Assembly (NCBI GenBank): GCA_001657395.1
Contig: LYSY01000003.1
Span: 434,001-498,000 of the forward strand
Length of the DNA stretch: 64,000 nucleotides
Source: Rhodospirillales bacterium BBD 1991-14
Lineage (GTDB): Bacteria; Pseudomonadota; Alphaproteobacteria; Kiloniellales; Kiloniellaceae
Direction: 5' to 3'
In this document: piece by piece, positions 1 to 64,000 of the stretch
How the letters are laid out: the number at the start of each line of letters is the position of its first letter
Numbering within the stretch: position 1 is the first letter of the stretch
Made by a program: the position numbers and the translations under genes
Notes under the pieces: model-generated
The model's database searches: none
Seen by the model: only the letters and a program-made list of their open reading frames with translations
What the model was told of the DNA's origin: nothing

Positions 1-2
1 TC

Positions 3-521
3 CCGCTCGATGCCCCAACCGGCTTCGGCCCGGTGGTCGAGCGCCTGTTCGATGAAGCCTTCACGCCCGCCTTCGGCCATGGCGCAGCCGTCGATCTGAT
101 CGCCGAGCTGTTGCTCGTCATGTTGCTGCGGCACTGCATGACAGAGGGCCTGACCGAGGGCGGACTGCTGGCCGGCCTCGCGGACAGCAAGCTCGCCCGG
201 GCACTCGTCGTGATGCATGGTCGCCCGGCGGAGGATCTGAGCATCGAGCAACTGGCAGGGATTGCGGGCATGTCACGGTCCAACTTCGCCGCCGCATTCA
301 AGCATCGGATCGGCACGTCGCCCGGCGACTATCTCACCACCTTGCGCCTGGCCTTAGCCCAGCAGGCCCTGTTGCAGGGCAAACCCCTGAAGACCGTGGC
401 GCCGCTGGTTGGTTACAGGAGCGCCACCGCTTTGGCCCGTGTCTTCCAGCGGCAGTTCGGGTGCGGACCGCGTGACTGGCTGGCGCAGCAGCAACGAAGC
501 GCCGAAGCTGGCGACACGTGA
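3..521 (+). CDS. AraC-family transcriptional regulator, 5' end outside window
   Basis: The C-terminal part of an AraC/XylS-type DNA-binding regulator. The reading frame is open to the left edge, so the in-frame GTG at 33 is probably internal and the start lies upstream. The last ~100 residues hold the two helix-turn-helices: LSIEQLAGIAGMSRSNF, then the KPLKTVAPLVGYRSATALAR region, ending in the family-typical F.R.FGCGPRDW. The ~65 residues before this resemble the end of a cupin-type effector domain. The effector is unknown. The next gene, an SRPBCC protein, follows after 240 bp and could be a target, but nothing shows this directly. Confidence 0.85.
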   Translation, partial: PLDAPTGFGPVVERLFDEAFTPAFGHGAAVDLIAELLLVMLLRHCMTEGLTEGGLLAGLADSKLARALVVMHGRPAEDLSIEQLAGIAGMSRSNFAAAFKHRIGTSPGDYLTTLRLALAQQALLQGKPLKTVAPLVGYRSATALARVFQRQFGCGPRDWLAQQQRSAEAGDT

Positions 522-711
522 CCGGGTTGGCCGCCGCGCGTCTTCGATTGGGTGGCCTGCAGTGGGCTCGTCTTTCTCCACAGGGGGTCGGGTGGTCGCC
601 TGCGCGCCAGTGCGCAGGCTCGTTATCCCTGCAACCGACACCTTTGCGCACATGACTGCCGCTTGACCATCGCGCGGCCGGTTGCCACTTCTAGGGCGCG
701 CCGACGCAACA

Positions 712-738
712 CACGAAAGATCCCGAGGGACTTTCGTG
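712..738. promoter_or_regulatory. Inverted repeat upstream of SRPBCC gene
   Basis: Perfect 8-bp inverted repeat CACGAAAG/CTTTCGTG with an 11-nt centre, 23 bp before the start codon of the SRPBCC gene. It could be an operator or a leader hairpin. Its position fits regulation of that gene; no binding protein is identified. Confidence 0.35.
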
Positions 739-761
739 AGGATTGAGAAAGGAACGGCAGG

Positions 762-1346
762 ATGAGCCCCGAAGCAGCCAAAGGTGAAGCAGCCGAAGGC
801 TCGGCCTACTGGTCGGCACAGGCCCGCACGCGCGTAACGGAGAATCCAAGGCTCGAGGTCATGGCGCGGCGATCGTTTGTCCTCGAACATGCTGTCGACG
901 TTGTCTGGCAGGTGATCGCCGACCCGCTGCACTGGGAGGCGGACGCCTTCCACAACGAGATTGTCGACATGAACGATGCCGGCGGCACCGGCACCCACTT
1001 CGAGATGCTCCACACCAATCATCCGATCATCCCCTGGCCAATGCCCGACCAGCGCTTTGTGGGGGTGATCATGGACTGGGAGCCTCTCAAACACCAATCG
1101 GTCGCGGAGTTGAACATCGACGACAGCGCCGGCTCGAAGCGCACGCCGGATCACAAGCAAACGATCGAACTGGAAGCGCTTGGACCAGCGCGCACGCGTC
1201 TCACCTACACGGTCGCCACGATCCGGATGGAAGGCATCAGCGAGGTAACACGGTTTTTCTTTCGCCCCTGGGCGCGGTTTCAGTTGCGCCGCGCGATCGG
1301 CAAGAAGCTCTCCCACATCCGCGCGGATCTCGCCCGGAACGCTTGA
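762..1346 (+). CDS. SRPBCC (START/Bet v1-like) family protein
   Basis: 194-residue cytoplasmic protein with no signal peptide. Residues ~33-180 read as an SRPBCC helix-grip fold: an opening strand (ARRSFVLEHAVDVVWQVIAD), a 'plug' region, and a long C-terminal helix (FFFRPWARFQLRRAIGKKLSHI). Such proteins bind hydrophobic ligands or act as cyclases or co-chaperones; the ligand is not predictable here. An AAAGGAACGGCAGG ribosome-binding region precedes the ATG. It follows an AraC regulator gene on the same strand and is convergent with the next gene. Confidence 0.65.
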   Translation: MSPEAAKGEAAEGSAYWSAQARTRVTENPRLEVMARRSFVLEHAVDVVWQVIADPLHWEADAFHNEIVDMNDAGGTGTHFEMLHTNHPIIPWPMPDQRFVGVIMDWEPLKHQSVAELNIDDSAGSKRTPDHKQTIELEALGPARTRLTYTVATIRMEGISEVTRFFFRPWARFQLRRAIGKKLSHIRADLARNA

Positions 1347-1441
1347 GGAGCGCCTAAGGGCCGCCGACGCGCTCCGGTGCAGCGCGGCAATGGCATACGT
1401 TCGGGATAAAAAAGCCGGCGTTGGACAACCGCGGCCGTCGT

Positions 1442-2548
1442 CTAGCGGCCCGGAACAGCCTCGTCCACCGCCCGGAACCGCACGATGTAGTACGGCGCTT
1501 CGGATAGCTCGTCACCGCCATTGAGGACTGCGGAGCGGTTCAGCTTGTTGACGGTCGCGTACATCCAGCCATCGGGGCCGGCGCTGATCCCGTCCGCCCA
1601 GGCCAAGTGCTCATCATGCTGAACATAGATGCGGTAGGTCCCGCTGGGGCCGGTCACGCCGATGGCGTTATTCTCAACGTCGGTGACATAGATATGCCCG
1701 GCAGCATCGACGGAGATGCCATCGCTCACCGGCTTGTCGCCATAACGCTCCACCCGCTCGGCAAGCTCAGTCTCGGAGAGCGAGGCATCGGCCAGATCGC
1801 GTGCGCGAATGCGCCAGATGTCGTCGCCATGCATCGCTCCGTAGTAGACCCAGGTATAGCTTGGATCGATGGTGATTGGATTGAGGCCGATCCTGGCAGG
1901 CGCCGCTTCCGCCCCTTCGCCGAGCAGGACGGGCCGGCCCTCCACGACCATCGGGATATCCTCGGCCTGGACGCTCGGATGGCCGACAAGGACGCGGCGC
2001 GACTGTCCGGTTCGAAGATCGACCACGACAATTGCAGGCCCGGTATCCCCGCCAACATCGGCGAGATAGAGCGCCTGGTTGACGAGATCGACGGCGAGAT
2101 CGTTGTGGAGCGACCCCGGCCGTGTCGCCGGTGCCGGGATATGGATCACACGCTCCAAGGTGTCGGTCGCCGTGTTCCAGGCAACGGTCTTCGGAACGTC
2201 CCCTCCGTTGTCGAGCAGCCAGACAACGCCTGCCGGATCCGATCGCAGGCCGAGAACGGCATTCAGGCCGATCCCGTCCTCGCCCGGTGCACTGCTCCAC
2301 GCCTCGCTGGGCCAGGGCACGACCCCGCCGTCGGCCCTCAGTTCCATAACCCGGTATTCCGGGCCATAGAACTGGTGGTGACTGAAGATGATCCGGCCAT
2401 CTGGCGTCACGGCGATGTTGCCCGGCCCTTCCTCGAGGGTCGCAACGACTTCGAGCTGTGGATCGGGCAAGGGAGGCAACGCCTCTGCAAGGGATGCGCC
2501 GGAGAGAAGCGCCGTGCCGGCGGCGACCGCGATGACCGTAGCTCTCAT
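1442..2548 (-). CDS. Exported SMP-30/major royal jelly-like beta-propeller protein
   Basis: 368 residues. The start is set at the ATG preceded by AAGGAGGAAAGACTC; the longer upstream frame lacks a ribosome site. A signal peptide (MRATVIAVAAGTALLSGASL) predicts periplasmic location. The body shows repeated propeller-blade motifs (NIAVTPDGRIIFS, DGISVDAAGHIYVTDVENNAI, DGISAGPDGWMYATVNKLN) and the LHNDLAVD segment found in gluconolactonase/royal-jelly (L-dopachrome tautomerase-related) proteins. The substrate is unknown. It is a monocistronic minus-strand gene between an SRPBCC gene and an XRE-cupin regulator. Confidence 0.7.
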   Translation of the reverse strand: MRATVIAVAAGTALLSGASLAEALPPLPDPQLEVVATLEEGPGNIAVTPDGRIIFSHHQFYGPEYRVMELRADGGVVPWPSEAWSSAPGEDGIGLNAVLGLRSDPAGVVWLLDNGGDVPKTVAWNTATDTLERVIHIPAPATRPGSLHNDLAVDLVNQALYLADVGGDTGPAIVVVDLRTGQSRRVLVGHPSVQAEDIPMVVEGRPVLLGEGAEAAPARIGLNPITIDPSYTWVYYGAMHGDDIWRIRARDLADASLSETELAERVERYGDKPVSDGISVDAAGHIYVTDVENNAIGVTGPSGTYRIYVQHDEHLAWADGISAGPDGWMYATVNKLNRSAVLNGGDELSEAPYYIVRFRAVDEAVPGR

Positions 2549-2750
2549 GAGTCTTTCCTCCTTCGTCAAACTGACCAGTCCAAGCGGCCGCACGACCGGC
2601 CAAACCGATCCACTGGTGTTCCGGCGACGGCCTTCGGCTGCCTCAAGGCGTAGCGCGCCGGTCGTCAGCGCGGCACGGGATTGCGGCGGAAGGGTATCGG
2701 CCGGGCAAGCGGTTGATCTTCCGAATCACAGGGCTGGATTCAGGAATTTC

Positions 2751-3347
2751 CTACCGGTACTCCATGACGACGATTGCCGTGGTTCCGTCCTCCAGCGCCT
2801 CGTAGACATGCCGCGTGTTTGCGGCGAAGGTCACGTAGTCGCCGGGACCCAAGGTCTTGGCGGTCTCGACCGGGCCGACCCTCGCCTTGCCGCTCAGCAG
2901 GATCACGTGCTCGACCGTGCTTTCGGCGTGGGGCTCCGAGAGCCTTGCCGGGCCGGGTTCGAAGGTGGCGCGGTAGAGATCGCGCATCGCGCCGGCCGGA
3001 CAGCTGGACAGCAGCGTGACGCCGAACCTGGCCGCTTCGGCCTGGACTTCGAAGCCCTGCTGGGCGGGCATCAGGCGCAGGCCGCCGGTCTGCGGTTCGA
3101 TGAGTTCGCGCACGTTGATGCCCAGCGCATCGCTGAGCGCCCACAAAGTTTCCAGGCTGGGATTGCCGTCACCCGCCTCAAGGCGGGCCAGGTTCGATTT
3201 CGCGACCCCCGCCTGCCGCGCCAGTTCGTTGATCGAAAGGCCCTTCTCGACCCGCCGCGCTTTCAGCCGTTGGGCAACGGCCTGCCGCCGCCCGTCACCA
3301 CCGTCGGCACTGGCACCGGACTCCGGTCGCTTTTCCTGCGAAGACAC
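2751..3347 (-). CDS. XRE-family regulator with C-terminal cupin
   Basis: 198 residues from a GTG preceded by AAGGGGATGAG; the frame can be extended to a TTG at 3392 without a ribosome site. Residues ~21-76 are an XRE helix-turn-helix (LKARRVEKGLSINELARQAG, VAKSNLARLEAGDGNPSLETLWALS). The C-terminal ~80 residues are a cupin (HAESTVEHVILLSGKARVGP, LGPGDYVTFAANTRHVYEA). This is the one-component layout in which a small molecule binds the cupin. The gene is divergent from an Asp/Glu racemase gene 84 bp away and shares palindromic sequence with it, so it probably controls the racemase and itself. The ligand may be an amino acid; that is inference. Confidence 0.85.
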   Translation of the reverse strand: MSSQEKRPESGASADGGDGRRQAVAQRLKARRVEKGLSINELARQAGVAKSNLARLEAGDGNPSLETLWALSDALGINVRELIEPQTGGLRLMPAQQGFEVQAEAARFGVTLLSSCPAGAMRDLYRATFEPGPARLSEPHAESTVEHVILLSGKARVGPVETAKTLGPGDYVTFAANTRHVYEALEDGTTAIVVMEYR

Positions 3348-3374
3348 CTCATCCCCTTGACGAGAACCACGATC

Positions 3375-3409
3375 GTCCCATAAAAGGGACAAACAGCCGA
3401 TTTATGGGA
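3375..3409. promoter_or_regulatory. Candidate operator in divergent XRE-cupin / racemase promoter
   Basis: Two overlapping dyads are visible: GTCCC-N6-GGGAC (3375-3390), and a 9-bp perfect repeat TCCCATAAA (3376-3384) / TTTATGGGA (3401-3409). They fill the short gap between the two divergent start codons, where a local autoregulator would bind. It is a good candidate site for the adjacent XRE-cupin protein. No binding data. Confidence 0.55.
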
Positions 3410-3431
3410 AATATAGAGGACACCCGCGGCC

Positions 3432-4157
3432 ATGTCGACGCGGCTTACGATCGGAATTGCGGCCTGTTCATCGGAGGGGGCGGCGCTTTGCTACAGGACC
3501 ATCTGTGCGCGTGCGCCGGCCCGTCTCGGGCCGCACGACCATCCGGAAATCGTGCTGCACGCCCCGTCTCTCGCGGACTACGTCGCGGCCCTGGAGGACG
3601 GCGACCTTGAAGCTGTCGCAGCACTGATGCTGCGCTCCGCCGATCGTCTGAAGGCAGCCGGCGCCGATTTCGTGATTTGCCCGGACAACACGATCCACGC
3701 CGCGATGCCCCTGGTGCGCGATGCCTCCTCCCTTCCCTGGCTGCACATCGCGGAGACGGTGGCGGAGGAATCGCGGCGCCGCGGGGTCACGCGGGCGGCG
3801 ATCCTCGGGACGAAATGGCTGGTCGACAGCGACGTCTACCCGGACGCACTGGCCCGAAAGGGTATCGGTTACCTGCGCCCGGAACCGCAGGAGCGCGACG
3901 AGATCAACCGGATCATCATGGACGAGCTCGTCAACGACATACAGGTGGAGCGCTCGGTCCGTTACTTTCAGGATGTGATTGCAGGGATGAAGGAGCGGGG
4001 CTGCGATACGGCCATCCTCGGCTGCACGGAGATCCCGATCATCATAAGCGACGCCAACGCAGCCCTGCCGGTCCTCGACTCCACCCGCCTGCTCGCCGAT
4101 GCCGCTCTGAACCACGCCATCGCGCAGACCGAAGACGCAGCCGGCGTGCAGGCATGA
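3432..4157 (+). CDS. Aspartate/glutamate racemase family protein
   Basis: 241 residues of the Asp/Glu/hydantoin racemase superfamily, PLP-independent enzymes that use two cysteines to move the alpha proton. Both cysteine motifs are present: C83 in FVICPDNTIHAA and C198 in LGCTEIPII. The spacing matches YgeA/aspartate racemase-like enzymes. Length is normal for the family and no signal peptide is seen. GAGG lies 12 nt before the ATG. Divergent from an XRE-cupin regulator, which suggests substrate-induced expression. Aspartate, glutamate or another amino acid could be the substrate. Confidence 0.85.
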   Translation: MSTRLTIGIAACSSEGAALCYRTICARAPARLGPHDHPEIVLHAPSLADYVAALEDGDLEAVAALMLRSADRLKAAGADFVICPDNTIHAAMPLVRDASSLPWLHIAETVAEESRRRGVTRAAILGTKWLVDSDVYPDALARKGIGYLRPEPQERDEINRIIMDELVNDIQVERSVRYFQDVIAGMKERGCDTAILGCTEIPIIISDANAALPVLDSTRLLADAALNHAIAQTEDAAGVQA

Positions 4158-4171
4158 AAGCCAGGGACACG

Positions 4172-4193
4172 TCCTGACACTGCGTTGTCAGGA
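4172..4193 (+). other. Perfect hairpin after racemase gene
   Basis: TCCTGACA-CTGCGT-TGTCAGGA, an 8-bp perfect stem 14 bp past the racemase stop codon. No T-run follows, so it is a 3' stabiliser or weak terminator rather than a clear intrinsic terminator. Confidence 0.4.
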
Positions 4194-4265
4194 GCATCGC
4201 GCTAGACTTCTGCAGATGAAGGTCGGCAACCCTGCGCCGTGCCGCCGGATGATGGAGGGTTTAGT

Positions 4266-4925
4266 GTGCCGCTGCAGAACCGCGTGACGCCCTTCTCCAC
4301 CATCAAGGCCGTTGCGTGCCGGGGCCTTGTCATGGGTAACCGCGGCTGCCTCCATGACAGCAACCGCGCGCTGCGCAGCCAAGGCTGGCGGACCAAGTCC
4401 TGGATCATCTGCCGTCTGGACTGGAAGGGCCGGCGGCGGACGCTGATGACGCCGCGGACCTGGACCGAGCTGTTCTTCCTCGACGAAGCCGTGGCGCTGG
4501 CGGCGGGTCATCGCCCCTGCGGCTACTGCCGGCGCGACGATTACCGAAAATTCCTCGCCTGCTGGGCCGCCGGGACCGGCTGGAGTCCGGAGCGGCCGCC
4601 ACGGCAGCCTGACGTCGATGCCAGGCTCCATGCTGACCGCATCGGCCGGCAGGGGCGGCAGCGCCATCACGACGCCAAGCTCAACCGCCTGCGCGACGGT
4701 TGCTTTGTGCTGCTATCAGATGATCCGGCACCATGGCTGGTCCAGGGCTCACAGCTGTATCCCTGGTCGCACGCCGGATACGGCCTTCCCATCCAGCGGC
4801 CGGCCGGGATCACGGTCTCTGTCATCACGCCCGCGTCGACGGTCTCCGCCCTCGCCGCCGGCTACGCCCCTCTCGTTCATCCCAGCGCCGCCCAAAGCGA
4901 TAGCCCGGTTGGGCCGTCACCATGA
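4266..4925 (+). CDS. Conserved hypothetical protein with CxxC
   Basis: 219 residues from the GTG preceded by GGAGGG at 6-nt spacing; an upstream ATG at 4239 has no such site. Begins MPLQNRVTPFSTIKAVACRG and contains MGNRGCLHD, WKGRRRTLMTPRTWTELFFL and GHRPCGYCRRDD, where C-x-x-C could bind metal. This resembles an uncharacterised family I recall from alphaproteobacteria; function is unknown. No signal peptide or membrane segment. Convergent with lrgB. Confidence 0.7.
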   Translation: MPLQNRVTPFSTIKAVACRGLVMGNRGCLHDSNRALRSQGWRTKSWIICRLDWKGRRRTLMTPRTWTELFFLDEAVALAAGHRPCGYCRRDDYRKFLACWAAGTGWSPERPPRQPDVDARLHADRIGRQGRQRHHDAKLNRLRDGCFVLLSDDPAPWLVQGSQLYPWSHAGYGLPIQRPAGITVSVITPASTVSALAAGYAPLVHPSAAQSDSPVGPSP

Positions 4926-4938
4926 ACACCATCCCGCT

Positions 4939-5697
4939 CTAGCGGATCCAGTCGATGATCAGCGGCACCAGGAAAGCGGTCAGCAGACCGTTCAGGCCCA
5001 TGGCGATGCCGGCGAAGGTGCCCGCCACCTCGCTGACGTGAAAGGCCCGCGCCGTGCCGATGCCGTGGGCGGCCACTCCGGTGGCGAAGCCCCGCGCCTT
5101 CCAGTCGCGGATGCCCAGGGCGTTCAGCAGCGGGGTTGCCAGCATCGCCCCCAGAATGCCGGTCAGGATCACCAGCACCGCCGTCAGCGACGGCAGGCCG
5201 CCGATCTGGTCGGAGATGCCCATGGCAATGGGCGTGGTCACCGACTTGGGCGCCAGGGAGGCCAGGGTCTCGAAGCTGGCGCCCAGCAGGTAGGCCGTGC
5301 CGATGGCGGTGACCACCGCCGTGACCGCGCCGCAGGCCAGCGCCACCACCATCGGCAGGAAGACGGCCTTCACCTTGCCGAAGTGGCTGTAGAGCGGCAC
5401 CGCCAGGGCCACCGTCGCCGGACCGAGCAGGAAGTGAATGAACTGCGCCCCCTCGAAGTAGGTCTGATAGTCGGTGCCGGTGACGACCAGCACGGCGGCG
5501 AGCATGGCAACGGCGAGCGCGACCGGATTCAGCAGCGGGTTGAGACCCGCGCGCTCGTAGATGAACTGGGCCAGCAGGTATGCGGCCAGCGTGACCGTCA
5601 GCCAGAGCAGTGGGCCGGCCCTCAGGTAGACCCAGATGTCGCCGAACTCCGCCGTCACCTCTCCGTCACCCCGCTTTCTCTTCTTCTGCCGCCTCAT
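4939..5697 (-). CDS. lrgB: LrgB/CidB family membrane protein
   Basis: Up to 252 residues, about seven hydrophobic segments. Contains the LrgB signature regions APKSVTTPIAMGISDQIGG and GFATGVAAHGIGTARAF. With LrgA it forms a membrane pair linked in various bacteria to murein hydrolase control or to export of small organic acids. Overlaps the lrgA stop by 32 bp if the ATG at 5697 is used; a GTG at 5658, just after the lrgA stop, would give 239 residues. Translational coupling with lrgA is likely either way. Last gene of the glmM-lrgA-lrgB run. Confidence 0.88.
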   Translation of the reverse strand: MRRQKKRKRGDGEVTAEFGDIWVYLRAGPLLWLTVTLAAYLLAQFIYERAGLNPLLNPVALAVAMLAAVLVVTGTDYQTYFEGAQFIHFLLGPATVALAVPLYSHFGKVKAVFLPMVVALACGAVTAVVTAIGTAYLLGASFETLASLAPKSVTTPIAMGISDQIGGLPSLTAVLVILTGILGAMLATPLLNALGIRDWKARGFATGVAAHGIGTARAFHVSEVAGTFAGIAMGLNGLLTAFLVPLIIDWIR

Positions 5698-6040
5698 CCA
5701 GCTTCATCAGCCGGATCATGGTGCGCATGACCACGGCGGTGACGACGATGGTGGCCACGGCGCTGACCAGCAGCGCGGCCGCGATGGCGAGCCACTCCGC
5801 GGAGATCCGCTGGAGGTGCTGCAGAACGCCGACACCGGCGGGAACGAAAAGCAGGGAGAGATGATGCAGCAGGCCGCCCGCAGTCTGGTTCAAGGGGCCG
5901 GGAACCGAGCGCCGCAGAGCCAGGAAAACAAGCAGAAAGGCGAGCCCCAGCACCGGGCCCGGCACCGGGAGTGCCAGGAGCCGCACCACGCCCTCTCCCA
6001 GAAGCTGGCAGAGCAGCAGCGCGGTCAGCGATGCGAGCAT
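5666..6040 (-). CDS. lrgA: LrgA/CidA family membrane protein
   Basis: 124 residues with four hydrophobic segments; opens MLASLTALLLCQLLGEGVVR followed by LPVPGPVLGLAFL, the conserved LrgA/CidA N-terminus. Holin-like partner of LrgB. Lies 30 bp after the glmM stop and overlaps lrgB, so the three genes are probably one transcript. Which of the proposed roles (hydrolase regulation or metabolite transport) applies here cannot be told. Confidence 0.88.
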   Translation of the reverse strand: MLASLTALLLCQLLGEGVVRLLALPVPGPVLGLAFLLVFLALRRSVPGPLNQTAGGLLHHLSLLFVPAGVGVLQHLQRISAEWLAIAAALLVSAVATIVVTAVVMRTMIRLMKLDEAAEEEKAG

Positions 6041-6070
6041 GATGATGCGGGAATGCTGCCGATGGGCGGC

Positions 6071-7459
6071 TTACTCGGCACCGGCGGATCCGGCGCGCCG
6101 CAGCTTTGCGGGCTTGTCGCCGGCCCGGGCTTCGATGGTGTCGCAGATCTCCGCCACGACCTCCTCGACCAGGGCATCGTCCTCGCCCTCGGCCATCACG
6201 CGGATCAGCGGCTCGGTGCCGGACTTGCGGATCACCAGGCGTCCGCCTGCGCCGAGCCGCTCCTCCCCGGCGCGGATCGCCGCCTGTACGGCCTCGTCGT
6301 CCAGCGGCGCACCGCCGTTGAAGCGCACGTTGCGCAGCAACTGGGGAAAGGGTTCGAAAAGCTGCGTGACCTTGGACGCCGGGCGGTCCGACTGCACCAC
6401 CACAGCCAGGATCTGCAGGGCGGCGATCAGCCCGTCGCCGGTGGTGGCGAAGTCGCTGAGCACGATATGGCCGGACTGCTCACCACCGACGTTGTAGCCG
6501 CCGGAGCGCATACGCTCGACCACATAACGGTCGCCCACGGGGGTGCGGATGAGGTCCAGGCCGATGCCGGTGAGATAGCGCTCCAGGGCCAGGTTCGACA
6601 TCACCGTTGCCACGATGGCACCGCCGGCGAGGCGCCCGGACTCCTGCCAGGAGCGCGCGATCAGGGCCATCACCTGGTCGCCGTCGACCACGTTGCCCTT
6701 TTCGTCCGCCAGGATCGCCCGGTCGGCATCGCCGTCGAGCGCGATGCCGAAGTCGGCGCCGTGGGTGACCACCGCCTCCTGCATGCGGCCGGGTTCGGTC
6801 GCACCGCAGCGCTGGTTGATGTTGAAGCCGTCGGGGTAGACGCCGACCGGCACCACCTCGGCGCCCAGTTCGTAGAGCACCTTGGGCGCGACACGGTAGG
6901 CGGCGCCGTTGGCGCAGTCGACCACCACCTTCATGCCGTCGAGGCGCAGGCCGCGCGGGAAGCTGCTTTTGACGAACTCGATGTAGCGTCCGAAGGCGCC
7001 TTCCAGCCGCTCCGCGCGGCCAAGCTGATGGGCGGGAGCCAGCTTGGCATCGCCGCTGTCGATGCGCGCCTCGATGGCCTTTTCCACCTCGTCGGAGAGC
7101 TTGTAGCCGTCCGGCCCGAAGATCTTGATGCCGTTGTCCTGGTAGGGATTGTGGGAGGCGGAGATCATCACCCCCAGATCGGCGCGCATCGACCTGGTCA
7201 GCATGCCGACCGCCGGAGTCGGCACCGGCCCAAGCTGGATGACATCCATCCCCACCGAGATGAAGCCCGCCATCATGGCGGACTCCAGCATATAGCCGGA
7301 GAGCCGTGTGTCCTTGCCGATCACAACGGTGTGGCGGTAGTCGCCACGGACGAATTCGCGGCCGGCGGCCTTGGCGATCGCCAGCGCCGTTTCCGCGGTC
7401 ACGGGCTCCTGGTTCGCGGTGCCGCGAATACCGTCTGTTCCAAATAGCTTTCGAGACAT
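6071..7459 (-). CDS. glmM: Phosphoglucosamine mutase GlmM
   Basis: 462 residues. Interconverts glucosamine-6-phosphate and glucosamine-1-phosphate for UDP-GlcNAc synthesis. Starts [13 protein letters not shown], diagnostic of GlmM; the start at 7459 has AAGGACC upstream. The phosphorylated serine is S102 in [15 protein letters not shown]. The metal-binding loop DGDADR and the sugar-binding GGEQSGH follow, with a C-terminal phosphate-binding [15 protein letters not shown]. Sits 61 bp after folP, the ftsH-folP-glmM order common in proteobacteria. Confidence 0.97.
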
Positions 7460-7520
7460 GGATAGGTCCTTCTTGCGGATCGGGGTGCCGCCCGACGGCC
7501 CCCGAGTCCCGCTCGATTCC

Positions 7521-8714
7521 TTATACCAGAGGCGGGGCGGCGCTGTCCGGTGCTTCAAAAGCGCTGGGCGCCAGGGTCATGGCCTGCCAGACGTCGACCG
7601 CCTGGCGGGTTTCGGCGACGTCGTGAACCCTGATGATCTGCACCCCGCGCTGCAGGGCGAAGAGCACGGCGGCCAGGGAGCCGGGCAGCCGCGCCTTGGC
7701 CGGCTCGCCGCGGGACAGTTTGCCGATGAAGCTCTTGCGGCTGGCGCCCAGCAGGACCGGACAGCCGAGCCCCTGGAACAAGGCGATCTGCTCCAGGAGT
7801 TGCAGGTTGTGGGTCACGGTCTTGCCGAAGCCGATCCCGGGATCGACCACCACCTGCCCTGCAGCGATGCCGGCTGCCGCGCAGGCTTCCAGCCGCGCCG
7901 CCAGGTAGTCGTAGATGTCCAGCGCCACGTGACCGTAGCGCGGGGCCTGCTGCATGGTCTGCGGATCGCCCTGCATGTGCATCAGCACGACCGGGACGCC
8001 GGCCTCAGCGGCCGCGCCCAGGGAGTCCGGGTCGCCGCCGAGGGCCGTGACGTCGTTGATGATCCGCGCGCCGGCGGCCACCGCCTCGCGCATGATCGCC
8101 GCGTGGCGGGTATCGATGGAGACACAGGCGCCCGCCTCGGCCAGCGCGCGCACCACGGGAAGCACGCGGGCGCGCTCTTCGTCCAGGGTGACGGGCCGGG
8201 CCCCGGGGCGTGTCGACTCGCCGCCGACATCCAGGATGTCTGCGCCCTGCTCCAGCATCGCAAGGCCGTCACGGACGGCCAAGGCAGGGTCGGCCCGGTG
8301 GCCGCCGTCGGAGAAGGAATCCGGCGTGACGTTGAGAATCCCCATGATGCGGGGGCGGTCGAGGCTGAGCCCGGCCAGCGGAGAGCGCGGCCGCGACAGG
8401 CGCTCGAGCAGCGCCTCGGCAAGCCGGCCCTGTCCGGGCGCCCGGCGCTCGGCCCAGTCCGGCAGATCGGCCAGCGGCAGGACCGCCCGCTCCAGGATCG
8501 CCCGCTCCAGAACCGCCCGCTCCAGGGCGCCATCGCTGCGCCACACCGCCTCGCAGTGGCCAAAGGCCAGCGGTCCACCGGCCAGCGGCCTCAGGGCGGT
8601 CTGCTGTGTCCCGTTGATCTGTGCGCCTGGAACGGCACCGCAAACCTCGGCTTCGCCGGGCCCCTGCAGGCCGAGCGGCCGCAGCGTCAGAGTTCCGGGT
8701 GCGGTGCTGGTCAT
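7521..8714 (-). CDS. folP: Dihydropteroate synthase with N-terminal extension
   Basis: 397 residues; the catalytic TIM barrel occupies ~122-385. It joins pABA to dihydropterin pyrophosphate in folate synthesis. Motifs: [48 protein letters not shown] and GASRKSFIG. The first ~120 residues are extra compared with E. coli DHPS (~280) and carry a short repeat ([15 protein letters not shown]). Such extensions occur in some alphaproteobacteria; their role is unknown. Between ftsH and glmM on the same strand. Confidence 0.95.
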
Positions 8715-8866
8715 GAAGGCTGCTTATAGCGCCCACCCCCCAACCTTGAAAGCCCGGGGCGCAGGAAGTCCGGGGCACAGGAAGTCCGGCACACAGAAGG
8801 CCTGGGGCGTTGAATGCCTTGTGCGCGGGCTGGCGGAACAGCCCTGTGAAGCCCGGCAAACAGAAA

Positions 8867-8888
8867 GGGCGGCCCCAACGGGCCGCCC
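8867..8888 (-). terminator. Terminator hairpin after ftsH
   Basis: 9-bp perfect stem GGGCGGCCC/GGGCCGCCC with a 4-nt loop, about 30 bp past the ftsH stop. On the minus strand it is followed by TTTCTG, so a modest intrinsic terminator separating ftsH from folP. Confidence 0.6.
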
Positions 8889-8919
8889 CCTGATTTCAGC
8901 TTGCAAGCGCCGGTGCAGA

Positions 8920-10866
<1,947 letters not shown>

Positions 10867-10976
10867 GATGATGTTCCCTGTTGTCTGCAGGCCTGTCAGT
10901 TCTCGCACACGAGCCCGAGATCCCGGCATCGCAGATGACTGCCCGGTACTGAGCTAAAGATAATGTGCGCCGCGGT

Positions 10977-12335
10977 CTAAACAACCGTAAATGCGGCGGC
11001 CGTTAACCCATTTAAGGGTGTAAAACGGCAGAAGTTCAACCTCTTGGCCGCCCTTTGGTCAGCATAATAGCCCAACAGTGGAACCGCCAGGAAGCCCCCA
11101 GGGCCGCTGAGGGCCGGCAGGGCGGCGCGGGCCGGGGCGGGAATGCGTTCGGCACGCGCCACCTGCTCCCCGGGCAGAGCGGCCTTCAGCCGCCGCCAGC
11201 CGGCGGTTCCCAGGGCAGAAACCTGCAGCGCGCCGGCCCCCTCACAGGGCTGCCCCTGCCCCCCCAGGCGGGGCCGCCGGAGCTCGAACCGGCCATCCCA
11301 GAGCAAGCGGCCGCCAGGCTCCAGCGACGCGCTGGGACAGCGCCCGGCCTCGCGGACCAGCAGCCAGTGCGCGCCGCGCTGCAGGACCCGGCAGCCGCCC
11401 AGCGTGGCACCCCGCGGCAATTCGTCGCCCAGCATTCCATGAAGGCGCCGCAGGCGGTCCAGGCGCGGCGTGTAGCGTCCGCCGCCCACCGTCCTCAGGC
11501 AATGGGCCAGCGTCCGCAGCGAGACCTCCTCACTGGCCCTCGCCAACAGCTTTGGCGAGAGGACGAGAAAGCCCGCCGGGTCCGGCCGCACCGCTCGGGC
11601 CATCAGGGCCGCGACCTCGCGCTCCAGGGCCGCGCGGGCTCGCCCGAGGTGCCCGCAGGCCGCCGCCAGTCGTTCCGCCGACAGCCCCTCGCGGGCGAGC
11701 GCGGGCATCAGGCGGCGCAGCCGCACCCGGGCGAAATCCGCATGGTCGTTGCTGGGGTCCTCCACCCAGCCATGCCGCCGGGCCTTCACGGTCTCCAGCA
11801 ACCGGGCCTTTGGCATCGCCAGCAGCGGCCGCAGCAGGCGCAGTTCCGCCGTCTCCGTCAGCGGCGCCATGCCGGCGAGCCCCTCCAGGCCGCTGCCGCG
11901 GCCAAGGCGCAGCAACAGCGTTTCCGCCTGGTCTTCCAGGTGGTGGGCAAGGGCCAGATGCAGGATGCCGTGGCGGCGGCAGGCCGCGGTCAGCAGCGCA
12001 TAGCGGGCATCGCGCGCCGCAGCCTGCGGCGAGCCTTCGGGCTTCGGCCCGCGCCAGCGCAGAACCCTGTGCGGAATGCCGAGGCGCCTGGCCTGCGCGT
12101 GGACCCGCCCCGCTTCGGCGGCGGAGCCGCGGCGCAGACCGTGGTCGACGGTCACCGCCAGCAGACTGCCGCGCCGGCGCCGCACCCAGCCCTTGAGCAG
12201 GAGCGTCAGGGCGAGGCTGTCGCCACCACCGGAAAGCGCCACGGCCACCGCCGGCCTGGGCTCGAAAGGCCCGAGCGCCGCCATGGCACGGTCGAACTCT
12301 TCAGTGGAAACCGGCGCAGTCGAGATGTCCGGCAT
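10977..12335 (-). CDS. tilS: tRNA(Ile)-lysidine synthetase TilS
   Basis: 452 residues from MPDIS (GGTGGGG upstream). It adds lysine to C34 of the CAU-anticodon tRNA(Ile). The P-loop SGGGDS is at 35-40, followed by VDHGLR, and by LAHHLEDQAETLLLRL, the TilS signature. The frame continues 19 codons upstream to 12392 through three in-frame ATGs spaced 15 nt apart in a small tandem repeat, so the start is not certain. Lies between cpoB and ftsH on the same strand. Confidence 0.93.
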   Translation of the reverse strand: MPDISTAPVSTEEFDRAMAALGPFEPRPAVAVALSGGGDSLALTLLLKGWVRRRRGSLLAVTVDHGLRRGSAAEAGRVHAQARRLGIPHRVLRWRGPKPEGSPQAAARDARYALLTAACRRHGILHLALAHHLEDQAETLLLRLGRGSGLEGLAGMAPLTETAELRLLRPLLAMPKARLLETVKARRHGWVEDPSNDHADFARVRLRRLMPALAREGLSAERLAAACGHLGRARAALEREVAALMARAVRPDPAGFLVLSPKLLARASEEVSLRTLAHCLRTVGGGRYTPRLDRLRRLHGMLGDELPRGATLGGCRVLQRGAHWLLVREAGRCPSASLEPGGRLLWDGRFELRRPRLGGQGQPCEGAGALQVSALGTAGWRRLKAALPGEQVARAERIPAPARAALPALSGPGGFLAVPLLGYYADQRAAKRLNFCRFTPLNGLTAAAFTVV

Positions 12336-12360
12336 GGCCGACCCCACCACCTTCCTCGGC

Positions 12361-12399
12361 ATGACCGGCTTCGGCATGAGCGGCTTCGGCATGACCGGC
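12361..12399. repeat. 15-bp tandem repeat (2.6 copies) upstream of tilS
   Basis: Units ATGACCGGCTTCGGC, ATGAGCGGCTTCGGC and a partial third. On the minus strand each unit gives MPKP[L/V] in the tilS frame and so supplies alternative ATG codons 15 nt apart upstream of the likely start. Confidence 0.6.
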
Positions 12400-12439
12400 G
12401 CCCGGCGCGCCTGCGCGGCGCAGCATGACCGGCCCGCCC

Positions 12440-13615
12440 TCAGCAGCCGATGCGCTGCGCTTCCTGACGGGCTCTTTGGATGATTGTGGCGGAGGCGTCG
12501 GCATAGCGCTGCTGCAAGACCTCGAAGGTCCCGCAGGCATCGTCCTTGCTGCCAAGCGAGGCCAGGGACATGCCGAGCTTCAGGAGGTTGTCGGGCGCTT
12601 TCGGATTGTTGGGATAGGCCTCGAATCCTTCCGCGAAGGTCACCGCCGCCTGCTGGTAGTTGCCCCGCACATAATAGGTCTCGCCGAGCCAGTACTTGGC
12701 ATTGCCCGCCAGCGGATCCTGCGGATGCTGTGCCAGAAAGGTACTCAATGCCTGCTCAGCGCCGTCATAATTGGCCTGACGCAGCAGTCCGAAGGCGTAG
12801 TCGTACTGCTCACGGGGGGTCGTGCCCGGCAGGGCCCCTGGCAGAGCTGCGGCCTGTGCCGGCGCCGCACCCGCCGGTCCGCCCTGCGGCGCGGCGGGTG
12901 CGGCATCGGGCGCAACATTCGCCTGCTGACGCCGGAAGTTTTGCAGATCGGTCTCCGCAACCGTGCCCAGCGTGCCCGGTGTCGGACTGCTGGCGGTTCC
13001 GGAGGGCAGGCTCTGCGCGGGTGCGGCCGCCAGGGAGTCGGACGGCGCAAAGCCCTGGCCGGTGCCGGCAGCGGCCGGCGCCTGGCCCGGAGACTGGCCC
13101 GGAGACTGGCCCGGAGATTGGCCCGGAGATTGGCCCGGAGATTGGCCCGAAAGCTGGCCCGGCAGCGCACCGGTGCCGCCAGTGGCCGGTGCTGCCCCGC
13201 CTTCGAGCTGCTGCAGGCGCAGGTCGACATCGGCCACCAGCCGGTCAAGACGCTCCGTCACGCTGTCGGTCTGAAAGCGCATCTCCTCGACCTGACCGGT
13301 CAGGCTGCGCAGCTCGGCCTCGAACTGGTTGAGGCGCAGTTCGATCCGCGCCGCCTGCGTGGGGCTGACGCCGGCGCCGGTCCCAGCGGCCGGTGCCTCG
13401 CCGCCGTAGACCTGTCGCTGAAGGTCGGAGAGCTCGCGCTGCAAACGCTGGATCTGGTCGTCAACGGACTGGGCGGCCAGACTCTGTGGATTGCCGACAA
13501 CAAGAACCGCTGCCAGCAAGGCAGCCGGAACCGCCGCCGAAATGAAGCCTGCCGGGAAGCACCCCCGGGACCGGACCCCGTCTTCGCGCCGTGCCCACAG
13601 TGTTGCGGTGGTCAT
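12440..13615 (-). CDS. cpoB: Cell division coordinator CpoB (YbgF)
   Basis: 391 residues; ATG with GGAGG at 8-nt spacing. Periplasmic Tol-Pal partner linking outer-membrane constriction to septal peptidoglycan synthesis. Signal region after a basic N-terminus, cleavage near QSLAAQSVDD; then a coiled coil (DDQIQRLQRELSDLQRQ), the trimerisation part. A GQSP tetrapeptide repeat and an Ala/Pro-rich linker follow. The C-terminal ~120 residues are TPR-like (YDYAFGLLRQANYDGAEQAL, NAKYWLGETYYVRGNYQQAA). Last tol-pal gene, downstream of pal. Confidence 0.93.
   Translation of the reverse strand: MTTATLWARREDGVRSRGCFPAGFISAAVPAALLAAVLVVGNPQSLAAQSVDDQIQRLQRELSDLQRQVYGGEAPAAGTGAGVSPTQAARIELRLNQFEAELRSLTGQVEEMRFQTDSVTERLDRLVADVDLRLQQLEGGAAPATGGTGALPGQLSGQSPGQSPGQSPGQSPGQSPGQAPAAAGTGQGFAPSDSLAAAPAQSLPSGTASSPTPGTLGTVAETDLQNFRRQQANVAPDAAPAAPQGGPAGAAPAQAAALPGALPGTTPREQYDYAFGLLRQANYDGAEQALSTFLAQHPQDPLAGNAKYWLGETYYVRGNYQQAAVTFAEGFEAYPNNPKAPDNLLKLGMSLASLGSKDDACGTFEVLQQRYADASATIIQRARQEAQRIGC
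13083..13166. repeat. 12-bp tandem repeat inside cpoB (7 units)
   Basis: Seven consecutive 12-bp units of TGGCCCGGAGAY type; the first five are nearly identical and the last two diverged. Being a multiple of three it stays in frame and encodes a G-Q-S-P repeat in the linker of CpoB. Confidence 0.9.
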
Positions 13616-13865
13616 TGCTTCATCCTCCGCCCAAATCATCATCGCGCCCAAATCACGTCACCCTGCGCGCCCTCGCCGCCCACAGAACTCGGCCCACAGA
13701 ACTCGGGTGGCGATGCCGTGCCCGGCCAAACTCCCTCAGGAGACCGGTCTGCCAGCGCTTCATGTCATTAATATGGCGCCGTTACCAAAACCCTTATAAG
13801 CCCTGGCCCTTGCGCCGAAAAGGGCAGCCCCCGAACGAAGCGCCAGATGATCCGGAGCGAAGTGC

Positions 13866-13915
13866 CAAAAGAAAAGGCCCCTTCGGTCATCGCGGTCGCC
13901 CGCCCAACCGAAGGG
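13866..13915 (-). terminator. Intrinsic terminator after pal
   Basis: Stem CCCTTCGGT (13879-13887) / ACCGAAGGG (13907-13915) with a 19-nt loop. On the minus strand it is followed by GGCCTTTTCTTTT. Lies ~85 bp past the pal stop, so tol-pal transcription probably partly ends here and cpoB may have its own promoter in the 386-bp gap, which otherwise shows nothing I can identify. Confidence 0.7.
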
Positions 13916-14001
13916 ACCTCTTCAAAGACTGCGTTTCCGTCGCCCTGGACCCCGCTTCCGGAAAGCAGGCCCAGACCATGGGGAAACCCGGACCGAAGTC
14001 C

Positions 14002-14526
14002 TTAGTTCACCACAAACGCACCGCGACGGTTCTGAGCCCAGGCCGACTCGTTCGAGCCGAGCACGGCCGGACGCTCTTCACCGAAGCTCACCGTGCTGAG
14101 GCGGCCGGGGTTGATGCCGAGCGCAATCAGATAATCACGCACCGAATTGGCGCGGCGCTCACCCAAAGCCAGGTTGTACTCCCGGGTACCGCGTTCGTCG
14201 GCATGGCCTTCGATCGTCATGGTCGTCGCCGGATTGGTATCCAGCCAGACGGCAAGCGCTTCCACCGTGCCGCGCTGGTCGGCGCGGATGTTGAACTGAT
14301 CGAAGTCGAAGAAGACGCGGTCGCCGACCTCCACGGTCAGATCTTCCTGCGTACCGGCAGCCGGGCCGGGAATCGTGCTGGACTGGGTCGTATCGCCGGA
14401 GGAGCTGGACGTCGTCGACCCGCTACCGGCGCCGCCGCCAGACGTGGTCGCGCCCTCTTCGGACGGGGTTGAACAAGCCGCAAGCAGCATCGCCGCGAAG
14501 ACGGTCGTAACTAGGGAAAAGCGCAT
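14002..14526 (-). CDS. pal: Peptidoglycan-associated lipoprotein Pal
   Basis: 174 residues; ATG with GAGGGCAG upstream. Outer-membrane lipoprotein of the Tol-Pal system. Lipobox LLAAC puts the acylated cysteine at position 18. A Ser/Gly/Thr-rich tether follows, then an OmpA-type peptidoglycan-binding domain (VFFDFDQFNIRADQRGTVEA, IEGHADERGTREYNLALGER). Downstream of tolB. Confidence 0.97.
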   Translation of the reverse strand: MRFSLVTTVFAAMLLAACSTPSEEGATTSGGGAGSGSTTSSSSGDTTQSSTIPGPAAGTQEDLTVEVGDRVFFDFDQFNIRADQRGTVEALAVWLDTNPATTMTIEGHADERGTREYNLALGERRANSVRDYLIALGINPGRLSTVSFGEERPAVLGSNESAWAQNRRGAFVVN

Positions 14527-14673
14527 AATCTGCCCTCTCAAACACATCCCCGGATTTTATGGATTGAGGCAGACCTGCCACCGGTGATTTCACAGGTCAT
14601 GCCTGCTTGATATGCCCCCCCAACGACGGCCCCTAAAGGCCGAAAATGGTTAACGGACTATACCGATGCCCCC

Positions 14674-16068
14674 CTAGGGAATCAAGGGGGACCAAGCCGG
14701 ATCAGAGCCGTCCAGAGGCGTCACAAGCTCACGTTCATTGAACCCTGTCAGATCAATCGTAAAGATCTTGCTAGTGATGCGTCCCTGCGAATCCGCCCGT
14801 GTGGTTCGGAAGTAGGAAAGCACCCTCCCATTCGGCGCCCAGGTGGGCGCCTCGACGTTGTAATCACGCACCAGCATCCGCTCGCCGCTGCCGTCGGCAC
14901 GCATGATACCAATGTAAAACTCCCCTGCATGCTGGCGCGTGAAGGCGATCAGGTCGCCGCGCGGCGACCAGACCGGCGTGAAGTAATTCCCCTTACCACG
15001 ACTGATTCGGCGCACGTTACTTCCATCGCGATTCATCACATAGAGTTGAGGCCGCCCGCCGCGGTCGGAATTGAAGACGATTTGACTCGAATCCGGTGAA
15101 AAAGACGGGGAAGTGTCGATCCCCGGATGGTTGGTCAGCCGCTGCTGGCGCCGGGTGCGCAGGTCGATGGCGTAGACCTCCGAGTTGCCGTCCTTGGCCA
15201 TCGACAGCGTCACGGTGTTGCCGTCGGTGGAGAACCGCGGAGCGAATGTCATTCCCGGAAACTCGCCCAGAACCTCCTGCTGGCCGGTGTCCAGGTTGAA
15301 GAGATAGACCCTGGGCACCTCGCGTCCGCCGGTCCGCTGGAAGGCGAGGTAGGTGATCTCCCGCGTCGAGGGCGAAAAGCGCGGCGTGAGGACGATCTCG
15401 TTGCCGGCCGTCAGGAAGCGGTGGTTCTCGCCGTCCTGATCCATGATCGCCAGACGTTTGATGCGCCGGTTCTGCGGCCCCTGCTCGGCGATGTAAACGA
15501 TCTGAGTGGTGAAGTAACCGGATTCTCCGGTCAGGCGCTGATAGATCTGATCCGAGATACGGTGAGCGATGTTGCGCCAGTTGGTCACCGTCGTGGTGTA
15601 CTGCAGGCCGGTCATCTGGGCTTCGGAGAATACGTCCCAGAGGCGGAACTGCACCCGCATCCGTCCGTCGGCCTGCATCTGGACGTTGCCGGCCACCAGC
15701 GCCTGGGCGTTGATCAGGCGCCAGTCGCCGTAGCGCGGCCCGTTGCGCAGGCTCGAGGCGTCCTGAATGAAGGCGCGCTTGTCGACGGGTCTGAACAGGC
15801 CGCTGCGCTCCAGGTTGGCGGCGACCACCCGCGCGATGTCGCTGCCCAGCTTCTGCTCGTCGGCGACTTCACCGAAAAGGTCGGTGATGGCGATCGGCAG
15901 GGGCTCGACGAAACCCCGGGTGATATCCACCTGGAGCTGCGCCCGCGCCGGGCCCGACACCGTAAAGACTGCGGCGACAAGGGCCGCCGCCAAAAGCGCC
16001 GGGACCAGGAAAAGGCTGCGGCAGATCCCCGCCGCGGAACGGGAACTGGAGCGCTGCATCGACGTCAT
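14674..16068 (-). CDS. tolB: Tol-Pal system protein TolB
   Basis: 464 residues; the ATG overlaps the tolA stop by 4 bp (ATGA), indicating translational coupling. Periplasmic beta-propeller that binds Pal. Signal peptide ([20 protein letters not shown], then ARAQ), N-terminal domain to ~165, then the propeller with repeated blades such as [20 protein letters not shown] and [18 protein letters not shown]. Length and layout match the family. Confidence 0.97.
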
Positions 16069-16985
16069 GATCCGAACATCTCTCTCGGGTTGAAGGTCAG
16101 GTTCATCTGCTTCCATTCTGAATACTGTGCGACCGGCAGCTCGAAGGGGCTGCAGCGCAGGATCGCCCGGACGGCGGCCTCCGCGGCGGTGCGGAAGTAG
16201 GCGTCGCGGCCCATGCGCCGGAGGTCGACGACCTTCGGCTGGCCGATGACACGACCGTCGGGGGCCAGGTTGACGATCACCTCGACGATCAGATCCTCGG
16301 CCTGCAGCGCACCGGCATCGGGACTCCAGCAGCGCTCGACCTGGCCGCGGATCGAGTTTTCGAGTTGCAGGCGCTGGACCGCCGAGACCCGCGCTTGCGG
16401 CGCCTGGGTCGGCGCCGCCGCGGTCTGCTGCTGACGTTGCGGGGTCTGCTCTGCCAGTTTCTCCACATTGCGCAGGATCGAGGACATACGGTCCTCCGGC
16501 TGCGGCTCTTCCTCCTTCGCCGGCTCCTCGACCTTCTCGGCCACCTGGATCTCCGGTTTGCGCGGCGGCTTGGGCGGCAGCCTCGTCTCGGGTTCGGGTT
16601 CCGGCTCGGGTTCCGGCTCCGGTTCCGGTTCGGGCTCCGGTTCGGGTTCCGGCTCTGGCTCGGGTTCCGGTTCCGGCACGGGGACAGGCTCCGGCTCCGG
16701 TTCGGGCTCAGGTTCCGGAATCGGCTCGGGCTCCGGCGGTGGCGGCGGCGCTTCGGCAATCTCCGGCTCCGGCTCGGGCGCCTGCTCGGGCGCCTCCGGC
16801 GGCTCCGGTTCCGGGTCCGGCTCGATCTCCTGTTCGATGCGCGCCGCTTCCTCCGGCAGCGTGACAAGCTGGACCGGGATCGCATCGAAGTCCGTCAGAG
16901 GCTCGTGGAACACGGGCAGCCCGACCACCAGGGCGACGATCACCACCAGGTGCAGAAGTCCGGAAAAGATGGCTGCCTTGACCAT
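16065..16985 (-). CDS. tolA: TolA / TonB-family envelope energy transducer
   Basis: 306 residues. One N-terminal transmembrane segment ([20 protein letters not shown]) anchors it to TolQR. Residues ~52-135 are a long Pro-Glu repeat, a stiff periplasm-spanning linker in place of the helical domain of E. coli TolA. The C-terminal ~100 residues form a TonB/TolA-type domain ([33 protein letters not shown]). Position in tolQRAB supports TolA. The repeat is encoded by short GC-rich hexamers and may vary in length between strains. Confidence 0.94.
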
Positions 16986-17047
16986 GCCTCAGTCGAACCG
17001 CGTCTTTCTCTTGTCTTGCGTTTGGGCTCTTGTCGTCCGTTTGGGCG

Positions 17048-17569
17048 CTAGTTGCCCTGGGAATCGTCCGGGGCGTCATCCGGGGCGGGCGCACCATCCG
17101 CCTGCCCACCGGCCGGCGCCGCGGCTTCGTCGCCCTTGGGCAGTTCGGCAATCAGCGCCACGCGCTGGAAGCCGGCGGTGTTCACCGTCCCCATCACCTG
17201 CATGATGCGGCCATAGGCGATCGCCCGGTCGCCGCGCACGAAAATGCGGGTGTCGGGCTTGCTTTCGGTAATCGCGCGCAGGCGCGGGACGAGCTGTCCG
17301 ATATCAACCGGCGAATCCTGGATGTAGATGGTGCCTTCTGAGTTGACGGAGATGACCAGCGGTTCATCCGGATCGGCGATCGATTGTGCCTGGGTCTTGG
17401 GCAGGTCGACCGGCACGCCCACGGTCAGCAGCGGCGCCGTGACCATGAAGACGATCAGGAGCACCAGCATCACATCGACGAAGGGGGTGACATTGATCTC
17501 GCTGAGGGGCCTGTAGCGCCCGGCTTTGCGGCCGCGCCCGCGGGCCGCCGGCACAAGGGTGGCTGCCAT
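17048..17569 (-). CDS. tolR: Tol-Pal system protein TolR (ExbD family)
   Basis: 173 residues. Single N-terminal transmembrane segment with the essential proton-path aspartate D32 in [17 protein letters not shown]. Periplasmic ExbD/TolR domain follows ([31 protein letters not shown]). The Pro/Ala/Asp-rich tail is longer than in E. coli. Starts 3 bp after the tolQ stop. Confidence 0.97.
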
Positions 17570-17572
17570 GGC

Positions 17573-18301
17573 TCAGGCCTTCTCGTCGAGTTTGCGGGAC
17601 AGGATGGCGCCGAACTCGCCGGCGAAGGCCTCCAGACGGCCGGCGTAGCGGCCCAGGTCGTTGGACAGCTTGTTGTAGCCGATGACCGCCGGGATCGCCG
17701 CCACCAGGCCGAGCGCGGTGGCAAAGAGCGCCTCGGCGATGCCCGGTGCCACCACCGCCAGACTGGTGTTCTTGGCCGCCGCGATGGAGGTGAAGGCGTT
17801 CATGATGCCCCAGACCGTACCGAAGAGGCCGATGAAGGGCGCCGCCGAGCCCACAGAGGCGAGGAACGTCATGTGACGCTCCAGGCGCTCCATCTCCCGC
17901 CCCAGGGCGATCTCCATCACCCGCTCGATGCGCTGCTGCAGGCTGGCCTTGACCTCGGAAGCGCTGCTGAGGCCGCGCGCCGACGAGCGGCGCCACTCCC
18001 GCATCGCCGAAACGAAGACCGAGGCCATGGGGTCGGGCGGGCGGTTGTCGAGGCGGTCGTAGAGGTCGTCGAGGGAGCCGCCGGACCAGAAGGCCTCCTC
18101 GAACTGCCCGGCCCGCTCCTTCAGCCGGCGCATGCGCAGGACCTTCTCGAAAATGATCGCCCAGCTCCAGAACGAGGCCAGGATCAGGAGGACCATGACC
18201 GCCTGCACGACGATATCGGCCTCCAGGAAGAGCCCCCAGACCGAAAGGGTCGGATCGACCGATCCTTCGAGTTCCAACGAGTTAATGGCGTCCTGTTCCA
18301 T
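17573..18301 (-). CDS. tolQ: Tol-Pal system protein TolQ (MotA/TolQ/ExbB proton channel)
   Basis: 242 residues, three transmembrane segments. Contains [20 protein letters not shown] and the small-residue third helix ([20 protein letters not shown]) of the proton channel family. With TolR it uses the proton-motive force to energise TolA. Starts 3 bp after ybgC and is followed 3 bp later by tolR, so tightly operonic. Confidence 0.97.
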
Positions 18302-18304
18302 GGG

Positions 18305-18787
18305 TTACCCCTGCTCCATCGGCGTCAAGTAAGGCTGCAAGGCGGCGCGGACCGTCTCCGGAATGCGGGTCGGGCGGCCGTCGTTGCGAACCGAAGCGAC
18401 TTCTACCTCCAGGCGCACTAACACTTCGTCAGCACGCCAGATCGATTGATCGGCGACCATGCTGGCACCCTTCAGCGCGGTGAAGCGCGAGCGCACCTCG
18501 ACAAGGTCGTCGAGGCGCGCCGGGCGGCGGAAGTCCAGGCTGCAGCGCCGGAGCGCGAAGACGACGCCGGAACGGTCGCGCAGCTCGGTCTGTTCGATGC
18601 CCAGAAGGCGCAGGACCTCTGTGCGGGCGCGCTCGGCGAAGTTCAGATAGCGGGCGTGATAGACGATGCCCCCGGCGTCGGTGTCTTCATAGAAGATCCG
18701 CAGGGGATAGCGGTGCTCGCCATCGACCAGACTGCCGGAAAGGCTGCCGGGGAAGCCGGCCGCGATGGTGCCGGAAAGCGCGGTCAA
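18305..18787 (-). CDS. ybgC: Tol-Pal-associated acyl-CoA thioesterase YbgC
   Basis: 160 residues, hot-dog fold. Contains [20 protein letters not shown], with the catalytic aspartate of 4-hydroxybenzoyl-CoA thioesterase-like enzymes, and [11 protein letters not shown]. The start is taken as a TTG whose last bases overlap the ruvB stop (TTGA), preceded by GGGGAGG at 7 nt; no ATG fits. Longer in-frame extension into ruvB is not needed. First gene of the tol-pal cluster. Confidence 0.93.
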
Positions 18788-19869
18788 GCCGGGGCCTCCC
18801 CATCGCCGTCCAGATCTTCGCCCGTGCCGTCGCCCAGCAGGTCGAGCTGCTCCAGCCCGCGCGGCGCCTCCAGGCCCAGATAGGCGAAGCCGCCGCGCGA
18901 CAACACCCGCCCGCGCGGCGTGCGCTGCACCAGGCCCTGCTGGATCAGGTAGGGCTCGATGACCTCTTCCAGCACGTCGCGCTGCTCCGAGAGCGCGGCC
19001 GCCATGGTTTCTACGCCGACCGGCCCGCCGCCGTAGTTGTCGGCCATGCAACGCATGTAGCGGCGGTCCATGGCATCCAGGCCGCGCTCGTCCACGTCCA
19101 GGCGCTTGAGCGCGCCGTCGGCCTGGGGCGCGGCGATCACCTCCACCCCCGCCACGGCGGCGAAGTCGCGCACCCGGCGCAGCAGCCGCCCGGCAACCCG
19201 GGGCGTACCGCGCGAGCGCCGCGCGATTTCCGCGGCCCCGTCCTCGGTCAGCTGCATGTCCAGCACCTTGGCGCCGCGGCTGACGATCTGCTGCAGTTCT
19301 TCCGGCTCATAGAACTGCAGACGCAGCGGGATGCCGAATCGTTCCCGCAAAGGCGTGGTAATGAGGCCTGACCGCGTCGTCGCCCCCACCAGGGTGAAGG
19401 GCGGCAGGTCGATGCGGACCGACCGCGCCGCCGGCCCCTCGCCGATGATGAGGTCCAGGTGGAAGTCCTCCATCGCCGGATAGAGCACCTCCTCCACGGC
19501 GGGGGAGAGGCGGTGGATCTCGTCGATGAAGAGCACGTCGTGGGGCTGCAGGTTGGTCAGGATCGCGGCCAGATCGCCGGCCTTGGCGATGACCGGGCCG
19601 GAGGTGGCCCGGAAGCCGACCCCCATTTCCCGCGCGACGATCTGCGCCAGGGTGGTCTTGCCGAGCCCCGGCGGGCCGAAGAAGAGGACATGGTCCAGGG
19701 CATCGCCGCGCCCGCGCGCCGCCTGCACGAAAACCCGCAGGTTCTCGCGCACCGCGCGCTGGCCGATGAAGTCGTCGAGATGGCCGGGACGCAGGCTCAG
19801 TTCGCTGCCGTCCTCCTCGCGGAAATTGGGAGAGATCACCCGTCCGTCGCTGGCGCTGCTGTCGCTCAC
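18784..19869 (-). CDS. ruvB: Holliday junction helicase subunit RuvB
   Basis: 361 residues. AAA+ motor for branch migration. Walker [10 protein letters not shown], Walker [11 protein letters not shown], sensor 1 [19 protein letters not shown], and the C-terminal winged helix ([22 protein letters not shown]). The N-terminus [11 protein letters not shown] is conserved. Lies 13 bp after ruvA; its stop overlaps the ybgC start. Confidence 0.98.
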
Positions 19870-19882
19870 GCTGGGCCCTCCG

Positions 19883-20488
19883 TCATTGCGCCAGCTCCTT
19901 CAGCCCGGCCTTGATGAGCGCCTCGACCGGCGCCTCGGCGCCGAGATCGCCCATGGCCTTGGCAACCGCCGAGAAGGCCTCCGCGCGGCGGTATCCGAGA
20001 TTGACCAGCGCCGAGACAGCGTCTTCGGAAACGCCGGGGACCGCCTTGCCGCCGCCGTTGGCCAGCGCCACCGGCCCCAGCGCCATGCCCCCGGCCTTGT
20101 CCTTCAGTTCCGCGGCGATGCGCCCGGCCAGCTTGGGCCCGACGCCGCTGGCCCGCGCCAGCGAAGCCTTGTCCTGGGCGGCGATGGCCTGGACCAGATC
20201 CGCCGGCGGCAGCACGGAGAGGATGGCCAGCGCCATCTTCGCGCCGACCCCCTGGACCCCGTTCAACAGGCGGTACCAGTCGCGCTCGGCGGCATCGGCA
20301 AAGCCGAAAAGGTGAATGTGGTCCTCGCGCACATGGGTTTCGATCAGCAGGCTGGCCGCCCCGCCCGGCGGCGGCAGCATGCCGAGGGTCCGGCCCGAGC
20401 AGTACACCAGATAGCCGACACCGCCGACGTCGAGGATCGCCCAGTCCTCGCCGCTGGAATCGACGACGCCGGTGAGCTTGCCGATCAT
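19883..20488 (-). CDS. ruvA: Holliday junction complex subunit RuvA
   Basis: 201 residues. Binds four-way junctions and recruits RuvB. Starts [20 protein letters not shown] with the ATG overlapping the ruvC stop by 4 bp (ATGA). Domain I is followed by two helix-hairpin-helix motifs ([33 protein letters not shown]) and a C-terminal RuvB-contact domain ([19 protein letters not shown]). Confidence 0.97.
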
Positions 20489-21036
20489 GCGGCGCCCCCC
20501 GAAGAGGCGGCACGCCCCGAAGAAGCCGCACGCAAGGGGTCTTCGCGCCCGCCCGCCCAACGCTGGCCGGTCGCATGGTGGTGGCTGTGGCAGATGGCCA
20601 CGGCCAGCGCATCGGCGGCATCCGGCGCGGAAACGGCGCAGCCGGGCAGCAGCCGGGCGACCATCATCGCCACCTGCTGCTTGTCGGCATGACCGGTCCC
20701 GACCACCGCCTTCTTGACGATCATCGGCAGGTATTCGGCCACCGGCAGGCCGCTCAGCGCCGGGGTCAGCAGCGCAATGCCGCGGGCCATGCCCAGCTTG
20801 AGGGTGGAGGAGGGGTTCTTGTTCGCCAGGGTCACCTCGACCGCCGCGGCGTCGGGGGCATGCTCCGCCACCACCGCGGCAATTCCGCGATGGAGCTGCA
20901 GCAGGCGCTCCGAAAGCTCGGCCGCCGTGTCGGAGACGACGACGCCGTTGGCCACATGGCGCAGATGGTTGCCCTCCGCCTCAATCACTCCCCAACCCGT
21001 GTGGCGCAACCCGGGATCCAAACCAAGAACTCGCAT
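20485..21036 (-). CDS. ruvC: Holliday junction endonuclease RuvC
   Basis: 183 residues; start at [19 protein letters not shown]. Catalytic acidic residues are visible: D7, E67 ([19 protein letters not shown]), D139 and D142 ([15 protein letters not shown]). It nicks resolved junctions with RuvAB. The order ruvC-ruvA-ruvB with stop/start overlap is canonical. Confidence 0.97.
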
Positions 21037-21136
21037 CGCGATCGCTTCGCTTTCCCCTCTTTCAAAAGCACCCGGCCCCCGACGCTCCACGCCCCCCGGC
21101 GCAGCTCGGCCAAAGCGGCCGCCCCCGTCGCCCTGC

Positions 21137-21886
21137 CTAGGCCGTCAAACGCGCCATGACATCGTCGCTGATCTCAAAGTTCGCCGAGACCCGCTGGACG
21201 TCGTCGCTTTCGTCCAGCACGTCCAGCATCTTCAGCATGGTCTGGGCCTTGTCCTCGTCGATGGACACGGTGTTCTGCGGCCGCCAGGTGAGCTCCGCCT
21301 CGCTGGGGTCGCCAAAGCGCTCGGTCAGCGCGTCGCGGACCGTCGAGAAATCGTCCGGGTCGCAGGTGATCTCATGGGCTTCGTTGGTGCTCTCAACGTT
21401 GCTGGCCCCGGCCTCGACACCGGCCTCGAAGACATCGTCGGCCGAACCGATGGCGGCGGGGTAGGTCACCACGCCGACGCGGTCGAACATGAAGGACACC
21501 GAGTTGGTTTCCCCCAGGCTACCGCCGTGCTTGCTGAAGGCGGCGCGCACTTCGGAGGCCGTGCGGTTGCGGTTGTCGGTCAGCGCCTCGACGATGACGG
21601 CGACGCCGCCGGGGCCGTAGCCCTCGTAGCGCACCTCTTCGAAATTGGTGTCGTCCTCGCCGCCGGCAGCGCGCTTGATGGCCCGCTCGATGTTGTCTTT
21701 GGGCATGTTGGCCGCCCGCGCCGCCTGAATCGCGCCCCTGAGGCGCGGATTCTTGTCCGGCTCCGGCAACCCGGATTTGGCCGCGACCATGATTTCCCGG
21801 GTCAGCCGGGCGAACTGCTTGGCGCGCTTCTTATCCTGCGCGCCCTTGCGGTACATGATGTTCTTGAACTGTGAATGGCCCGCCAT
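21137..21886 (-). CDS. yebC: YebC/PmpR family protein
   Basis: 249 residues. Opens [20 protein letters not shown], the family signature, followed by [14 protein letters not shown] and [20 protein letters not shown]. Proposed roles for the family are transcriptional regulation and relief of ribosome stalling. Located upstream of ruvC as in many proteobacteria. The 342-bp region up to the next plus-strand gene should hold its promoter; I see no other feature there. Confidence 0.95.
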
Positions 21887-22228
21887 AATCAGACGATCCT
21901 ATCCTACATAGTGGGTCGATTTTTGGTAAAGCCTACCACATTTTGAGGTTAAGCGGGGCATTCGACCCTCAGCGATAATCTCGCAATATGGCGACAATAG
22001 GGCGGCTTCTATCAGGTCGCGGGCCGAACCAAAAGCCTCTCCGCCCCGGTTTCCGCCGTGCCGCTGCCCCGTTGGCGCGGCCGCCCCGGACCCACCCCGC
22101 CGGCCCACCCCGCCGGCCCACCCGGATCGCCGGTTAACGGCTCCTTAAACCCCTTGGGCGAGACTGACACCCAGCGAAGACCCCGGGCAGAGGCCCGGAT
22201 CCTTTGGACAGTGAGGACCTGCGCCGCA

Positions 22229-22522
22229 ATGCCGCTGCCTTTGAACATCATCGACCTGGCGATCACCGAGGAGATTTCGGCCGATACGGCAGAGGTTGCG
22301 CGCCGCCTGGAGCAGGCCGCCGAGTTGGTCGAGGGCTTTGCCCAGCAGACCGGCCTCGAGGCTCTGGACAGTCTGCTGATCATGGCCGACGAGGCAGCCA
22401 CCGAGGGGCCCACCAAGGACGTGGTCGAGGAGGTCCGCAGGATCGCCGGCGACATCGACGACCAGAGCGGCATCCTGCTCTGCGAAGTGGAGCGCTTCGT
22501 CTCCGTTTCCACCGAGCGCTGA
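22229..22522 (+). CDS. Small hypothetical helical protein
   Basis: 97 residues, not recognised. Starts at an ATG with GAGGA ~12 nt upstream; an in-frame GTG at 22211 is an alternative. The product is acidic and mostly helical (DTAEVARRLEQAAELVEGFA, GPTKDVVEEVRRIAGDID), without signal peptide or membrane segment. Isolated plus-strand gene between yebC and a convergent phosphoesterase gene. Codon bias (third-position GC) supports it being real. Confidence 0.55.
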   Translation: MPLPLNIIDLAITEEISADTAEVARRLEQAAELVEGFAQQTGLEALDSLLIMADEAATEGPTKDVVEEVRRIAGDIDDQSGILLCEVERFVSVSTER

Positions 22523-22559
22523 CGCCCAGTCACCCGTCCGTTCCCGCCGGTCCGGTCCC

Positions 22560-23375
22560 TTACCAATCAGGCAGGAATTCCCCCAGGCGCCCGCCCAGGC
22601 GCAGCGGGGCCACGCGCGCGGCCAGACCGCTCACGTTATCCGTTTCCACCAGAACCCCGCAAAGCGTCCCCTCCCCGCCGGCGACCGACAGGCGCTCGCC
22701 CCGCACCTTCTTGACGAAGCGTTCGATCGGCACCTTCTTGTCCATGCCGATCACTGAATCATAGTCGCCGCACATGCCGGCATCGCTCTGATAGGCCGTG
22801 CCACCCGGCAGGATCATGCTGTCCGCCGTGGGCACATGGGTATGGGTGCCGACGAAAAGCGAGACCCTGCCATCGACGAAGTGGCCGGCGGCCATCTTCT
22901 CCGAGGTGGCCTCGGCGTGGAAGTCCACCACCGCCGCATCGACACTGGCGCCCAGGCGGTACTGCGCCAACAGCCCTGCGATTGCGGCAAAAGGATCGTT
23001 CAGGTCTTCCATGAAGAGCTGGCCCATCACGTTGATGACCAGCACCTTCTTGCCGCGTGCCGTGGTGTAGACGCCGACACCGCGTCCGGGCGTCCCCTCG
23101 GGATAGTTGTGCGGCCTCAGCAGGCGCGGCTCGCCGCCGATGTACGCCATCACCTCGCGCTGGTCCCAGCTGTGGTTGCCGCCGGAGATCACGTCGACCC
23201 CGGCCTCGAAAAGCTGGCGGCAGATCTTCTCGGTAATGCCGAAACCGGAGGCGGCGTTCTCGCCATTGGCGATGACGAAATCCAGCTTCAACTGCTTACG
23301 CAGGCCGGGAAGGCGCGCCAGGACCACATCACGGCCCGGGCGGCCGACGATATCGCCGCAAAACAAGAGTCTCAT
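22560..23375 (-). CDS. YmdB-type (TIGR00282) metallophosphoesterase
   Basis: 271 residues; ATG with GGAAAG upstream. Calcineurin-like phosphoesterase of the YmdB family, whose studied members hydrolyse cyclic nucleotides such as 2',3'-cAMP. Metal-site motifs: LLFCGDIVGRPGRD, ANGENAA, SGGNHSWDQ, VDFHAEATSEK and VGTHTHVPTAD. Lies 99 bp downstream of fau on the same strand, as often seen in alphaproteobacteria. Confidence 0.92.
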   Translation of the reverse strand: MRLLFCGDIVGRPGRDVVLARLPGLRKQLKLDFVIANGENAASGFGITEKICRQLFEAGVDVISGGNHSWDQREVMAYIGGEPRLLRPHNYPEGTPGRGVGVYTTARGKKVLVINVMGQLFMEDLNDPFAAIAGLLAQYRLGASVDAAVVDFHAEATSEKMAAGHFVDGRVSLFVGTHTHVPTADSMILPGGTAYQSDAGMCGDYDSVIGMDKKVPIERFVKKVRGERLSVAGGEGTLCGVLVETDNVSGLAARVAPLRLGGRLGEFLPDW

Positions 23376-23474
23376 AGAATCAATCGCTTTCCACTTCCGA
23401 GCGGACCACCTGAAGGCGGCCCGGCCCAACGATGCGCGGGTTCGGGACCCGCCGGCTCCAGATCAGCGGGCGCG

Positions 23475-24092
23475 TCACGGGGAGGCCTGACCAAACCGGA
23501 GAACCGCCGCCTCGGTGACCACCGCATCAAGGCGCTGATCGTTGCCGTCGTGCGGCACAGCGGCGACCTGCTGGGCGGCATAGGCAAGTCCGACGGCGAG
23601 GATATCGCTCCTGCCGCGCAGCAAGGCAAGGCTGCGGTCGTAAAATCCACCTCCGTAGCCCAGGCGATAACCTTCCCCATCGAACGCCAGCAGCGGCACC
23701 AGCAGCATCTGCGGCTCCAATAGCGGTTTGTCCGGCAGTGGCTCCTGGGTGCCGAGTGCGGCGGGCAGGAGGGTGTCGCCCGGAGCCCAGGCTCGGAACT
23801 CCAGGGGCAGCCCCGCCCCTGCCAGGACCGGCAGCGCGAGCCGGCATCCGGCCTCACCAAGAGCCCGGAGCAGCGGGCGGAGATCGATTTCGTCGGCCAT
23901 GGGCCAGTATCCGGAGACGACGGTGCCGGGCTCGGGCGCGAAAGCGGAGAGAAACTGCGCGCAGAGGGCCGCCGGGACCTGCTGTCCCGCGGCCGCAGCG
24001 GCGGCGCGGGCCGCCCGGGCCGAGCGGCGCAGAGCGCGCTTGGACGCCGCAAGGTCGGCAGCGCCTTCTGCGTCAGGCGCTTCGGCGCTCAT
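23475..24092 (-). CDS. fau: 5-formyltetrahydrofolate cyclo-ligase
   Basis: 205 residues. Converts 5-formyl-THF to 5,10-methenyl-THF using ATP. N-terminal basic helix (ASKRALRRSARAARAA), then LLVPLLAFDGEGYRLGYGGG and FYDRSL, the nucleotide and folate signatures. Directly downstream of the 6S RNA gene, the conserved zapA-ssrS-fau arrangement. Confidence 0.95.
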   Translation of the reverse strand: MSAEAPDAEGAADLAASKRALRRSARAARAAAAAAGQQVPAALCAQFLSAFAPEPGTVVSGYWPMADEIDLRPLLRALGEAGCRLALPVLAGAGLPLEFRAWAPGDTLLPAALGTQEPLPDKPLLEPQMLLVPLLAFDGEGYRLGYGGGFYDRSLALLRGRSDILAVGLAYAAQQVAAVPHDGNDQRLDAVVTEAAVLRFGQASP

Positions 24093-24159
24093 AGCGCTCC
24101 GGCGTGCTGGAACACGGGCTCAGAGGGACGCTGGTGCGGACAGTTTACTTGGCGGACAG

Positions 24160-24326
24160 GTCGGGCGGCGCCGCGGTGGCCGTTGGTAGCATGGGATCCT
24201 CTGTGGCCTGCCAAGCAGGTGGGCGCCATATACCGAGGCCAGGGCCCCGGCAGGGACAGCTCCCGAGAGGTTCGGTATTGGCCCCAGGGATCGCGAAACC
24301 TGACGCACCCCGCAGCGCCGCCCGAC
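24160..24326 (-). ncRNA. ssrS: 6S RNA
   Basis: About 167 nt between zapA and fau, the classic 6S RNA locus. The ends pair in a 17-bp closing stem (24310-24326 with 24160-24176) that is perfect but for one G-U wobble. The interior can form the long interrupted hairpin of 6S RNA, with CCUGGGGCCAAUACC on the 5' side and CUACCAACGGCC on the 3' side of the central bubble. 6S RNA mimics an open promoter and sequesters sigma-70 RNA polymerase. Ends are estimated from the closing stem. Confidence 0.85.
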
Positions 24327-24340
24327 AAACTTCGGATTAT

Positions 24341-24721
24341 CTATGCCTCCTGCAGGCGGGCGGCAATAGCCTCGATGCGCTGGGCACAGGCCTCCAGCGC
24401 CTGAGTGGCTCTCTCATCGCCGGCTCCGGCGCCGGCGGCGGGTGCAGACTTGGCGGTCGCGCCGTAGCCCGCCGCCTGGCCCAGCGGCACGTCGCCGGTC
24501 TTCAGCCCGTCGATCTGGCGCCGGGCATCGAACAGCTCGTCGGCCACCAAGAGGCAGGACATGAACAAAAGGCGCTGTTCGCCGACCTGCCCGACGCTGC
24601 CCTCCAGCTCCCCGACCTTGCGGTCGATGTACTCGGCCAGCTTCAGCAGGTGGCCCTCCTGCCCGTCGTCGCAGGTGACCTGATAGGAGCGACCATGAAC
24701 CATCAGGGAAATCTGTGCCAT
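24341..24721 (-). CDS. zapA: Cell division protein ZapA
   Basis: 126 residues. FtsZ-ring crosslinker. N-terminal MAQISLMVHGRSYQVTCDDG and LLKLAEYIDRKVGEL are the conserved ZapA head, with a C-terminal coiled coil (TQALEACAQRIEAIAARLQ). An Ala/Gly-rich linker (TAKSAPAAGAGAGDE) is longer than in E. coli. The stop lies 14 bp before the 6S RNA start, so both may share a transcript. Confidence 0.93.
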   Translation of the reverse strand: MAQISLMVHGRSYQVTCDDGQEGHLLKLAEYIDRKVGELEGSVGQVGEQRLLFMSCLLVADELFDARRQIDGLKTGDVPLGQAAGYGATAKSAPAAGAGAGDERATQALEACAQRIEAIAARLQEA

Positions 24722-24759
24722 CGTGACGTCCAATCTATCCGGCAATCTATCCGGCTGTC

Positions 24760-24978
24760 CTAACCCGCCAGGCGGCGCAGCCGCAGGATGGCCGAGTCCA
24801 GGCGGGTCGAAACGGTGCTGGCAAGCTGCTGCAGGACGGCGTTCTCGCGCTGCGCAGCCTTCAGGGCGTCACGCAGCGCCTGGTCGTCGCCGCCTGCCGC
24901 AGCGCGCGCCGCAACAACCTGCTCCAGGTTGTCGATCGCCTGTTGCAGTCGCTTGCTGGCTTCGTCCAACTGTGCCAT
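24760..24978 (-). CDS. DUF4164-like small coiled-coil protein
   Basis: 72 residues from an ATG with GGAAAG upstream. Almost entirely coiled coil (LDEASKRLQQAIDNLEQVV, LRDALKAAQRENAVLQQLA). Matches the small DUF4164-type proteins encoded just upstream of zapA in alphaproteobacteria; a role in division is plausible from context only. The 327 bp between its start and tkt must hold divergent promoters; I see nothing else there. Confidence 0.75.
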   Translation of the reverse strand: MAQLDEASKRLQQAIDNLEQVVAARAAAGGDDQALRDALKAAQRENAVLQQLASTVSTRLDSAILRLRRLAG

Positions 24979-25305
24979 CGGCTTTCCGTTCAATCCTCGT
25001 TGGCCCCAACCTCGCGGGCCAGCTCCTGTCGGCCAATCCACCGGGCAGCAGGCGCAAGTCTGCCGTCCTGTCAGTCGCTGTCACCATAGGCGGGCCTCCC
25101 GTGACCGGTCAACCTGGGAGCCCCGCGTCGCCCGGTGCCGCCCTCTGCGCCCGTGCCGCTCCCCGGCTCAGCGAAACGCCCGGAGATTTGCCGCTGCTGC
25201 GGCCAGATGCCGGTTGACCTTGGCCAGCCGTGTCGGCATGTTGCGCCCAACTTGGCCGCGCAGCGCTATGCGCCGCCTTCTTGTTCCCCAACAGGTGGAC
25301 TTTCG

Positions 25306-27354
25306 ATGGACGCCGTCACGTCGTCTGCGCCGCAAGACAGCAGCAACGCCCCCATGGACCAAGCCAACACGCCCCATCGAGACATGGCCCCCCATCGCGA
25401 CATGGCCAACGCCATCCGCGCCCTGGCCATGGACGCCGTACAGAAAGCGAACTCCGGCCATCCCGGCATGCCCATGGGCATGGCCGACGTGGCAACGGTG
25501 CTCTTCACGCGTTTCCTGAAGTTCGATCCGGCGACGCCCGACTGGGCGGACCGTGACCGTTTTGTGCTCTCGGCCGGGCACGGCTCGATGCTGCTCTACG
25601 CGCTCCTGCATCTGACCGGCTATGAAGACATGACCATGGACGAGCTGCGGTCTTTCCGTCAGCTCGGCAGCCGCACTGCGGGACATCCGGAATACGGCCA
25701 CGCGGCGGGGATCGAGACCACCACCGGCCCGCTGGGCCAGGGCCTCGCCAATGCGGTGGGCATGGCGCTTGCGGAGCGCCTGCTGAACGCCCGCTTCGGC
25801 GACGACCTCGTCGACCACTACACCTATGTCATCGCCGGTGACGGCTGCCTGATGGAAGGGGTCAGCCACGAGGCGGTCTCCATGGCCGGTCACCTGAAAC
25901 TCAACAAACTGATTGTCCTTTTTGACGACAATGCGATCTCGATCGACGGCAGCACCGACCTTGCCGTCTCCGACGATCAGTTGAAGCGTTTCGAGGCTTC
26001 GGGCTGGGCGACCAGCAGAGTCGACGGCCACGATCCGGAGGCGGTTGCGGCGGCCTTGAGCGCGGCGCAGGCCAGCGAAAGGCCGAGCCTCATCGCCTGC
26101 AAGACCACCATCGGCTATGGCGCCCCCAACAAACAGGGGACGGCTGCCACCCACGGCAGCCCCCTGGGCGAGGACGAGGTGGCCGGCGCCCGCAAGGAAT
26201 TGGGCTGGCCCCATGCGCCCTTTGAGCTGCCCGAGCAGGTCCTTGCGGCCTGGCGCGCCGCGGGCGCCCGCGGCGGCGAAGCGCTTGCGGCCTGGCGGCA
26301 GCGCCTGGACGCGGCACCGGCAGACCGGCGCCAGACCTTCGAGCGGCAAATGGCCGGCAAACTGCCGGAGGGCTGGAAAGAGGCCGTGGCCGCCTTCAAG
26401 GCCGAGGTAGTGGCCGAGGCGCCGAGCGTTGCCAGCCGCGTCTCCTCCCAGAAGACCCTGGATGTGCTCACCGCCGCAGTTCCCGAGTTGGTCGGCGGCT
26501 CTGCAGATCTGACCGGATCGAACAACACCAAGACCAAGGTCCAGGGAATCGTCTCCGCCGACGATTTCTCCGGCAGCTATCTGCACTACGGCGTGCGCGA
26601 GCACGGCATGGCCGCGGCAATGAACGGCATCGCCCTGCACGGCGGCCTCATCCCCTATGGCGGGACGTTCCTGGTCTTCACCGACTATTGCCGGCCCTCG
26701 ATGCGCCTCTCGGCACTGATGAAGCAGCGGGTCATCTACGTCATGACCCACGATTCCATCGGGCTCGGCGAAGACGGCCCGACGCATCAGCCGGTCGAGC
26801 ATCTGGCAGCGCTGCGCGCCATTCCCAACCTGCTGGTCTTCCGCCCGGCGGATATCGTCGAAACGGCGGAGTGCTGGGAACTGGCGATCGAGGCCGAGGA
26901 AACACCCTCCGTGCTGGCGCTGACCCGCCAGGGCCTGCCGACGCTGCGCAAGGACAGCTCGGAAAACCATTCGGCCTATGGGGCCTATATCATGGTGCCC
27001 GCCGACAGCGAGCGGCAGGTGACCCTGCTGGCCTCCGGCTCCGAGGTGCAGATCGCCGTCGAGGCGCAGAAGATGCTGCGCGACGAGGGTATCTCCGCCG
27101 CCGTGGTTTCCGTGCCCTGCTGGGAGCTCTTCGAACAGCAGCCGCCGCACTACCGCGACGAGGTGCTGGGCCCGGGCACACTGCACATCGCCATCGAAGC
27201 CGCCAGTTCTTTCGGCTGGGAACGCTGGATCGAATCCGGCGGCGGCTTCGTCGGCATGCGGTCCTTCGGAGCCTCGGCGCCGGCCAAGGATCTCTTCAAC
27301 CACTTCAACATCACCGCCGAAGCCGTTGTGGAGGCCGTCAAGACACGTTTTTGA
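25306..27354 (+). CDS. tkt: Transketolase
   Basis: 682 residues; ATG with AGGTGG upstream. Thiamine-diphosphate enzyme of the pentose phosphate pathway. Motifs: [43 protein letters not shown]-type segment ([20 protein letters not shown]), the ThDP/Mg motif [13 protein letters not shown], catalytic glutamate in [14 protein letters not shown], and [13 protein letters not shown] short [11 protein letters not shown] duplication sits in the variable N-terminus. First gene of a central-carbon operon. Confidence 0.97.
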
Positions 27355-27413
27355 CCACTCCAAAGCGGAGCGGCCTTCCTATATAGATGCGCAAAAAAAC
27401 GGAGGGCTTAGCC

Positions 27414-28412
27414 ATGACTTCTGCACAGCTCGCGGACACTGCCAACGCGCTTGTCGCCGACGGCAAGGGCATTCTTGCCGCCGACGAGAGTTCACCCACC
27501 ATCAAGAAGCGCTTCGACAGCATCCAGATCGAATCGAACGAGGAGAACCGCCGCGACTACCGCGACATGCTGTTCTCCACCCCCGATGCCGGACAGTTCA
27601 TCTCCGGCGCCATCCTGTTCGACGAGACCATTCGCCAGACCGCCGCCGACGGCACCGCGCTGGTGAAGAAGCTGGAGAGCGCCGGCATCATTCCCGGCAT
27701 CAAGGTCGACATGGGGGCCAAACCCCTGGCCGGCCATCCCGGCGAGACCGTCACCGAGGGGCTCGACGGCCTGCGCGCCAGGCTGGAGGACTACGCCAAG
27801 CTGGGCGCGCGCTTCACCAAATGGCGCGGCGTCTACTCAATCGGCGAGGCCATGCCCAGCGCCGCCTGCATCACCGCCAACGCCCATGCGCTCGCCCGCT
27901 ACGCCGCCCTGGCCCAGGAAGCCGGCCTCGTGCCGATCGTCGAGCCCGAGGTGCTGATGGACGGCGACCACAGCATCGACGACTGCGAAGAGGTGACCGA
28001 AGAGGTGCTGCGCAGCGTCTACAACGAGCTGGCAATCCAGGAGGTTTCGCTGGAAGGCAGTCTCCTGAAACCCAATATGGTGATTTCCGGTCAGGACTGT
28101 CCGGAGCAGGCCGGCGTGGCGGAGGTCGCGGAGCGCACCGTGCGCTGCCTGAAGCGCACCGTGCCGGCGGCGGTGCCGGGGGTCGTCTTTCTTTCCGGCG
28201 GACAGAACGACGAGCTGGCGACCGAACACCTGGACGCCATGAACAAGCTCGGCGATCTGCCCTGGAGGCTGAGCTTCTCCTACGGCCGTGCGCTGCAGGC
28301 GGCTCCGCTCAAGGCCTGGTCGGGACAGGCGGCCAACCTGGCGGCCGGTCAGGCGGCGTTCCTGGAACGGGCGAAGGCGAACAGCGCCGCGGCCACCGGG
28401 ACCTACGCCTGA
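27414..28412 (+). CDS. Class I fructose-bisphosphate aldolase
   Basis: 332 residues; ATG with GGAGGG at 7 nt. Cleaves fructose-1,6-bisphosphate. Eukaryotic-type class I aldolase: AADESSPTIKKRF near the N-terminus, KWRGVYSIG, and the Schiff-base lysine K219 in LEGSLLKPNMV; FLSGGQNDELATEHL binds phosphate. Metal-independent. 59 bp after tkt and 101 bp before gap. Confidence 0.95.
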   Translation: MTSAQLADTANALVADGKGILAADESSPTIKKRFDSIQIESNEENRRDYRDMLFSTPDAGQFISGAILFDETIRQTAADGTALVKKLESAGIIPGIKVDMGAKPLAGHPGETVTEGLDGLRARLEDYAKLGARFTKWRGVYSIGEAMPSAACITANAHALARYAALAQEAGLVPIVEPEVLMDGDHSIDDCEEVTEEVLRSVYNELAIQEVSLEGSLLKPNMVISGQDCPEQAGVAEVAERTVRCLKRTVPAAVPGVVFLSGGQNDELATEHLDAMNKLGDLPWRLSFSYGRALQAAPLKAWSGQAANLAAGQAAFLERAKANSAAATGTYA

Positions 28413-28513
28413 CAGGCGCCTGACCGGGTGCCGGCGACGGATTGAGAAGACAGACAGTCACCAAACGCGGTTCCCCTGAAGGGGGTGCAATCAATAAGAA
28501 GGGAAGCAGGACC

Positions 28514-29524
28514 ATGGCAATTAAGGTTGGCATCAACGGCTTCGGCCGGATCGGACGGCTGGTGTTCCGCGCGGCGATGGAAAGCAAGCGCAAGGACGTC
28601 GAGTTCGTCGCCATCAACGACCTGGGCACGCCCGAGGCCAATGCCCACCTGCTGAAGTACGACTCGGTCCACGGCACCTACCCCGGCAAGGTCGAGGCCA
28701 TGAAGGACGCCATCAAGGTCGACGGCAAGAAGGTGAAGGTCTTCGCAGAGCGCGACCCGGCGCAGCTGCCCTGGGGCAAGCTGGGCGTCGACGTTGTCAT
28801 GGAGTGCACCGGCATCTTCAACAGCAAGGACGCGGCCAGCAAGCATCTGGAAGCCGGCGCCAAGAAGGTGCTGGTCTCGGCCCCTGCCTCCGGCGCCGAC
28901 ATCACGGTGGTCTACGGCGTCAATCACGACAAGATCAAGAAGAGCCACCACGTCGTCTCCAACGCCTCCTGCACCACCAACTGCCTGGTTCCGGTGGCCC
29001 ACGTGCTGGAGCAGACCGTCGGCATCAAGCATGGCTTCATGACCACTGTGCACTCCTACACCGGCGATCAGCCGAGCGTCGACACGCTGCACAAGGACCT
29101 GCGGCGTGCCCGCGCCTCCGCGCTCTCCATGATCCCCACCTCCACCGGCGCCGCCCGCGCGGTCGGCCTGGTGCTGCCGGGACTGAAGGGCAAGCTGGAC
29201 GGCACCGCCATCCGGGTGCCGACCCCCAATGTCAGCCTGATCGACCTGACCATCGAGGCGAAAAAGAAAACCACGGCCGAAGCCGTGAACAACGCCATGA
29301 TCAAGGCCTCCAAGGGCAACCGCCTGAACGGCGTGCTGGCGGTCAACGAGGCGCCGCTGGTGTCGACGGACTTCAACCATTCCAACGCCAGTTCCACCTT
29401 CGATGCCACCCAGACCCAGGTGCTCGACGACACCTGCGTGCGGGTGCTGTCCTGGTACGACAACGAATGGGGCTTCTCGAACCGCATGAGCGACACCGCC
29501 GTGGCGCTCGGCAAGCTGATTTAG
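28514..29524 (+). CDS. gap: Type I glyceraldehyde-3-phosphate dehydrogenase
   Basis: 336 residues; ATG with GGAAGCAGG upstream. NAD-binding INGFGRIGRLVFRA, catalytic C153 in SNASCTTNCL and H180 in TTVHSYTGDQ, and WYDNEWGFSNRM at the C-terminus. Followed by a strong terminator rather than by pgk, unlike the usual gap-pgk order. Confidence 0.97.
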   Translation: MAIKVGINGFGRIGRLVFRAAMESKRKDVEFVAINDLGTPEANAHLLKYDSVHGTYPGKVEAMKDAIKVDGKKVKVFAERDPAQLPWGKLGVDVVMECTGIFNSKDAASKHLEAGAKKVLVSAPASGADITVVYGVNHDKIKKSHHVVSNASCTTNCLVPVAHVLEQTVGIKHGFMTTVHSYTGDQPSVDTLHKDLRRARASALSMIPTSTGAARAVGLVLPGLKGKLDGTAIRVPTPNVSLIDLTIEAKKKTTAEAVNNAMIKASKGNRLNGVLAVNEAPLVSTDFNHSNASSTFDATQTQVLDDTCVRVLSWYDNEWGFSNRMSDTAVALGKLI

Positions 29525-29549
29525 AAGCCGCTGAAGAAACAGCCGTGGA

Positions 29550-29579
29550 GGGCGGGGCCTGACCGGCCCCGCCCTTTTT
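29550..29579 (+). terminator. Intrinsic terminator after gap
   Basis: Perfect 10-bp GC stem GGGCGGGGCC/GGCCCCGCCC with a 5-nt loop and TTTTT immediately after, 25 bp past the gap stop. It ends the tkt-aldolase-gap transcript. Confidence 0.92.
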
Positions 29580-29633
29580 CATGCCCGGATTCCGGCTATC
29601 GGGGCGCCCGATCCGGCTCTATCATGGCCGGCC

Positions 29634-30041
29634 ATGCAGGGCAGAACGATCATCATCCACTCCCTCGAACACGCCGTCGCCGCGCTCCGCGCCGCGCGGG
29701 AGGTCGGCTGTGCGGTCACCCTGGCCTCCCCCCCTGGCGCCGCGGCCTATACCGGGGCCCTGTGGTTCCGCGAGGTGGTGAAGGAGGCCGCGCGCGAGGT
29801 GCCGGAGGCGGAGTTCACCGCGATCCTGGACTGCGGCGACAAGCCGGGGCTGGTGATGGCGGCCTTTCGCCAGGGCGTCCGCTCGGTGCGCTTTACCGGC
29901 GCCAAGGTCGAGCGCGACAAGCTGGAGGCGCTGGCCGAACAGGAAGGTTACCACCTGATCACGGGGACCCTGGACAGTCTGGACCTGGCAGCGGAGAACG
30001 ACCTGACCGCAGCCTGCCGCGACTGGCTCGAAGCGCAATGA
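29634..30041 (+). CDS. Conserved hypothetical protein near thiE
   Basis: 135 residues, no function recognised. Begins MQGRTIIIHSLEHAVAALRA and alternates strands and helices (VTLASPPGAAAYTGALWFRE, AILDCGDKPGLVMAAFRQGV), like a small alpha/beta domain; no signal peptide. The stop overlaps the start of a possible 30-codon ORF. Lies between the gap terminator and the thiE-like gene, so probably starts a new transcript. Confidence 0.75.
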   Translation: MQGRTIIIHSLEHAVAALRAAREVGCAVTLASPPGAAAYTGALWFREVVKEAAREVPEAEFTAILDCGDKPGLVMAAFRQGVRSVRFTGAKVERDKLEALAEQEGYHLITGTLDSLDLAAENDLTAACRDWLEAQ

Positions 30042-30130
30042 AGACCCCAAAGCGAAACAGGCTTACGGCACGGCAAACCCTGGCCCGCCGGCTGCGCCAC
30101 GCCGTCGACTTCGCGGACAGCGACGACTGA
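30038..30130 (+). CDS. Possible 30-residue basic ORF
   Basis: The ATG overlaps the preceding stop by 4 bp (ATGA), and the ORF ends 9 bp before the thiE-like start, filling the gap exactly. The product starts MKTPKRNRLTARQTLARRLR and ends in an acidic tail (DFADSDD). The tight fit supports translation; the size and lack of a known family argue caution. Confidence 0.45.
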   Translation: MKTPKRNRLTARQTLARRLRHAVDFADSDD

Positions 30131-30139
30131 GCGGCGGCA

Positions 30140-30793
30140 TTGGTGGCAGACGGTCTTCAGTTTCTCCTGGTTTCGCCGCCGCTGGATGCGGCGCCTTGCC
30201 GTGACGGCGGAGTCCTCGCCGCGCTGACGGCGGTGCTGCAGGCCCACGAAGATGCGCCCGCCGCCGGCCTCTCGGCACTGCTGCTGCGCGACAGCACGCT
30301 GGACGATACCGCACTGCTGGAAACCGCCGCGCCGATCATCCATGTCGGCCAGGACGCCGGTCTCGCAGTGCTGCTGGAGAACAGGAGAGAACTTGTCGAG
30401 GCGAGCGGCTGCGACGGCCTGCATGTCGACGCTGAGGCCGAAGGAAAGGCCTTCGCCGGCTTGCGGCGGCGCCTGGGAGACGACCGCATTCTCGGCGCCG
30501 GCTGCGGTAGCTCGCGCCACGCCGCCATGCTGGCCGGCGAAGCGGGCGCCGACTACGTCGCCTTCGGCGGCCTGGAGGGCGGCGGCGCCGCGGACCCGGC
30601 GCTGGTCGCCTGGTGGGCCGACTGCATGACCCCGCCGGTGGTCGCCCTCGGCGCGGGAACGCCGGAGGAGGTGGCCGCCCTGGCTGCCGCCGGGGCCGAC
30701 TTCGTCGCCCTCGCCCCGGCCCTCTGGCTCGAAGACGCCGACCCGGCTGGCGCGGTCGCGGGCCTGATTGCGGCGGCCGGCGGCAAGGCCTGA
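30140..30793 (+). CDS. Thiamine-phosphate synthase-like protein (ThiE/TenI)
   Basis: 217 residues from a TTG; a GTG follows directly as an alternative. TIM-barrel of the ThiE/TenI superfamily: [50 protein letters not shown] and [20 protein letters not shown]. ThiE joins HMP-PP and THZ-P. Several canonical residues (VGQDD, GPIFxTxTK motifs) are not clear, so it may be a diverged paralogue. Neighbouring efp and suhB fit known alphaproteobacterial order. Confidence 0.7.
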
Positions 30794-30903
30794 AAGGCCG
30801 CGCTTCCGCGCTCCGCCGGGCACCTCGGGCGTTGCCACCCCTGGGGCAAGCTGGTAGCTTCCGCGCGCTTTCCAGTACTGCCAATTTCCCGGACCCTTCG
30901 GCC

Positions 30904-31470
30904 ATGAAGATCAACGGCAATGCCATTCGCCCCGGCAACGTCATCGAACACAAGAACCGCCTCTGGCGGGCGGTGAAGATCCAGCACACCCAGCCCGGCA
31001 AGGGCGGCGCCTATCTGCAGGTGGAACTGAAGGACATTCGCGACGGCACCAAGCTGAACGACCGCTTCCGCGCCAGCGAGGACGTCGAGCGCGTCCGCCT
31101 GGACCAGAAGGAGTTTCAGTTCCTCTTCGCCGAGGACGAGATGCTGACCTTCATGGACAACGAGACCTACGAGCAGATCAGCCTGCACAAGGACATGGTC
31201 GGCGAGCCGGTGGTCTATCTGCAGGACGGCATGACGGTGACCATTGAGTCCTACGAGGGCGAACCGATCTCCGTCATGCTGCCGGACACGGTGATCATGG
31301 AGATCGTCGAGGCCGACGCGGTGGTGAAGGGGCAGACCGCCTCCTCCTCCTACAAGCCGGCGAAGCTGGAGAACGGGGCCCGGGTCATGGTGCCGCCGCA
31401 CATCGAGAGCGGCACCCGCATCGTCGTGAACACCGCCGATTCAACCTATGTGGAGCGGGCCAAGGGCTAG
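30904..31470 (+). CDS. efp: Elongation factor P
   Basis: 188 residues. Rescues ribosomes at polyproline stretches. Three beta-barrel domains; the loop [12 protein letters not shown] places the potentially modified lysine at K33. C-terminal [20 protein letters not shown] is canonical. The many Pro-rich proteins here (TolA, CpoB, the OmpA-like protein) are plausible clients. Start ATG at 30904 by homology; the frame is open upstream. Confidence 0.97.
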
Positions 31471-31571
31471 CCCCGCCGCTCCTCCGAGGCCACAGCCGGG
31501 GCGCTTTTCGGAGCGCCCGCCGCCTACAGTCCGTTTCCGACCGCAGTCCTCCAACGAAGGCATCCTCCGCC

Positions 31572-32387
31572 ATGGCCACCCGCTCCGCCCTTATCAACGT
31601 CATGGTGAAGGCCGCCAACAAGGCCGCGCGCGGCTTGAAGCGCGACTTCGGCGAGCTGGAGAACCTCCAGGTCTCCCGCAAGGGACCGGCCGACTTCGTC
31701 TCGGCCGCCGACCTGAAGGCGGAAAAGACCCTCAAGGAGGAACTCTCCCACGCCAGGCCGGGATACGGCTTTCTGATGGAGGAATCCGGCAGCCAGGCAC
31801 CCAGCGACGGCAACACCCGTCGATGGCTGGTCGATCCGCTGGACGGCACCACCAACTTCCTTCACGGCCTGCCGCAGTTCGCCATCTCCATCGCCCTGGA
31901 GGAGCGCGGCGAGGTCATCGCCGGGGTGGTCTACGACCCTATCAAGGACGAGCTCTTTCACGCCGAAAAGGGCGGCGGCGCCTTCCTTAACGACCGGCGC
32001 CTGCGGGTTTCCGCCCGCAACCGCCTGGGCGAGAGCCTGATCGGCACCGGCGCGCCCTTCCTGGGCCGTGGCGACTCCGAGCGTTTTCTCGGCGAGATCG
32101 ACGCCGTCATGCAGAACACGGCGGGAATCCGCCGCTGGGGCTCGGCTTCCCTGGACCTCGCCTATGTCGCCGCCGGACGTTTTGATGCCTTCTGGGAGTG
32201 GGGCCTCTCCGCCTGGGACATCGCCGGCGGAATCATCCTGGTGCGCGAGGCCGGCGGCTACGTGAGCGAGGTAAACGGCAAGCAAATCAACCTGGATAGC
32301 CCAAGCATTCTGGCCAGCAACAACAATATCCACAGCGATCTGATGAAGCTGCTCCGCAAACCTTTGAGTAACCAAAGGGCGCAATAA
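31572..32387 (+). CDS. suhB: Inositol monophosphatase family protein SuhB
   Basis: 271 residues. Mg-dependent phosphatase fold: E70-E71 in FLMEESG, the metal-binding WLVDPLDGTTNFLHGLPQFA (D88, D91), and WDIAGGIILVREAGG. SuhB hydrolyses inositol-1-phosphate and in E. coli also aids rRNA transcription antitermination. Downstream of efp. Confidence 0.95.
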   Translation: MATRSALINVMVKAANKAARGLKRDFGELENLQVSRKGPADFVSAADLKAEKTLKEELSHARPGYGFLMEESGSQAPSDGNTRRWLVDPLDGTTNFLHGLPQFAISIALEERGEVIAGVVYDPIKDELFHAEKGGGAFLNDRRLRVSARNRLGESLIGTGAPFLGRGDSERFLGEIDAVMQNTAGIRRWGSASLDLAYVAAGRFDAFWEWGLSAWDIAGGIILVREAGGYVSEVNGKQINLDSPSILASNNNIHSDLMKLLRKPLSNQRAQ

Positions 32388-32533
32388 TAGGGGCGTGGTA
32401 GTCCCCCCGGCTCTGCGGCCGGCGGGAATGAAGGCTGGTGCCGGCGTCCGTAAAGCGGTTGTCGCCGGTCGGCCGGCGGAATACTGTTAACCAAAAGGGT
32501 TGCCTTAGGGGAATGGGGCATCAGGGGCCGCAA

Positions 32534-34099
32534 ATGAAGAGATTTGCAGAGCGGAGTGGTCGGATGGGCTTCGAGCAGCGTCACCCGTTTTCGGGTTCGC
32601 GGTCAGGAAAGCTGGCAGCCGGGCTGCTGGCCGCCACGGCTGTGGTGGCGCTCCTGGGGGCCGCGGTCCTGACTGCCGGGCCGGCTTCGGCCCAATCCCG
32701 GTCGAATTCCGGGATCACCATTAACTCCGACGTCCTGGACAGCCTGGGTCCGGGCCCGCAGCCCCTGACGCCTTTGCCTCTCGCACCGCTGCCGCAGGCC
32801 GCCCCCACGCCCCTCGCCCCGACCGGGCCCGGCGCGGCGGCACCGGCCGGCAATCAATTGCGCCTGCTGCCGCCGGCCTCCGGCACCCGGCAGGCCCGCG
32901 GAATCGTGGTGACACGGCCTTCAACCCTGCTGTTTCCGCCGCTTCAGAACCCCTCAAGCACCCTCACGCCGGGCTTCTCGGCCGACGTCGCCCGCGAGCA
33001 GCGCAAGCAGGCCTTCGACAACGCCTTCGCCAATGGCCCGGAACCGCAGTCGCAGCTGCTGCTGCCGCTTGCCGAGAACGGCGGCGCCGCGCCGCAGGAC
33101 GACGGCGAGTGGGTCTTCGAAACGGTCATCATCGAATCCAGCCCGATCCCTGAGATGCCGGGGCGCAAGCCTGCGCCGACGCCCGCCATGCTGGCCGCCC
33201 TGACCGAGGCCATCATGGCCGATGCGGCAGCGCAGGAGCCGGGCCTGGAAGAGACCCTGAAAGGCTCGCTGCCCGCCGTCGCTGTGACGCCGGTGGAAAC
33301 CGTGGAACTGGAGCCGCGGTTGGCACCGGAGTTCCGCACCCCGCCGACCGCCGGGGACGCGCGTTCCGAAGCCGTCAGCGAAGCGGCGCCGGACCAGGTT
33401 GCCGGGCTGACCCCTTCGGATCTGCAGGCGGAGCCGGGCCAGGCGGTCGCAGGGACCCCGATAGTCGAAGAGATCGGGGAAACGGATCCTGCGGCTCCGG
33501 CTGAGGCCCAGACCCAGACCGAGCCTGCTGGCGAGACGGTTGCGGTCGCTGCCGTGCCCGCCGAGGACGCCCCGGCAGCAGCGGCTCCGAACGCTCCGGT
33601 CAGCCTGCTGCCGCAGGACCTTGCGGAAAACGTCGACACGCCGGCAGACGCGAGCCCGGAGACGGAAAGCGCCTCTGAGACCGTTGCCACCCGGTCGGCG
33701 GCCGTTCCCGCGCTTGCCGAGGGCACGACCCAGGTCGCCAGCCTGCCCCAGTCTTCGGAAACCCTCGGCTCCGGGACGGCGCCGAGCCTGAAGGATGTGA
33801 CCTTCACCTTCGCGGCGGATTCGGCGGAGTTGAGCACCACCGCACAGGCGGTGCTGCGCTCCCTGGCGGACGATCTGCGGGACCAGGGCGACGACCGCAT
33901 TCAGGTGCTCGGCTATGCCGCCGATGACGGCGGGTCGCCCGAACTAGCCCGCCAGCTGGCCCTGTCCCGCGCCCTGAAGGTCCGGACTTTCCTGATGGAT
34001 GCCGGCATTTCCTCCGCCCGTATCCAGGTGCGCCCGCCCAGGGGCGTCGCCGACAGCGGCCCGGCCAACCGGGTCGACATCAAGCCGATCGGCAGCTAA
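32534..34099 (+). CDS. Exported OmpA-family protein with Pro/Ala-rich linker
   Basis: 521 residues; ATG with AGGGG upstream. Signal-type hydrophobic stretch at ~28-50 (LAAGLLAATAVVALLGAAVL) ending GPASAQS. A ~370-residue low-complexity Pro/Ala/Glu-rich middle follows. The C-terminal ~95 residues form an OmpA-like peptidoglycan-binding domain (VTFTFAADSAELSTTAQAVL, VLGYAADDGGSPELARQLAL, SRALKVRTFLMDAGI). Followed by MotA/MotB-like genes on the same strand, suggesting a common envelope function. Confidence 0.8.
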   Translation: MKRFAERSGRMGFEQRHPFSGSRSGKLAAGLLAATAVVALLGAAVLTAGPASAQSRSNSGITINSDVLDSLGPGPQPLTPLPLAPLPQAAPTPLAPTGPGAAAPAGNQLRLLPPASGTRQARGIVVTRPSTLLFPPLQNPSSTLTPGFSADVAREQRKQAFDNAFANGPEPQSQLLLPLAENGGAAPQDDGEWVFETVIIESSPIPEMPGRKPAPTPAMLAALTEAIMADAAAQEPGLEETLKGSLPAVAVTPVETVELEPRLAPEFRTPPTAGDARSEAVSEAAPDQVAGLTPSDLQAEPGQAVAGTPIVEEIGETDPAAPAEAQTQTEPAGETVAVAAVPAEDAPAAAAPNAPVSLLPQDLAENVDTPADASPETESASETVATRSAAVPALAEGTTQVASLPQSSETLGSGTAPSLKDVTFTFAADSAELSTTAQAVLRSLADDLRDQGDDRIQVLGYAADDGGSPELARQLALSRALKVRTFLMDAGISSARIQVRPPRGVADSGPANRVDIKPIGS

Positions 34100-34172
34100 G
34101 CGGCCGTTTCGCAGCCCCCGGACCAGCGGGTTGGTGCAGGCGCCGGTTGGAGCGATCGGCGCCCATCAATTC

Positions 34173-34249
34173 GATTCGCCCAATCAAATCCATTCCCAAT
34201 GACCGGAAGATGCTCTAACCCTTAGGACATGCTATGTAGAGGGCGAATC
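34173..34249. promoter_or_regulatory. Spaced inverted repeat before MotA-like gene
   Basis: 9-bp perfect inverted repeat GATTCGCCC (34173-34181) / GGGCGAATC (34241-34249) in the 183-bp gap upstream of the MotA-like gene. Could be an operator pair or chance. Confidence 0.25.
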
Positions 34250-34282
34250 TGGCGCGTCTAGGCGCGCCGGAGAGGGTGCCCG

Positions 34283-35494
34283 GTGACCGACAGCGCCGCT
34301 CCGGACCGAGGGCGGAGACGAGGATTAAGACCTTTTCGCATGTCCTTCCTGCAGACTTATCTCCTGCGCATGGTGCTGTTCCTGGCCGCTGTCCTCATCG
34401 CCGGCGCCTTTATCGCCCCGCAGTTGCAGGACGCCTTCCTGGCCAACTGGCTCCTGAACGGCCTGATCATGCTGATCCTGCTGTTCGGCATCGCTCTCAG
34501 CTTCGTCCAGGTGCTGGGCCTGCGCGGAGAGATCTACTGGCTTGAGACCCTGCGCCGGGAAAGCCGCGGCGGCCTGATCTTTCCCGGCACGCTGTCGCAG
34601 GATTCACCGCCGCGCCTGCTTGGGCCCATGGTCACCATGATCGGCGACCGCGCCGGGCGGCTGTCCCTCTCCACCATGTCGATGCGCACGCTGTTGGACA
34701 CCATTGCGGCGCGGATCGAGGAATCCCACGAGATTTCCCGCTACATCATCGGCCTGCTCATTTTCCTCGGCCTGCTGGGCACCTTCTGGGGCCTGCTGGA
34801 CACGGTGAACGCCGTGGGCCAGACCATCGGCGGGCTGTCCGGCGGCAGTGGCGACCCGGTGGTCCTCTTCGAGGAACTGAAAGGCGGGCTGGAGGCGCCG
34901 CTGTCCGGCATGGGTACGGCCTTTTCCTCCTCCCTCTTCGGCCTCGCCGGATCGCTGGTGCTGGGCTTTCTGGAACTGAATTCAAGCCAGGCCCACAACC
35001 GCTTCGTCAATGAGCTCGAAGAGTGGCTTTCCAGCGTCACCAAGCTGGGCAGCGCCACCGCGACCGGCGAAGGCGAGCAGCCGGTCTCGGCCTACGTCCA
35101 TGCACTGCTGGAGAAAACGGCCGACAGCCTGGAGCAGCTGCAGCGCACCGTCGCGCGCGGCGAGGAAGACCGGGCGGCCATCAACCAGAACCTCGCGGCG
35201 CTCACCGAACGGCTCAGCAACCTCACCGACCATATGCGCACCGAGCAGTCGGTCATGCTCTCCATCGCCGAGACCCAGGCGAGCCTGAAACCCCTGCTCG
35301 CCCGCATTGCCGATGCCAGCGGCGAAGAGGCCGGACTGGACAAGGCCACCAAGGGGCATATCCGCAACCTCGACCTGCGGCTGGAGCGCATGGCGGCGGA
35401 GATGGCCGGCGGGCGCGAGCAGGCGGTGGAGGAGTTGCGCAGTGAGATCCGCCTGCTGACCCGCACCCTCGCCGCCATGGCCGAGGAAGGCTAG
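34283..35494 (+). CDS. MotA/TolQ/ExbB-like proton channel subunit
   Basis: 403 residues from a GTG with GGAGAG upstream. Two N-terminal hydrophobic segments (LLRMVLFLAAVLIAGAFIA, NWLLNGLIMLILLFGIALSF), then two more (ISRYIIGLLIFLGLLGTFWG and GMGTAFSSSLFGLAGSLVLG) that carry the MotA/TolQ-type pore pattern. A ~170-residue helical cytoplasmic tail follows (DRAAINQNLAALTERLSNLT). Probably the stator partner of the MotB-like protein downstream. Not flagellar in context: no flagellar genes are nearby. Confidence 0.8.
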   Translation: MTDSAAPDRGRRRGLRPFRMSFLQTYLLRMVLFLAAVLIAGAFIAPQLQDAFLANWLLNGLIMLILLFGIALSFVQVLGLRGEIYWLETLRRESRGGLIFPGTLSQDSPPRLLGPMVTMIGDRAGRLSLSTMSMRTLLDTIAARIEESHEISRYIIGLLIFLGLLGTFWGLLDTVNAVGQTIGGLSGGSGDPVVLFEELKGGLEAPLSGMGTAFSSSLFGLAGSLVLGFLELNSSQAHNRFVNELEEWLSSVTKLGSATATGEGEQPVSAYVHALLEKTADSLEQLQRTVARGEEDRAAINQNLAALTERLSNLTDHMRTEQSVMLSIAETQASLKPLLARIADASGEEAGLDKATKGHIRNLDLRLERMAAEMAGGREQAVEELRSEIRLLTRTLAAMAEEG

Positions 35495-35502
35495 GCAAGG
35501 CC

Positions 35503-35760
35503 CCCACTATCAGGATTAGGTGCATGATGAGATCGACTTTTCGACCGCACCTGGCAGGAGCCGCGCGCAGCACGATGTGGTGCATCGGGCAAGCGTGGCG
35601 ACGCAGCGGGTGCGGAGCGAAAAGCGACCCCGCGGGCGGTCGGGAACGCCCCGTGGACGTCGTCGCACCGGCTTCCCGATGGCCCACATCGGCTGCACCG
35701 GTCCTCCTAGCCACGGGGCGTTCCCGACCGTCTCATGGCGCACCTAATCCTGATAGTGGG
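35503..35760. mobile_element. 258-bp MITE-like element with 21-bp terminal inverted repeats
   Basis: The ends (35503-35523 and 35740-35760) are perfect 21-bp inverted repeats. Inside are two hairpin lobes: an imperfect stem between ~35532-35552 and ~35611-35631, and a perfect 20-bp stem 35637-35656 / 35711-35730. The whole folds as a three-way junction. No coding sequence is convincing and no target duplication is evident. It separates the MotA-like and MotB-like genes; its right end lies 5 bp before the MotB-like ATG and supplies part of that leader. Confidence 0.75.
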
Positions 35761-35765
35761 TCCTG

Positions 35766-37277
35766 ATGTACGCGCTCGGCCGCGGCGGCTCGCGGCGCTC
35801 CATCAACATCTGGCCCGGCTTCGTCGACGGCCTCGCCACCCTGCTGCTGGTGGTGATCTTCGTCCTCATGGTCTTCATGGTGGCGCAGTTCTTCCTCTCC
35901 ATCGCCATCACCGGCAAGGACGAGGCGCTGCTGCGCCTGGAAAACGAGATCAACGAACTGGCGGACCTGCTGGCGCTGGAGCGCAGCGCCAATGCCGATC
36001 TGCGGGTCAACGTCGCCCAGCTTTCCTCGGAACTGCAGTCGTCGCTGGCCAACCGGGAGGCCCTGACCAGTCAGCTCGCGGCCCTGACCGAGCAGCGCGA
36101 GTCCCTGGCGGACCAGTTGGCCGCCCTGGCCGACGAGCGCGACGACCTGGCGAGCCTGCTGGCCGCCGAACGGGAAGAAAGCAGCCGCCTCGCCGCCCTT
36201 CTGAGCAGCAACGAGGAGGAGCTGGCGGCGCTGCGCGGGCAGGCCGACGAGCGCGAACAGGCCCTGACGGTGAGCCAGGCCGAACTGGCAGCGGTGCGCG
36301 AAGCGCTGGCGCGGCGCGAGGCGGAACTGGAGGAAAGCCGCCAGGCGCTCACCGAGAGCCAGGCCGAACTGGATGCCGAACGCGCGCGCCTGGAGGCCGC
36401 GCTGGCGCGCCTCAACACCGACCAGGAGAAGCTCGAGGAGGCGCTGGCCGCCATCGCCGCCGGACAGGTGGAACTGGAGGATGCCTTCAAGACCATCGAA
36501 GCGGACAAGGAGACCATCGAGGCCCAGCTTGCGGAGCTGGCGATCCTGCGCTCCCTGCGCGACGACCTGGTGAAAAAACTGCAGGCGGCGGAGGCGGCCG
36601 GGCGCGAACAGACCGCCGCCCTTGCCGAGCAGGAAGAGCTTTCCGAAGAGGCACAGATCCAGATCACGCTGCTGAACCAGCAACTCGCCGCCCTGCGCCA
36701 GCAGCTCACCACCCTGTCGGAGGCGCTCGACCTGGCGGAATCCGAGAACGAGGCGCAGCAGGTGCAGATCGCCGACCTCGGCCGGCGCCTGAACGTCGCG
36801 CTGGCCAGCAAGGTGCAGGAACTGGCGCGCTACCGCTCAGAGTTCTTCGGGCGCCTGCGCGAGGCCATTGGCAACCGCCAGGACATCCGCGTGGTCGGCG
36901 ACCGCTTCGTCTTCCAGTCGGAGATCCTGTTCCGCAGCGGCTCCGCCACCATCGGCGAACCCGGCCAGGTACAGCTCGCCCGTCTGGCCGAAACCCTGCA
37001 GGAGATCGCGGGAACCATCCCCGACGAACTGGACTGGGTGCTCAGGGTCGACGGCCATACCGACCGCGCACCCATCAGCACCTTTCAGTTCCCCTCCAAT
37101 TGGGAGCTTTCCTCGGCCCGTGCCATCGCCGTTACGAAATTCCTTATCGCCCAGGGCATTCCCCCGACCCGCCTGGCCGCGACCGGCTTCGGCGAGTTCC
37201 AGCCGCTGGATTCCGGCAGCGACGAAATCGCCTTCCGCCGCAACCGCCGCATCGAGTTCAAACTCACCCAGCGCTGA
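35766..37277 (+). CDS. MotB/OmpA-like protein with long periplasmic coiled coil
   Basis: 503 residues. One N-terminal transmembrane helix with a MotB-like acidic residue (D21 in WPGFVDGLATLLLVVIFVL). Residues ~55-360 are continuous coiled coil with repeated LAALTEQRESLADQLAALAD-type heptads. The C-terminal ~140 residues are OmpA/MotB peptidoglycan-binding (FQSEILFRSGSATIGEPGQV, LRVDGHTDRAP, RRNRRIEFKLTQR). Much longer than flagellar MotB (~300). The start codon abuts a mobile-like element and its ribosome site is weak (GTGGG). Confidence 0.85.
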   Translation: MYALGRGGSRRSINIWPGFVDGLATLLLVVIFVLMVFMVAQFFLSIAITGKDEALLRLENEINELADLLALERSANADLRVNVAQLSSELQSSLANREALTSQLAALTEQRESLADQLAALADERDDLASLLAAEREESSRLAALLSSNEEELAALRGQADEREQALTVSQAELAAVREALARREAELEESRQALTESQAELDAERARLEAALARLNTDQEKLEEALAAIAAGQVELEDAFKTIEADKETIEAQLAELAILRSLRDDLVKKLQAAEAAGREQTAALAEQEELSEEAQIQITLLNQQLAALRQQLTTLSEALDLAESENEAQQVQIADLGRRLNVALASKVQELARYRSEFFGRLREAIGNRQDIRVVGDRFVFQSEILFRSGSATIGEPGQVQLARLAETLQEIAGTIPDELDWVLRVDGHTDRAPISTFQFPSNWELSSARAIAVTKFLIAQGIPPTRLAATGFGEFQPLDSGSDEIAFRRNRRIEFKLTQR

Positions 37278-37311
37278 GCGATATCCGAGTTGAGTGATGG
37301 CAGGGTGAGCG

Positions 37312-38637
37312 ATGGCGGCGACGACTGAGCAGAGAAAGACGCAGATCGTGGTTGTCGGCGGCGGGGCCGGCGGCCTCGAACTGGTGCGCCGCCTCGGCAC
37401 CCGCTTCGGGCGCGACGCCTACGACATCATCCTGGTCGAACGCAACCGCACGCACATCTGGAAACCCCTGCTGCACGAGGTCGCTGCCGGCTCGCTGGAT
37501 GCCAACATGGACGAAGTCGGCTACGGCGGCCACGGGGTGCGCTGGGGCTACCGCTTCTTCTACGGCACCTTTGCCGGCATCGACCGGGAAAAGCGGGTGG
37601 TGCGCACGGCGCCGCTGCTGGACGAGGACGGCAAGGAGGTCATCGGCGCCCACGACATCCGCTACGACTACCTGGTGCTGGCGGTCGGCGGCGTGTCCAA
37701 CGACTTCGGCATCCCCGGCGTCGCGGACTACGCCCTCTTCCTGGAGGACCGGCAGCAGGCAGACCAGTTCCGCTCGAAGCTTCTGAACGCCTGCCTGCGG
37801 GTCACCCACAAGGTCGCACAGGGCGAGACGGAGGCCATGGTCAGGATCGCCATCGTCGGGGCCGGTGCCACCGGCGTCGAACTGGCGGCCGAGCTCTACA
37901 ATGCCGCCCATGCGCTGCGCCACTACGGCCTGGAGGTCTTCGACGAAACGCGCCTCAAGGTCACCATCCTCGAGGCCGGCCCGCGCATCCTGCCCGCCCT
38001 GCCGGACAAGCTCGCCGAGGCCGCGGCAGCCGAGCTCGAAGCTCTCGGCGTCGAGATCCTGACCGGCACCGCCGTCGAAGCGGTCGAGCCCGCCGCCGTC
38101 AGGACCGAGAGCGGACGGACCATCGCCGCCGACCTGACCCTCTGGGCGGCGGGCGTGAAAGGCCCGGATTACCTCGCCGGCCTGGCGGGCCTCGAAGCGG
38201 ACCGGGCAAACCGGCTGGTCGTCCGCCCCAGCCTGCAGACGACCGCCGACGACCGGATCTTCGCCATCGGCGACTGCTGTTCCTATACCCCGGCTAACGA
38301 GCAACGGCCGATCCCGCCGCGCGCCCAGGCGGCCCACCAGATGGCGACCCTGGTCTTCGAGAACATCGTGAACCTCACCGAGGGCCGTCCGCTGAAGGAC
38401 TTCGTCTACAACGACCGGGGGTCGCTGGTCGCCCTCAGCCGCTTCTCGACCGTCGGCAGCCTGATGGGCAATCTGGTGGGCGGGCGCATGGCGGTGGAGG
38501 GGCGCCTGGCGCGGATCGCCTACGCCTCTCTCTACCGCATGCACCTCGTCGCCATTCATGGCTGGATCAAGGGCCTGGCCATGATCCTGGTGGGCCACGT
38601 CAACCGGATCGTCCGGCCCAAGCTGAAGCTGCACTGA
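37312..38637 (+). CDS. ndh: Type II NADH dehydrogenase-like oxidoreductase
   Basis: 441 residues. FAD-binding dinucleotide fold at the N-terminus (QIVVVGGGAGGLELVRRLG), substrate-side motif WKPLLHEVAAGSLD, NAD-binding fold (VRIAIVGAGATGVELAAELY) and the C-terminal FAD motif DDRIFAIGDCCSY. Peripheral membrane enzyme passing electrons from NADH to quinone without proton pumping. C-terminal HGWIKGLAMILVGHVNRIV may be the membrane anchor. 34 bp after the MotB-like gene; convergent with an MFS gene. Confidence 0.9.
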   Translation: MAATTEQRKTQIVVVGGGAGGLELVRRLGTRFGRDAYDIILVERNRTHIWKPLLHEVAAGSLDANMDEVGYGGHGVRWGYRFFYGTFAGIDREKRVVRTAPLLDEDGKEVIGAHDIRYDYLVLAVGGVSNDFGIPGVADYALFLEDRQQADQFRSKLLNACLRVTHKVAQGETEAMVRIAIVGAGATGVELAAELYNAAHALRHYGLEVFDETRLKVTILEAGPRILPALPDKLAEAAAAELEALGVEILTGTAVEAVEPAAVRTESGRTIAADLTLWAAGVKGPDYLAGLAGLEADRANRLVVRPSLQTTADDRIFAIGDCCSYTPANEQRPIPPRAQAAHQMATLVFENIVNLTEGRPLKDFVYNDRGSLVALSRFSTVGSLMGNLVGGRMAVEGRLARIAYASLYRMHLVAIHGWIKGLAMILVGHVNRIVRPKLKLH

Positions 38638-38664
38638 GGCCCTGCCTGCATGCCCGGGGGGCCC

Positions 38665-39891
38665 TCACGCGAAGGCCTTCCCCGGCTGCGACGGGCGGTC
38701 GTCCATGGATAGCTGGATCACCGCGGCGAGGATGCCGACGACGACCAGAGACAGCCAGGCCATGGTGTAGCTGCCGCTGACGTCGTAGGCGAGCCCGCCG
38801 AGGTAGGCGCCCAGGAAGGCGCCGACCTGGTGGCTGAAGAACATCACGCCGAACAGCGCCCCGAAGTTGGTGGGCCCGAACATCGCGTTCAAAAGACTGC
38901 TGACCGGCGGAATGACGCTGAGCCAGAGAAAGCCCATCGCCGCCCCGAAGGCCAGAGTGCTTTCCATCGAGACCGGGAGAAAGGCGTAGCAGGCAATGGC
39001 GACGGTGCGGAACACGTAGATCAGGGCGAGGATCAGCTTGTTGCCGTAACGCTCCCCCAGGCGCCCGACCACCAGGGTGCCGACGGCGTTGAAGATGCCG
39101 ATCAGGGCGATGGCGTTGGCGCTGACCGAAGGCGCGAGGCCGCAGATCGCAACGAACTTCGGCAGATGTGTCGCGACGAAGATAAGCTGAAAGCCGCAGG
39201 CGAAGAACGCCAGGGTCATGGCCAAGTAGCCCGGATGGCGCAGCGCCTCGCCGATGGCGCGCCGGGCATCCGGGCGCTCGGCCGGACCGGCGGCCTCTCC
39301 GCCGTTGCGTTTGAAAAAGACCGCCAGGCGGGCCATGGCGGCAGCCAGGGCCGCCAGCAGCAGCAGGGTCGTGTCCCAGGAGATCCGGTCGAGCAGGCCC
39401 TGGGACGCCGGGGCGATGACGAAGGTGCCGAGCGATCCGGCAGCCGCCAGGATGGAGATCGCCAGAGCGCGCACGCCGGGCGCGGCAAGGCGCGACAGGA
39501 TGCCCACCAGCACGCCGTGGGAGGTGCCTGCCACCGCCAGGCCGATCAGCACGCCGCCGCCGAAGAACAGCCCGAAGCCCGTCCCCAGACTCATCAGCCA
39601 GAGACCCAGCGCGAAGCAGAGCGCCGCCAGAAGGACGACGATCCGCCCGCCGTAGCGGTCCGACAGCGCGCCCATGGCCGGCTGCCCGATCCCCCAAAAG
39701 AGATTCTGAAGTGCCATCGCAAGGCCGAAGGTGGCGACGGAAACGCCGGCACCGCGAACCATGGGATCGAGAAACAGCCCGAGGCTCTGGCGGATGCCCA
39801 TGGAGGTCGAGAGGATCAGGCTGGAGACCACCAGAACGACAAGCAATGCGGGCGTCCAGTCCGCTGATGTTGCAAAGCGCCGACGCGCCAT
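38665..39891 (-). CDS. MFS transporter
   Basis: 408 residues; ATG with GGAAGG at 7 nt, 10 codons inside the longest frame. Twelve predicted membrane helices. Loop motif GALSDRYGGRIVVLL after helix 2 is the major-facilitator signature. Resembles the OFA/oxalate-formate-like or drug MFS group; substrate unknown. Downstream of a TetR gene (101 bp gap with a TetR-type dyad), so probably an efflux or uptake system under its control. Confidence 0.88.
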   Translation of the reverse strand: MARRRFATSADWTPALLVVLVVSSLILSTSMGIRQSLGLFLDPMVRGAGVSVATFGLAMALQNLFWGIGQPAMGALSDRYGGRIVVLLAALCFALGLWLMSLGTGFGLFFGGGVLIGLAVAGTSHGVLVGILSRLAAPGVRALAISILAAAGSLGTFVIAPASQGLLDRISWDTTLLLLAALAAAMARLAVFFKRNGGEAAGPAERPDARRAIGEALRHPGYLAMTLAFFACGFQLIFVATHLPKFVAICGLAPSVSANAIALIGIFNAVGTLVVGRLGERYGNKLILALIYVFRTVAIACYAFLPVSMESTLAFGAAMGFLWLSVIPPVSSLLNAMFGPTNFGALFGVMFFSHQVGAFLGAYLGGLAYDVSGSYTMAWLSLVVVGILAAVIQLSMDDRPSQPGKAFA

Positions 39892-39949
39892 GTCCGATCC
39901 TTCCGGTCGTTTCACAGACAACCGAGAAAGACCGCATCGCGGCCAAGAG

Positions 39950-39969
39950 TAAACTCACTAGTCGGTATA
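39950..39969. promoter_or_regulatory. Candidate TetR-type operator
   Basis: Imperfect 20-bp palindrome centred on ACTAGT (minus strand TATACCGACTAGTGAGTTTA, 14 of 20 positions symmetric). One half, TATACCGACTAGT, resembles known TetR-family half-sites. Lies between the TetR gene and the MFS gene. Confidence 0.45.
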
Positions 39970-39992
39970 CATGACCTGACGCAGCGCTACGC

Positions 39993-40571
39993 TTAGCCGG
40001 TGGAGCGCAGCCGTTGTGATTCGGCCGCCTGCAACACCAGGCCGGCCGCCCGACCCGCTTCGACCGCATAGTCCGGATTGCGGTGCACCAGCATGCGGGC
40101 CACGGCTCCATCCAGCAGCACCAGGATCATGCGTGCAAGCGAGGCCGCCTCGGCGTAGCCCGCCCTCTCCAGATCGCGCCGCAGCCAGGTCTCGAAGGAC
40201 TCCTTGTGGCTGCGGGCGACATCCAAAGCCGGATGGCCGGGGCTGTCGGCCAGTTCGACGGCAGCGCGGATGAAACCGCAGCCCCGCCAATCGGGCTCCT
40301 TCGCGGCCTCCGCCAAGGCCGCAAACATCCGCTCCATGCGCTCCGCCATCGGGCCGCGGCTGCCGGCCCAATTCTGGTAGCGCTCAAGCGTGCGCTGCTG
40401 GCGCGCATCGAGGTAGGCGGCGACGAGATCGTCCTTGGAACGGAAGTGATAGTAGAGTGTCTTCTTTGTCACGCCGGCCCGTTCGGCGACGCGCTCGACG
40501 CTGACCTCGCGGATGCTGCCCGCATAGAACAGCCCGTCGGCGGCTTCGAGAATGCGTTCGCGTGTGCCCAT
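39993..40571 (-). CDS. TetR-family transcriptional regulator
   Basis: 192 residues. N-terminal helix-turn-helix (RERILEAADGLFYAGSIREV, VERVAERAGVTKKTLYYHF, RSKDDLVAAYLDARQQ). The ligand-binding C-terminus includes WRGCGFIRAAVELADSPGHP, typical of the TetR subgroup that controls nearby transporters. Upstream of the MFS gene on the same strand. Confidence 0.92.
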   Translation of the reverse strand: MGTRERILEAADGLFYAGSIREVSVERVAERAGVTKKTLYYHFRSKDDLVAAYLDARQQRTLERYQNWAGSRGPMAERMERMFAALAEAAKEPDWRGCGFIRAAVELADSPGHPALDVARSHKESFETWLRRDLERAGYAEAASLARMILVLLDGAVARMLVHRNPDYAVEAGRAAGLVLQAAESQRLRSTG

Positions 40572-40660
40572 GCAGTCAGGGTGGGGCGGATCTCACGTTT
40601 GCGCAAGGCCGGAGACCGCACCCGCAGTGCGATCCGCCCCCTCCCCTCGGCCTCGTGGAC

Positions 40661-41923
40661 TCAGGGCGCCTCGTTCAGCGGCTCGCCTTCTTCGGGACCG
40701 GTCGCATCGCTGCCCATGCGCAGGCGGTGGCCGTCCAGGTCTTCCACGTTCATCTCACGCACGCCCCAGGGAAAGGTGGTCGGTTTCTGGCGGATCACGG
40801 CGCCGGCCTCCTTGTACTCATCGTAGAGAGCATCGACATCGCGGATGAACACCGAGATCCACATCCCGGCAGCGCCCTGGCCGTCCTGACAGAGAAAGAT
40901 CCGCACGTCGTCGCGCAGGACGCAGGCAAAGTCGGGCGGCGTACCCCAGTCCCACTCCTTCTCGAACCCCAGCTTGTCGACGTAGTAGGCGATGGCGTTG
41001 GGAACCGACTTCACGTTGAGGATCGGGATGGCGGATTCAAAGCGGTTCGGACTGCGCTCGGCCGGGTCCGCGCCGGCGTCGACAAGCAGGTCGACCACGG
41101 CCGTGTCGGTCTTAGGCGCTGCATAGCCCAGCGGCGTCACGCCGCGGCTGTCCTTGGCGCTCGGCTCCGCCCCGAGGTCGAGCAGAAGCTCGACCATCTC
41201 GGCCCGGTCCTTCTGCACGGCGAAGTGCAGCGGCGTGCAGTGGTGCTCGAAGCGGCTCATCGGCCGCTGGAGCTCCGCCGGATCGTTCTCCACAAGCGCC
41301 TCGATCAGATCCCTGCGGCCAATCGCAATCGCCGTGAAGATGCCCGGCTCCACGCCGCGGGCCATCAGGTAGTCAACGACGTCGCGGTGAACCTCGCGGA
41401 AGCCGGTCGCCCAGCCGATCACGCCCATCTCGTGCGCGTCGCCCTCGCCGCGGATATCGGCGCCGGCTTCGACGAGACGCTCCACCACAGGGAGCTGGCC
41501 GGCCATGGCCGCCCAATGCAGCGCATAGGCCCGGTCCAGCCGGTCGCGCCGATTCACGTCGGCCCCGAGGTCGAGCAGCAGTTCGACGCAGTCCAGATGC
41601 CCCTCTTCGGCGGCCAGATGGAGCAGCGGCCGGTTCCAACGGCCGCCGGTGATCCCGGTCTTGCCCGGGTTCTCCCGCAGCAGGCGGGTCAGGTCGGCCG
41701 CCCTGCCCTCGACCGCGGCTGCAATGATCTTGCCGTCCGGGCTGACGGAATCGACATGGGCTTTCAAGGCGCGCCAACTGGCGAAGCCGTAGAGCCGCGC
41801 GACCTCCAACTGGGCCTGATGCAGCCTGGCGGCAGGGTCTTTGGCGCGCAGGGCCGCAAGGTGTTGCTTGGCGGTCTTGCGCAGCCAAGCGATGTCGGGG
41901 CGTGGGGGAAGGGTTTCGGTCAT
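40661..41923 (-). CDS. Ankyrin-repeat protein fused to a glyoxalase-like domain
   Basis: 420 residues. The N-terminal ~60 residues are a helical region (LRKTAKQHLAALRAKDPAAR) seen in ankyrin proteins of this type. Residues ~65-295 hold about six ankyrin units, e.g. RPLLHLAAEEGHLDCVELLL DLGAD and TPLHFAVQKDRAEMVELLLD. Residues ~302-408 read as a glyoxalase/bleomycin-resistance (VOC) domain: IPILNVKSVPNAIAYYVDKL, GFEKEWDWG, GMWISVFIRDVDALYDEY, GVREMNVEDLDGHRLRMG. No signal peptide. Function unknown. The 307 bp upstream show nothing identifiable. Confidence 0.85.
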   Translation of the reverse strand: MTETLPPRPDIAWLRKTAKQHLAALRAKDPAARLHQAQLEVARLYGFASWRALKAHVDSVSPDGKIIAAAVEGRAADLTRLLRENPGKTGITGGRWNRPLLHLAAEEGHLDCVELLLDLGADVNRRDRLDRAYALHWAAMAGQLPVVERLVEAGADIRGEGDAHEMGVIGWATGFREVHRDVVDYLMARGVEPGIFTAIAIGRRDLIEALVENDPAELQRPMSRFEHHCTPLHFAVQKDRAEMVELLLDLGAEPSAKDSRGVTPLGYAAPKTDTAVVDLLVDAGADPAERSPNRFESAIPILNVKSVPNAIAYYVDKLGFEKEWDWGTPPDFACVLRDDVRIFLCQDGQGAAGMWISVFIRDVDALYDEYKEAGAVIRQKPTTFPWGVREMNVEDLDGHRLRMGSDATGPEEGEPLNEAP

Positions 41924-42230
41924 GGGACACCTTCTTTCTTCAGGCCCGGCGTCCGCAACTCACGGGCAGAAAGAAGATGTGAGACACATCGCGAGTGGAG
42001 GTGGGTTCAACCCTTTACGCGGACCGTCGGCCGCCTTCACGGCCAGGGCGGCATTATGAAGCGCCCGGCGGCGAAGTCAAACCGGCCAGAAAGGCAACCG
42101 CCCAGGCAGGGCCGTCGGCCACGCGGCCTTCGCTTGCCTGGACGGCTGCCGCGGCGCGTGCGAGGCTTGGCAGCGACGAACGGAAAACGACCGCTCGGGA
42201 CCAACCCGAAGCAAACGTGGGAGACGCAGG

Positions 42231-42614
42231 ATGACAGCAAGGACAACAGTACGGACGCTTGCGCTTGCGGCCGCTCTGCTGAGCGGCACAGCGGCTGCAG
42301 GGGCAGCCGAAGGACAGGTCAGAGTTCTCCACGGGGCCTCGATCACCGATGCCCCCGCCGTCACGCAGAACGAGGGCGGCACGGGCCTGACCGTCCACCG
42401 CGGCCCGGCGAAACTCCTGCCGCGCGGACCGGCTGCAGAACCGCAGCGCGCGCGGATCGGGCGCAACGCCGTGAATATCGACAGCCTTGAGCCGGCCGGC
42501 GCGTGGTTCCTCGACCGCTCCGGCAGCCGTCTGGTGGTCGTGCACTGCTATACGCAGCAGTCGGCTATGGTCGGCGGCGATCGGAAGATCCGCTGCAGTT
42601 CCCGGAAGTTCTAG
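42231..42614 (+). CDS. Small secreted hypothetical protein
   Basis: 127 residues; ATG preceded by GGGAGACGCAGG. Signal peptide (TLALAAALLSGTAAAGAA). The mature part is short, with two cysteines in its C-terminus (VVVHCYTQQ, KIRCSSRKF) that may form a disulphide. Family not recognised. Isolated plus-strand gene, convergent with a hydrolase gene. Confidence 0.6.
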   Translation: MTARTTVRTLALAAALLSGTAAAGAAEGQVRVLHGASITDAPAVTQNEGGTGLTVHRGPAKLLPRGPAAEPQRARIGRNAVNIDSLEPAGAWFLDRSGSRLVVVHCYTQQSAMVGGDRKIRCSSRKF

Positions 42615-42667
42615 AGCCTTCGCGCAACGAGCCTGCCGCCGCAGCGGCCTCAATTCAGATGACGGGC

Positions 42668-43423
42668 CTAACTCAGATGCCGGGCCAGGAACGCCAGCAA
42701 GCGCTCGTGATGGACGTTCTCTCCGTCCGAGTCGCTGATGTGGCCCTGGCCTTCGTAGTAGTGCACCTCCGGCGTCCTGCCCGCAGCCCTTAGCCGCTCT
42801 TCAAGGCGCCGGGTCATGGCGACGTCCCACACGTCGTCGCTGGTGCCATGACTGAGGAAAAGGGGGCCGCCGTAGCGTTCGATCTCGATGGGCGTTGTGG
42901 GCTTGAGGTCTTCCGAGGACCCGCGCCACGACCAGGCCCGGGCCGCTGGATCCCAGGTCTGCCATCCGGGATCGCCCTTGTCCCGCCAGCGCCGGGCATC
43001 GAAGGCCCCGCAGACAACATCCGCAGGGCTGTGCGCTGCGACTGCATCGGGAAGAGCCGCCTCGTCCTCCGCGGCCATCAGCGCGGCCAGAAGAAGGGCG
43101 TGCTCCGCGCCGCGCGATACGCCGTAGAGGCCCACCTTTCCCGAACACTGCGGAAACGCCCTCAGTGCCTTCAGTGCCGCCGCGGTCCCGTCCAGGGGGA
43201 CGTTCTCGATGGCGCCGGCGTTCCAGGCATTGCCGCCGCGCGCGTAGCCGTGCGGGTAGGCCAGGAACCCATGGGCCGCCAGCAGCGCCGCATTGCGGTG
43301 GGACCAGCCCGACCAGGCGCCTTCCGAACCGTGCAGCACCAGAACGGCCGGAAAGGGCCCCGCGCCGGGCGGCCCGTAGGTTGTGCCGAAGTCCGGAAGC
43401 AGGCGGCGCATGATCGAGAGCAT
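42668..43423 (-). CDS. Alpha/beta hydrolase, dienelactone hydrolase/BAAT-like
   Basis: 251 residues. Oxyanion region VLVLHGSEGAWSGWSHRNAA, nucleophile serine in GLYGVSRGAEHALLLA, late acid in SHGTSDDVWDV and histidine in YEGQGHISDSDG. Looks like the BAAT/acyl-thioester hydrolase C-terminal family. No signal peptide; substrate unknown. 42 bp after the ABC exporter gene on the same strand. Confidence 0.8.
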   Translation of the reverse strand: MLSIMRRLLPDFGTTYGPPGAGPFPAVLVLHGSEGAWSGWSHRNAALLAAHGFLAYPHGYARGGNAWNAGAIENVPLDGTAAALKALRAFPQCSGKVGLYGVSRGAEHALLLAALMAAEDEAALPDAVAAHSPADVVCGAFDARRWRDKGDPGWQTWDPAARAWSWRGSSEDLKPTTPIEIERYGGPLFLSHGTSDDVWDVAMTRRLEERLRAAGRTPEVHYYEGQGHISDSDGENVHHERLLAFLARHLS

Positions 43424-43465
43424 GAAAGGGACCTTGTGGGTAAAGGGGGGAACCGTCTTTGAACT

Positions 43466-45283
43466 TCAGGCCGCCGAGGTGTCCAGCGTCGCGGCCTGGC
43501 CGAACTGCAGGGCGGCCAGCCGGGCGTAGAGACCCCCGCCGGCCACAAGTTCGTCGTGGCTGCCGCTTTCGACAAGCTGGCCCTGATCGATCACCAGAAT
43601 GCGGTCCGCCTTCAGGACGGTGGCGAGGCGGTGGGCGATGACGAGGGTCGTGCGCTCGGTCATCAGGCGCTCGAGAGCCTGCTGCACCGCGCGCTCGCTT
43701 TCGGCGTCCAGCGCGCTGGTCGCCTCGTCGAGCAGCAGCAGCGGCGGGTCCTTCAGGATTGCCCTGGCGATGGCCAGACGCTGGCGCTGACCGCCGGAAA
43801 GGCGCACGCCTTTTTCTCCCAGGTAGGTATCGAAGCCCTGGGGCAGTTGTTCGAGGAACTCCAGCGCCCCGGCGGCAGCCGCGGCGGCGCGCACCTCCTC
43901 GTCGCTGGCCTCCGGGCGGCCATAGCGGATGTTCTCCCAGGCGTCGGCGGAAAACACCACCGGCTCCTGCGGGACCAGGCCGATGCGCGCGCGCAGATCG
44001 GCGGGATCGGCCTCGGGCAGGGCCACCCCGTCGACGCGGATGCTGCCGTTCTGCGGATCGTAGAAGCGCAGCAGAAGCTGGAACACCGTCGTCTTGCCGG
44101 CGCCCGAGGGCCCGACGATGGCCACCTTCTCGCCCGGCTCGATGGTGAAGCTGAGGCCCTGCAGGGCCGAGCGGTCGGGGCGCGAAGGGTAGTGGAAGAC
44201 CACGCGGTCGAAACTGACAGCGCCGCGCGCCGGGACCGGCAGCACCCGGGGTGCGGCAGGAGACGTGATTTCGGGCTCGGCGGCCAGCAGGTCCATCAGC
44301 CGCTCCGTCGCCCCGGCGGCGCGCTGCAGGTCGCCGATCACCTCGCTCACCGCACCCGCAGCCCCCGCCACGACGATGGCGTAGAAGACAAAGGCCGAAA
44401 GCTCGCCGGCGCTGATGCGCCCGCTCAGCACGTCGTGACCGCCGATCCAGAGGATCACGCTGACCGCGCCGAAGACCAGCACGATGACAACGGCGGTCAG
44501 CATGGCCCGCGCAGCGATGCGCCGGCGCGCGGTCCCGAAGGCTTCCTCCACCCGCGCCGAGAAGCGCCGCCGGTCCTCGCCCTCATGCACGAAGGCTTGC
44601 ACCGTGCGGATGGCATCCAGGGTTTCACCGGCATAAACGCCGAGATCGGCGATGCGGTCCTGGCTGTCGCGGCTGAGACGCCGCACGCGCCGGCCGTAGG
44701 TCAGGATCGGCAGCAGCACCAGGGGCACCACCAGAAACACCAGGGCGGTCAGCCGCGCCGAGGTGATGATCAGCAGCACGGAGCCGCCTGCCAGCAGCAG
44801 GGAATTGCGGATCGCCACCGATACGGAAGAGCCGACGACGGTCTGCAACAGCGTCGTGTCGGTGGTCAGCCGCGAGAGCACCTCACCGGTGCGGGTGACC
44901 TCGTAATAGGCCGGCGAGAGGGTGACGATATGGTCGAAAACACGCTTGCGGATGTCCGCCACCACCCGTTCGCCGATCCAGGAAACCAGATAGAAGCGAA
45001 CGTAGCTGGCCGCCGCCAGCAGGATGACGACGCCGAAGAGAACCAGGACCGCCTGATTCAGCAGGGCGGCATTGCCGGCCGAGAAACCCTCGTCCACCAG
45101 CCGCCGCAGGCCCATGCCCAGACCCAGCACCGTGGCCGCCGCCGTCAGCAGTGCCGCCATGGCCCCGACAAGCTGCAGCTTGTAGGGCCGCACGAACCGC
45201 CAGAGCTCGGCGAGCAGCTTCAGGCTGCCGCGGGCCGGCGCGTCGCTGCGCAGGCCGTTCGGGGCGGGGGAGGACATTCGCAT
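43466..45283 (-). CDS. ABC exporter, fused permease and ATPase (MsbA-like)
   Basis: 605 residues from an ATG with GGAAGAG at 9 nt; a second in-frame ATG is 2 codons on and a TTG 7 codons earlier. Six-helix transmembrane domain at ~30-320, then a nucleotide-binding domain: Walker A GPSGAGKTT, Q-loop LVPQEPVVF, signature RLSGGQRQRLAIARA, Walker B LLLLDEATSALD and the H-loop. Homodimeric exporter of lipids, drugs or peptides; the sequence alone does not tell which. Confidence 0.93.
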   Translation of the reverse strand: MRMSSPAPNGLRSDAPARGSLKLLAELWRFVRPYKLQLVGAMAALLTAAATVLGLGMGLRRLVDEGFSAGNAALLNQAVLVLFGVVILLAAASYVRFYLVSWIGERVVADIRKRVFDHIVTLSPAYYEVTRTGEVLSRLTTDTTLLQTVVGSSVSVAIRNSLLLAGGSVLLIITSARLTALVFLVVPLVLLPILTYGRRVRRLSRDSQDRIADLGVYAGETLDAIRTVQAFVHEGEDRRRFSARVEEAFGTARRRIAARAMLTAVVIVLVFGAVSVILWIGGHDVLSGRISAGELSAFVFYAIVVAGAAGAVSEVIGDLQRAAGATERLMDLLAAEPEITSPAAPRVLPVPARGAVSFDRVVFHYPSRPDRSALQGLSFTIEPGEKVAIVGPSGAGKTTVFQLLLRFYDPQNGSIRVDGVALPEADPADLRARIGLVPQEPVVFSADAWENIRYGRPEASDEEVRAAAAAAGALEFLEQLPQGFDTYLGEKGVRLSGGQRQRLAIARAILKDPPLLLLDEATSALDAESERAVQQALERLMTERTTLVIAHRLATVLKADRILVIDQGQLVESGSHDELVAGGGLYARLAALQFGQAATLDTSAA

Positions 45284-45598
45284 CAACCGGGCTCTTCCAT
45301 CCAACCGGGCTTCTCGTAACCGGGCATTCCAGCCGGGCCTGCCGCGCCGGGCGGCCGATCGGCAGGGACCTTTACCTGGGGCCGATCCTCCATGACGCCT
45401 AGGACAAAATCCAGCAAATATGCGGCTCCCGGCCCCGTCTGCGGCCTTTCGCCCGCCCGCCGGCCCGAAAAGGCCGGCCCTGCCCGGCCGCCGCCTCCTG
45501 ACCGCTGCAGGGTCGATGAGAATAACACTTTGAATTCACTAAGTTTATTGGCGCCCGCGGGATCGGGACAAGCGGCGGACAGTCAACCTCAGACGGGG

Positions 45599-45627
45599 TT
45601 GCGTCACGGCCCGCACTCGGGTATACA
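45599..45627 (+). promoter_or_regulatory. Sigma-70-type promoter of rpmE
   Basis: TTGCGT (45599-45604), a 17-nt spacer and TATACA (45622-45627), 28 bp before the rpmE ATG. The rest of the 372-bp gap after the divergent ABC exporter gene shows nothing else. Confidence 0.65.
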
Positions 45628-45655
45628 GCGCCGCGCTTTATCGAGGATCAAGGCC

Positions 45656-45880
45656 ATGAAAAAAGACCTGCACCCGGAGTACCACGAGATCACCGTGGTG
45701 ATGACCGACGGCACCGAGTTCAAGACCCGCTCCACCTATGGGGCCGCGGGCGACACCATGCGCCTGGATATCGACCCCAAGACCCACCCCGCCTGGACCG
45801 GCGAGCACCGCCTGGTCGACAGCGGCGGCCAGGTGGCCAAGTTCAACAAGCGCTTCGGCGGTTTCGGCCTGAAGTCGTAA
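45656..45880 (+). CDS. rpmE: 50S ribosomal protein L31
   Basis: 74 residues; ATG with GAGGATCAAGG upstream. [20 protein letters not shown] and HPAWTG are typical alphaproteobacterial L31; no cysteines, so the zinc-independent form. Own promoter and terminator flank it: a single-gene unit. Confidence 0.95.
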
Positions 45881-45940
45881 GGATTCCGGCGCCGCCGGTG
45901 GAGCGAGGCTCCCGGCGGTTATGCCGAAGGTCCGATAGAA

Positions 45941-45965
45941 GGGCGGCCGTTGCGCCGCCCTTTTT
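45941..45965 (+). terminator. Intrinsic terminator after rpmE
   Basis: GGGCGGC-CGTTGC-GCCGCCC followed directly by TTTTT, 60 bp past the rpmE stop. Confidence 0.9.
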
Positions 45966-46009
45966 GTCTGAACCCCTTTGTCTGGATGAGACCCTGAAAA
46001 CCGGGGCGG

Positions 46010-46432
46010 CTATCCCTGCAGGCTGGGCCGGCTCGGGCGGTCCTGCATGGCATCGAGGCGGGCCACGCGCTGATAGAGCTTGTGGGAGCGCTCGAGAAGG
46101 TCCACCAGGCGCGGCTGAAGCTGCGCTCCTTCGACCGGGGGTGCGGTCTCCTCGCAGACCTCCTTGCCGGACAGGCGGTACTCTTCCGCTGCGGCCTCCT
46201 CGCGGGTCATCTCGCCCGCATGCACCGCTTTCTGAACCAGGAGCCAGGCCATAATCTGGGTCAGCCGCGCGGTCAGCCGCATGGTCTCGCAACTCATCGC
46301 CATGCGTTCGGCCGGCGACATCTTCTTGCGCTCTTCGGGCTCGCGATGGGTCAGATAATCCCGCGCTTCGCGGGTCAGCGCCAGGGCCTCGTCGAAGGTC
46401 GAATCAAAGAAGGCGACGGTCTGGTCCTTCAA
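46010..46432 (-). CDS. rcdA: DUF1465 / RcdA-like regulator of CtrA degradation
   Basis: 140 residues from a TTG preceded by GAGGAA at 6 nt; the frame is open 49 codons further but without a ribosome site or conserved sequence. The DUF1465 core FFDSTFDEALALTREARDYL and MSCETMRLTARLTQIMAWLL VQK fits RcdA, the adaptor that helps ClpXP degrade CtrA in Caulobacter. Helical bundle, cytoplasmic. Divergent from hsp20. The name is by family; activity here is inferred. Confidence 0.8.
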   Translation of the reverse strand: MKDQTVAFFDSTFDEALALTREARDYLTHREPEERKKMSPAERMAMSCETMRLTARLTQIMAWLLVQKAVHAGEMTREEAAAEEYRLSGKEVCEETAPPVEGAQLQPRLVDLLERSHKLYQRVARLDAMQDRPSRPSLQG

Positions 46433-46614
46433 GACGGCTTCCTCAAGACGGGTTCCTGGGCAGGACGGCCTGTTGCGAGCGGCCCCTTCTAGCGGGCCCG
46501 GGGTCGCTGAACGGCGAAAACCGTCCGATGCTAACCCCTTCCGGCTTAACAATCCCTTGGAAATGAACGCCGCAGACATCAGGAATTATTTCATATCCAG
46601 CAGAGACCGCAAGT

Positions 46615-46643
46615 CTTGAATCGGAACTGCCAGCTGCCAATAT
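46615..46643 (+). promoter_or_regulatory. Candidate heat-shock (RpoH) promoter of hsp20
   Basis: CTTGAA (46615-46620), 16-nt spacer, CCAATAT (46637-46643), close to the sigma-32 pattern CTTGAA-N-CCCATNT with one mismatch. Lies 122 bp before the hsp20 ATG in the 333-bp divergent gap. Confidence 0.6.
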
Positions 46644-46765
46644 CCAAGGGGCCGCAGAGGGGTGCCTTCTAAAAGGGCCCTTCAAAACAGCGGCTTATGA
46701 CGAGGGTCCGACCATCCGGTGGGCCCGTTGACCAACCATATTGCTCATGCAAGGAGAATGTGGAC

Positions 46766-47227
46766 ATGCGCAGTCTTGATCTTTCCCCTCTTTTCCGTGC
46801 CACCGTCGGTTTCGACCGTCTCGCCTCCGCGCTCGATGCCGCCAGCCGGCTGGACGACAGCGCCTACAGCTACCCGCCCTACAACATCGAGAAGACCGGC
46901 GACGACAGCTACCGGATCGTGATGGCGGTGGCCGGCTTCGGCGAAGACGAACTGGACGTCACGGCAAAAGAGAACAGCCTGACCATCACCGGCAAGAAGG
47001 CCGCCGAGGGCGAGGAGCCCAAATACCTCCACCGCGGCATCGCCGCGCGCGCCTTTGAGCGCCGCTTCGATCTCGCCGACTACATCAAGGTGAGCGGTGC
47101 CAAGCTGGAGAACGGCCTGCTGTCGGTCGACCTGGTCCGCGAGATTCCCGAGGCCAAGAAGCCCCGTTCCATCAAGATCACAGCCGGCGCCGGCAGCGCC
47201 AAGGTGATCGAGAGCGAAGCGGCCTAA
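46766..47227 (+). CDS. Small heat-shock protein, Hsp20/IbpA family
   Basis: 153 residues; ATG with AAGGAG at 9 nt. Alpha-crystallin domain at ~38-128: YPPYNIEKTGDDSYRIVMAV, AGFGEDELDVTAKENSLTIT, GIAARAFERRFDLADYIKV and ENGLLSVDLVREIPE. N-terminus MRSLDLSPLFRATVGFDRL matches IbpA-like class A proteins. ATP-independent holdase. The heat-shock-type promoter upstream fits. Confidence 0.93.
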   Translation: MRSLDLSPLFRATVGFDRLASALDAASRLDDSAYSYPPYNIEKTGDDSYRIVMAVAGFGEDELDVTAKENSLTITGKKAAEGEEPKYLHRGIAARAFERRFDLADYIKVSGAKLENGLLSVDLVREIPEAKKPRSIKITAGAGSAKVIESEAA

Positions 47228-47263
47228 CGCGGCCCCTTTCAGTCAGCGCAATACCTGTGAAAA

Positions 47264-47294
47264 GCGGCCGGGCGGCGAAACACCGCCCGGCCGC
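47264..47294. terminator. Bidirectional-type terminator hairpin after hsp20
   Basis: 12-bp perfect stem GCGGCCGGGCGG/CCGCCCGGCCGC with a 7-nt loop, 36 bp past the hsp20 stop. Plus-strand tail ACGCGTTTTG, minus-strand tail TTTT. Confidence 0.7.
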
Positions 47295-47397
47295 ACGCGT
47301 TTTGAAACGGCAAGGCGCGTTCTTGCCGCTCCCATCGGAGCTTCCCCCGCCCCGCCACTGGCCGGGACTCCGTCCGCTCTCCTAGACTGTCGGCGTC

Positions 47398-48018
47398 ATG
47401 CTTTCCGTCGACCGCCTCTCCCGCCCCGGCCTTGAGCCGGCCAGCTTCGAGCTCGGCGGCGGAACCTGCATGGCCCTGAGCGGGCCTTCCGGCGCCGGCA
47501 AGACCCTCCTGCTCCGCGCCCTGGCGGACCTGGATCCCGCCGAGGGTGAGATCCGTCTGGAGGGCAAGGCGCGCGGGCAGATGAGCGGGCCGGAATGGCG
47601 CCGCCGCGTCGGTTATCTGCCGGCGGAGCCCGGCTGGTGGTCGGAGCGCCTGGAGGAGCATTTTCTCGACTGGCCCATCGTCGCCGCCCAGCTGGGCCGC
47701 GTGAACCTCACGCCCGCCGTCGCCGAACGGCCGGTCAGCCGGCTCTCCACCGGCGAGCGCCAGCGTCTCGCGCTGCTGCGCGCCCTGGATCGTGCGCCGC
47801 GGGTGCTGCTGCTCGATGAGCCCACCGGGCCACTCGATGAAGAGGCCACCGCCGCCGTCGAAGCGCTGATGCGCGAGAAACTGGAGAACGGCCTGGCGCT
47901 GCTCTGGGTGACCCATGACCGGCGCCAGGCGGCGCGGGTGGCGACCACCCAGTTGCGGATCGAGGCCGGGCGGCTGCGCCCCCTCACCGACGACGAAATC
48001 GCCCGGCAGGCCCGATGA
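47398..48018 (+). CDS. fetA: ABC transporter ATPase, FetA-like
   Basis: 206 residues, short ABC ATPase. Walker A GPSGAGKT, signature RLSTGERQRLALLRAL, Walker B VLLLDEPTGPLD, H-loop WVTHDRRQ. The segment GYLPAEPGWWSERLEEHF is typical of FetA/YbbL. With FetB it forms an ABC system linked in E. coli to iron export and oxidative stress resistance. 27 bp before fetB. Confidence 0.85.
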   Translation: MLSVDRLSRPGLEPASFELGGGTCMALSGPSGAGKTLLLRALADLDPAEGEIRLEGKARGQMSGPEWRRRVGYLPAEPGWWSERLEEHFLDWPIVAAQLGRVNLTPAVAERPVSRLSTGERQRLALLRALDRAPRVLLLDEPTGPLDEEATAAVEALMREKLENGLALLWVTHDRRQAARVATTQLRIEAGRLRPLTDDEIARQAR

Positions 48019-48045
48019 TGGAGACTTGGTAATGGAGATCGGGCG

Positions 48046-48843
48046 ATGAACTACATCCGTCTCGATACTCTGGACCTCGCCGTCGCGGCGCTGCTGCTGC
48101 TGGCGGTGGGCGGACTGTCGCTTGCGCTGCAGCTCCGCATCGAGCGCAGCCTCGCCATCGCCGCCCTGCGCTGCGGGCTGCAGCTCTTCCTCGTCGGCCT
48201 GGTGCTCACCAAGCTCTTCGAGCTCGCCTCGCCCTGGTGGACCGCCCTGGCGGCGCTGGCCATGATCCTCTTCGCCGGACGCGAGGTCATGGCCCGGCAG
48301 GAGCGCGGCTTTGCGCGCCTCTGGGCCTACGGCATCGGCACTTCGGCGCTGCTGATGGCCTCCACCCTGGTCACCCTCTTTGCCCTGACGACACAGGTGC
48401 AGCCGGAGCCCTGGTACGACCCGCGCTATGCCCTGCCGCTGCTGGGCATGATCCTCGGCAACACCATGACCGGGATCGCCCTCGGCCTGCAGCGCCTCAC
48501 CGAGGGCGCGCGCCAGCAGCGCGCCGCCATCGAGGCGCTGCTCTGCCTCGGTGCGACCAGCCGCGCGGCCATGCTGCCCGTCACCCGCCAGGCATTGACC
48601 ACCGCCCTGATGCCGATCATCAATTCGCTGGCCGCCACCGGCCTGGTCTCCCTGCCCGGCATGATGACCGGCCAGATCCTGGCCGGGGTGGAGCCCATGC
48701 AGGCAGTGAAGTACCAGCTTCTCATCATGTTCCTGATCGCCGGCGGCACCACCCTGGGCGCCGTCGCCGCCGTCTTCACCGGCCTCTACCGCCTCACCGA
48801 CGCCCGCGCCCGCCTGCGCCTCGACCGGCTGGCGGGGGAGTAA
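48046..48843 (+). CDS. fetB: UPF0014 permease, FetB-like
   Basis: 265 residues, about seven membrane helices. Family motifs: LPLLGMILGNTMTGIALGLQ, EALLCLGATSRAAMLPVTRQ, SLPGMMTGQILAGVEPMQAV KYQ. Pairs with the preceding ATPase; the substrate (iron in E. coli) is assigned by family only. Confidence 0.88.
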   Translation: MNYIRLDTLDLAVAALLLLAVGGLSLALQLRIERSLAIAALRCGLQLFLVGLVLTKLFELASPWWTALAALAMILFAGREVMARQERGFARLWAYGIGTSALLMASTLVTLFALTTQVQPEPWYDPRYALPLLGMILGNTMTGIALGLQRLTEGARQQRAAIEALLCLGATSRAAMLPVTRQALTTALMPIINSLAATGLVSLPGMMTGQILAGVEPMQAVKYQLLIMFLIAGGTTLGAVAAVFTGLYRLTDARARLRLDRLAGE

Positions 48844-48854
48844 CAACAAATGAT

Positions 48855-48947
48855 CGTCACCCTCGGGCTTGACCCGAGGGTCCATCCCTCAGCGGCAAAG
48901 ACTTGCAAGCGGAGACATGGATGTTCGGATCAAGTCCGAGCATGACG
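48855..48947. repeat. Paired palindromic repeat (REP/BIME-like)
   Basis: Two inverted copies of a ~31-bp palindromic unit: 48855-48885 and 48917-48947. Each unit can fold by itself (CCCTCGGG-CTTGA-CCCGAGGG), and the copies also pair with each other. This CGTCAYCCTCGGRCTTGA type of unit is a common dispersed repeat in alphaproteobacterial intergenic DNA. Sits between the fetB and thioesterase 3' ends. Confidence 0.75.
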
Positions 48948-48973
48948 GTTGTGGAAGTTCCAAGGGTCCGCGT

Positions 48974-49417
48974 TCAGATCTGAAGCTTTGCCAGCGCGGC
49001 GCGCAGTCCATCGGGGATCGGCACGGCCTTCATGGTCGCGCGCTCGACGAAGACATGGACGAAGCTGCCGGTGGCCGCTGCTTCCTCACTGTCTGCCTGG
49101 AACAAACCGATCTCGTAGCGCACCGCGCGGTTGCCCAGGTGGCCGACGCGCAGGCCCGCCTCGACGTCCTCCGGAAAGGCGAAGGCGGCCTTGTACTGAC
49201 AGGCGCTCTCGGCGCAGACGCCGATCACCCCGCCGTCGTGGATGTCGAGCCCGCCTTCGCGGATCAGGTATTCGTTGATGACCGTGTCGAAGTAGGAGTA
49301 GTAGACCACGTTGTTCACGTGGCCGTAGATGTCGTTGTCCATCCAGCGCGTCGGGATGGTGAGGAAGTGTAAATAATTGTTTCTACTTATATTTTTTTGT
49401 TGGGCATCTGTGGGCAT
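48974..49417 (-). CDS. Acyl-CoA thioesterase with replaced N-terminus
   Basis: 147 residues, 4-hydroxybenzoyl-CoA thioesterase-like hot-dog fold; the motif [20 protein letters not shown] carries the catalytic D27. Residues ~17-33 lie in a 50-bp direct repeat, and residues 1-16 ([16 protein letters not shown]) come from the AT-richer insertion next to it. A GAGG ribosome site lies 8 nt before the ATG. So the gene was interrupted and re-formed with a new start and leader; its former 5' end is at 50891-50979. Probably still functional, but under new expression signals. Confidence 0.85.
49320..49369. repeat. Left direct repeat (att-like) of inserted segment
   Basis: 50 bp in the thioesterase 5' coding region, matching 50891-50940 at 47 of 50 positions; the first 30 bp are identical. 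Typical of attL/attR produced by integration into a conserved coding sequence. Confidence 0.85.
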
Positions 49418-50890
49418 ACAAGAACCTCGATTTAGGCAATGGGGTGCATCTGGGGTGCGGACTGCGAACGCACAGAGCGCGTTTTAGATTGCCTAGCCTC
49501 AATCTGTGGCGCTTGATTCAGCAATCTCATAGTGTTTTCAACGCCCACAATTCCAAAGACCTATCAACTTGAGCGCAATTGGTACAAGTACGGGTATGCA
49601 AAGGGCGTGACCGGATACTTTCAATCGAACAAAAGTAAGTAAACGAAAAGCCAAACGTAAGAGATCGGCGCAAGTCTCTTCGGCTCTGGGATGAGGATGA
49701 GAACCCTTGGAGTTTTTGACCGCTTTCGACCCTCTTTTGACAGCGGGTGCAAGCCTTGTAGCAATTCTTGGTGCTGTTTTTGCAGTTTACCGATGGGGGC
49801 GGGGAGCCCTTGGCAAAGTCCTGCATCGAGTTACTAGGTTCAAGCCAACTGTTCCACGAGAAACGCTGCGCGCTGTTCCCTCATCAGATTTCTGGTGGCA
49901 CATGGGCTCCCGCAATGGCCAACCTGCAATGCAGATCGTGACCCGCTGGTACCTTACGAACATAGCTGACCGCCCAATCATCGTTGCAAGCACAAGGCTG
50001 ACACGAGGATGGTTTCGGAGTGAGCACAATGGCCATGTGTTGATGGGAGGCCCGCTTTCACCTGGAGCTACTCGTGAGATCGACCTAGATTTTTGGGTGA
50101 GTCCGGCGTTTCGTAAGAAGGGCGAGAGCTTCACTGCCCGCCTAACACTTGTTGATCAACTGGGCAATGAGCATAGGACGCAGAAAATCATGATCCCCTC
50201 AGATTGGCGGCCAAAGCGCGAAATCCCCAAACCAGTTGAGGAGTCAGTTCACGGAATTGCTGATCCACTTGTGAAGAAGGTGGTCGCGATTCTGAAGGAT
50301 GAAGTTATCCGCTACCGAGAGTGCGGTCGAAGCGCAGGTGGGCTCGGTAGTGTCCAAGTTACTTACAAGGGCCGAACCCTGAATGGAATTGGAAACCAAT
50401 GGAGGGAATCTAACTCACCTCGAAGGCAGTGGATCGTTCCTGATCCAGAATCGGCAAACATGCATTCAGATAATCTTGCAGCAGTTATGTCTTTGTTCGC
50501 CAAGGCGGATGATCCTGGCAAGGAAATCATCATCAATGCTCTCATTGAGCGCATAAAATCAGGCAGCGAATACAGTTGTATTGGCTACTTCTTCATGTTC
50601 TCGCTGTTCAGGATGGGGCGGTTGTCTGAAGCCCTTCGGACTTTGAAAGAGAGACTGGTTGACGATGACAAGTACGGTTTTGGCGACGCTGTGAGGCTGC
50701 TATCTGGATTGCTTCAGTACGAGCATCCAAGATTCGACGATGCCGCTTTGGACGAGGTCGAACGTTTTGCAGATGGGCTTGAAGGTCATCTCTTCGATCT
50801 GAAGGAGAAGAGCATCGCCGCTCGAGCGGCAAAGCACGTAGGCAACTGATCCTTGAACGAAGCATCTTCCCAGCAATGGCCGTCCAGCAA
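49350..50890. mobile_element. Inserted AT-richer segment between att-like repeats
   Basis: About 1.5 kb bounded by the 50-bp direct repeats in a thioesterase gene. GC content and codon use are visibly lower than in flanking genes. It carries one credible gene (49707-50849) and the substitute 5' end of the thioesterase. The 289 bp from 49418 to 49706 contain an 8-bp inverted repeat (TAGGCAAT near 49434 / ATTGCCTA near 49488) and no credible ORF. No integrase, transposase or relaxase is present, so it is a remnant, or was mobilised in trans. Confidence 0.75.
49707..50849 (+). CDS. Unknown membrane-anchored protein, insertion cargo
   Basis: 380 residues from a TTG; the start is uncertain. One N-terminal transmembrane helix (TAGASLVAILGAVFAVYRW). 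Residues ~60-165 look beta-rich, like an immunoglobulin-type sandwich (MQIVTRWYLTNIADRPIIVA, GATREIDLDFWVSP, FTARLTLVDQLGNEH). The rest is mainly helical with an alpha-repeat character (IGYFFMFSLFRMGRLSEALR). No family recognised and no catalytic motif seen. Codon use is AT-richer than neighbours, pointing to transfer. It may be an accessory or defence-type cargo; that is speculation. Confidence 0.7.
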   Translation: MEFLTAFDPLLTAGASLVAILGAVFAVYRWGRGALGKVLHRVTRFKPTVPRETLRAVPSSDFWWHMGSRNGQPAMQIVTRWYLTNIADRPIIVASTRLTRGWFRSEHNGHVLMGGPLSPGATREIDLDFWVSPAFRKKGESFTARLTLVDQLGNEHRTQKIMIPSDWRPKREIPKPVEESVHGIADPLVKKVVAILKDEVIRYRECGRSAGGLGSVQVTYKGRTLNGIGNQWRESNSPRRQWIVPDPESANMHSDNLAAVMSLFAKADDPGKEIIINALIERIKSGSEYSCIGYFFMFSLFRMGRLSEALRTLKERLVDDDKYGFGDAVRLLSGLLQYEHPRFDDAALDEVERFADGLEGHLFDLKEKSIAARAAKHVGN

Positions 50891-50897
50891 TGGCCGT
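50870..50897. repeat. 14-bp tandem duplication at right junction
   Basis: CCAGCAATGGCCGT occurs twice in a row (50870-50883, 50884-50897), overlapping the start of the right att-like repeat. May be a scar of integration or imprecise excision. Confidence 0.6.
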
Positions 50898-50979
50898 AGA
50901 TGTCGTTGTCCATCCAGCGCATCGGGATGGGCAGGAAGTGCGAGTAGTCCGCGCGGGTATCTAGAGCTGCCAGGGCCAT
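50891..50979 (-). pseudogene. Orphaned 5' end of the thioesterase gene
   Basis: ATG at 50979 opens MALAALDTRADYSHFLPIPM and continues [10 protein letters not shown], homologous to residues ~11-33 of the intact thioesterase at 48974-49417, then leaves homology at the junction (…GHCWTAIAG). This is the ancestral start of the gene, separated from its body by the insertion. 50891-50940 is the right direct repeat. Confidence 0.8.
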
Positions 50980-51022
50980 ACTAACTCTGGGTTCTCAGGG
51001 AGCATGGCAGCCGCTCAAGGTT

Positions 51023-51676
51023 CTATCCCAAAGACCTTTCATACTGCTGTTTTACAAATTCGAGCAGACTGGAGTAGCCGCTATCGAGGTTGCGCTCAAT
51101 GCTTTCCGAAACCACGTTGTCGCGAACTTTGCGCAGAGTTTGTTGAACACTTGTATTGTCGTAGTTCCAGCTTGGGTTCTTTAAAACAACGGAATAGGCC
51201 TCTATCTGGCTAGACGGCAGTAGTAGCTTATCGAGAGCATTCTGGCCCTCGGGGTATATAGGAAACCCAATAACCTGTCCTTTAATTGAAAGTGAGTTCA
51301 GACGAGCCTTTAATGGCCTTATCTTTTCGAGATATGGGTCCATCAGTTTCGCGCTATCGGTCCCATGCTCCTGGACGTGCTTTTTCAACCCTGCGAACTC
51401 GTGGGTATTGCCCTTTCGGCTTTCCTCTTCGGAGTGTACTCGAACTCCAATCTCCGAAGCCTTAAGGGCAGCCACTAATGGACTCATTGCATCGCGATAC
51501 TCGTAGGCAACGTCAGTTAGCTCATCCAAGAACTTCGTCTTTATCTTAGTCTTCTCCTGATGTCTCCACGACCTCAGCCCATAAAAAGCGACGCCAGCCA
51601 AGACAGCGGTGGAGACTCCTGCAACAAGAGTTCCAATCTCCGATAGCCAAGTAATCGCGCAGCCCCATTCAATCAT
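51023..51676 (-). CDS. Unknown membrane-anchored helical protein, AT-richer
   Basis: 217 residues. N-terminal transmembrane helix (WLSEIGTLVAGVSTAVLAGV), then RSWRHQEKTKIKTKFLDELT and a helical cytoplasmic domain. No family recognised. The ATG lies 2 bp after the stop of the alpha/beta-hydrolase gene, so it is translated in that transcript. Codon use is AT-richer than the surrounding genome, suggesting acquisition. It lies just outside the att-like repeats, so it is either a second insertion or part of a larger event. Confidence 0.7.
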   Translation of the reverse strand: MIEWGCAITWLSEIGTLVAGVSTAVLAGVAFYGLRSWRHQEKTKIKTKFLDELTDVAYEYRDAMSPLVAALKASEIGVRVHSEEESRKGNTHEFAGLKKHVQEHGTDSAKLMDPYLEKIRPLKARLNSLSIKGQVIGFPIYPEGQNALDKLLLPSSQIEAYSVVLKNPSWNYDNTSVQQTLRKVRDNVVSESIERNLDSGYSSLLEFVKQQYERSLG

Positions 51677-51678
51677 CG

Positions 51679-52467
51679 TCAGAGAATCGTCCTAAGGGCA
51701 TCCAGGCTTTCGTCGGGCTTCTCGGCCAGCATCATATGGCCGCAGGCGGGGATGGTGACCTGGCGGGCGCCGTCAACCGCGGCGGCCAGCTTGGTGCCGG
51801 CGCGCGCCGGGGTCATCTTGTCGTGCGTCCCCATGATCATCAGCAGCGGACAGGCCACCTTCGCCGCCGCCTCCAAGGCGCCCTGATAGGCATTGCAGGC
51901 CGAAAGGTCGGCATGCAGGACGCCGGGCCTCACACGCTGCAGCAGGCGCTCGCCGCCGCCCATCATCCAGGCGCCGGGCAGGCGCGCACCGCCGTAATGG
52001 CCGCTCGGCCCGAAGCCCCAGGAGGTCATCAGCTCGAAAGCGAGGGGGTCGTCGGCCTCCGCCGCCGCCAGCAGGTCCGGGTGCACCGGCATCTTCGGCG
52101 CCGCGCCCATCAGCGCCGCGGCGCGCACCCGGCCCCCATGGCGCCCGGCACAATCGAGCGCGACCAGCGCCCCCATGGAGTGGCCGACGAGCGCCGCCGC
52201 CTCCAGCGCAGCCTCGTCCAGCAGCCGCACGACCCAGTCGGCCATGGCCTCGATCGACGTGAGGGGCGCGCCCTCCGAGCGGCCGTGGCCCGGCAGGTCG
52301 ACGGCCAGCACGCTGCGGTCGCGGTGCGCGAAGTAGCGCGCGGGCAGCGCCCAGACCGTGTGATCGAGACCGGCGCCGTGCAGAAACACGATCACCGGCA
52401 GATCGGGGTCGAAGCTGCGCCCGCCGGTCGCGGCATAGACCCGCGCGCCGTCCACTGAAAGATCCAT
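51679..52467 (-). CDS. Alpha/beta-fold hydrolase
   Basis: 262 residues. Oxyanion region VIVFLHGAGLDHTVWALPAR, nucleophile S97 in AALVGHSMGALVALD, acid near MIMGTHDKMTPARAG and histidine in PACGHMMLAEKPDESLDALR. Esterase or thioester-hydrolase type; substrate unknown. The C-terminus ends at ALRTIL close to the boundary with AT-richer DNA, so the last residues may have changed. Originally probably followed by the thioesterase gene. Confidence 0.88.
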   Translation of the reverse strand: MDLSVDGARVYAATGGRSFDPDLPVIVFLHGAGLDHTVWALPARYFAHRDRSVLAVDLPGHGRSEGAPLTSIEAMADWVVRLLDEAALEAAALVGHSMGALVALDCAGRHGGRVRAAALMGAAPKMPVHPDLLAAAEADDPLAFELMTSWGFGPSGHYGGARLPGAWMMGGGERLLQRVRPGVLHADLSACNAYQGALEAAAKVACPLLMIMGTHDKMTPARAGTKLAAAVDGARQVTIPACGHMMLAEKPDESLDALRTIL

Positions 52468-52534
52468 TCCGGTTAATCCATCCTCTGGGGGTTTTGGCGA
52501 TGCGGTTTGCGGCGGCGGCGGCCGGTTGCCGATC

Positions 52535-53830
52535 TCAGTCTTTTTGCGAGACCCGCAGCGCCTGGCGCAGGTCGGCGATGATGTCGTCCGGGTCCTCCAG
52601 GCCGACGGAAAGGCGCACCATGTCCTCGCCGACGCCGGCCGCGGCCAGCTGCTCCACGCTCATCTGCTGGTGGGTGGTGCTGGCCGGGTGGATCACCAGG
52701 GTCTTGGCGTCGCCCACGTTGGCGAGGTGGGAGGAGAGCTGGCAGGCCTCGATGAACTTCGCGCCCGCCTGACGGCCACCCTTCACGCCGAAGGAAACGA
52801 TGGAGCCGCAGCCGCGGGGCATCAGCTTCTGGCCCAGGGCGTGGTCGGGATGGTCCGGCAGGTCCGGGTGGATGACCCAGGAGACGGCGTCCTCGCGCTG
52901 CAGCGCTTCCAGGACCTTGTGGGTGTTGGCCATGTGGCGCTCCATACGCAGGGGCAGCGTCTCCACGCCCTGAAGAATGTAAAAGGCGTTCTGCGGGCTC
53001 ATCGCCGCGCCGAAGTCGCGCAGTCCCTCCGCCCGCGCCCGCATGGCAAAGGCCTGGGGGCCGAACTCCTCGGCGAAGTCAATGCCGTGGTAGCCCGCGT
53101 AGGGCTCGGTCAGGGTGTCGAACCTGCCGCTGGCCTCCCAATCGAAACGACCGCCGTCGACCAGCAGCCCGCCAAGGGCCAGGCCGTGGCCGCCCAGCCA
53201 CTTGGTGGCGGAATGCATGACCAGATCGGCGCCCAGCTCGACGGGGCGGCAGAGATAGGGCGTGGCGAAGGTGCTGTCGATCATCAGCGGCAGGCCGGCG
53301 TCGTGCGCCACCTCGGCCACTGCCGGGATGTCCAGCACCTCCAGGCCCGGATTGCCCAGGCCCTCGGCGAAGACCAGCCGGGTTTCCGGACGGATGGCAT
53401 CGCGGAAGGCGGCGACGTCGCGCGGGTTGACGAAGCTGGTGGTGATGCCGAAGCGCGGCAGGGTGTGGGTGAAGAGGTTGATGGAGCCGCCGTAGAGCGA
53501 GGCCGAGGCGACGATATGCCCGCCCTGGCCCATCAGGGTGGCGACCGCCAGATGCAGCGCGGCGTGGCCGGAGGCGGTGGCGATGGCGGCCACCCCCAGT
53601 TCCAGCGCGGCCACGCGTTCCTCCAGCACCGCAACGGTGGGGTTGGAGATGCGGCTGTAGATGTGGCCGGCGCGCTCCAGATTGAACAGCGCCGCCGCCT
53701 GGTCGGTGTCCCTGAAAACGTAGGAGGTGGTCTGGTAGATCGGCACCGCCCGCGCGCCGGTCACCGGGTCGGGCTGCTGGCCGGCGTGCAGGGAGAGGGT
53801 GTCGAACTTGAGGAACTTTGGATCTGCCAC
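52535..53830 (-). CDS. metY: O-acetylhomoserine sulfhydrylase-type Cys/Met enzyme
   Basis: 431 residues from a GTG with GGAG at 9 nt. PLP enzyme of the Cys/Met metabolism family; the length and FDTLSLHAGQQPDPVTGARA, VPIYQTTSYVF and LEGLGNPGLEVLDIP-type segments point to O-acetylhomoserine sulfhydrylase (MetY). Schiff-base lysine K210 in HSATKWLGGHG. Makes homocysteine from O-acetylhomoserine and sulphide. Preceded by a structured leader. Confidence 0.92.
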   Translation of the reverse strand: MADPKFLKFDTLSLHAGQQPDPVTGARAVPIYQTTSYVFRDTDQAAALFNLERAGHIYSRISNPTVAVLEERVAALELGVAAIATASGHAALHLAVATLMGQGGHIVASASLYGGSINLFTHTLPRFGITTSFVNPRDVAAFRDAIRPETRLVFAEGLGNPGLEVLDIPAVAEVAHDAGLPLMIDSTFATPYLCRPVELGADLVMHSATKWLGGHGLALGGLLVDGGRFDWEASGRFDTLTEPYAGYHGIDFAEEFGPQAFAMRARAEGLRDFGAAMSPQNAFYILQGVETLPLRMERHMANTHKVLEALQREDAVSWVIHPDLPDHPDHALGQKLMPRGCGSIVSFGVKGGRQAGAKFIEACQLSSHLANVGDAKTLVIHPASTTHQQMSVEQLAAAGVGEDMVRLSVGLEDPDDIIADLRQALRVSQKD

Positions 53831-53948
53831 GGTGAGGGACTCCGGTTGTGCGCCCGCAACCTTATACCAAGCCGCGGCGATCCGGACCCCCTCTTGAGCC
53901 GCATGGGAACCGCATGAAGAACCGCGCGCGGGTGCAAAAGAACAGACA

Positions 53949-53978
53949 CGCGAGGCACCATCCATACGATGGTTCGCG
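53949..53978 (-). other. Hairpin in metY leader
   Basis: CGCGA and TCGCG arms enclose a perfect 6-bp ACCATC/GATGGT stem with a 3-nt bulge, 119-148 bp upstream of the metY GTG. No known SAM or SAH riboswitch consensus was recognised. Confidence 0.4.
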
Positions 53979-54051
53979 CGCCTTTCTCCGCAAGCAGCGG
54001 AGCGGCTTCATCTAGAGCGCTGGAAGTAAAAAAGCAGGGCCCGAAATTGAA

Positions 54052-54087
54052 GGAGGGCCTTCGATCCTGATGGATCGTGGCCCCTCC
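54052..54087. other. Imperfect long hairpin upstream of metY
   Basis: GGAGGGCCTTCGATCC / GGATCGTGGCCCCTCC around a TGAT loop, a ~15-bp stem with two mismatches and a bulge. Could be a terminator fragment or leader element. The surrounding 53979-54410 has no credible gene. Confidence 0.35.
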
Positions 54088-54410
54088 CCTTGTTTACGTT
54101 CTACCCTGTCAACTTGCCGTCCCGAACACTACCAATGTCCTGCCGACGGTCAAGCGGAGAATCATTAACGTCTTGAACGCGGGACCTTTCCTTGGAGTCC
54201 TGCGTGATCGTAGTGTCGCCGACTGCGAGAATCGTTGCCGCAATCGACAACGCGGTCCGGTAAGCGGACCCACCGCCATCGCAGAGGGTCGACAGCGCTC
54301 TTCTGCCGCGGTGCATGAATCACAATCATAGGAAGAAGCACGCCACCGACTTGCAGCTTTGATACCATTGAGAGCGCTTGCGCAGACTGCCGAGCCGGCG
54401 CGCGATGCAG

Positions 54411-54439
54411 AAAGAAAAACCGCCGGGCGAACCCGGCGG
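54411..54439 (-). terminator. Intrinsic terminator on minus strand
   Basis: CCGCCGGG-TTCG-CCCGGCGG, 8-bp perfect stem with a stable tetraloop, followed by TTTTTCTTT on the minus strand. Confidence 0.85.
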
Positions 54440-54530
54440 CAAGTTTAACAGGGAGGCGTTACAAGGAACGGATAAACATCCGAAAGACGACCCGGGAGGA
54501 CCCGGGGAGGGTGCCAGGCCGTCTATGGTT
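54411..54530 (-). ncRNA. Candidate small RNA with three hairpins and terminator
   Basis: Reading the minus strand: a hairpin CCCGGG-TCCT-CCCGGG (54491-54506), a hairpin CGGAT-GTTT-ATCCG (54469-54482), an unpaired stretch with CGCCTCCC, then an intrinsic terminator. Minus-strand genes upstream are >1 kb away across a plus-strand operon, so the terminator most likely ends a local transcript. C-rich CCUCC stretches could pair with ribosome-binding sites. The 5' end is a guess. Confidence 0.5.
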
Positions 54531-54762
54531 CAAATTAGCCTCGAATTCCTAAAGAATGGTTAAGACTCTGGTTAAAACTTTCTGTAAGGCCGAGGTTAGA
54601 GCCGGCAAAAACGGCGGAAATCCGCCGATCTGCGATTTAAAGCTCGATCCTGGGAGGGCGGCGCCCACATCTTTTTTGGTTAAGGAGCGCGGCATTCACC
54701 CGCGAGTCCAGCCGCCCGCCGGGCGGCATGAGCCATCGAACGGCAGAGCAAACGGAGGCGAA

Positions 54763-55173
54763 ATGATGATCACAACGCGGCGCGGGTTCCTGATCTCCAG
54801 CAGCCTTGCCTTGTCGGCGGGCCTTCTCGCCACGGGGCTCACGGCGGGGCTCGGCGTCCGGCCGGCACGCGCGCACCACGGCTGGCGCTGGACCGAGGAC
54901 GGCAACTTCGAGCTTACGGGACTGATCCAGACGGTGCGTCTGGGCAATCCGCACGGGCTTCTGACGGTGGACGCCGACGGCGAGATCTGGACCGTCGAGG
55001 TGGGACAGCCCTGGCGCAACGAGCGGGCGGGCCTCACCGACGACATGCTGACCCCGGGCACGGAGATCAAGGTCATCGGGCAGCGCGCCGCCGATGAGAG
55101 CGACAAGCGGGTCAAGGCGGAGCGCGTCAGCATCAGGGGTCAGCTCTACAACCTCTACCCGAACCGGGACTGA
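54763..55173 (+). CDS. DUF6152 family exported protein with Tat-type signal
   Basis: 136 residues; ATG (or the next codon, also ATG) after GGAGGCGAA. Twin-arginine signal TTRRGFLISSSLALSAGLLA suggests Tat export. The mature part starts ARAHHGWRWTEDGNFELTGL and includes VRLGNPHGLLTVDADGEIWT, the DUF6152 pattern with early histidines. Role unknown; often next to a small membrane protein, as here (19 bp gap). Confidence 0.82.
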   Translation: MMITTRRGFLISSSLALSAGLLATGLTAGLGVRPARAHHGWRWTEDGNFELTGLIQTVRLGNPHGLLTVDADGEIWTVEVGQPWRNERAGLTDDMLTPGTEIKVIGQRAADESDKRVKAERVSIRGQLYNLYPNRD

Positions 55174-55192
55174 GGGCGGGATCTTCGACGCC

Positions 55193-55675
55193 ATGATCGT
55201 CGAGGCGCTGGCGGCGCTGCAGGACATGGCGCTGCCGAGCGCCCTGCGCGCCTCGCGCTGGGTCTATCCCGTCGTCAACGCCGGCCACATCGTCGGCCTG
55301 GCGCTGCTGTTCGGCGCCATCGTGCCGCTCGACCTGCGTCTCCTGGGGGTCTGGGCCGACCGGCCCATCGCGCCGATGGCCCGCATCCTGGTGCCCGTCG
55401 CCCTCTGCGGCCTGGCCCTGACGGTCGTCTGCGGGCTGCTGCTGTTCTCGGTCCACGCGGTCAAGTACGCCGGCACGACTCTTTTCCAGGTCAAGCTGCT
55501 GTTGATCCTGGCCGCCATCGCCAATGCCCTGCTGCTGCGCCGCGCCGCCGACTGGACCCTGGCCCAGGTGCCGGAGATGGCGGTGAACAGCCCGCGCCTG
55601 CGGCTGGCCGGCGCCCTCTCGCTCGGCCTCTGGCTGGCGGTCATCCTCTGCGGACGCTTTATCGCTTACCTCTGA
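55193..55675 (+). CDS. DUF6644-like four-helix membrane protein
   Basis: 160 residues with four to five hydrophobic segments (VVNAGHIVGLALLFGAIVPL, ILVPVALCGLALTVVCGLLL, FQVKLLLILAAIANALLLRR, LSLGLWLAVILCGRFIAYL). Conserved histidine in NAGHIVG and HAVKYAGTTLFQVK suggest a possible haem or metal site, as in related DUF2214/DUF6644 proteins. Partner of the DUF6152 gene. The 3' end overlaps the convergent RNA ligase-like gene by 10 bp. Confidence 0.78.
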   Translation: MIVEALAALQDMALPSALRASRWVYPVVNAGHIVGLALLFGAIVPLDLRLLGVWADRPIAPMARILVPVALCGLALTVVCGLLLFSVHAVKYAGTTLFQVKLLLILAAIANALLLRRAADWTLAQVPEMAVNSPRLRLAGALSLGLWLAVILCGRFIAYL

Positions 55676-56211
55676 GAGGCCCTGGCCTGACCGGCGAAGG
55701 GAAATACAGCCAGATCGCGGATCGTGCCGTCGTCGGCGGCCACCCAGGTCAGGGCGGGCAGAACGGCGGTGATACCGCGTTCCGGCAAAGTGAGCGACGT
55801 GATCAGGGTCTCGATGGCGGCCCGGCTGCGGCTGCGCGCCAGGGTGATGTGCGGGACATAGACCGGCGCGCCGATCCTCTCCTCCGCCAGCACGCCGCGG
55901 TGGAGCTGGTCGTAGAGGGCGGTCAGGGCGACACGGCCGCGCTCCGGCATCAGATAGGCGTAGTAGGCCTCCTCGCGCACGCCCTTGTGGCACTCGAGGG
56001 CGGAGAAGGTCGCCGCGATGGGCGCCTGGGCATGGGCCCGTGAGCGCAGGTGATGCTCCAGGCTCTCCCGCTCCGGTTCGGCAAAGCCGAAGACGAGCGT
56101 GACATGCGGCGCGATGGCCTCGGCCTGGGGATCGTTGTTCCGGCGGACCCGGTCGATCCACTGGCGGTTGCGCGCGCTGAGCTGGGGGTAGCAGACGATG
56201 AAGTTGGTCAT
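55666..56211 (-). CDS. 2'-5' RNA ligase/cyclic phosphodiesterase family protein
   Basis: 181 residues of the 2H phosphoesterase superfamily. Both HxT motifs are present: H36-V-T in APHVTLVFG and H121-I-T in VPHITLARS, the expected spacing. Such enzymes act on 2',3'-cyclic phosphates or 2'-5' linkages in RNA. 12 bp downstream of the AEC transporter gene. Confidence 0.85.
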   Translation of the reverse strand: MTNFIVCYPQLSARNRQWIDRVRRNNDPQAEAIAPHVTLVFGFAEPERESLEHHLRSRAHAQAPIAATFSALECHKGVREEAYYAYLMPERGRVALTALYDQLHRGVLAEERIGAPVYVPHITLARSRSRAAIETLITSLTLPERGITAVLPALTWVAADDGTIRDLAVFPFAGQARASQR

Positions 56212-56223
56212 CGCGGTCCCGCC

Positions 56224-57180
56224 TCAGCTCTCTGCCAGCCAGGCTTTGAGCACCGCCAGCAGAATGGAAAGCGTGACCACCGAAAGGGCGGTGGAGATGA
56301 GGACCGCCGAGGCCGAGCGTGCCAGGTAGATGTTGTACTGCCGGGCCATGATGAAGACGTTGGCGCCGGAGGGGATGGCCGCGGTGAGGATCGCCACGAC
56401 GGCCGCCAGCGGCGGCAGCTCGAAGACGTAGAAGGCCATCACCGCCATGATCGCCGGATGGACCAGCAGCTTCATGACCACGATGGCGAGAGTCTCCTTC
56501 AGGTCGCCGGCGATGGTGAAGCCGGTCAGCGAGGCGCCGAGGGCAAAGAGCGCACAGGGCGCCGCGGCGCCGCCCAGCAGCACCAGGAAGCGGTCGGCCG
56601 GCGCCGGCAGTGCGAGGTCCGAGGCGCCGTAGGCGATTCCGGCGAGCAGGGCCAGGATGATGGGGTTGATCGCCAGGGCCTTGGCCGCGTTCGCCATCAT
56701 CGTCCCCCAGCCCACCCCGCCTTCTCCCCGCGCGCTACGGCCCAGTTCGATCAGCACGGTGATCACCGGAAAGATCAGGATCGCATGGAAGGTGATGATC
56801 AGCATGAGCTGCAGGCCGCCTTCCTCGCCCAGGGCGGTGAAGATCAGCGGAATACCCAGCAGCACGGTGTTGGAGAAGATCGAGCCCATGCCGAAGAGCG
56901 TGCGCTCGGCAAGCCCGGTACGGAACAGCAGCAGGGCCAGGCCCCAGGCCAGGATGAAGGTGACGAGCACCGCGCTCAGGTAGGCGCCGGCGATGGTGAA
57001 CTCGATCGGCCCCAGCCCGCGCGCCATGGAGCGGAACAGCAGGGCGGGAATCGCGAAGTAGAAGACAAAGGTGTTGAGGCCCTTGATCGCCTCCTCGCTC
57101 ATCCAGCCTCTGCGCCCGACCAGGTAGCCGCAGAGGATCAGGCCGAAGATCGGCAGGACCGTTTCAAGAATGCTTTGCAT
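56224..57180 (-). CDS. AEC family transporter
   Basis: 318 residues from the ATG giving MQSILETVLPIFGLILCGYL; the frame extends 52 codons upstream through Pro/Arg-rich sequence that is not conserved. Ten predicted membrane helices in two halves with a central NPIILALLAGIAYG motif and IPSGANVFIMARQYN, as in the auxin efflux carrier family. Bacterial members export malonate, malate or amino acids; substrate unknown. Confidence 0.9.
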   Translation of the reverse strand: MQSILETVLPIFGLILCGYLVGRRGWMSEEAIKGLNTFVFYFAIPALLFRSMARGLGPIEFTIAGAYLSAVLVTFILAWGLALLLFRTGLAERTLFGMGSIFSNTVLLGIPLIFTALGEEGGLQLMLIITFHAILIFPVITVLIELGRSARGEGGVGWGTMMANAAKALAINPIILALLAGIAYGASDLALPAPADRFLVLLGGAAAPCALFALGASLTGFTIAGDLKETLAIVVMKLLVHPAIMAVMAFYVFELPPLAAVVAILTAAIPSGANVFIMARQYNIYLARSASAVLISTALSVVTLSILLAVLKAWLAES

Positions 57181-57319
57181 GGGCTGGGGGCACGGGTGGG
57201 GACATAGAGGGAGTGTCGGCCTCTGCGTGGCGGGCCTTGCGAAGGGCCCCTGAACAGGCTGGCGGCTGGGGGTGCGATGCGGCTGGAGCCGGAACCGGCG
57301 ATGCGCCAAGATAGCACCC

Positions 57320-57529
57320 ATGGATCCAAAACTCACGGCCTGGCTGATTCTGGGTTTCGGCTATCTGCTGCCGCTGGCCCATGTGCTGATCTCGCCGCGC
57401 TCCGGGGGCTGGCGCCCGCCGCCAGGCAGCGGCTGCCCGCTGGGGCCGCGCGCCGGCTGGATCGTGCTGGTGCTGCTGCTGGGGCCGATCGGCTGGCTGA
57501 TGTTCTGGCGCAGCCGGCGGCGCGTCTGA
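57320..57529 (+). CDS. Small membrane protein, PLDc_N-like
   Basis: 69 residues with two membrane helices (TAWLILGFGYLLPLAHVLIS, GWIVLVLLLGPIGWLMFWRS). The second half resembles the short PLDc_N (phospholipase D nuclease N-terminal) domain often found alone. Divergent from the AEC transporter. No strong ribosome site, and no function beyond the fold. Confidence 0.6.
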   Translation: MDPKLTAWLILGFGYLLPLAHVLISPRSGGWRPPPGSGCPLGPRAGWIVLVLLLGPIGWLMFWRSRRRV

Positions 57530-57607
57530 ATTCCTTCTCAGGGAAGGCCCGCAACCCTCGTCAGGGCCCTTGCGGCGAATCGTGTTTTGTCACAGGCTTG
57601 CGGGCGA

Positions 57608-57790
57608 TGGTTCCGCCAGGCCGAACGCACGGCGGATCAAAAGGGAACACGGTGAGGCGTACCCATCAGGGACCGAGACCGTGGCTGCCCCCGCAACTGT
57701 AAGCGGCGAGCGATACCCGAAGCGCCACTGGCCCGCCCAAGGGCCGGGAAGGCGGGTAAAGCGTCAAGCCGCAAGCCAGGAGACCTGCCA
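57608..57790 (+). promoter_or_regulatory. Cobalamin (B12) riboswitch
   Basis: The B12-box GCAAGCCAGGAGACCTGCC is at ~57771-57789. Upstream are the canonical GGGAACACGGTG (near 57643), GAGACCGTGGCTGCCCCCGC and AACTGTAAGCGG segments. The element ends 70 bp before the ATG of the permease gene. When cobalamin binds, expression of the transporter should fall. Confidence 0.95.
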
Positions 57791-57859
57791 TCACCAAGCC
57801 GGCGCCGCGGGCGCCTCGATCCAACGACTCCGCACGGTGGGTGCGGAAGGGGGAAAACC

Positions 57860-58552
57860 ATGCATATCGAACCGGGCATCGTCGACGGTGCCAAAATCGT
57901 CCTCAGCTACGCAACCGCCGCGGCGGCCTTCGGCCTGGCCGGCAAGCTCGCAGTGGACACCATCCGCCGCGACGGCGGCATCAGCGCGCTCACCCTGCGC
58001 AGTGTCGTCACCACCGCGCTGGTGTTCTGCTTCTTCGAGGTGCTGCCGCACTTTCCCGTGGGAGTGTCCGAGGTCCACTTCATACTCGGATCGACGCTCT
58101 ACCTGATATTCGGCGCCGGCCCGGCCGCCATCGGGCTGGCCGGGGGTCTGCTGCTTCAGGGCCTTCTCTTTGCGCCGGCGGATCTGCCGCAGTACTTCGT
58201 CAACATCACGACGCTGATCGTGCCGCTCTGGGCCGTCAGCCTGCTGGCCAAGCGCATCATTCCGGCGGATACACCTTACGTCGAGGTGACCTACTGGCAG
58301 GCCCTGGCGCTCTCCACGGCCTACCAGGGCGGCATCGTCGCCTGGGTTGCCTTCTGGGCCTTCTATGGGCAGGGCTTCGGGGCGGCCAACGTCGCGGCGG
58401 TGACGTCCTTCGGCGGCGCCTACATGCTCGTCATCATCCTCGAACCGCTGGCCGATCTGGCGGTGCTGGCCGCGGCGAAGGCGCTGGCTCCGCTCAGCCG
58501 GATCAGCCGGAGCGGCCTGCTCTACAACCGCCTGCACCACCCGGCGACCTGA
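57860..58552 (+). CDS. CbiM-like energy-coupling factor transporter permease
   Basis: 230 residues with about six membrane helices. N-terminal MHIEPG with the metal-binding His2, and HFPVGVSEVHFILGSTLYLI, are CbiM/NikM family features. Good ribosome site (GGGGGAAAACC). Under a B12 riboswitch, so most likely imports cobalt for cobalamin synthesis. No CbiN, CbiQ or CbiO gene is adjacent; partners must lie elsewhere. Confidence 0.88.
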   Translation: MHIEPGIVDGAKIVLSYATAAAAFGLAGKLAVDTIRRDGGISALTLRSVVTTALVFCFFEVLPHFPVGVSEVHFILGSTLYLIFGAGPAAIGLAGGLLLQGLLFAPADLPQYFVNITTLIVPLWAVSLLAKRIIPADTPYVEVTYWQALALSTAYQGGIVAWVAFWAFYGQGFGAANVAAVTSFGGAYMLVIILEPLADLAVLAAAKALAPLSRISRSGLLYNRLHHPAT

Positions 58553-58562
58553 CGCGGCACTT

Positions 58563-58606
58563 CCGGCGGCCCCGCTTCGTTCCTTCGAGGGCGGCGGGGC
58601 CGCCGG
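58563..58606 (+). terminator. Long GC hairpin after CbiM-like gene
   Basis: Perfect 13-bp stem CCGGCGGCCCCGC/GCGGGGCCGCCGG with an 18-nt loop, 10 bp past the stop. No T-run, so a weak or Rho-assisted terminator, or an mRNA 3' stabiliser. Confidence 0.5.
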
Positions 58607-58692
58607 GTCCGCGGTTCGGCTGGCTATCCCTCGTCCCAGTCAATAGCTGTCCCGGGATACGGACGGGCAGCAAAGGTCCAGCAGCGCGTCCC

Positions 58693-60930
58693 TCAGTCGG
58701 GGCCGCGCACGGGCATGATGGCACCGGGCGCCGGCTTGACGAACCGCTGAATCACCAGGGTTCCAGCGGCCAGGCCGATACCGATGATGTCGGACAGAAT
58801 TCCCCCTTCGATCATGAAGAGCGCCGCAACGATCAGGGACACGCGCAGGAACCAGACCGTGCGCGCGCCCAGGAACCAGCCCTGCACACCGGACGACAGC
58901 AGGAACACGCCGGCCACCGCCGTTATGAACGCCCGCCCCACTTCGAAAGTGCTGCCCTCCATCAGGATCGCCGAGTTGTAGAAGAACATGAAGGGCACGA
59001 TGAAGGCGGCAATACCGATCTTGAAGGAGGCGACGGACGTCTCCATCGGGTTGGCGCCGGAGATCCCGGCGGCGGCATAGGATGCCAAAGCGACCGGAGG
59101 CGTGATGGCCGAAACGACGGCAAAGTAGAAGACGAAGAAATGCGCTGTCAGGGCCGGAATACCCAGCTCGATCAACCCGGGGGCCACAACCGATGCGGCC
59201 ACCGCGTAAGCCGCGGTTGTCGGCATGCCCATACCAAGCAGGATGGCGATGCACATGGCGAAGAACAGGGCCAGAAGCTGGGAGGCTTCGGCAAGCCCCA
59301 GCAGCAGGTTCGAAAACCGCGCCCCGACGCCGGTCAGTGAGATCACCCCGACGATGATGCCGGCACAGGCGCAGACGGCGATGATCTGCACCGACATCAT
59401 GCCGGCGATCTCGAACGCCTTGGCAATGGACCGCGGCCCCATGCGGTAGGGCGTGAGCCAGCTCACCACCGCGGCTGCAGCGGTCGCGAGTGTGCCGGCA
59501 CGGATAACCGAATAGCCCATGAAGAGCGCCGCGATCAGAATGATGATCGGCAGGAACAGGAAGACCCGCCGCGACATCTCGCGCAGCTTGGGCAGTTCAT
59601 CATCGCGCATGCCGCGCATGCCGAGCTTTGCGGCCTCGAAATCGACCATGAAGTAGATCGACACGAAGTAGAGAATCGCCGGAATGATCGCAGCGACCGC
59701 AATCTCGGTGTAGGGAATGCCGGTGATCTCCGCCATGATGAAGGCGCCCGCCCCCATGATGGGGGGCATGATCTGCCCGCCGGTCGAGGCCGCGGCCTCG
59801 ATCGCCCCGGCGGTCTTGCGGTGATAACCGACCTTCTTCATCAGCGGGATGGTGAGCGAGCCCGTGGCGACCACGTTGCCGGCTGAGGTTCCGTTGATCA
59901 TTCCCATCAGGCCGCTGGCGAAGATCGCCACCTTGGCCGGGCCGCCCCGCGCCCGGCCGGCTGCCGCGAAGGCAAAGTTGACGAAGTAGGCGCCAACCTT
60001 GGAGGCCTGGAGAAACGCGGCGAAGATGATGAAGAGAATGATGTAGGTGGAGGAGACAGCGGTCGTCGGTCCAAGAATGCCGGCGTCCGTGTAGACCTGG
60101 CTGAAGAAGCGCTGCCAGGTGATCGCCGGCGCGCTGAGAAAGCCCGGCAGGTACTGCCCGGTAAAGACGTAAACCAGAAAGATGCCGGCGATGATGACCA
60201 ACGCCAGCCCGGCGACACGACGGGTCAGTTCCATGATCAGGATCGTGCCCGCGACCGCTGCGATGGAAATGCCGATCGGCGCAAAGGGCGTTCCCGTGGA
60301 GTTGCGCATCAAGGTGCCGTAGATCGCAATCAGGTAGGTGGCCACGGCCACGCCGCAGACCGCGAGAACGATGTCCGGGAAGGCAAAATGGCTGCGCTCG
60401 CGCCGGTCGGCCCAGGAGAGCAGGACAGCCCCGACCGTCGACAGCATCAGCGGCAAGCCGAAAAGCCAGGTCTCCTTGAACTTGATGCCTTCATCGATGC
60501 CGTTCCACATCACGCCGCCGGCGATATCGACAGCGAAGGAGAGCGCCATGCCAAGAGCAAAGAGCGCCGGCAGCATCAGCACATAGGCCAGGTAGTCCGG
60601 CAGCCGGGTTTCGTTCGCGGGACCGCTGGCGAAGCCGCGCGCCGAGAACAGTATGAAACCGAGACCCAGTGCCCCGGCGATATGCACGATGCGGAAGTTC
60701 CAGGTCTCCATGGGGAAAACCGGAAGGAAGGGAAGATCCACCAGGCCGCCGGTCATGGCGCTGAGAGACAGACCGTTCAGCGCGGCCATGTGGAAGCCTG
60801 CATAGACCGCGGCCAAGGCAGCGACCACAAGATGCGCCCGGCCTTCGAACAAGCGCCGATTGCTCTCGACGGTCTCTTCGTCGACCCCTTTGACTGTGAT
60901 TGGGCTCTCAGTTTCAGTTTGGTTCGTCAC
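58693..60930 (-). CDS. TRAP transporter fused permease (DctQM type, TAXI system)
   Basis: 745 residues, about 18 membrane helices. The N-terminal ~230 residues carry the small (DctQ-like) part; the rest is the large DctM part with FASGLMGMINGTSAGNVVAT, GAIEAAASTGGQIMPPIMGA and GMGMPTTAAYAVAASVVAPG. Secondary, ion-driven uptake with a periplasmic binding protein. Lies 154 bp after the TAXI binding-protein gene across an internal terminator. Confidence 0.95.
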   Translation of the reverse strand: MTNQTETESPITVKGVDEETVESNRRLFEGRAHLVVAALAAVYAGFHMAALNGLSLSAMTGGLVDLPFLPVFPMETWNFRIVHIAGALGLGFILFSARGFASGPANETRLPDYLAYVLMLPALFALGMALSFAVDIAGGVMWNGIDEGIKFKETWLFGLPLMLSTVGAVLLSWADRRERSHFAFPDIVLAVCGVAVATYLIAIYGTLMRNSTGTPFAPIGISIAAVAGTILIMELTRRVAGLALVIIAGIFLVYVFTGQYLPGFLSAPAITWQRFFSQVYTDAGILGPTTAVSSTYIILFIIFAAFLQASKVGAYFVNFAFAAAGRARGGPAKVAIFASGLMGMINGTSAGNVVATGSLTIPLMKKVGYHRKTAGAIEAAASTGGQIMPPIMGAGAFIMAEITGIPYTEIAVAAIIPAILYFVSIYFMVDFEAAKLGMRGMRDDELPKLREMSRRVFLFLPIIILIAALFMGYSVIRAGTLATAAAAVVSWLTPYRMGPRSIAKAFEIAGMMSVQIIAVCACAGIIVGVISLTGVGARFSNLLLGLAEASQLLALFFAMCIAILLGMGMPTTAAYAVAASVVAPGLIELGIPALTAHFFVFYFAVVSAITPPVALASYAAAGISGANPMETSVASFKIGIAAFIVPFMFFYNSAILMEGSTFEVGRAFITAVAGVFLLSSGVQGWFLGARTVWFLRVSLIVAALFMIEGGILSDIIGIGLAAGTLVIQRFVKPAPGAIMPVRGPD

Positions 60931-61026
60931 AGCCCCCTCCCCTTTTGGTCGTCAGTCTGCCTGAGCGGTTCCAGAATGCCAGCGCTTATTCCCGTCCCAG
61001 GTGCGGGTAAACACATGTGGCCGCTC

Positions 61027-61060
61027 AAAAAAGGGGCCGCCTCGCAGAGCAAGGCGGCCC
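61027..61060 (-). terminator. Terminator between TAXI protein and TRAP permease
   Basis: 9-bp perfect stem GGGCCGCCT/AGGCGGCCC with a 9-nt loop, and TTTTTT on the minus strand (61027-61032). It lies 25 bp past the binding-protein stop and 97 bp before the permease start: a partial terminator would give more binding protein than permease. Confidence 0.85.
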
Positions 61061-61084
61061 ATATCCGCTAACGGACAACGAGGC

Positions 61085-62065
61085 TCAGCCGCCGTGAACC
61101 ATGTCAGCGGCGATCGAGGCGCCGTTCTCGTTGAACCACTTGGCCGCACCCGGATGCCACTTCATCACTTCGTTCTTGTCCCAGTTCTCGGGCAGCGTCG
61201 AACGGGCGGCACGGTGGATGGTGACCATACGATCGTTGTCGGACATCACCACATTGACCACCGCGTAGACGAAGTCTTCCGGCAGATCGCAGTTGGCAAT
61301 CGCGAAGTTCCACATGGAGACCGAACGCGCATCGCTGTCCAAGGTGGTGTAGGTATCAGAAGCGATGTCGAAGGAGGAGACGGGGAAGGTCTCGAGGATC
61401 GTTGCCTGTTCTTCCGCGGTGAACTCAATGATGTTCACGTCGGTCTGCACTTCGAGCTGGCTGACCGCGGGCACCGGCACGCCGGCCGCAAAGGCAATCA
61501 CGTCGAGCAGGCCGTCCTGAAGCTGGCCACCCAGATCCGACCAGCCGCCGTTGCGGCGCTCGAAGTTGACGCCGAGCGCCTCCATCATACGGGGGAAGTA
61601 GGTGTCCGATGTCGAACCCGCCGGGCCGAAACCGATGCGGGCACCGTCAGGAATGTCCTTGACGGAAGCAATGCCGGAAGACGACAGGGCGGTGATCGAA
61701 AACGGCGTCTGATACATCGGGAACATGGCGCAGGCATTGGTCATCTGCAGGCCCGGGGCGATGGGGTTGGTGCCCTGAATCGACTCCGCCGCAGGACCCA
61801 TGGTCGTCATGCCAAAGGCCGCATCGCCGGTGTGCACCAGCGCCATGTTCTGCATGGGGCCGCCGGTGACCTCGCCACCGCCGGAAATGCCCAGTTCCTC
61901 GGCTACGAGGTTGGCCCAGCCCGAACCGTAGGCGAAGTAGGTCCCGCCTTGCGAGGCCGTACCAACGGTGAAGCTCTCCGGCCACCCCGCGCGATCCTGG
62001 GCAAAGCCCGTTGTTGCGGTGAGGGCGATGGCAACGGCAGTGCCAGCGAATACCGAAAATCTCAT
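61085..62065 (-). CDS. TAXI family TRAP transporter solute-binding protein
   Basis: 326 residues. Signal peptide (SVFAGTAVAIALTATTGFAQ). Two-lobed binding protein: SFTVGTASQGGTYFAYGSGW, the TAXI start motif, GGPMQNMALVHTGDAAFGMT and DGARIGFGPAGSTSDTYFPR. TAXI systems carry C4-dicarboxylates, glutamate or similar acids; the ligand here is unknown. Works with the permease downstream. Confidence 0.95.
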   Translation of the reverse strand: MRFSVFAGTAVAIALTATTGFAQDRAGWPESFTVGTASQGGTYFAYGSGWANLVAEELGISGGGEVTGGPMQNMALVHTGDAAFGMTTMGPAAESIQGTNPIAPGLQMTNACAMFPMYQTPFSITALSSSGIASVKDIPDGARIGFGPAGSTSDTYFPRMMEALGVNFERRNGGWSDLGGQLQDGLLDVIAFAAGVPVPAVSQLEVQTDVNIIEFTAEEQATILETFPVSSFDIASDTYTTLDSDARSVSMWNFAIANCDLPEDFVYAVVNVVMSDNDRMVTIHRAARSTLPENWDKNEVMKWHPGAAKWFNENGASIAADMVHGG

Positions 62066-62213
62066 TTAGAACTCCCTATACGGTTTTGCACAGCTCGCAA
62101 GCTGAGCGGTTTGATTGATACGATCGCTGTAGGTACCTCTTTCCCAGGCTGCTGATTCTTGTTGATTTATACCCGCAGCCGTCACTCTCCACCCAGGGCG
62201 GAGCAATTCCCGA

Positions 62214-62222
62214 GCTTTGCAA
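62214..62222. promoter_or_regulatory. TTTGCAA motif upstream of TAXI gene
   Basis: CTTTGCAAG is a palindrome centred on the TTTGCAA(A) core that RamB/PccR-type ScfR-family regulators are known to bind. It lies ~150 bp upstream of the TAXI start; a second copy is at 62514-62520. The adjacent regulator is of this family. Confidence 0.45.
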
Positions 62223-62341
62223 GCTTCGGAGAACCGCTTCGTCTGAGGTGTCTTGAAGAAATCGATGCAGCCATGGCGCAGCGCCCATGTCCGGCGCGCA
62301 GCAACGCCGCCCCCGTCCTGTGTCTCATACGTCTGCAGTGA

Positions 62342-62357
62342 GCGCCCCTGAGGGCGC
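62342..62357. other. Short GC hairpin in TAXI / ScfR intergenic region
   Basis: GCGCCC-CTGA-GGGCGC, a 6-bp perfect stem. The 635-bp gap 62066-62700 also holds two TTTGCAA sites and a 10-bp tandem repeat; no credible ORF. Confidence 0.35.
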
Positions 62358-62513
62358 ATCGCAACTCTCTAAGACGGGGTCGGCGCAGTTGACGAGACTG
62401 CGTCAGAAGCCACGGCAGCCGCCATGGCCGTCGGATAGGTGTTCACTGCTTTCCTCCCGTTTCGTGTTTCGCACCGGGATTGATCTCCCGAAGACCGGCA
62501 CGTTGACCGAAGC

Positions 62514-62520
62514 TTTGCAA
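62514..62520. promoter_or_regulatory. Second TTTGCAA motif in TAXI / ScfR gap
   Basis: AGCTTTGCAACC, a second copy of the core, ~300 bp from the first. Two copies in a gap next to an ScfR-like gene favour a real site over chance, but the 7-bp core alone is weak. Confidence 0.35.
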
Positions 62521-62663
62521 CCGGCATGCCAAAACGCTGCTTGCCGTCAAAGTTCTATTAAGTTCTTGATGAGTCAATGCCCCATCGGCCCCTTCCGCCA
62601 CCCGGGCCGCAACGCCATGTTACCCGACCTACCCAAGGCCGGCTACGGGTGTGTGGATTCCTA

Positions 62664-62693
62664 CACATCCGGCCACATCCGGCCACATCCGGC
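62664..62693. repeat. 10-bp tandem repeat (3 copies)
   Basis: CACATCCGGC three times in a row just before the regulator's 3' end. Function unknown. Confidence 0.7.
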
Positions 62694-62700
62694 GGTTGCC

Positions 62701-64000
62701 CTAGCTTTCGTAACGGGTGTTACCGCGGCGCTTGGTGTCGATGGGCAGTTCGATGAACAACGGCTGGTGGGCGCGCTGGGAGCAGGCTTGGCGCGGGCAG
62801 AGGTGGCAGTTGATGCCGATTGGGCTGAACAGCCCCGCCTCCTCGGTATTGAAGGGCGCGGCGTAGGCCAGGCGGTGGGCATGGCGCATCTCGCAGCCCA
62901 GCGAAAGCACGAGCCTGCGGTCCTGGGTATCGCGGCTGAAGACCGGCCGCTCGGTGGTGCGGCTGATGGTGAAGAATCGCTCGCCGTCGGGCAGTTCGAC
63001 GAACTGCGGCACGATCACACCCGGCGTGCGGAAGGCGGTATGAATGTTCCAGACCGGGCAGGCGCCGCCGTGCTCGGCGATCTGAAAGGAGGTGGCGTTG
63101 AAGCGCTTGGTGACGTTGCCCGCCTTGTCGACGCGCAGAAAAAAGAACGGCACGCCCCGTGCGCCCTCGCGCTGCAGCGTGGTCAGGCGGTGGCAGACCT
63201 GCTCGAAGGACACGCCGAAGGCCGCGGCCAGGCGATCGATGTCATAGTGGCTCTCCTCGGCGGCGGCGTAAAAGGGCGCATAGGGCATCAGGAAGGCGGA
63301 GGCGAAGTAGTTCGCCAGTTCGACATGGCAGCGCGCCAGCCCGACCTCGGAGCGGACCGCGCTGCCGGCGGTCAGCCCCTCCAGCACATGCGGCAGTTCC
63401 ACCAGGCAGAGCACGTGCGCCAACTGGAACACCCGGTTCTGGTGGTCGAGCGCCTCTGAAAGCCGGACGAGGCCCGCCGCCTCGTCGTGGATGCGCAGCG
63501 CCTGGCTCATCTCCTCGACCGGCGCGGTCTGGACGGAGATGCCGTGGACCTTGCGCAGGCGCGCCTTCAGAACCGCATAGACGTCGTCGACGTCGCAGGG
63601 CTCGGCAGCGCGCAGTTCCTCCGCCGCGGTCTCCAGTTCGGCGAAGTGGTTGGCGTGATCGCGGAAGAAATCGTGGATGATGGTCTCCGGCGAGGTGGCC
63701 AGGATGTCGTCGGGCATCCGCTCGTTGCCGAGACGCATCATCTTCTCCAGCGCCGTACGGTGGCTGCGGTAGAGCTGGAGGAAACTCTCGACCAAGCGCG
63801 GTGCGTGGTCGATGGCGGCGCGCAGCTCCTGCAGGTCCGGCGGCGCCGTGCCGAAGGCCGGGTCCTGCAACGCACTGCGCAGATCGGCCAGGCGGGTCGA
63901 GGACTCGTCCTTGATGAGATCGCGCCAGTCGACGCCGTAGGCATCCGACAGCGCCATCAACATCTGCACCGAGAGGCTGCGCTGATTGTTCTCCAGCAGG
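62701..64000 (-). CDS. ScfR-like XRE regulator with ImmA/IrrE-type and DUF2083 domains, 5' end outside window
   Basis: 433 residues visible; the frame continues past the right edge (…LLENNQRSLSVQMLMALSDA is the end of an XRE helix-turn-helix). The middle holds an IrrE-like region (RCHVELANYFASAFLMPYAP, AAAFGVSFEQVCHRLTTLQR). The C-terminus is DUF2083-type, with clustered cysteines (GINCHLCPRQACSQRAHQP). This layout is that of RamB, PccR and related short-chain acyl-CoA-responsive regulators. A role in controlling the TAXI-TRAP genes is inferred from context and the TTTGCAA sites. Confidence 0.85.
   Translation of the reverse strand, partial: LLENNQRSLSVQMLMALSDAYGVDWRDLIKDESSTRLADLRSALQDPAFGTAPPDLQELRAAIDHAPRLVESFLQLYRSHRTALEKMMRLGNERMPDDILATSPETIIHDFFRDHANHFAELETAAEELRAAEPCDVDDVYAVLKARLRKVHGISVQTAPVEEMSQALRIHDEAAGLVRLSEALDHQNRVFQLAHVLCLVELPHVLEGLTAGSAVRSEVGLARCHVELANYFASAFLMPYAPFYAAAEESHYDIDRLAAAFGVSFEQVCHRLTTLQREGARGVPFFFLRVDKAGNVTKRFNATSFQIAEHGGACPVWNIHTAFRTPGVIVPQFVELPDGERFFTISRTTERPVFSRDTQDRRLVLSLGCEMRHAHRLAYAAPFNTEEAGLFSPIGINCHLCPRQACSQRAHQPLFIELPIDTKRRGNTRYES

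Follow-up and report, generated by a model that had tools for sequence, protein, structure and literature searches.

A 4HBT thioesterase gene has taken in foreign DNA and now carries a replacement 5' end in an intact reading frame; its older start lies orphaned on the far side of the insert. The gene (48974..49417, minus strand), whose neighbours are common to relatives, lies in the window analysed here: a whole stretch of 64,000 nucleotides, positions 434001-498000 of one contig in a source genome of 5.5 Mb and 21 contigs. On balance, the insert is probably what remains of an element that integrated site-specifically and has lost its recombinase, with a second foreign gene added in a separate event.

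The insert is bounded by two copies of a 50-nt direct repeat (49320..49369 and 50891..50940, both unstranded). These agree at 47 of 50 positions (94%) with a spacing of 1571 nt, 30 nt being exact; an earlier note on this DNA had claimed a repeat 1.57 kb away, with 47/50 identities and 30 bp identical, and recomputation returned the same values. The 30-nt stretch is the longest exact direct repeat both in the region 48001-52500 and in the whole window; in 200 first-order Markov resamples of that region, the longest repeat averaged 11.9 and never exceeded 16. The left copy, which resembles an attachment site, is continuous with the intact thioesterase gene; in the right copy, the match to the left ends exactly at the start of the element DNA. 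No tRNA genes were found in the window, and no RNA families at gathering thresholds in 46000-54000.

The repeat is itself a highly conserved coding stretch of the thioesterase gene. The initial 98 nt of this gene in its intact form (the left copy together with its 16 codons) matched the thioesterases of all 38 relatives compared, at 80-100% identity over 35-60 nt; over the 50-nt core part, identity reaches 50/50 in congener G005 and 49/50 in G001 and G002. Judged from these alignments, a similar repeat could arise from any two thioesterase genes of the genus, picked at random. For a repeat of this kind, identity between the copies alone neither proves an attachment site nor dates the event, and the surrounding arrangement therefore carries the weight.

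Comparison with relatives identifies the interrupted state as derived from an insertion. The thioesterase gene was matched at the DNA level in 52 of 98 genomes (the source genome included), and wider stretches were taken from 38 of the 51 others. In five of seven congeners (G001, G002, G004, G005, and G006), the thioesterase follows an alpha/beta hydrolase, its native upstream neighbour (51679..52467, minus strand, in the window), across a gap of 21-33 bp, measured, like all gaps here, as the distance between tblastn match ends. There is no insert in these five, so the window carries an insertion, in agreement with the claim of the earlier note that the gene had been invaded. In the closest relative, G001, the gene is uninterrupted, and the hydrolase is 98% identical in amino acids and 94% in nucleotides. 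Two other congeners have other DNA in the gap (G003, 1344 bp; G007, 561 bp), in neither case with a core repeat. Among the 38 relatives' loci, 33 have the hydrolase in view (24 with a gap of at most 64 bp, nine with a larger one) and five do not. The gap in G007 is filled by a 176-aa frame without a Pfam family (L039, 7910-8440), of 55% GC in a locus of 68% GC, and this is another insert at the hydrolase-thioesterase junction.

The replacement start is more than filler. The intact 147-aa frame (48974-49417, minus strand) matches PF13279 (2.5e-15) and PF03061 (2e-12), and AATCGAGGTTCTTGTATG stands at its start. Codons 1-16 (49370..49417, minus strand; GC 0.292) lie within the insert. Alignment of the residues that precede RWMDND in 34 of the 38 relatives, the four lacking a match to the anchor pattern having been dropped, identified three invariant positions: Arg at -12, Tyr or Phe at -9, and Thr at -1, each in 34/34. 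The window's replacement end has all three (Arg -12, Tyr -9, and Thr -1), the Arg and the Tyr falling within the 16 foreign codons. Over the aligned 48 nt, this end has 31% GC compared with 42-73% in the 34 relatives, and the shift is abrupt at the core edge, where codons of 29% GC give way to host-like codons within the core. Thus, the 16 codons are apparently a genuine thioesterase N-terminus from a lower-GC source. Retention of the invariant residues at 31% GC, together with an orphan that lacks the Thr, argues that the incoming DNA carried its own thioesterase 5' end. From these comparisons we conclude that DNA carrying a lower-GC thioesterase start became fused at the core with the resident gene, whose own start was displaced. 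The earlier note had described 16 foreign codons with their own ribosome site; the in-frame 5' replacement stands, whereas the codons are a real thioesterase N-terminus and not foreign filler. A simple scan for promoters over 49300-51100 returned no sigma-70-like site.

The older 5' end (50891..50979, minus strand) reads MALAALDTRADYSHFLPIPMRW. It retains the Arg and the Tyr, and the T of PTRW is now M: Met replaces the Thr that is invariant in 34/34 relatives, as a fragment free to drift might show. Its best match is the sister genome G001 (97.8 bits, 92% over 66 nt), whose lead over G002 and G033 is 1 bit only, so the orphan looks local in origin by a thin margin. The native start was thus rightly placed past the right repeat; a second foreign gene lies between it and its hydrolase neighbour. 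That the two copies are old tandem paralogues is unlikely, since they run into different starts and a gene follows just one of them. Matches to the orphan on plasmids (seven records, of which four were fetched) were all set aside: three of the four have near full-length thioesterase matches, and a fragment-like match on a Burkholderia plasmid of 19.7 kb (NZ_CP066767.1; L186, 9666-10065), where no gene is annotated, resolved by tblastn into three adjoining thioesterase pieces.

The DNA between the copies (49370..50890, unstranded) has a GC content of 0.506 compared with 0.666 for the window, and is thus AT-richer, as had been claimed. It encodes one cargo protein of 380 aa (49707..50849, plus strand), with an N-terminal hydrophobic stretch and a GC3 of 0.521, compared with 0.893 for the thioesterase gene. 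Searches placed this protein in no family: nothing above the Pfam cut-off, nothing in PADLOC, and PHROGs matches at E 0.12 or worse. Weak partial matches occur in G008 (E 8.9e-4) and G199 (E 3.3e-4); the structural model is poor (pLDDT 40).

No recombinase, phage, or transfer family was found in 12 of the 13 frames of at least 50 aa inside 49370-51676 (all but a 50-aa frame at 49884-50036), which upholds the reported absence of a recombinase for the frames scanned. Elsewhere in the source genome, PF00589 has seven matches, six of them over the cut-off and every one on other contigs; the serine recombinase family PF00239 has no match in that genome.

The following course of events would account for these features. 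A small element, presumably as a circular intermediate, would have integrated near the conserved 5' end of the thioesterase gene through a site-specific crossover, with its core within the 30 identical bases. By analogy with known elements, we infer that a tyrosine recombinase may have been the agent. The attachment region of the element would have brought the substitute start (upstream region, ribosome site, and 16 codons), from which the gene would now be expressed; the target reading frame would thereby stay intact, and the old start would be orphaned on the far side. The recombinase gene may since have been lost, or may have acted in trans. What is left would be one cargo gene between two attachment-like copies, much like a cis-mobilizable remnant. 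The 217-aa foreign gene between the orphan and the hydrolase would have been placed there in a separate, probably earlier, event. A GC switch at the core edge, beside a host-like core, is what is expected where the core alone had to match the host.

Homology-driven capture is a real rival, possible but on present evidence doubtful, given that conserved coding sequence makes up the repeat. Here, foreign DNA with the thioesterase 5' end of a lower-GC relative would have crossed over with the resident copy at the best-conserved motif of the gene, without a site-specific recombinase: through RecA; through single crossover of a circle; or through homology-facilitated illegitimate recombination with a microhomology join on the right. 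A 14-bp tandem, CCAGCAATGGCCGT twice (50870..50897, plus strand), lies at the right junction, overlaps the core edge, and has ACGGCCA in common with it, which would suit such a join. However, a donor gene of low GC would not be expected to agree with the host over 30 consecutive bases, and the change from codons of 29% GC to host-like ones falls at the core edge. Moreover, 30-50 bp of homology is short for RecA recombination. That no recombinase was found beside the insert, and that G003 and G007 hold other DNA in the gap without the core repeat, would accord with capture. A route of this type, with successive insertions that leave orphan remnants, has been proposed for Vibrio T6SS loci, in the excerpted text of PMC5361080.

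The foreign DNA continues past the right copy. The earlier note had set the limit at 50940; in fact it extends to 51677, with a GC content of 0.49 over 51000-51676. This part holds a second cargo gene (51023..51676, minus strand), which encodes a 217-aa protein, predicted helical, and begins 2 nt past the hydrolase stop. It occupies, between orphan and hydrolase, the spot held by the thioesterase in most relatives. No protein family matched the product, apart from one weak PHROG hit (4.1e-6) with no function assigned; its model is a helical bundle (pLDDT 83) that matched nothing in BFVD or PDB at E 0.001. No plasmid was found to carry both cargo proteins, 380 aa and 217 aa, and among viral contigs none was confirmed to do so.

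The 217-aa gene is rare. It is present in two of 61 genomes of the order (the source genome and G028, a Kiloniellaceae MAG), in one of 385 in the class sample (the source genome alone), and, with a two-sequence profile, in three of 398 in the phylum sample (the source genome, G471, and G593). In a named genome collection, 127 stretches matched a pattern and two encode a relative: the Kiloniellaceae MAG OFTM267 and a Novosphingobium MAG (31%). The only close relative found is that of G028, at 45% identity and at the same locus; there, the gene flanks the thioesterase on the opposite side, with a decayed thioesterase 3' fragment (76% over 103 nt) about 140 bp away. When each thioesterase was searched against its own locus, 39 loci in all, clear nucleotide-level fragments occurred, among the matches listed, in the window (3.9e-17) and G028 (6.3e-15) only, the next best of those listed being 1.1e-4. 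Translated matches, down to 3e-12 in many loci, were dismissed as GC-rich noise in short, scattered frames. The two loci with a thioesterase fragment are thus the two loci with the 217-aa gene. The stretches of the Novosphingobium MAG, G471, and G593 that bear 217-aa relatives gave no thioesterase match. In G028 (L055, 5874-7419), a glutathione S-transferase gene and the decayed fragment separate the intact thioesterase from the 217-aa gene; this transferase is in none of 37 other fetched loci.

A further reading is improbable. In it, the hydrolase-thioesterase junction is an insertion-prone spot that gathers accessory genes by assorted events, the thioesterase repeat being one accident among them, and the 217-aa gene and the thioesterase fragments derive from an older rearrangement of the region common to the Kiloniellaceae MAG. 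In its favour, three of the eight genomes of the genus (the source genome, G003, and G007) do have DNA at this position, and clear fragments are restricted, among the 39 loci, to the two 217-aa-gene genomes of the 61. Against it, the fragments differ (a 5' end in the window, a 3' end in G028), the side of the thioesterase on which the 217-aa gene is found is not the same in the two loci, and this gene is absent from all seven congeners. Very improbable is the idea that the motif WMDNDIYGH is a landing pad in the order for recombinase-less single-gene cassettes that enter with a piece of thioesterase, which would explain why the 217-aa gene lies beside thioesterase fragments in two families, and which is testable because a second genome has the same rare gene beside such a fragment at the same locus.

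Repeated use of the site was not seen, which counts against the favoured reading, an integrated element without its recombinase. The suggestion of an under-described integration site was not borne out in this respect: among 385 genomes searched, 49 bear the core, and one of these, the source genome, has two; a second core, allowing up to one mismatch, is in none of the other 48. Viral contigs with a thioesterase core (seven loci) were rejected as attachment sites: tblastn with eight window proteins matched none of the seven at E 1e-3, and in the two whose genes were examined (L075 and L081) the core match lies inside a protein whose relatives in three phage records are annotated as capsid or major head proteins. 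These capsid-type proteins (L075, 2656-3783; L081, 3603-4760) nearly match the thioesterase motif, with matching codons, in what looks like coincidence. The PMC literature searched yielded no report of YbgC as an attachment site for prophages, and the available portion of PMC12884075 does not mention thioesterase.

A short direct repeat, TGGGGTGC-ATC-TGGGGTGC (49440..49458, plus strand), 70 bp from the core and with an 11-bp period, is a weak candidate for an arm-type recombinase site. In the order, the exact pattern occurs in the window only (one of 59 genomes). In viral stretch L118, compared with L089, the same pattern lies about 50 bp, by eye, from the visible att boundary, beside a PF00589 integrase (4.4e-19); in L123, it lies about 40 bp, also by eye, from what we take to be a dusA 5' core near the contig end. 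Of the viral stretches with the motif, 5/40 have a tyrosine recombinase at most 2 kb away from it, compared with 4/28 for a reversed-pattern control. At most 20 domains, all from this order, went into the recombinase profile, so distant types may escape it; Pfam PF00589 was found in three of ten frames tested, the same three that the profile had found. A contig end is 350 bp or less from the motif in 10/40 stretches and in 1/28 of the control (at 400 bp or less, 10 and 3, counted by hand), and six of those ten belong to one phage family. Twenty integrase neighbourhoods from the order all lack the pattern, even with up to three mismatches allowed. In the excerpt of PMC9658991, TGGGGTGC is part of a tRNA-Pro att sequence. 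An 8-bp repeat of similar period is present in 218 of 1274 overlapping windows of this size. Given a control that is no different and integrase neighbourhoods without the pattern, the arm-type repeat gets little weight.

Several known systems share the architecture of this locus. A complete conjugative element, SXT encodes an integrase of its own; unlike SXT, the window insert has neither conjugation genes nor an integrase. As described in the excerpted texts, dusA-specific islands and prophages (Farrugia et al. 2015, PMC4482086; IMEVchUSA3, PMC8409611) enter the 5' end of the gene at a 21-bp conserved core, orphan the original 5' end, and supply a new 5' end with a promoter; SXT likewise supplies its target prfC with a 5' end of its own (PMC8409611). 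So far as those excerpts go, the window insert has the same architecture as the dusA islands, IMEVchUSA3 in dusA, and SXT in prfC. It differs from the dusA islands in its target, a 4HBT thioesterase; in its size, 1.57 kb; in the absence of an integrase; and in a site that is not recurrent in the genomes searched. Set beside dusA/prfC-type events, the locus has an uninterrupted target in relatives, imperfect direct repeats derived from the target (here, a conserved coding motif), and, judging by the intact frame with its invariant R and aromatic residue, what appears to be a new 5' end that restores the gene; no recombinase of its own lies beside the att-like site in the 12 frames scanned of 13, and use of the site by other elements was not seen, since the one genome with two cores among 49 core-bearing ones is the source genome itself.

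CIMEs, in the part of PMC5704250 available, are elements without integration or transfer genes that keep attL- and attR-like ends and may adjoin accreted DNA. The window insert has repeat ends and, in the frames scanned, no recombination or transfer family, and by this analogy it might be a CIME-like remnant. No related intact element that would show descent from an ICE or IME, and a loss of genes, was found for this thioesterase site. At Vibrio T6SS loci, according to the excerpt of PMC5361080, new DNA is added at a conserved anchor and the older fragment is pushed outward. The window shares both the anchored addition and the displaced fragment; unlike those loci, it has both junctions in the same 50 nt, and both copies run into thioesterase 5' ends. 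By anatomy alone, it differs from an integron gene cassette in that its ends are thioesterase coding sequence.

As a target of a type of event already known, the thioesterase gene is new: a metabolic gene joins the protein-coding genes that are given a substitute start by inserted DNA. The two conserved residues kept in the low-GC replacement suggest selection on such starts.

The downstream flank offers two minor observations. An ABC transporter gene and a UPF0014 gene lie between HSP20 and the thioesterase in the window and in the six congeners other than G001, where the corresponding stretch (L033, 7899-8716) has no UPF0014 match and only a distant ABC match occurs elsewhere. Just downstream of the UPF0014 gene in the window (48855-48960), a palindrome-like sequence spotted by eye, CCTCGGGCTTGACCCGAGGGTCC, is possibly a dispersed repeat.
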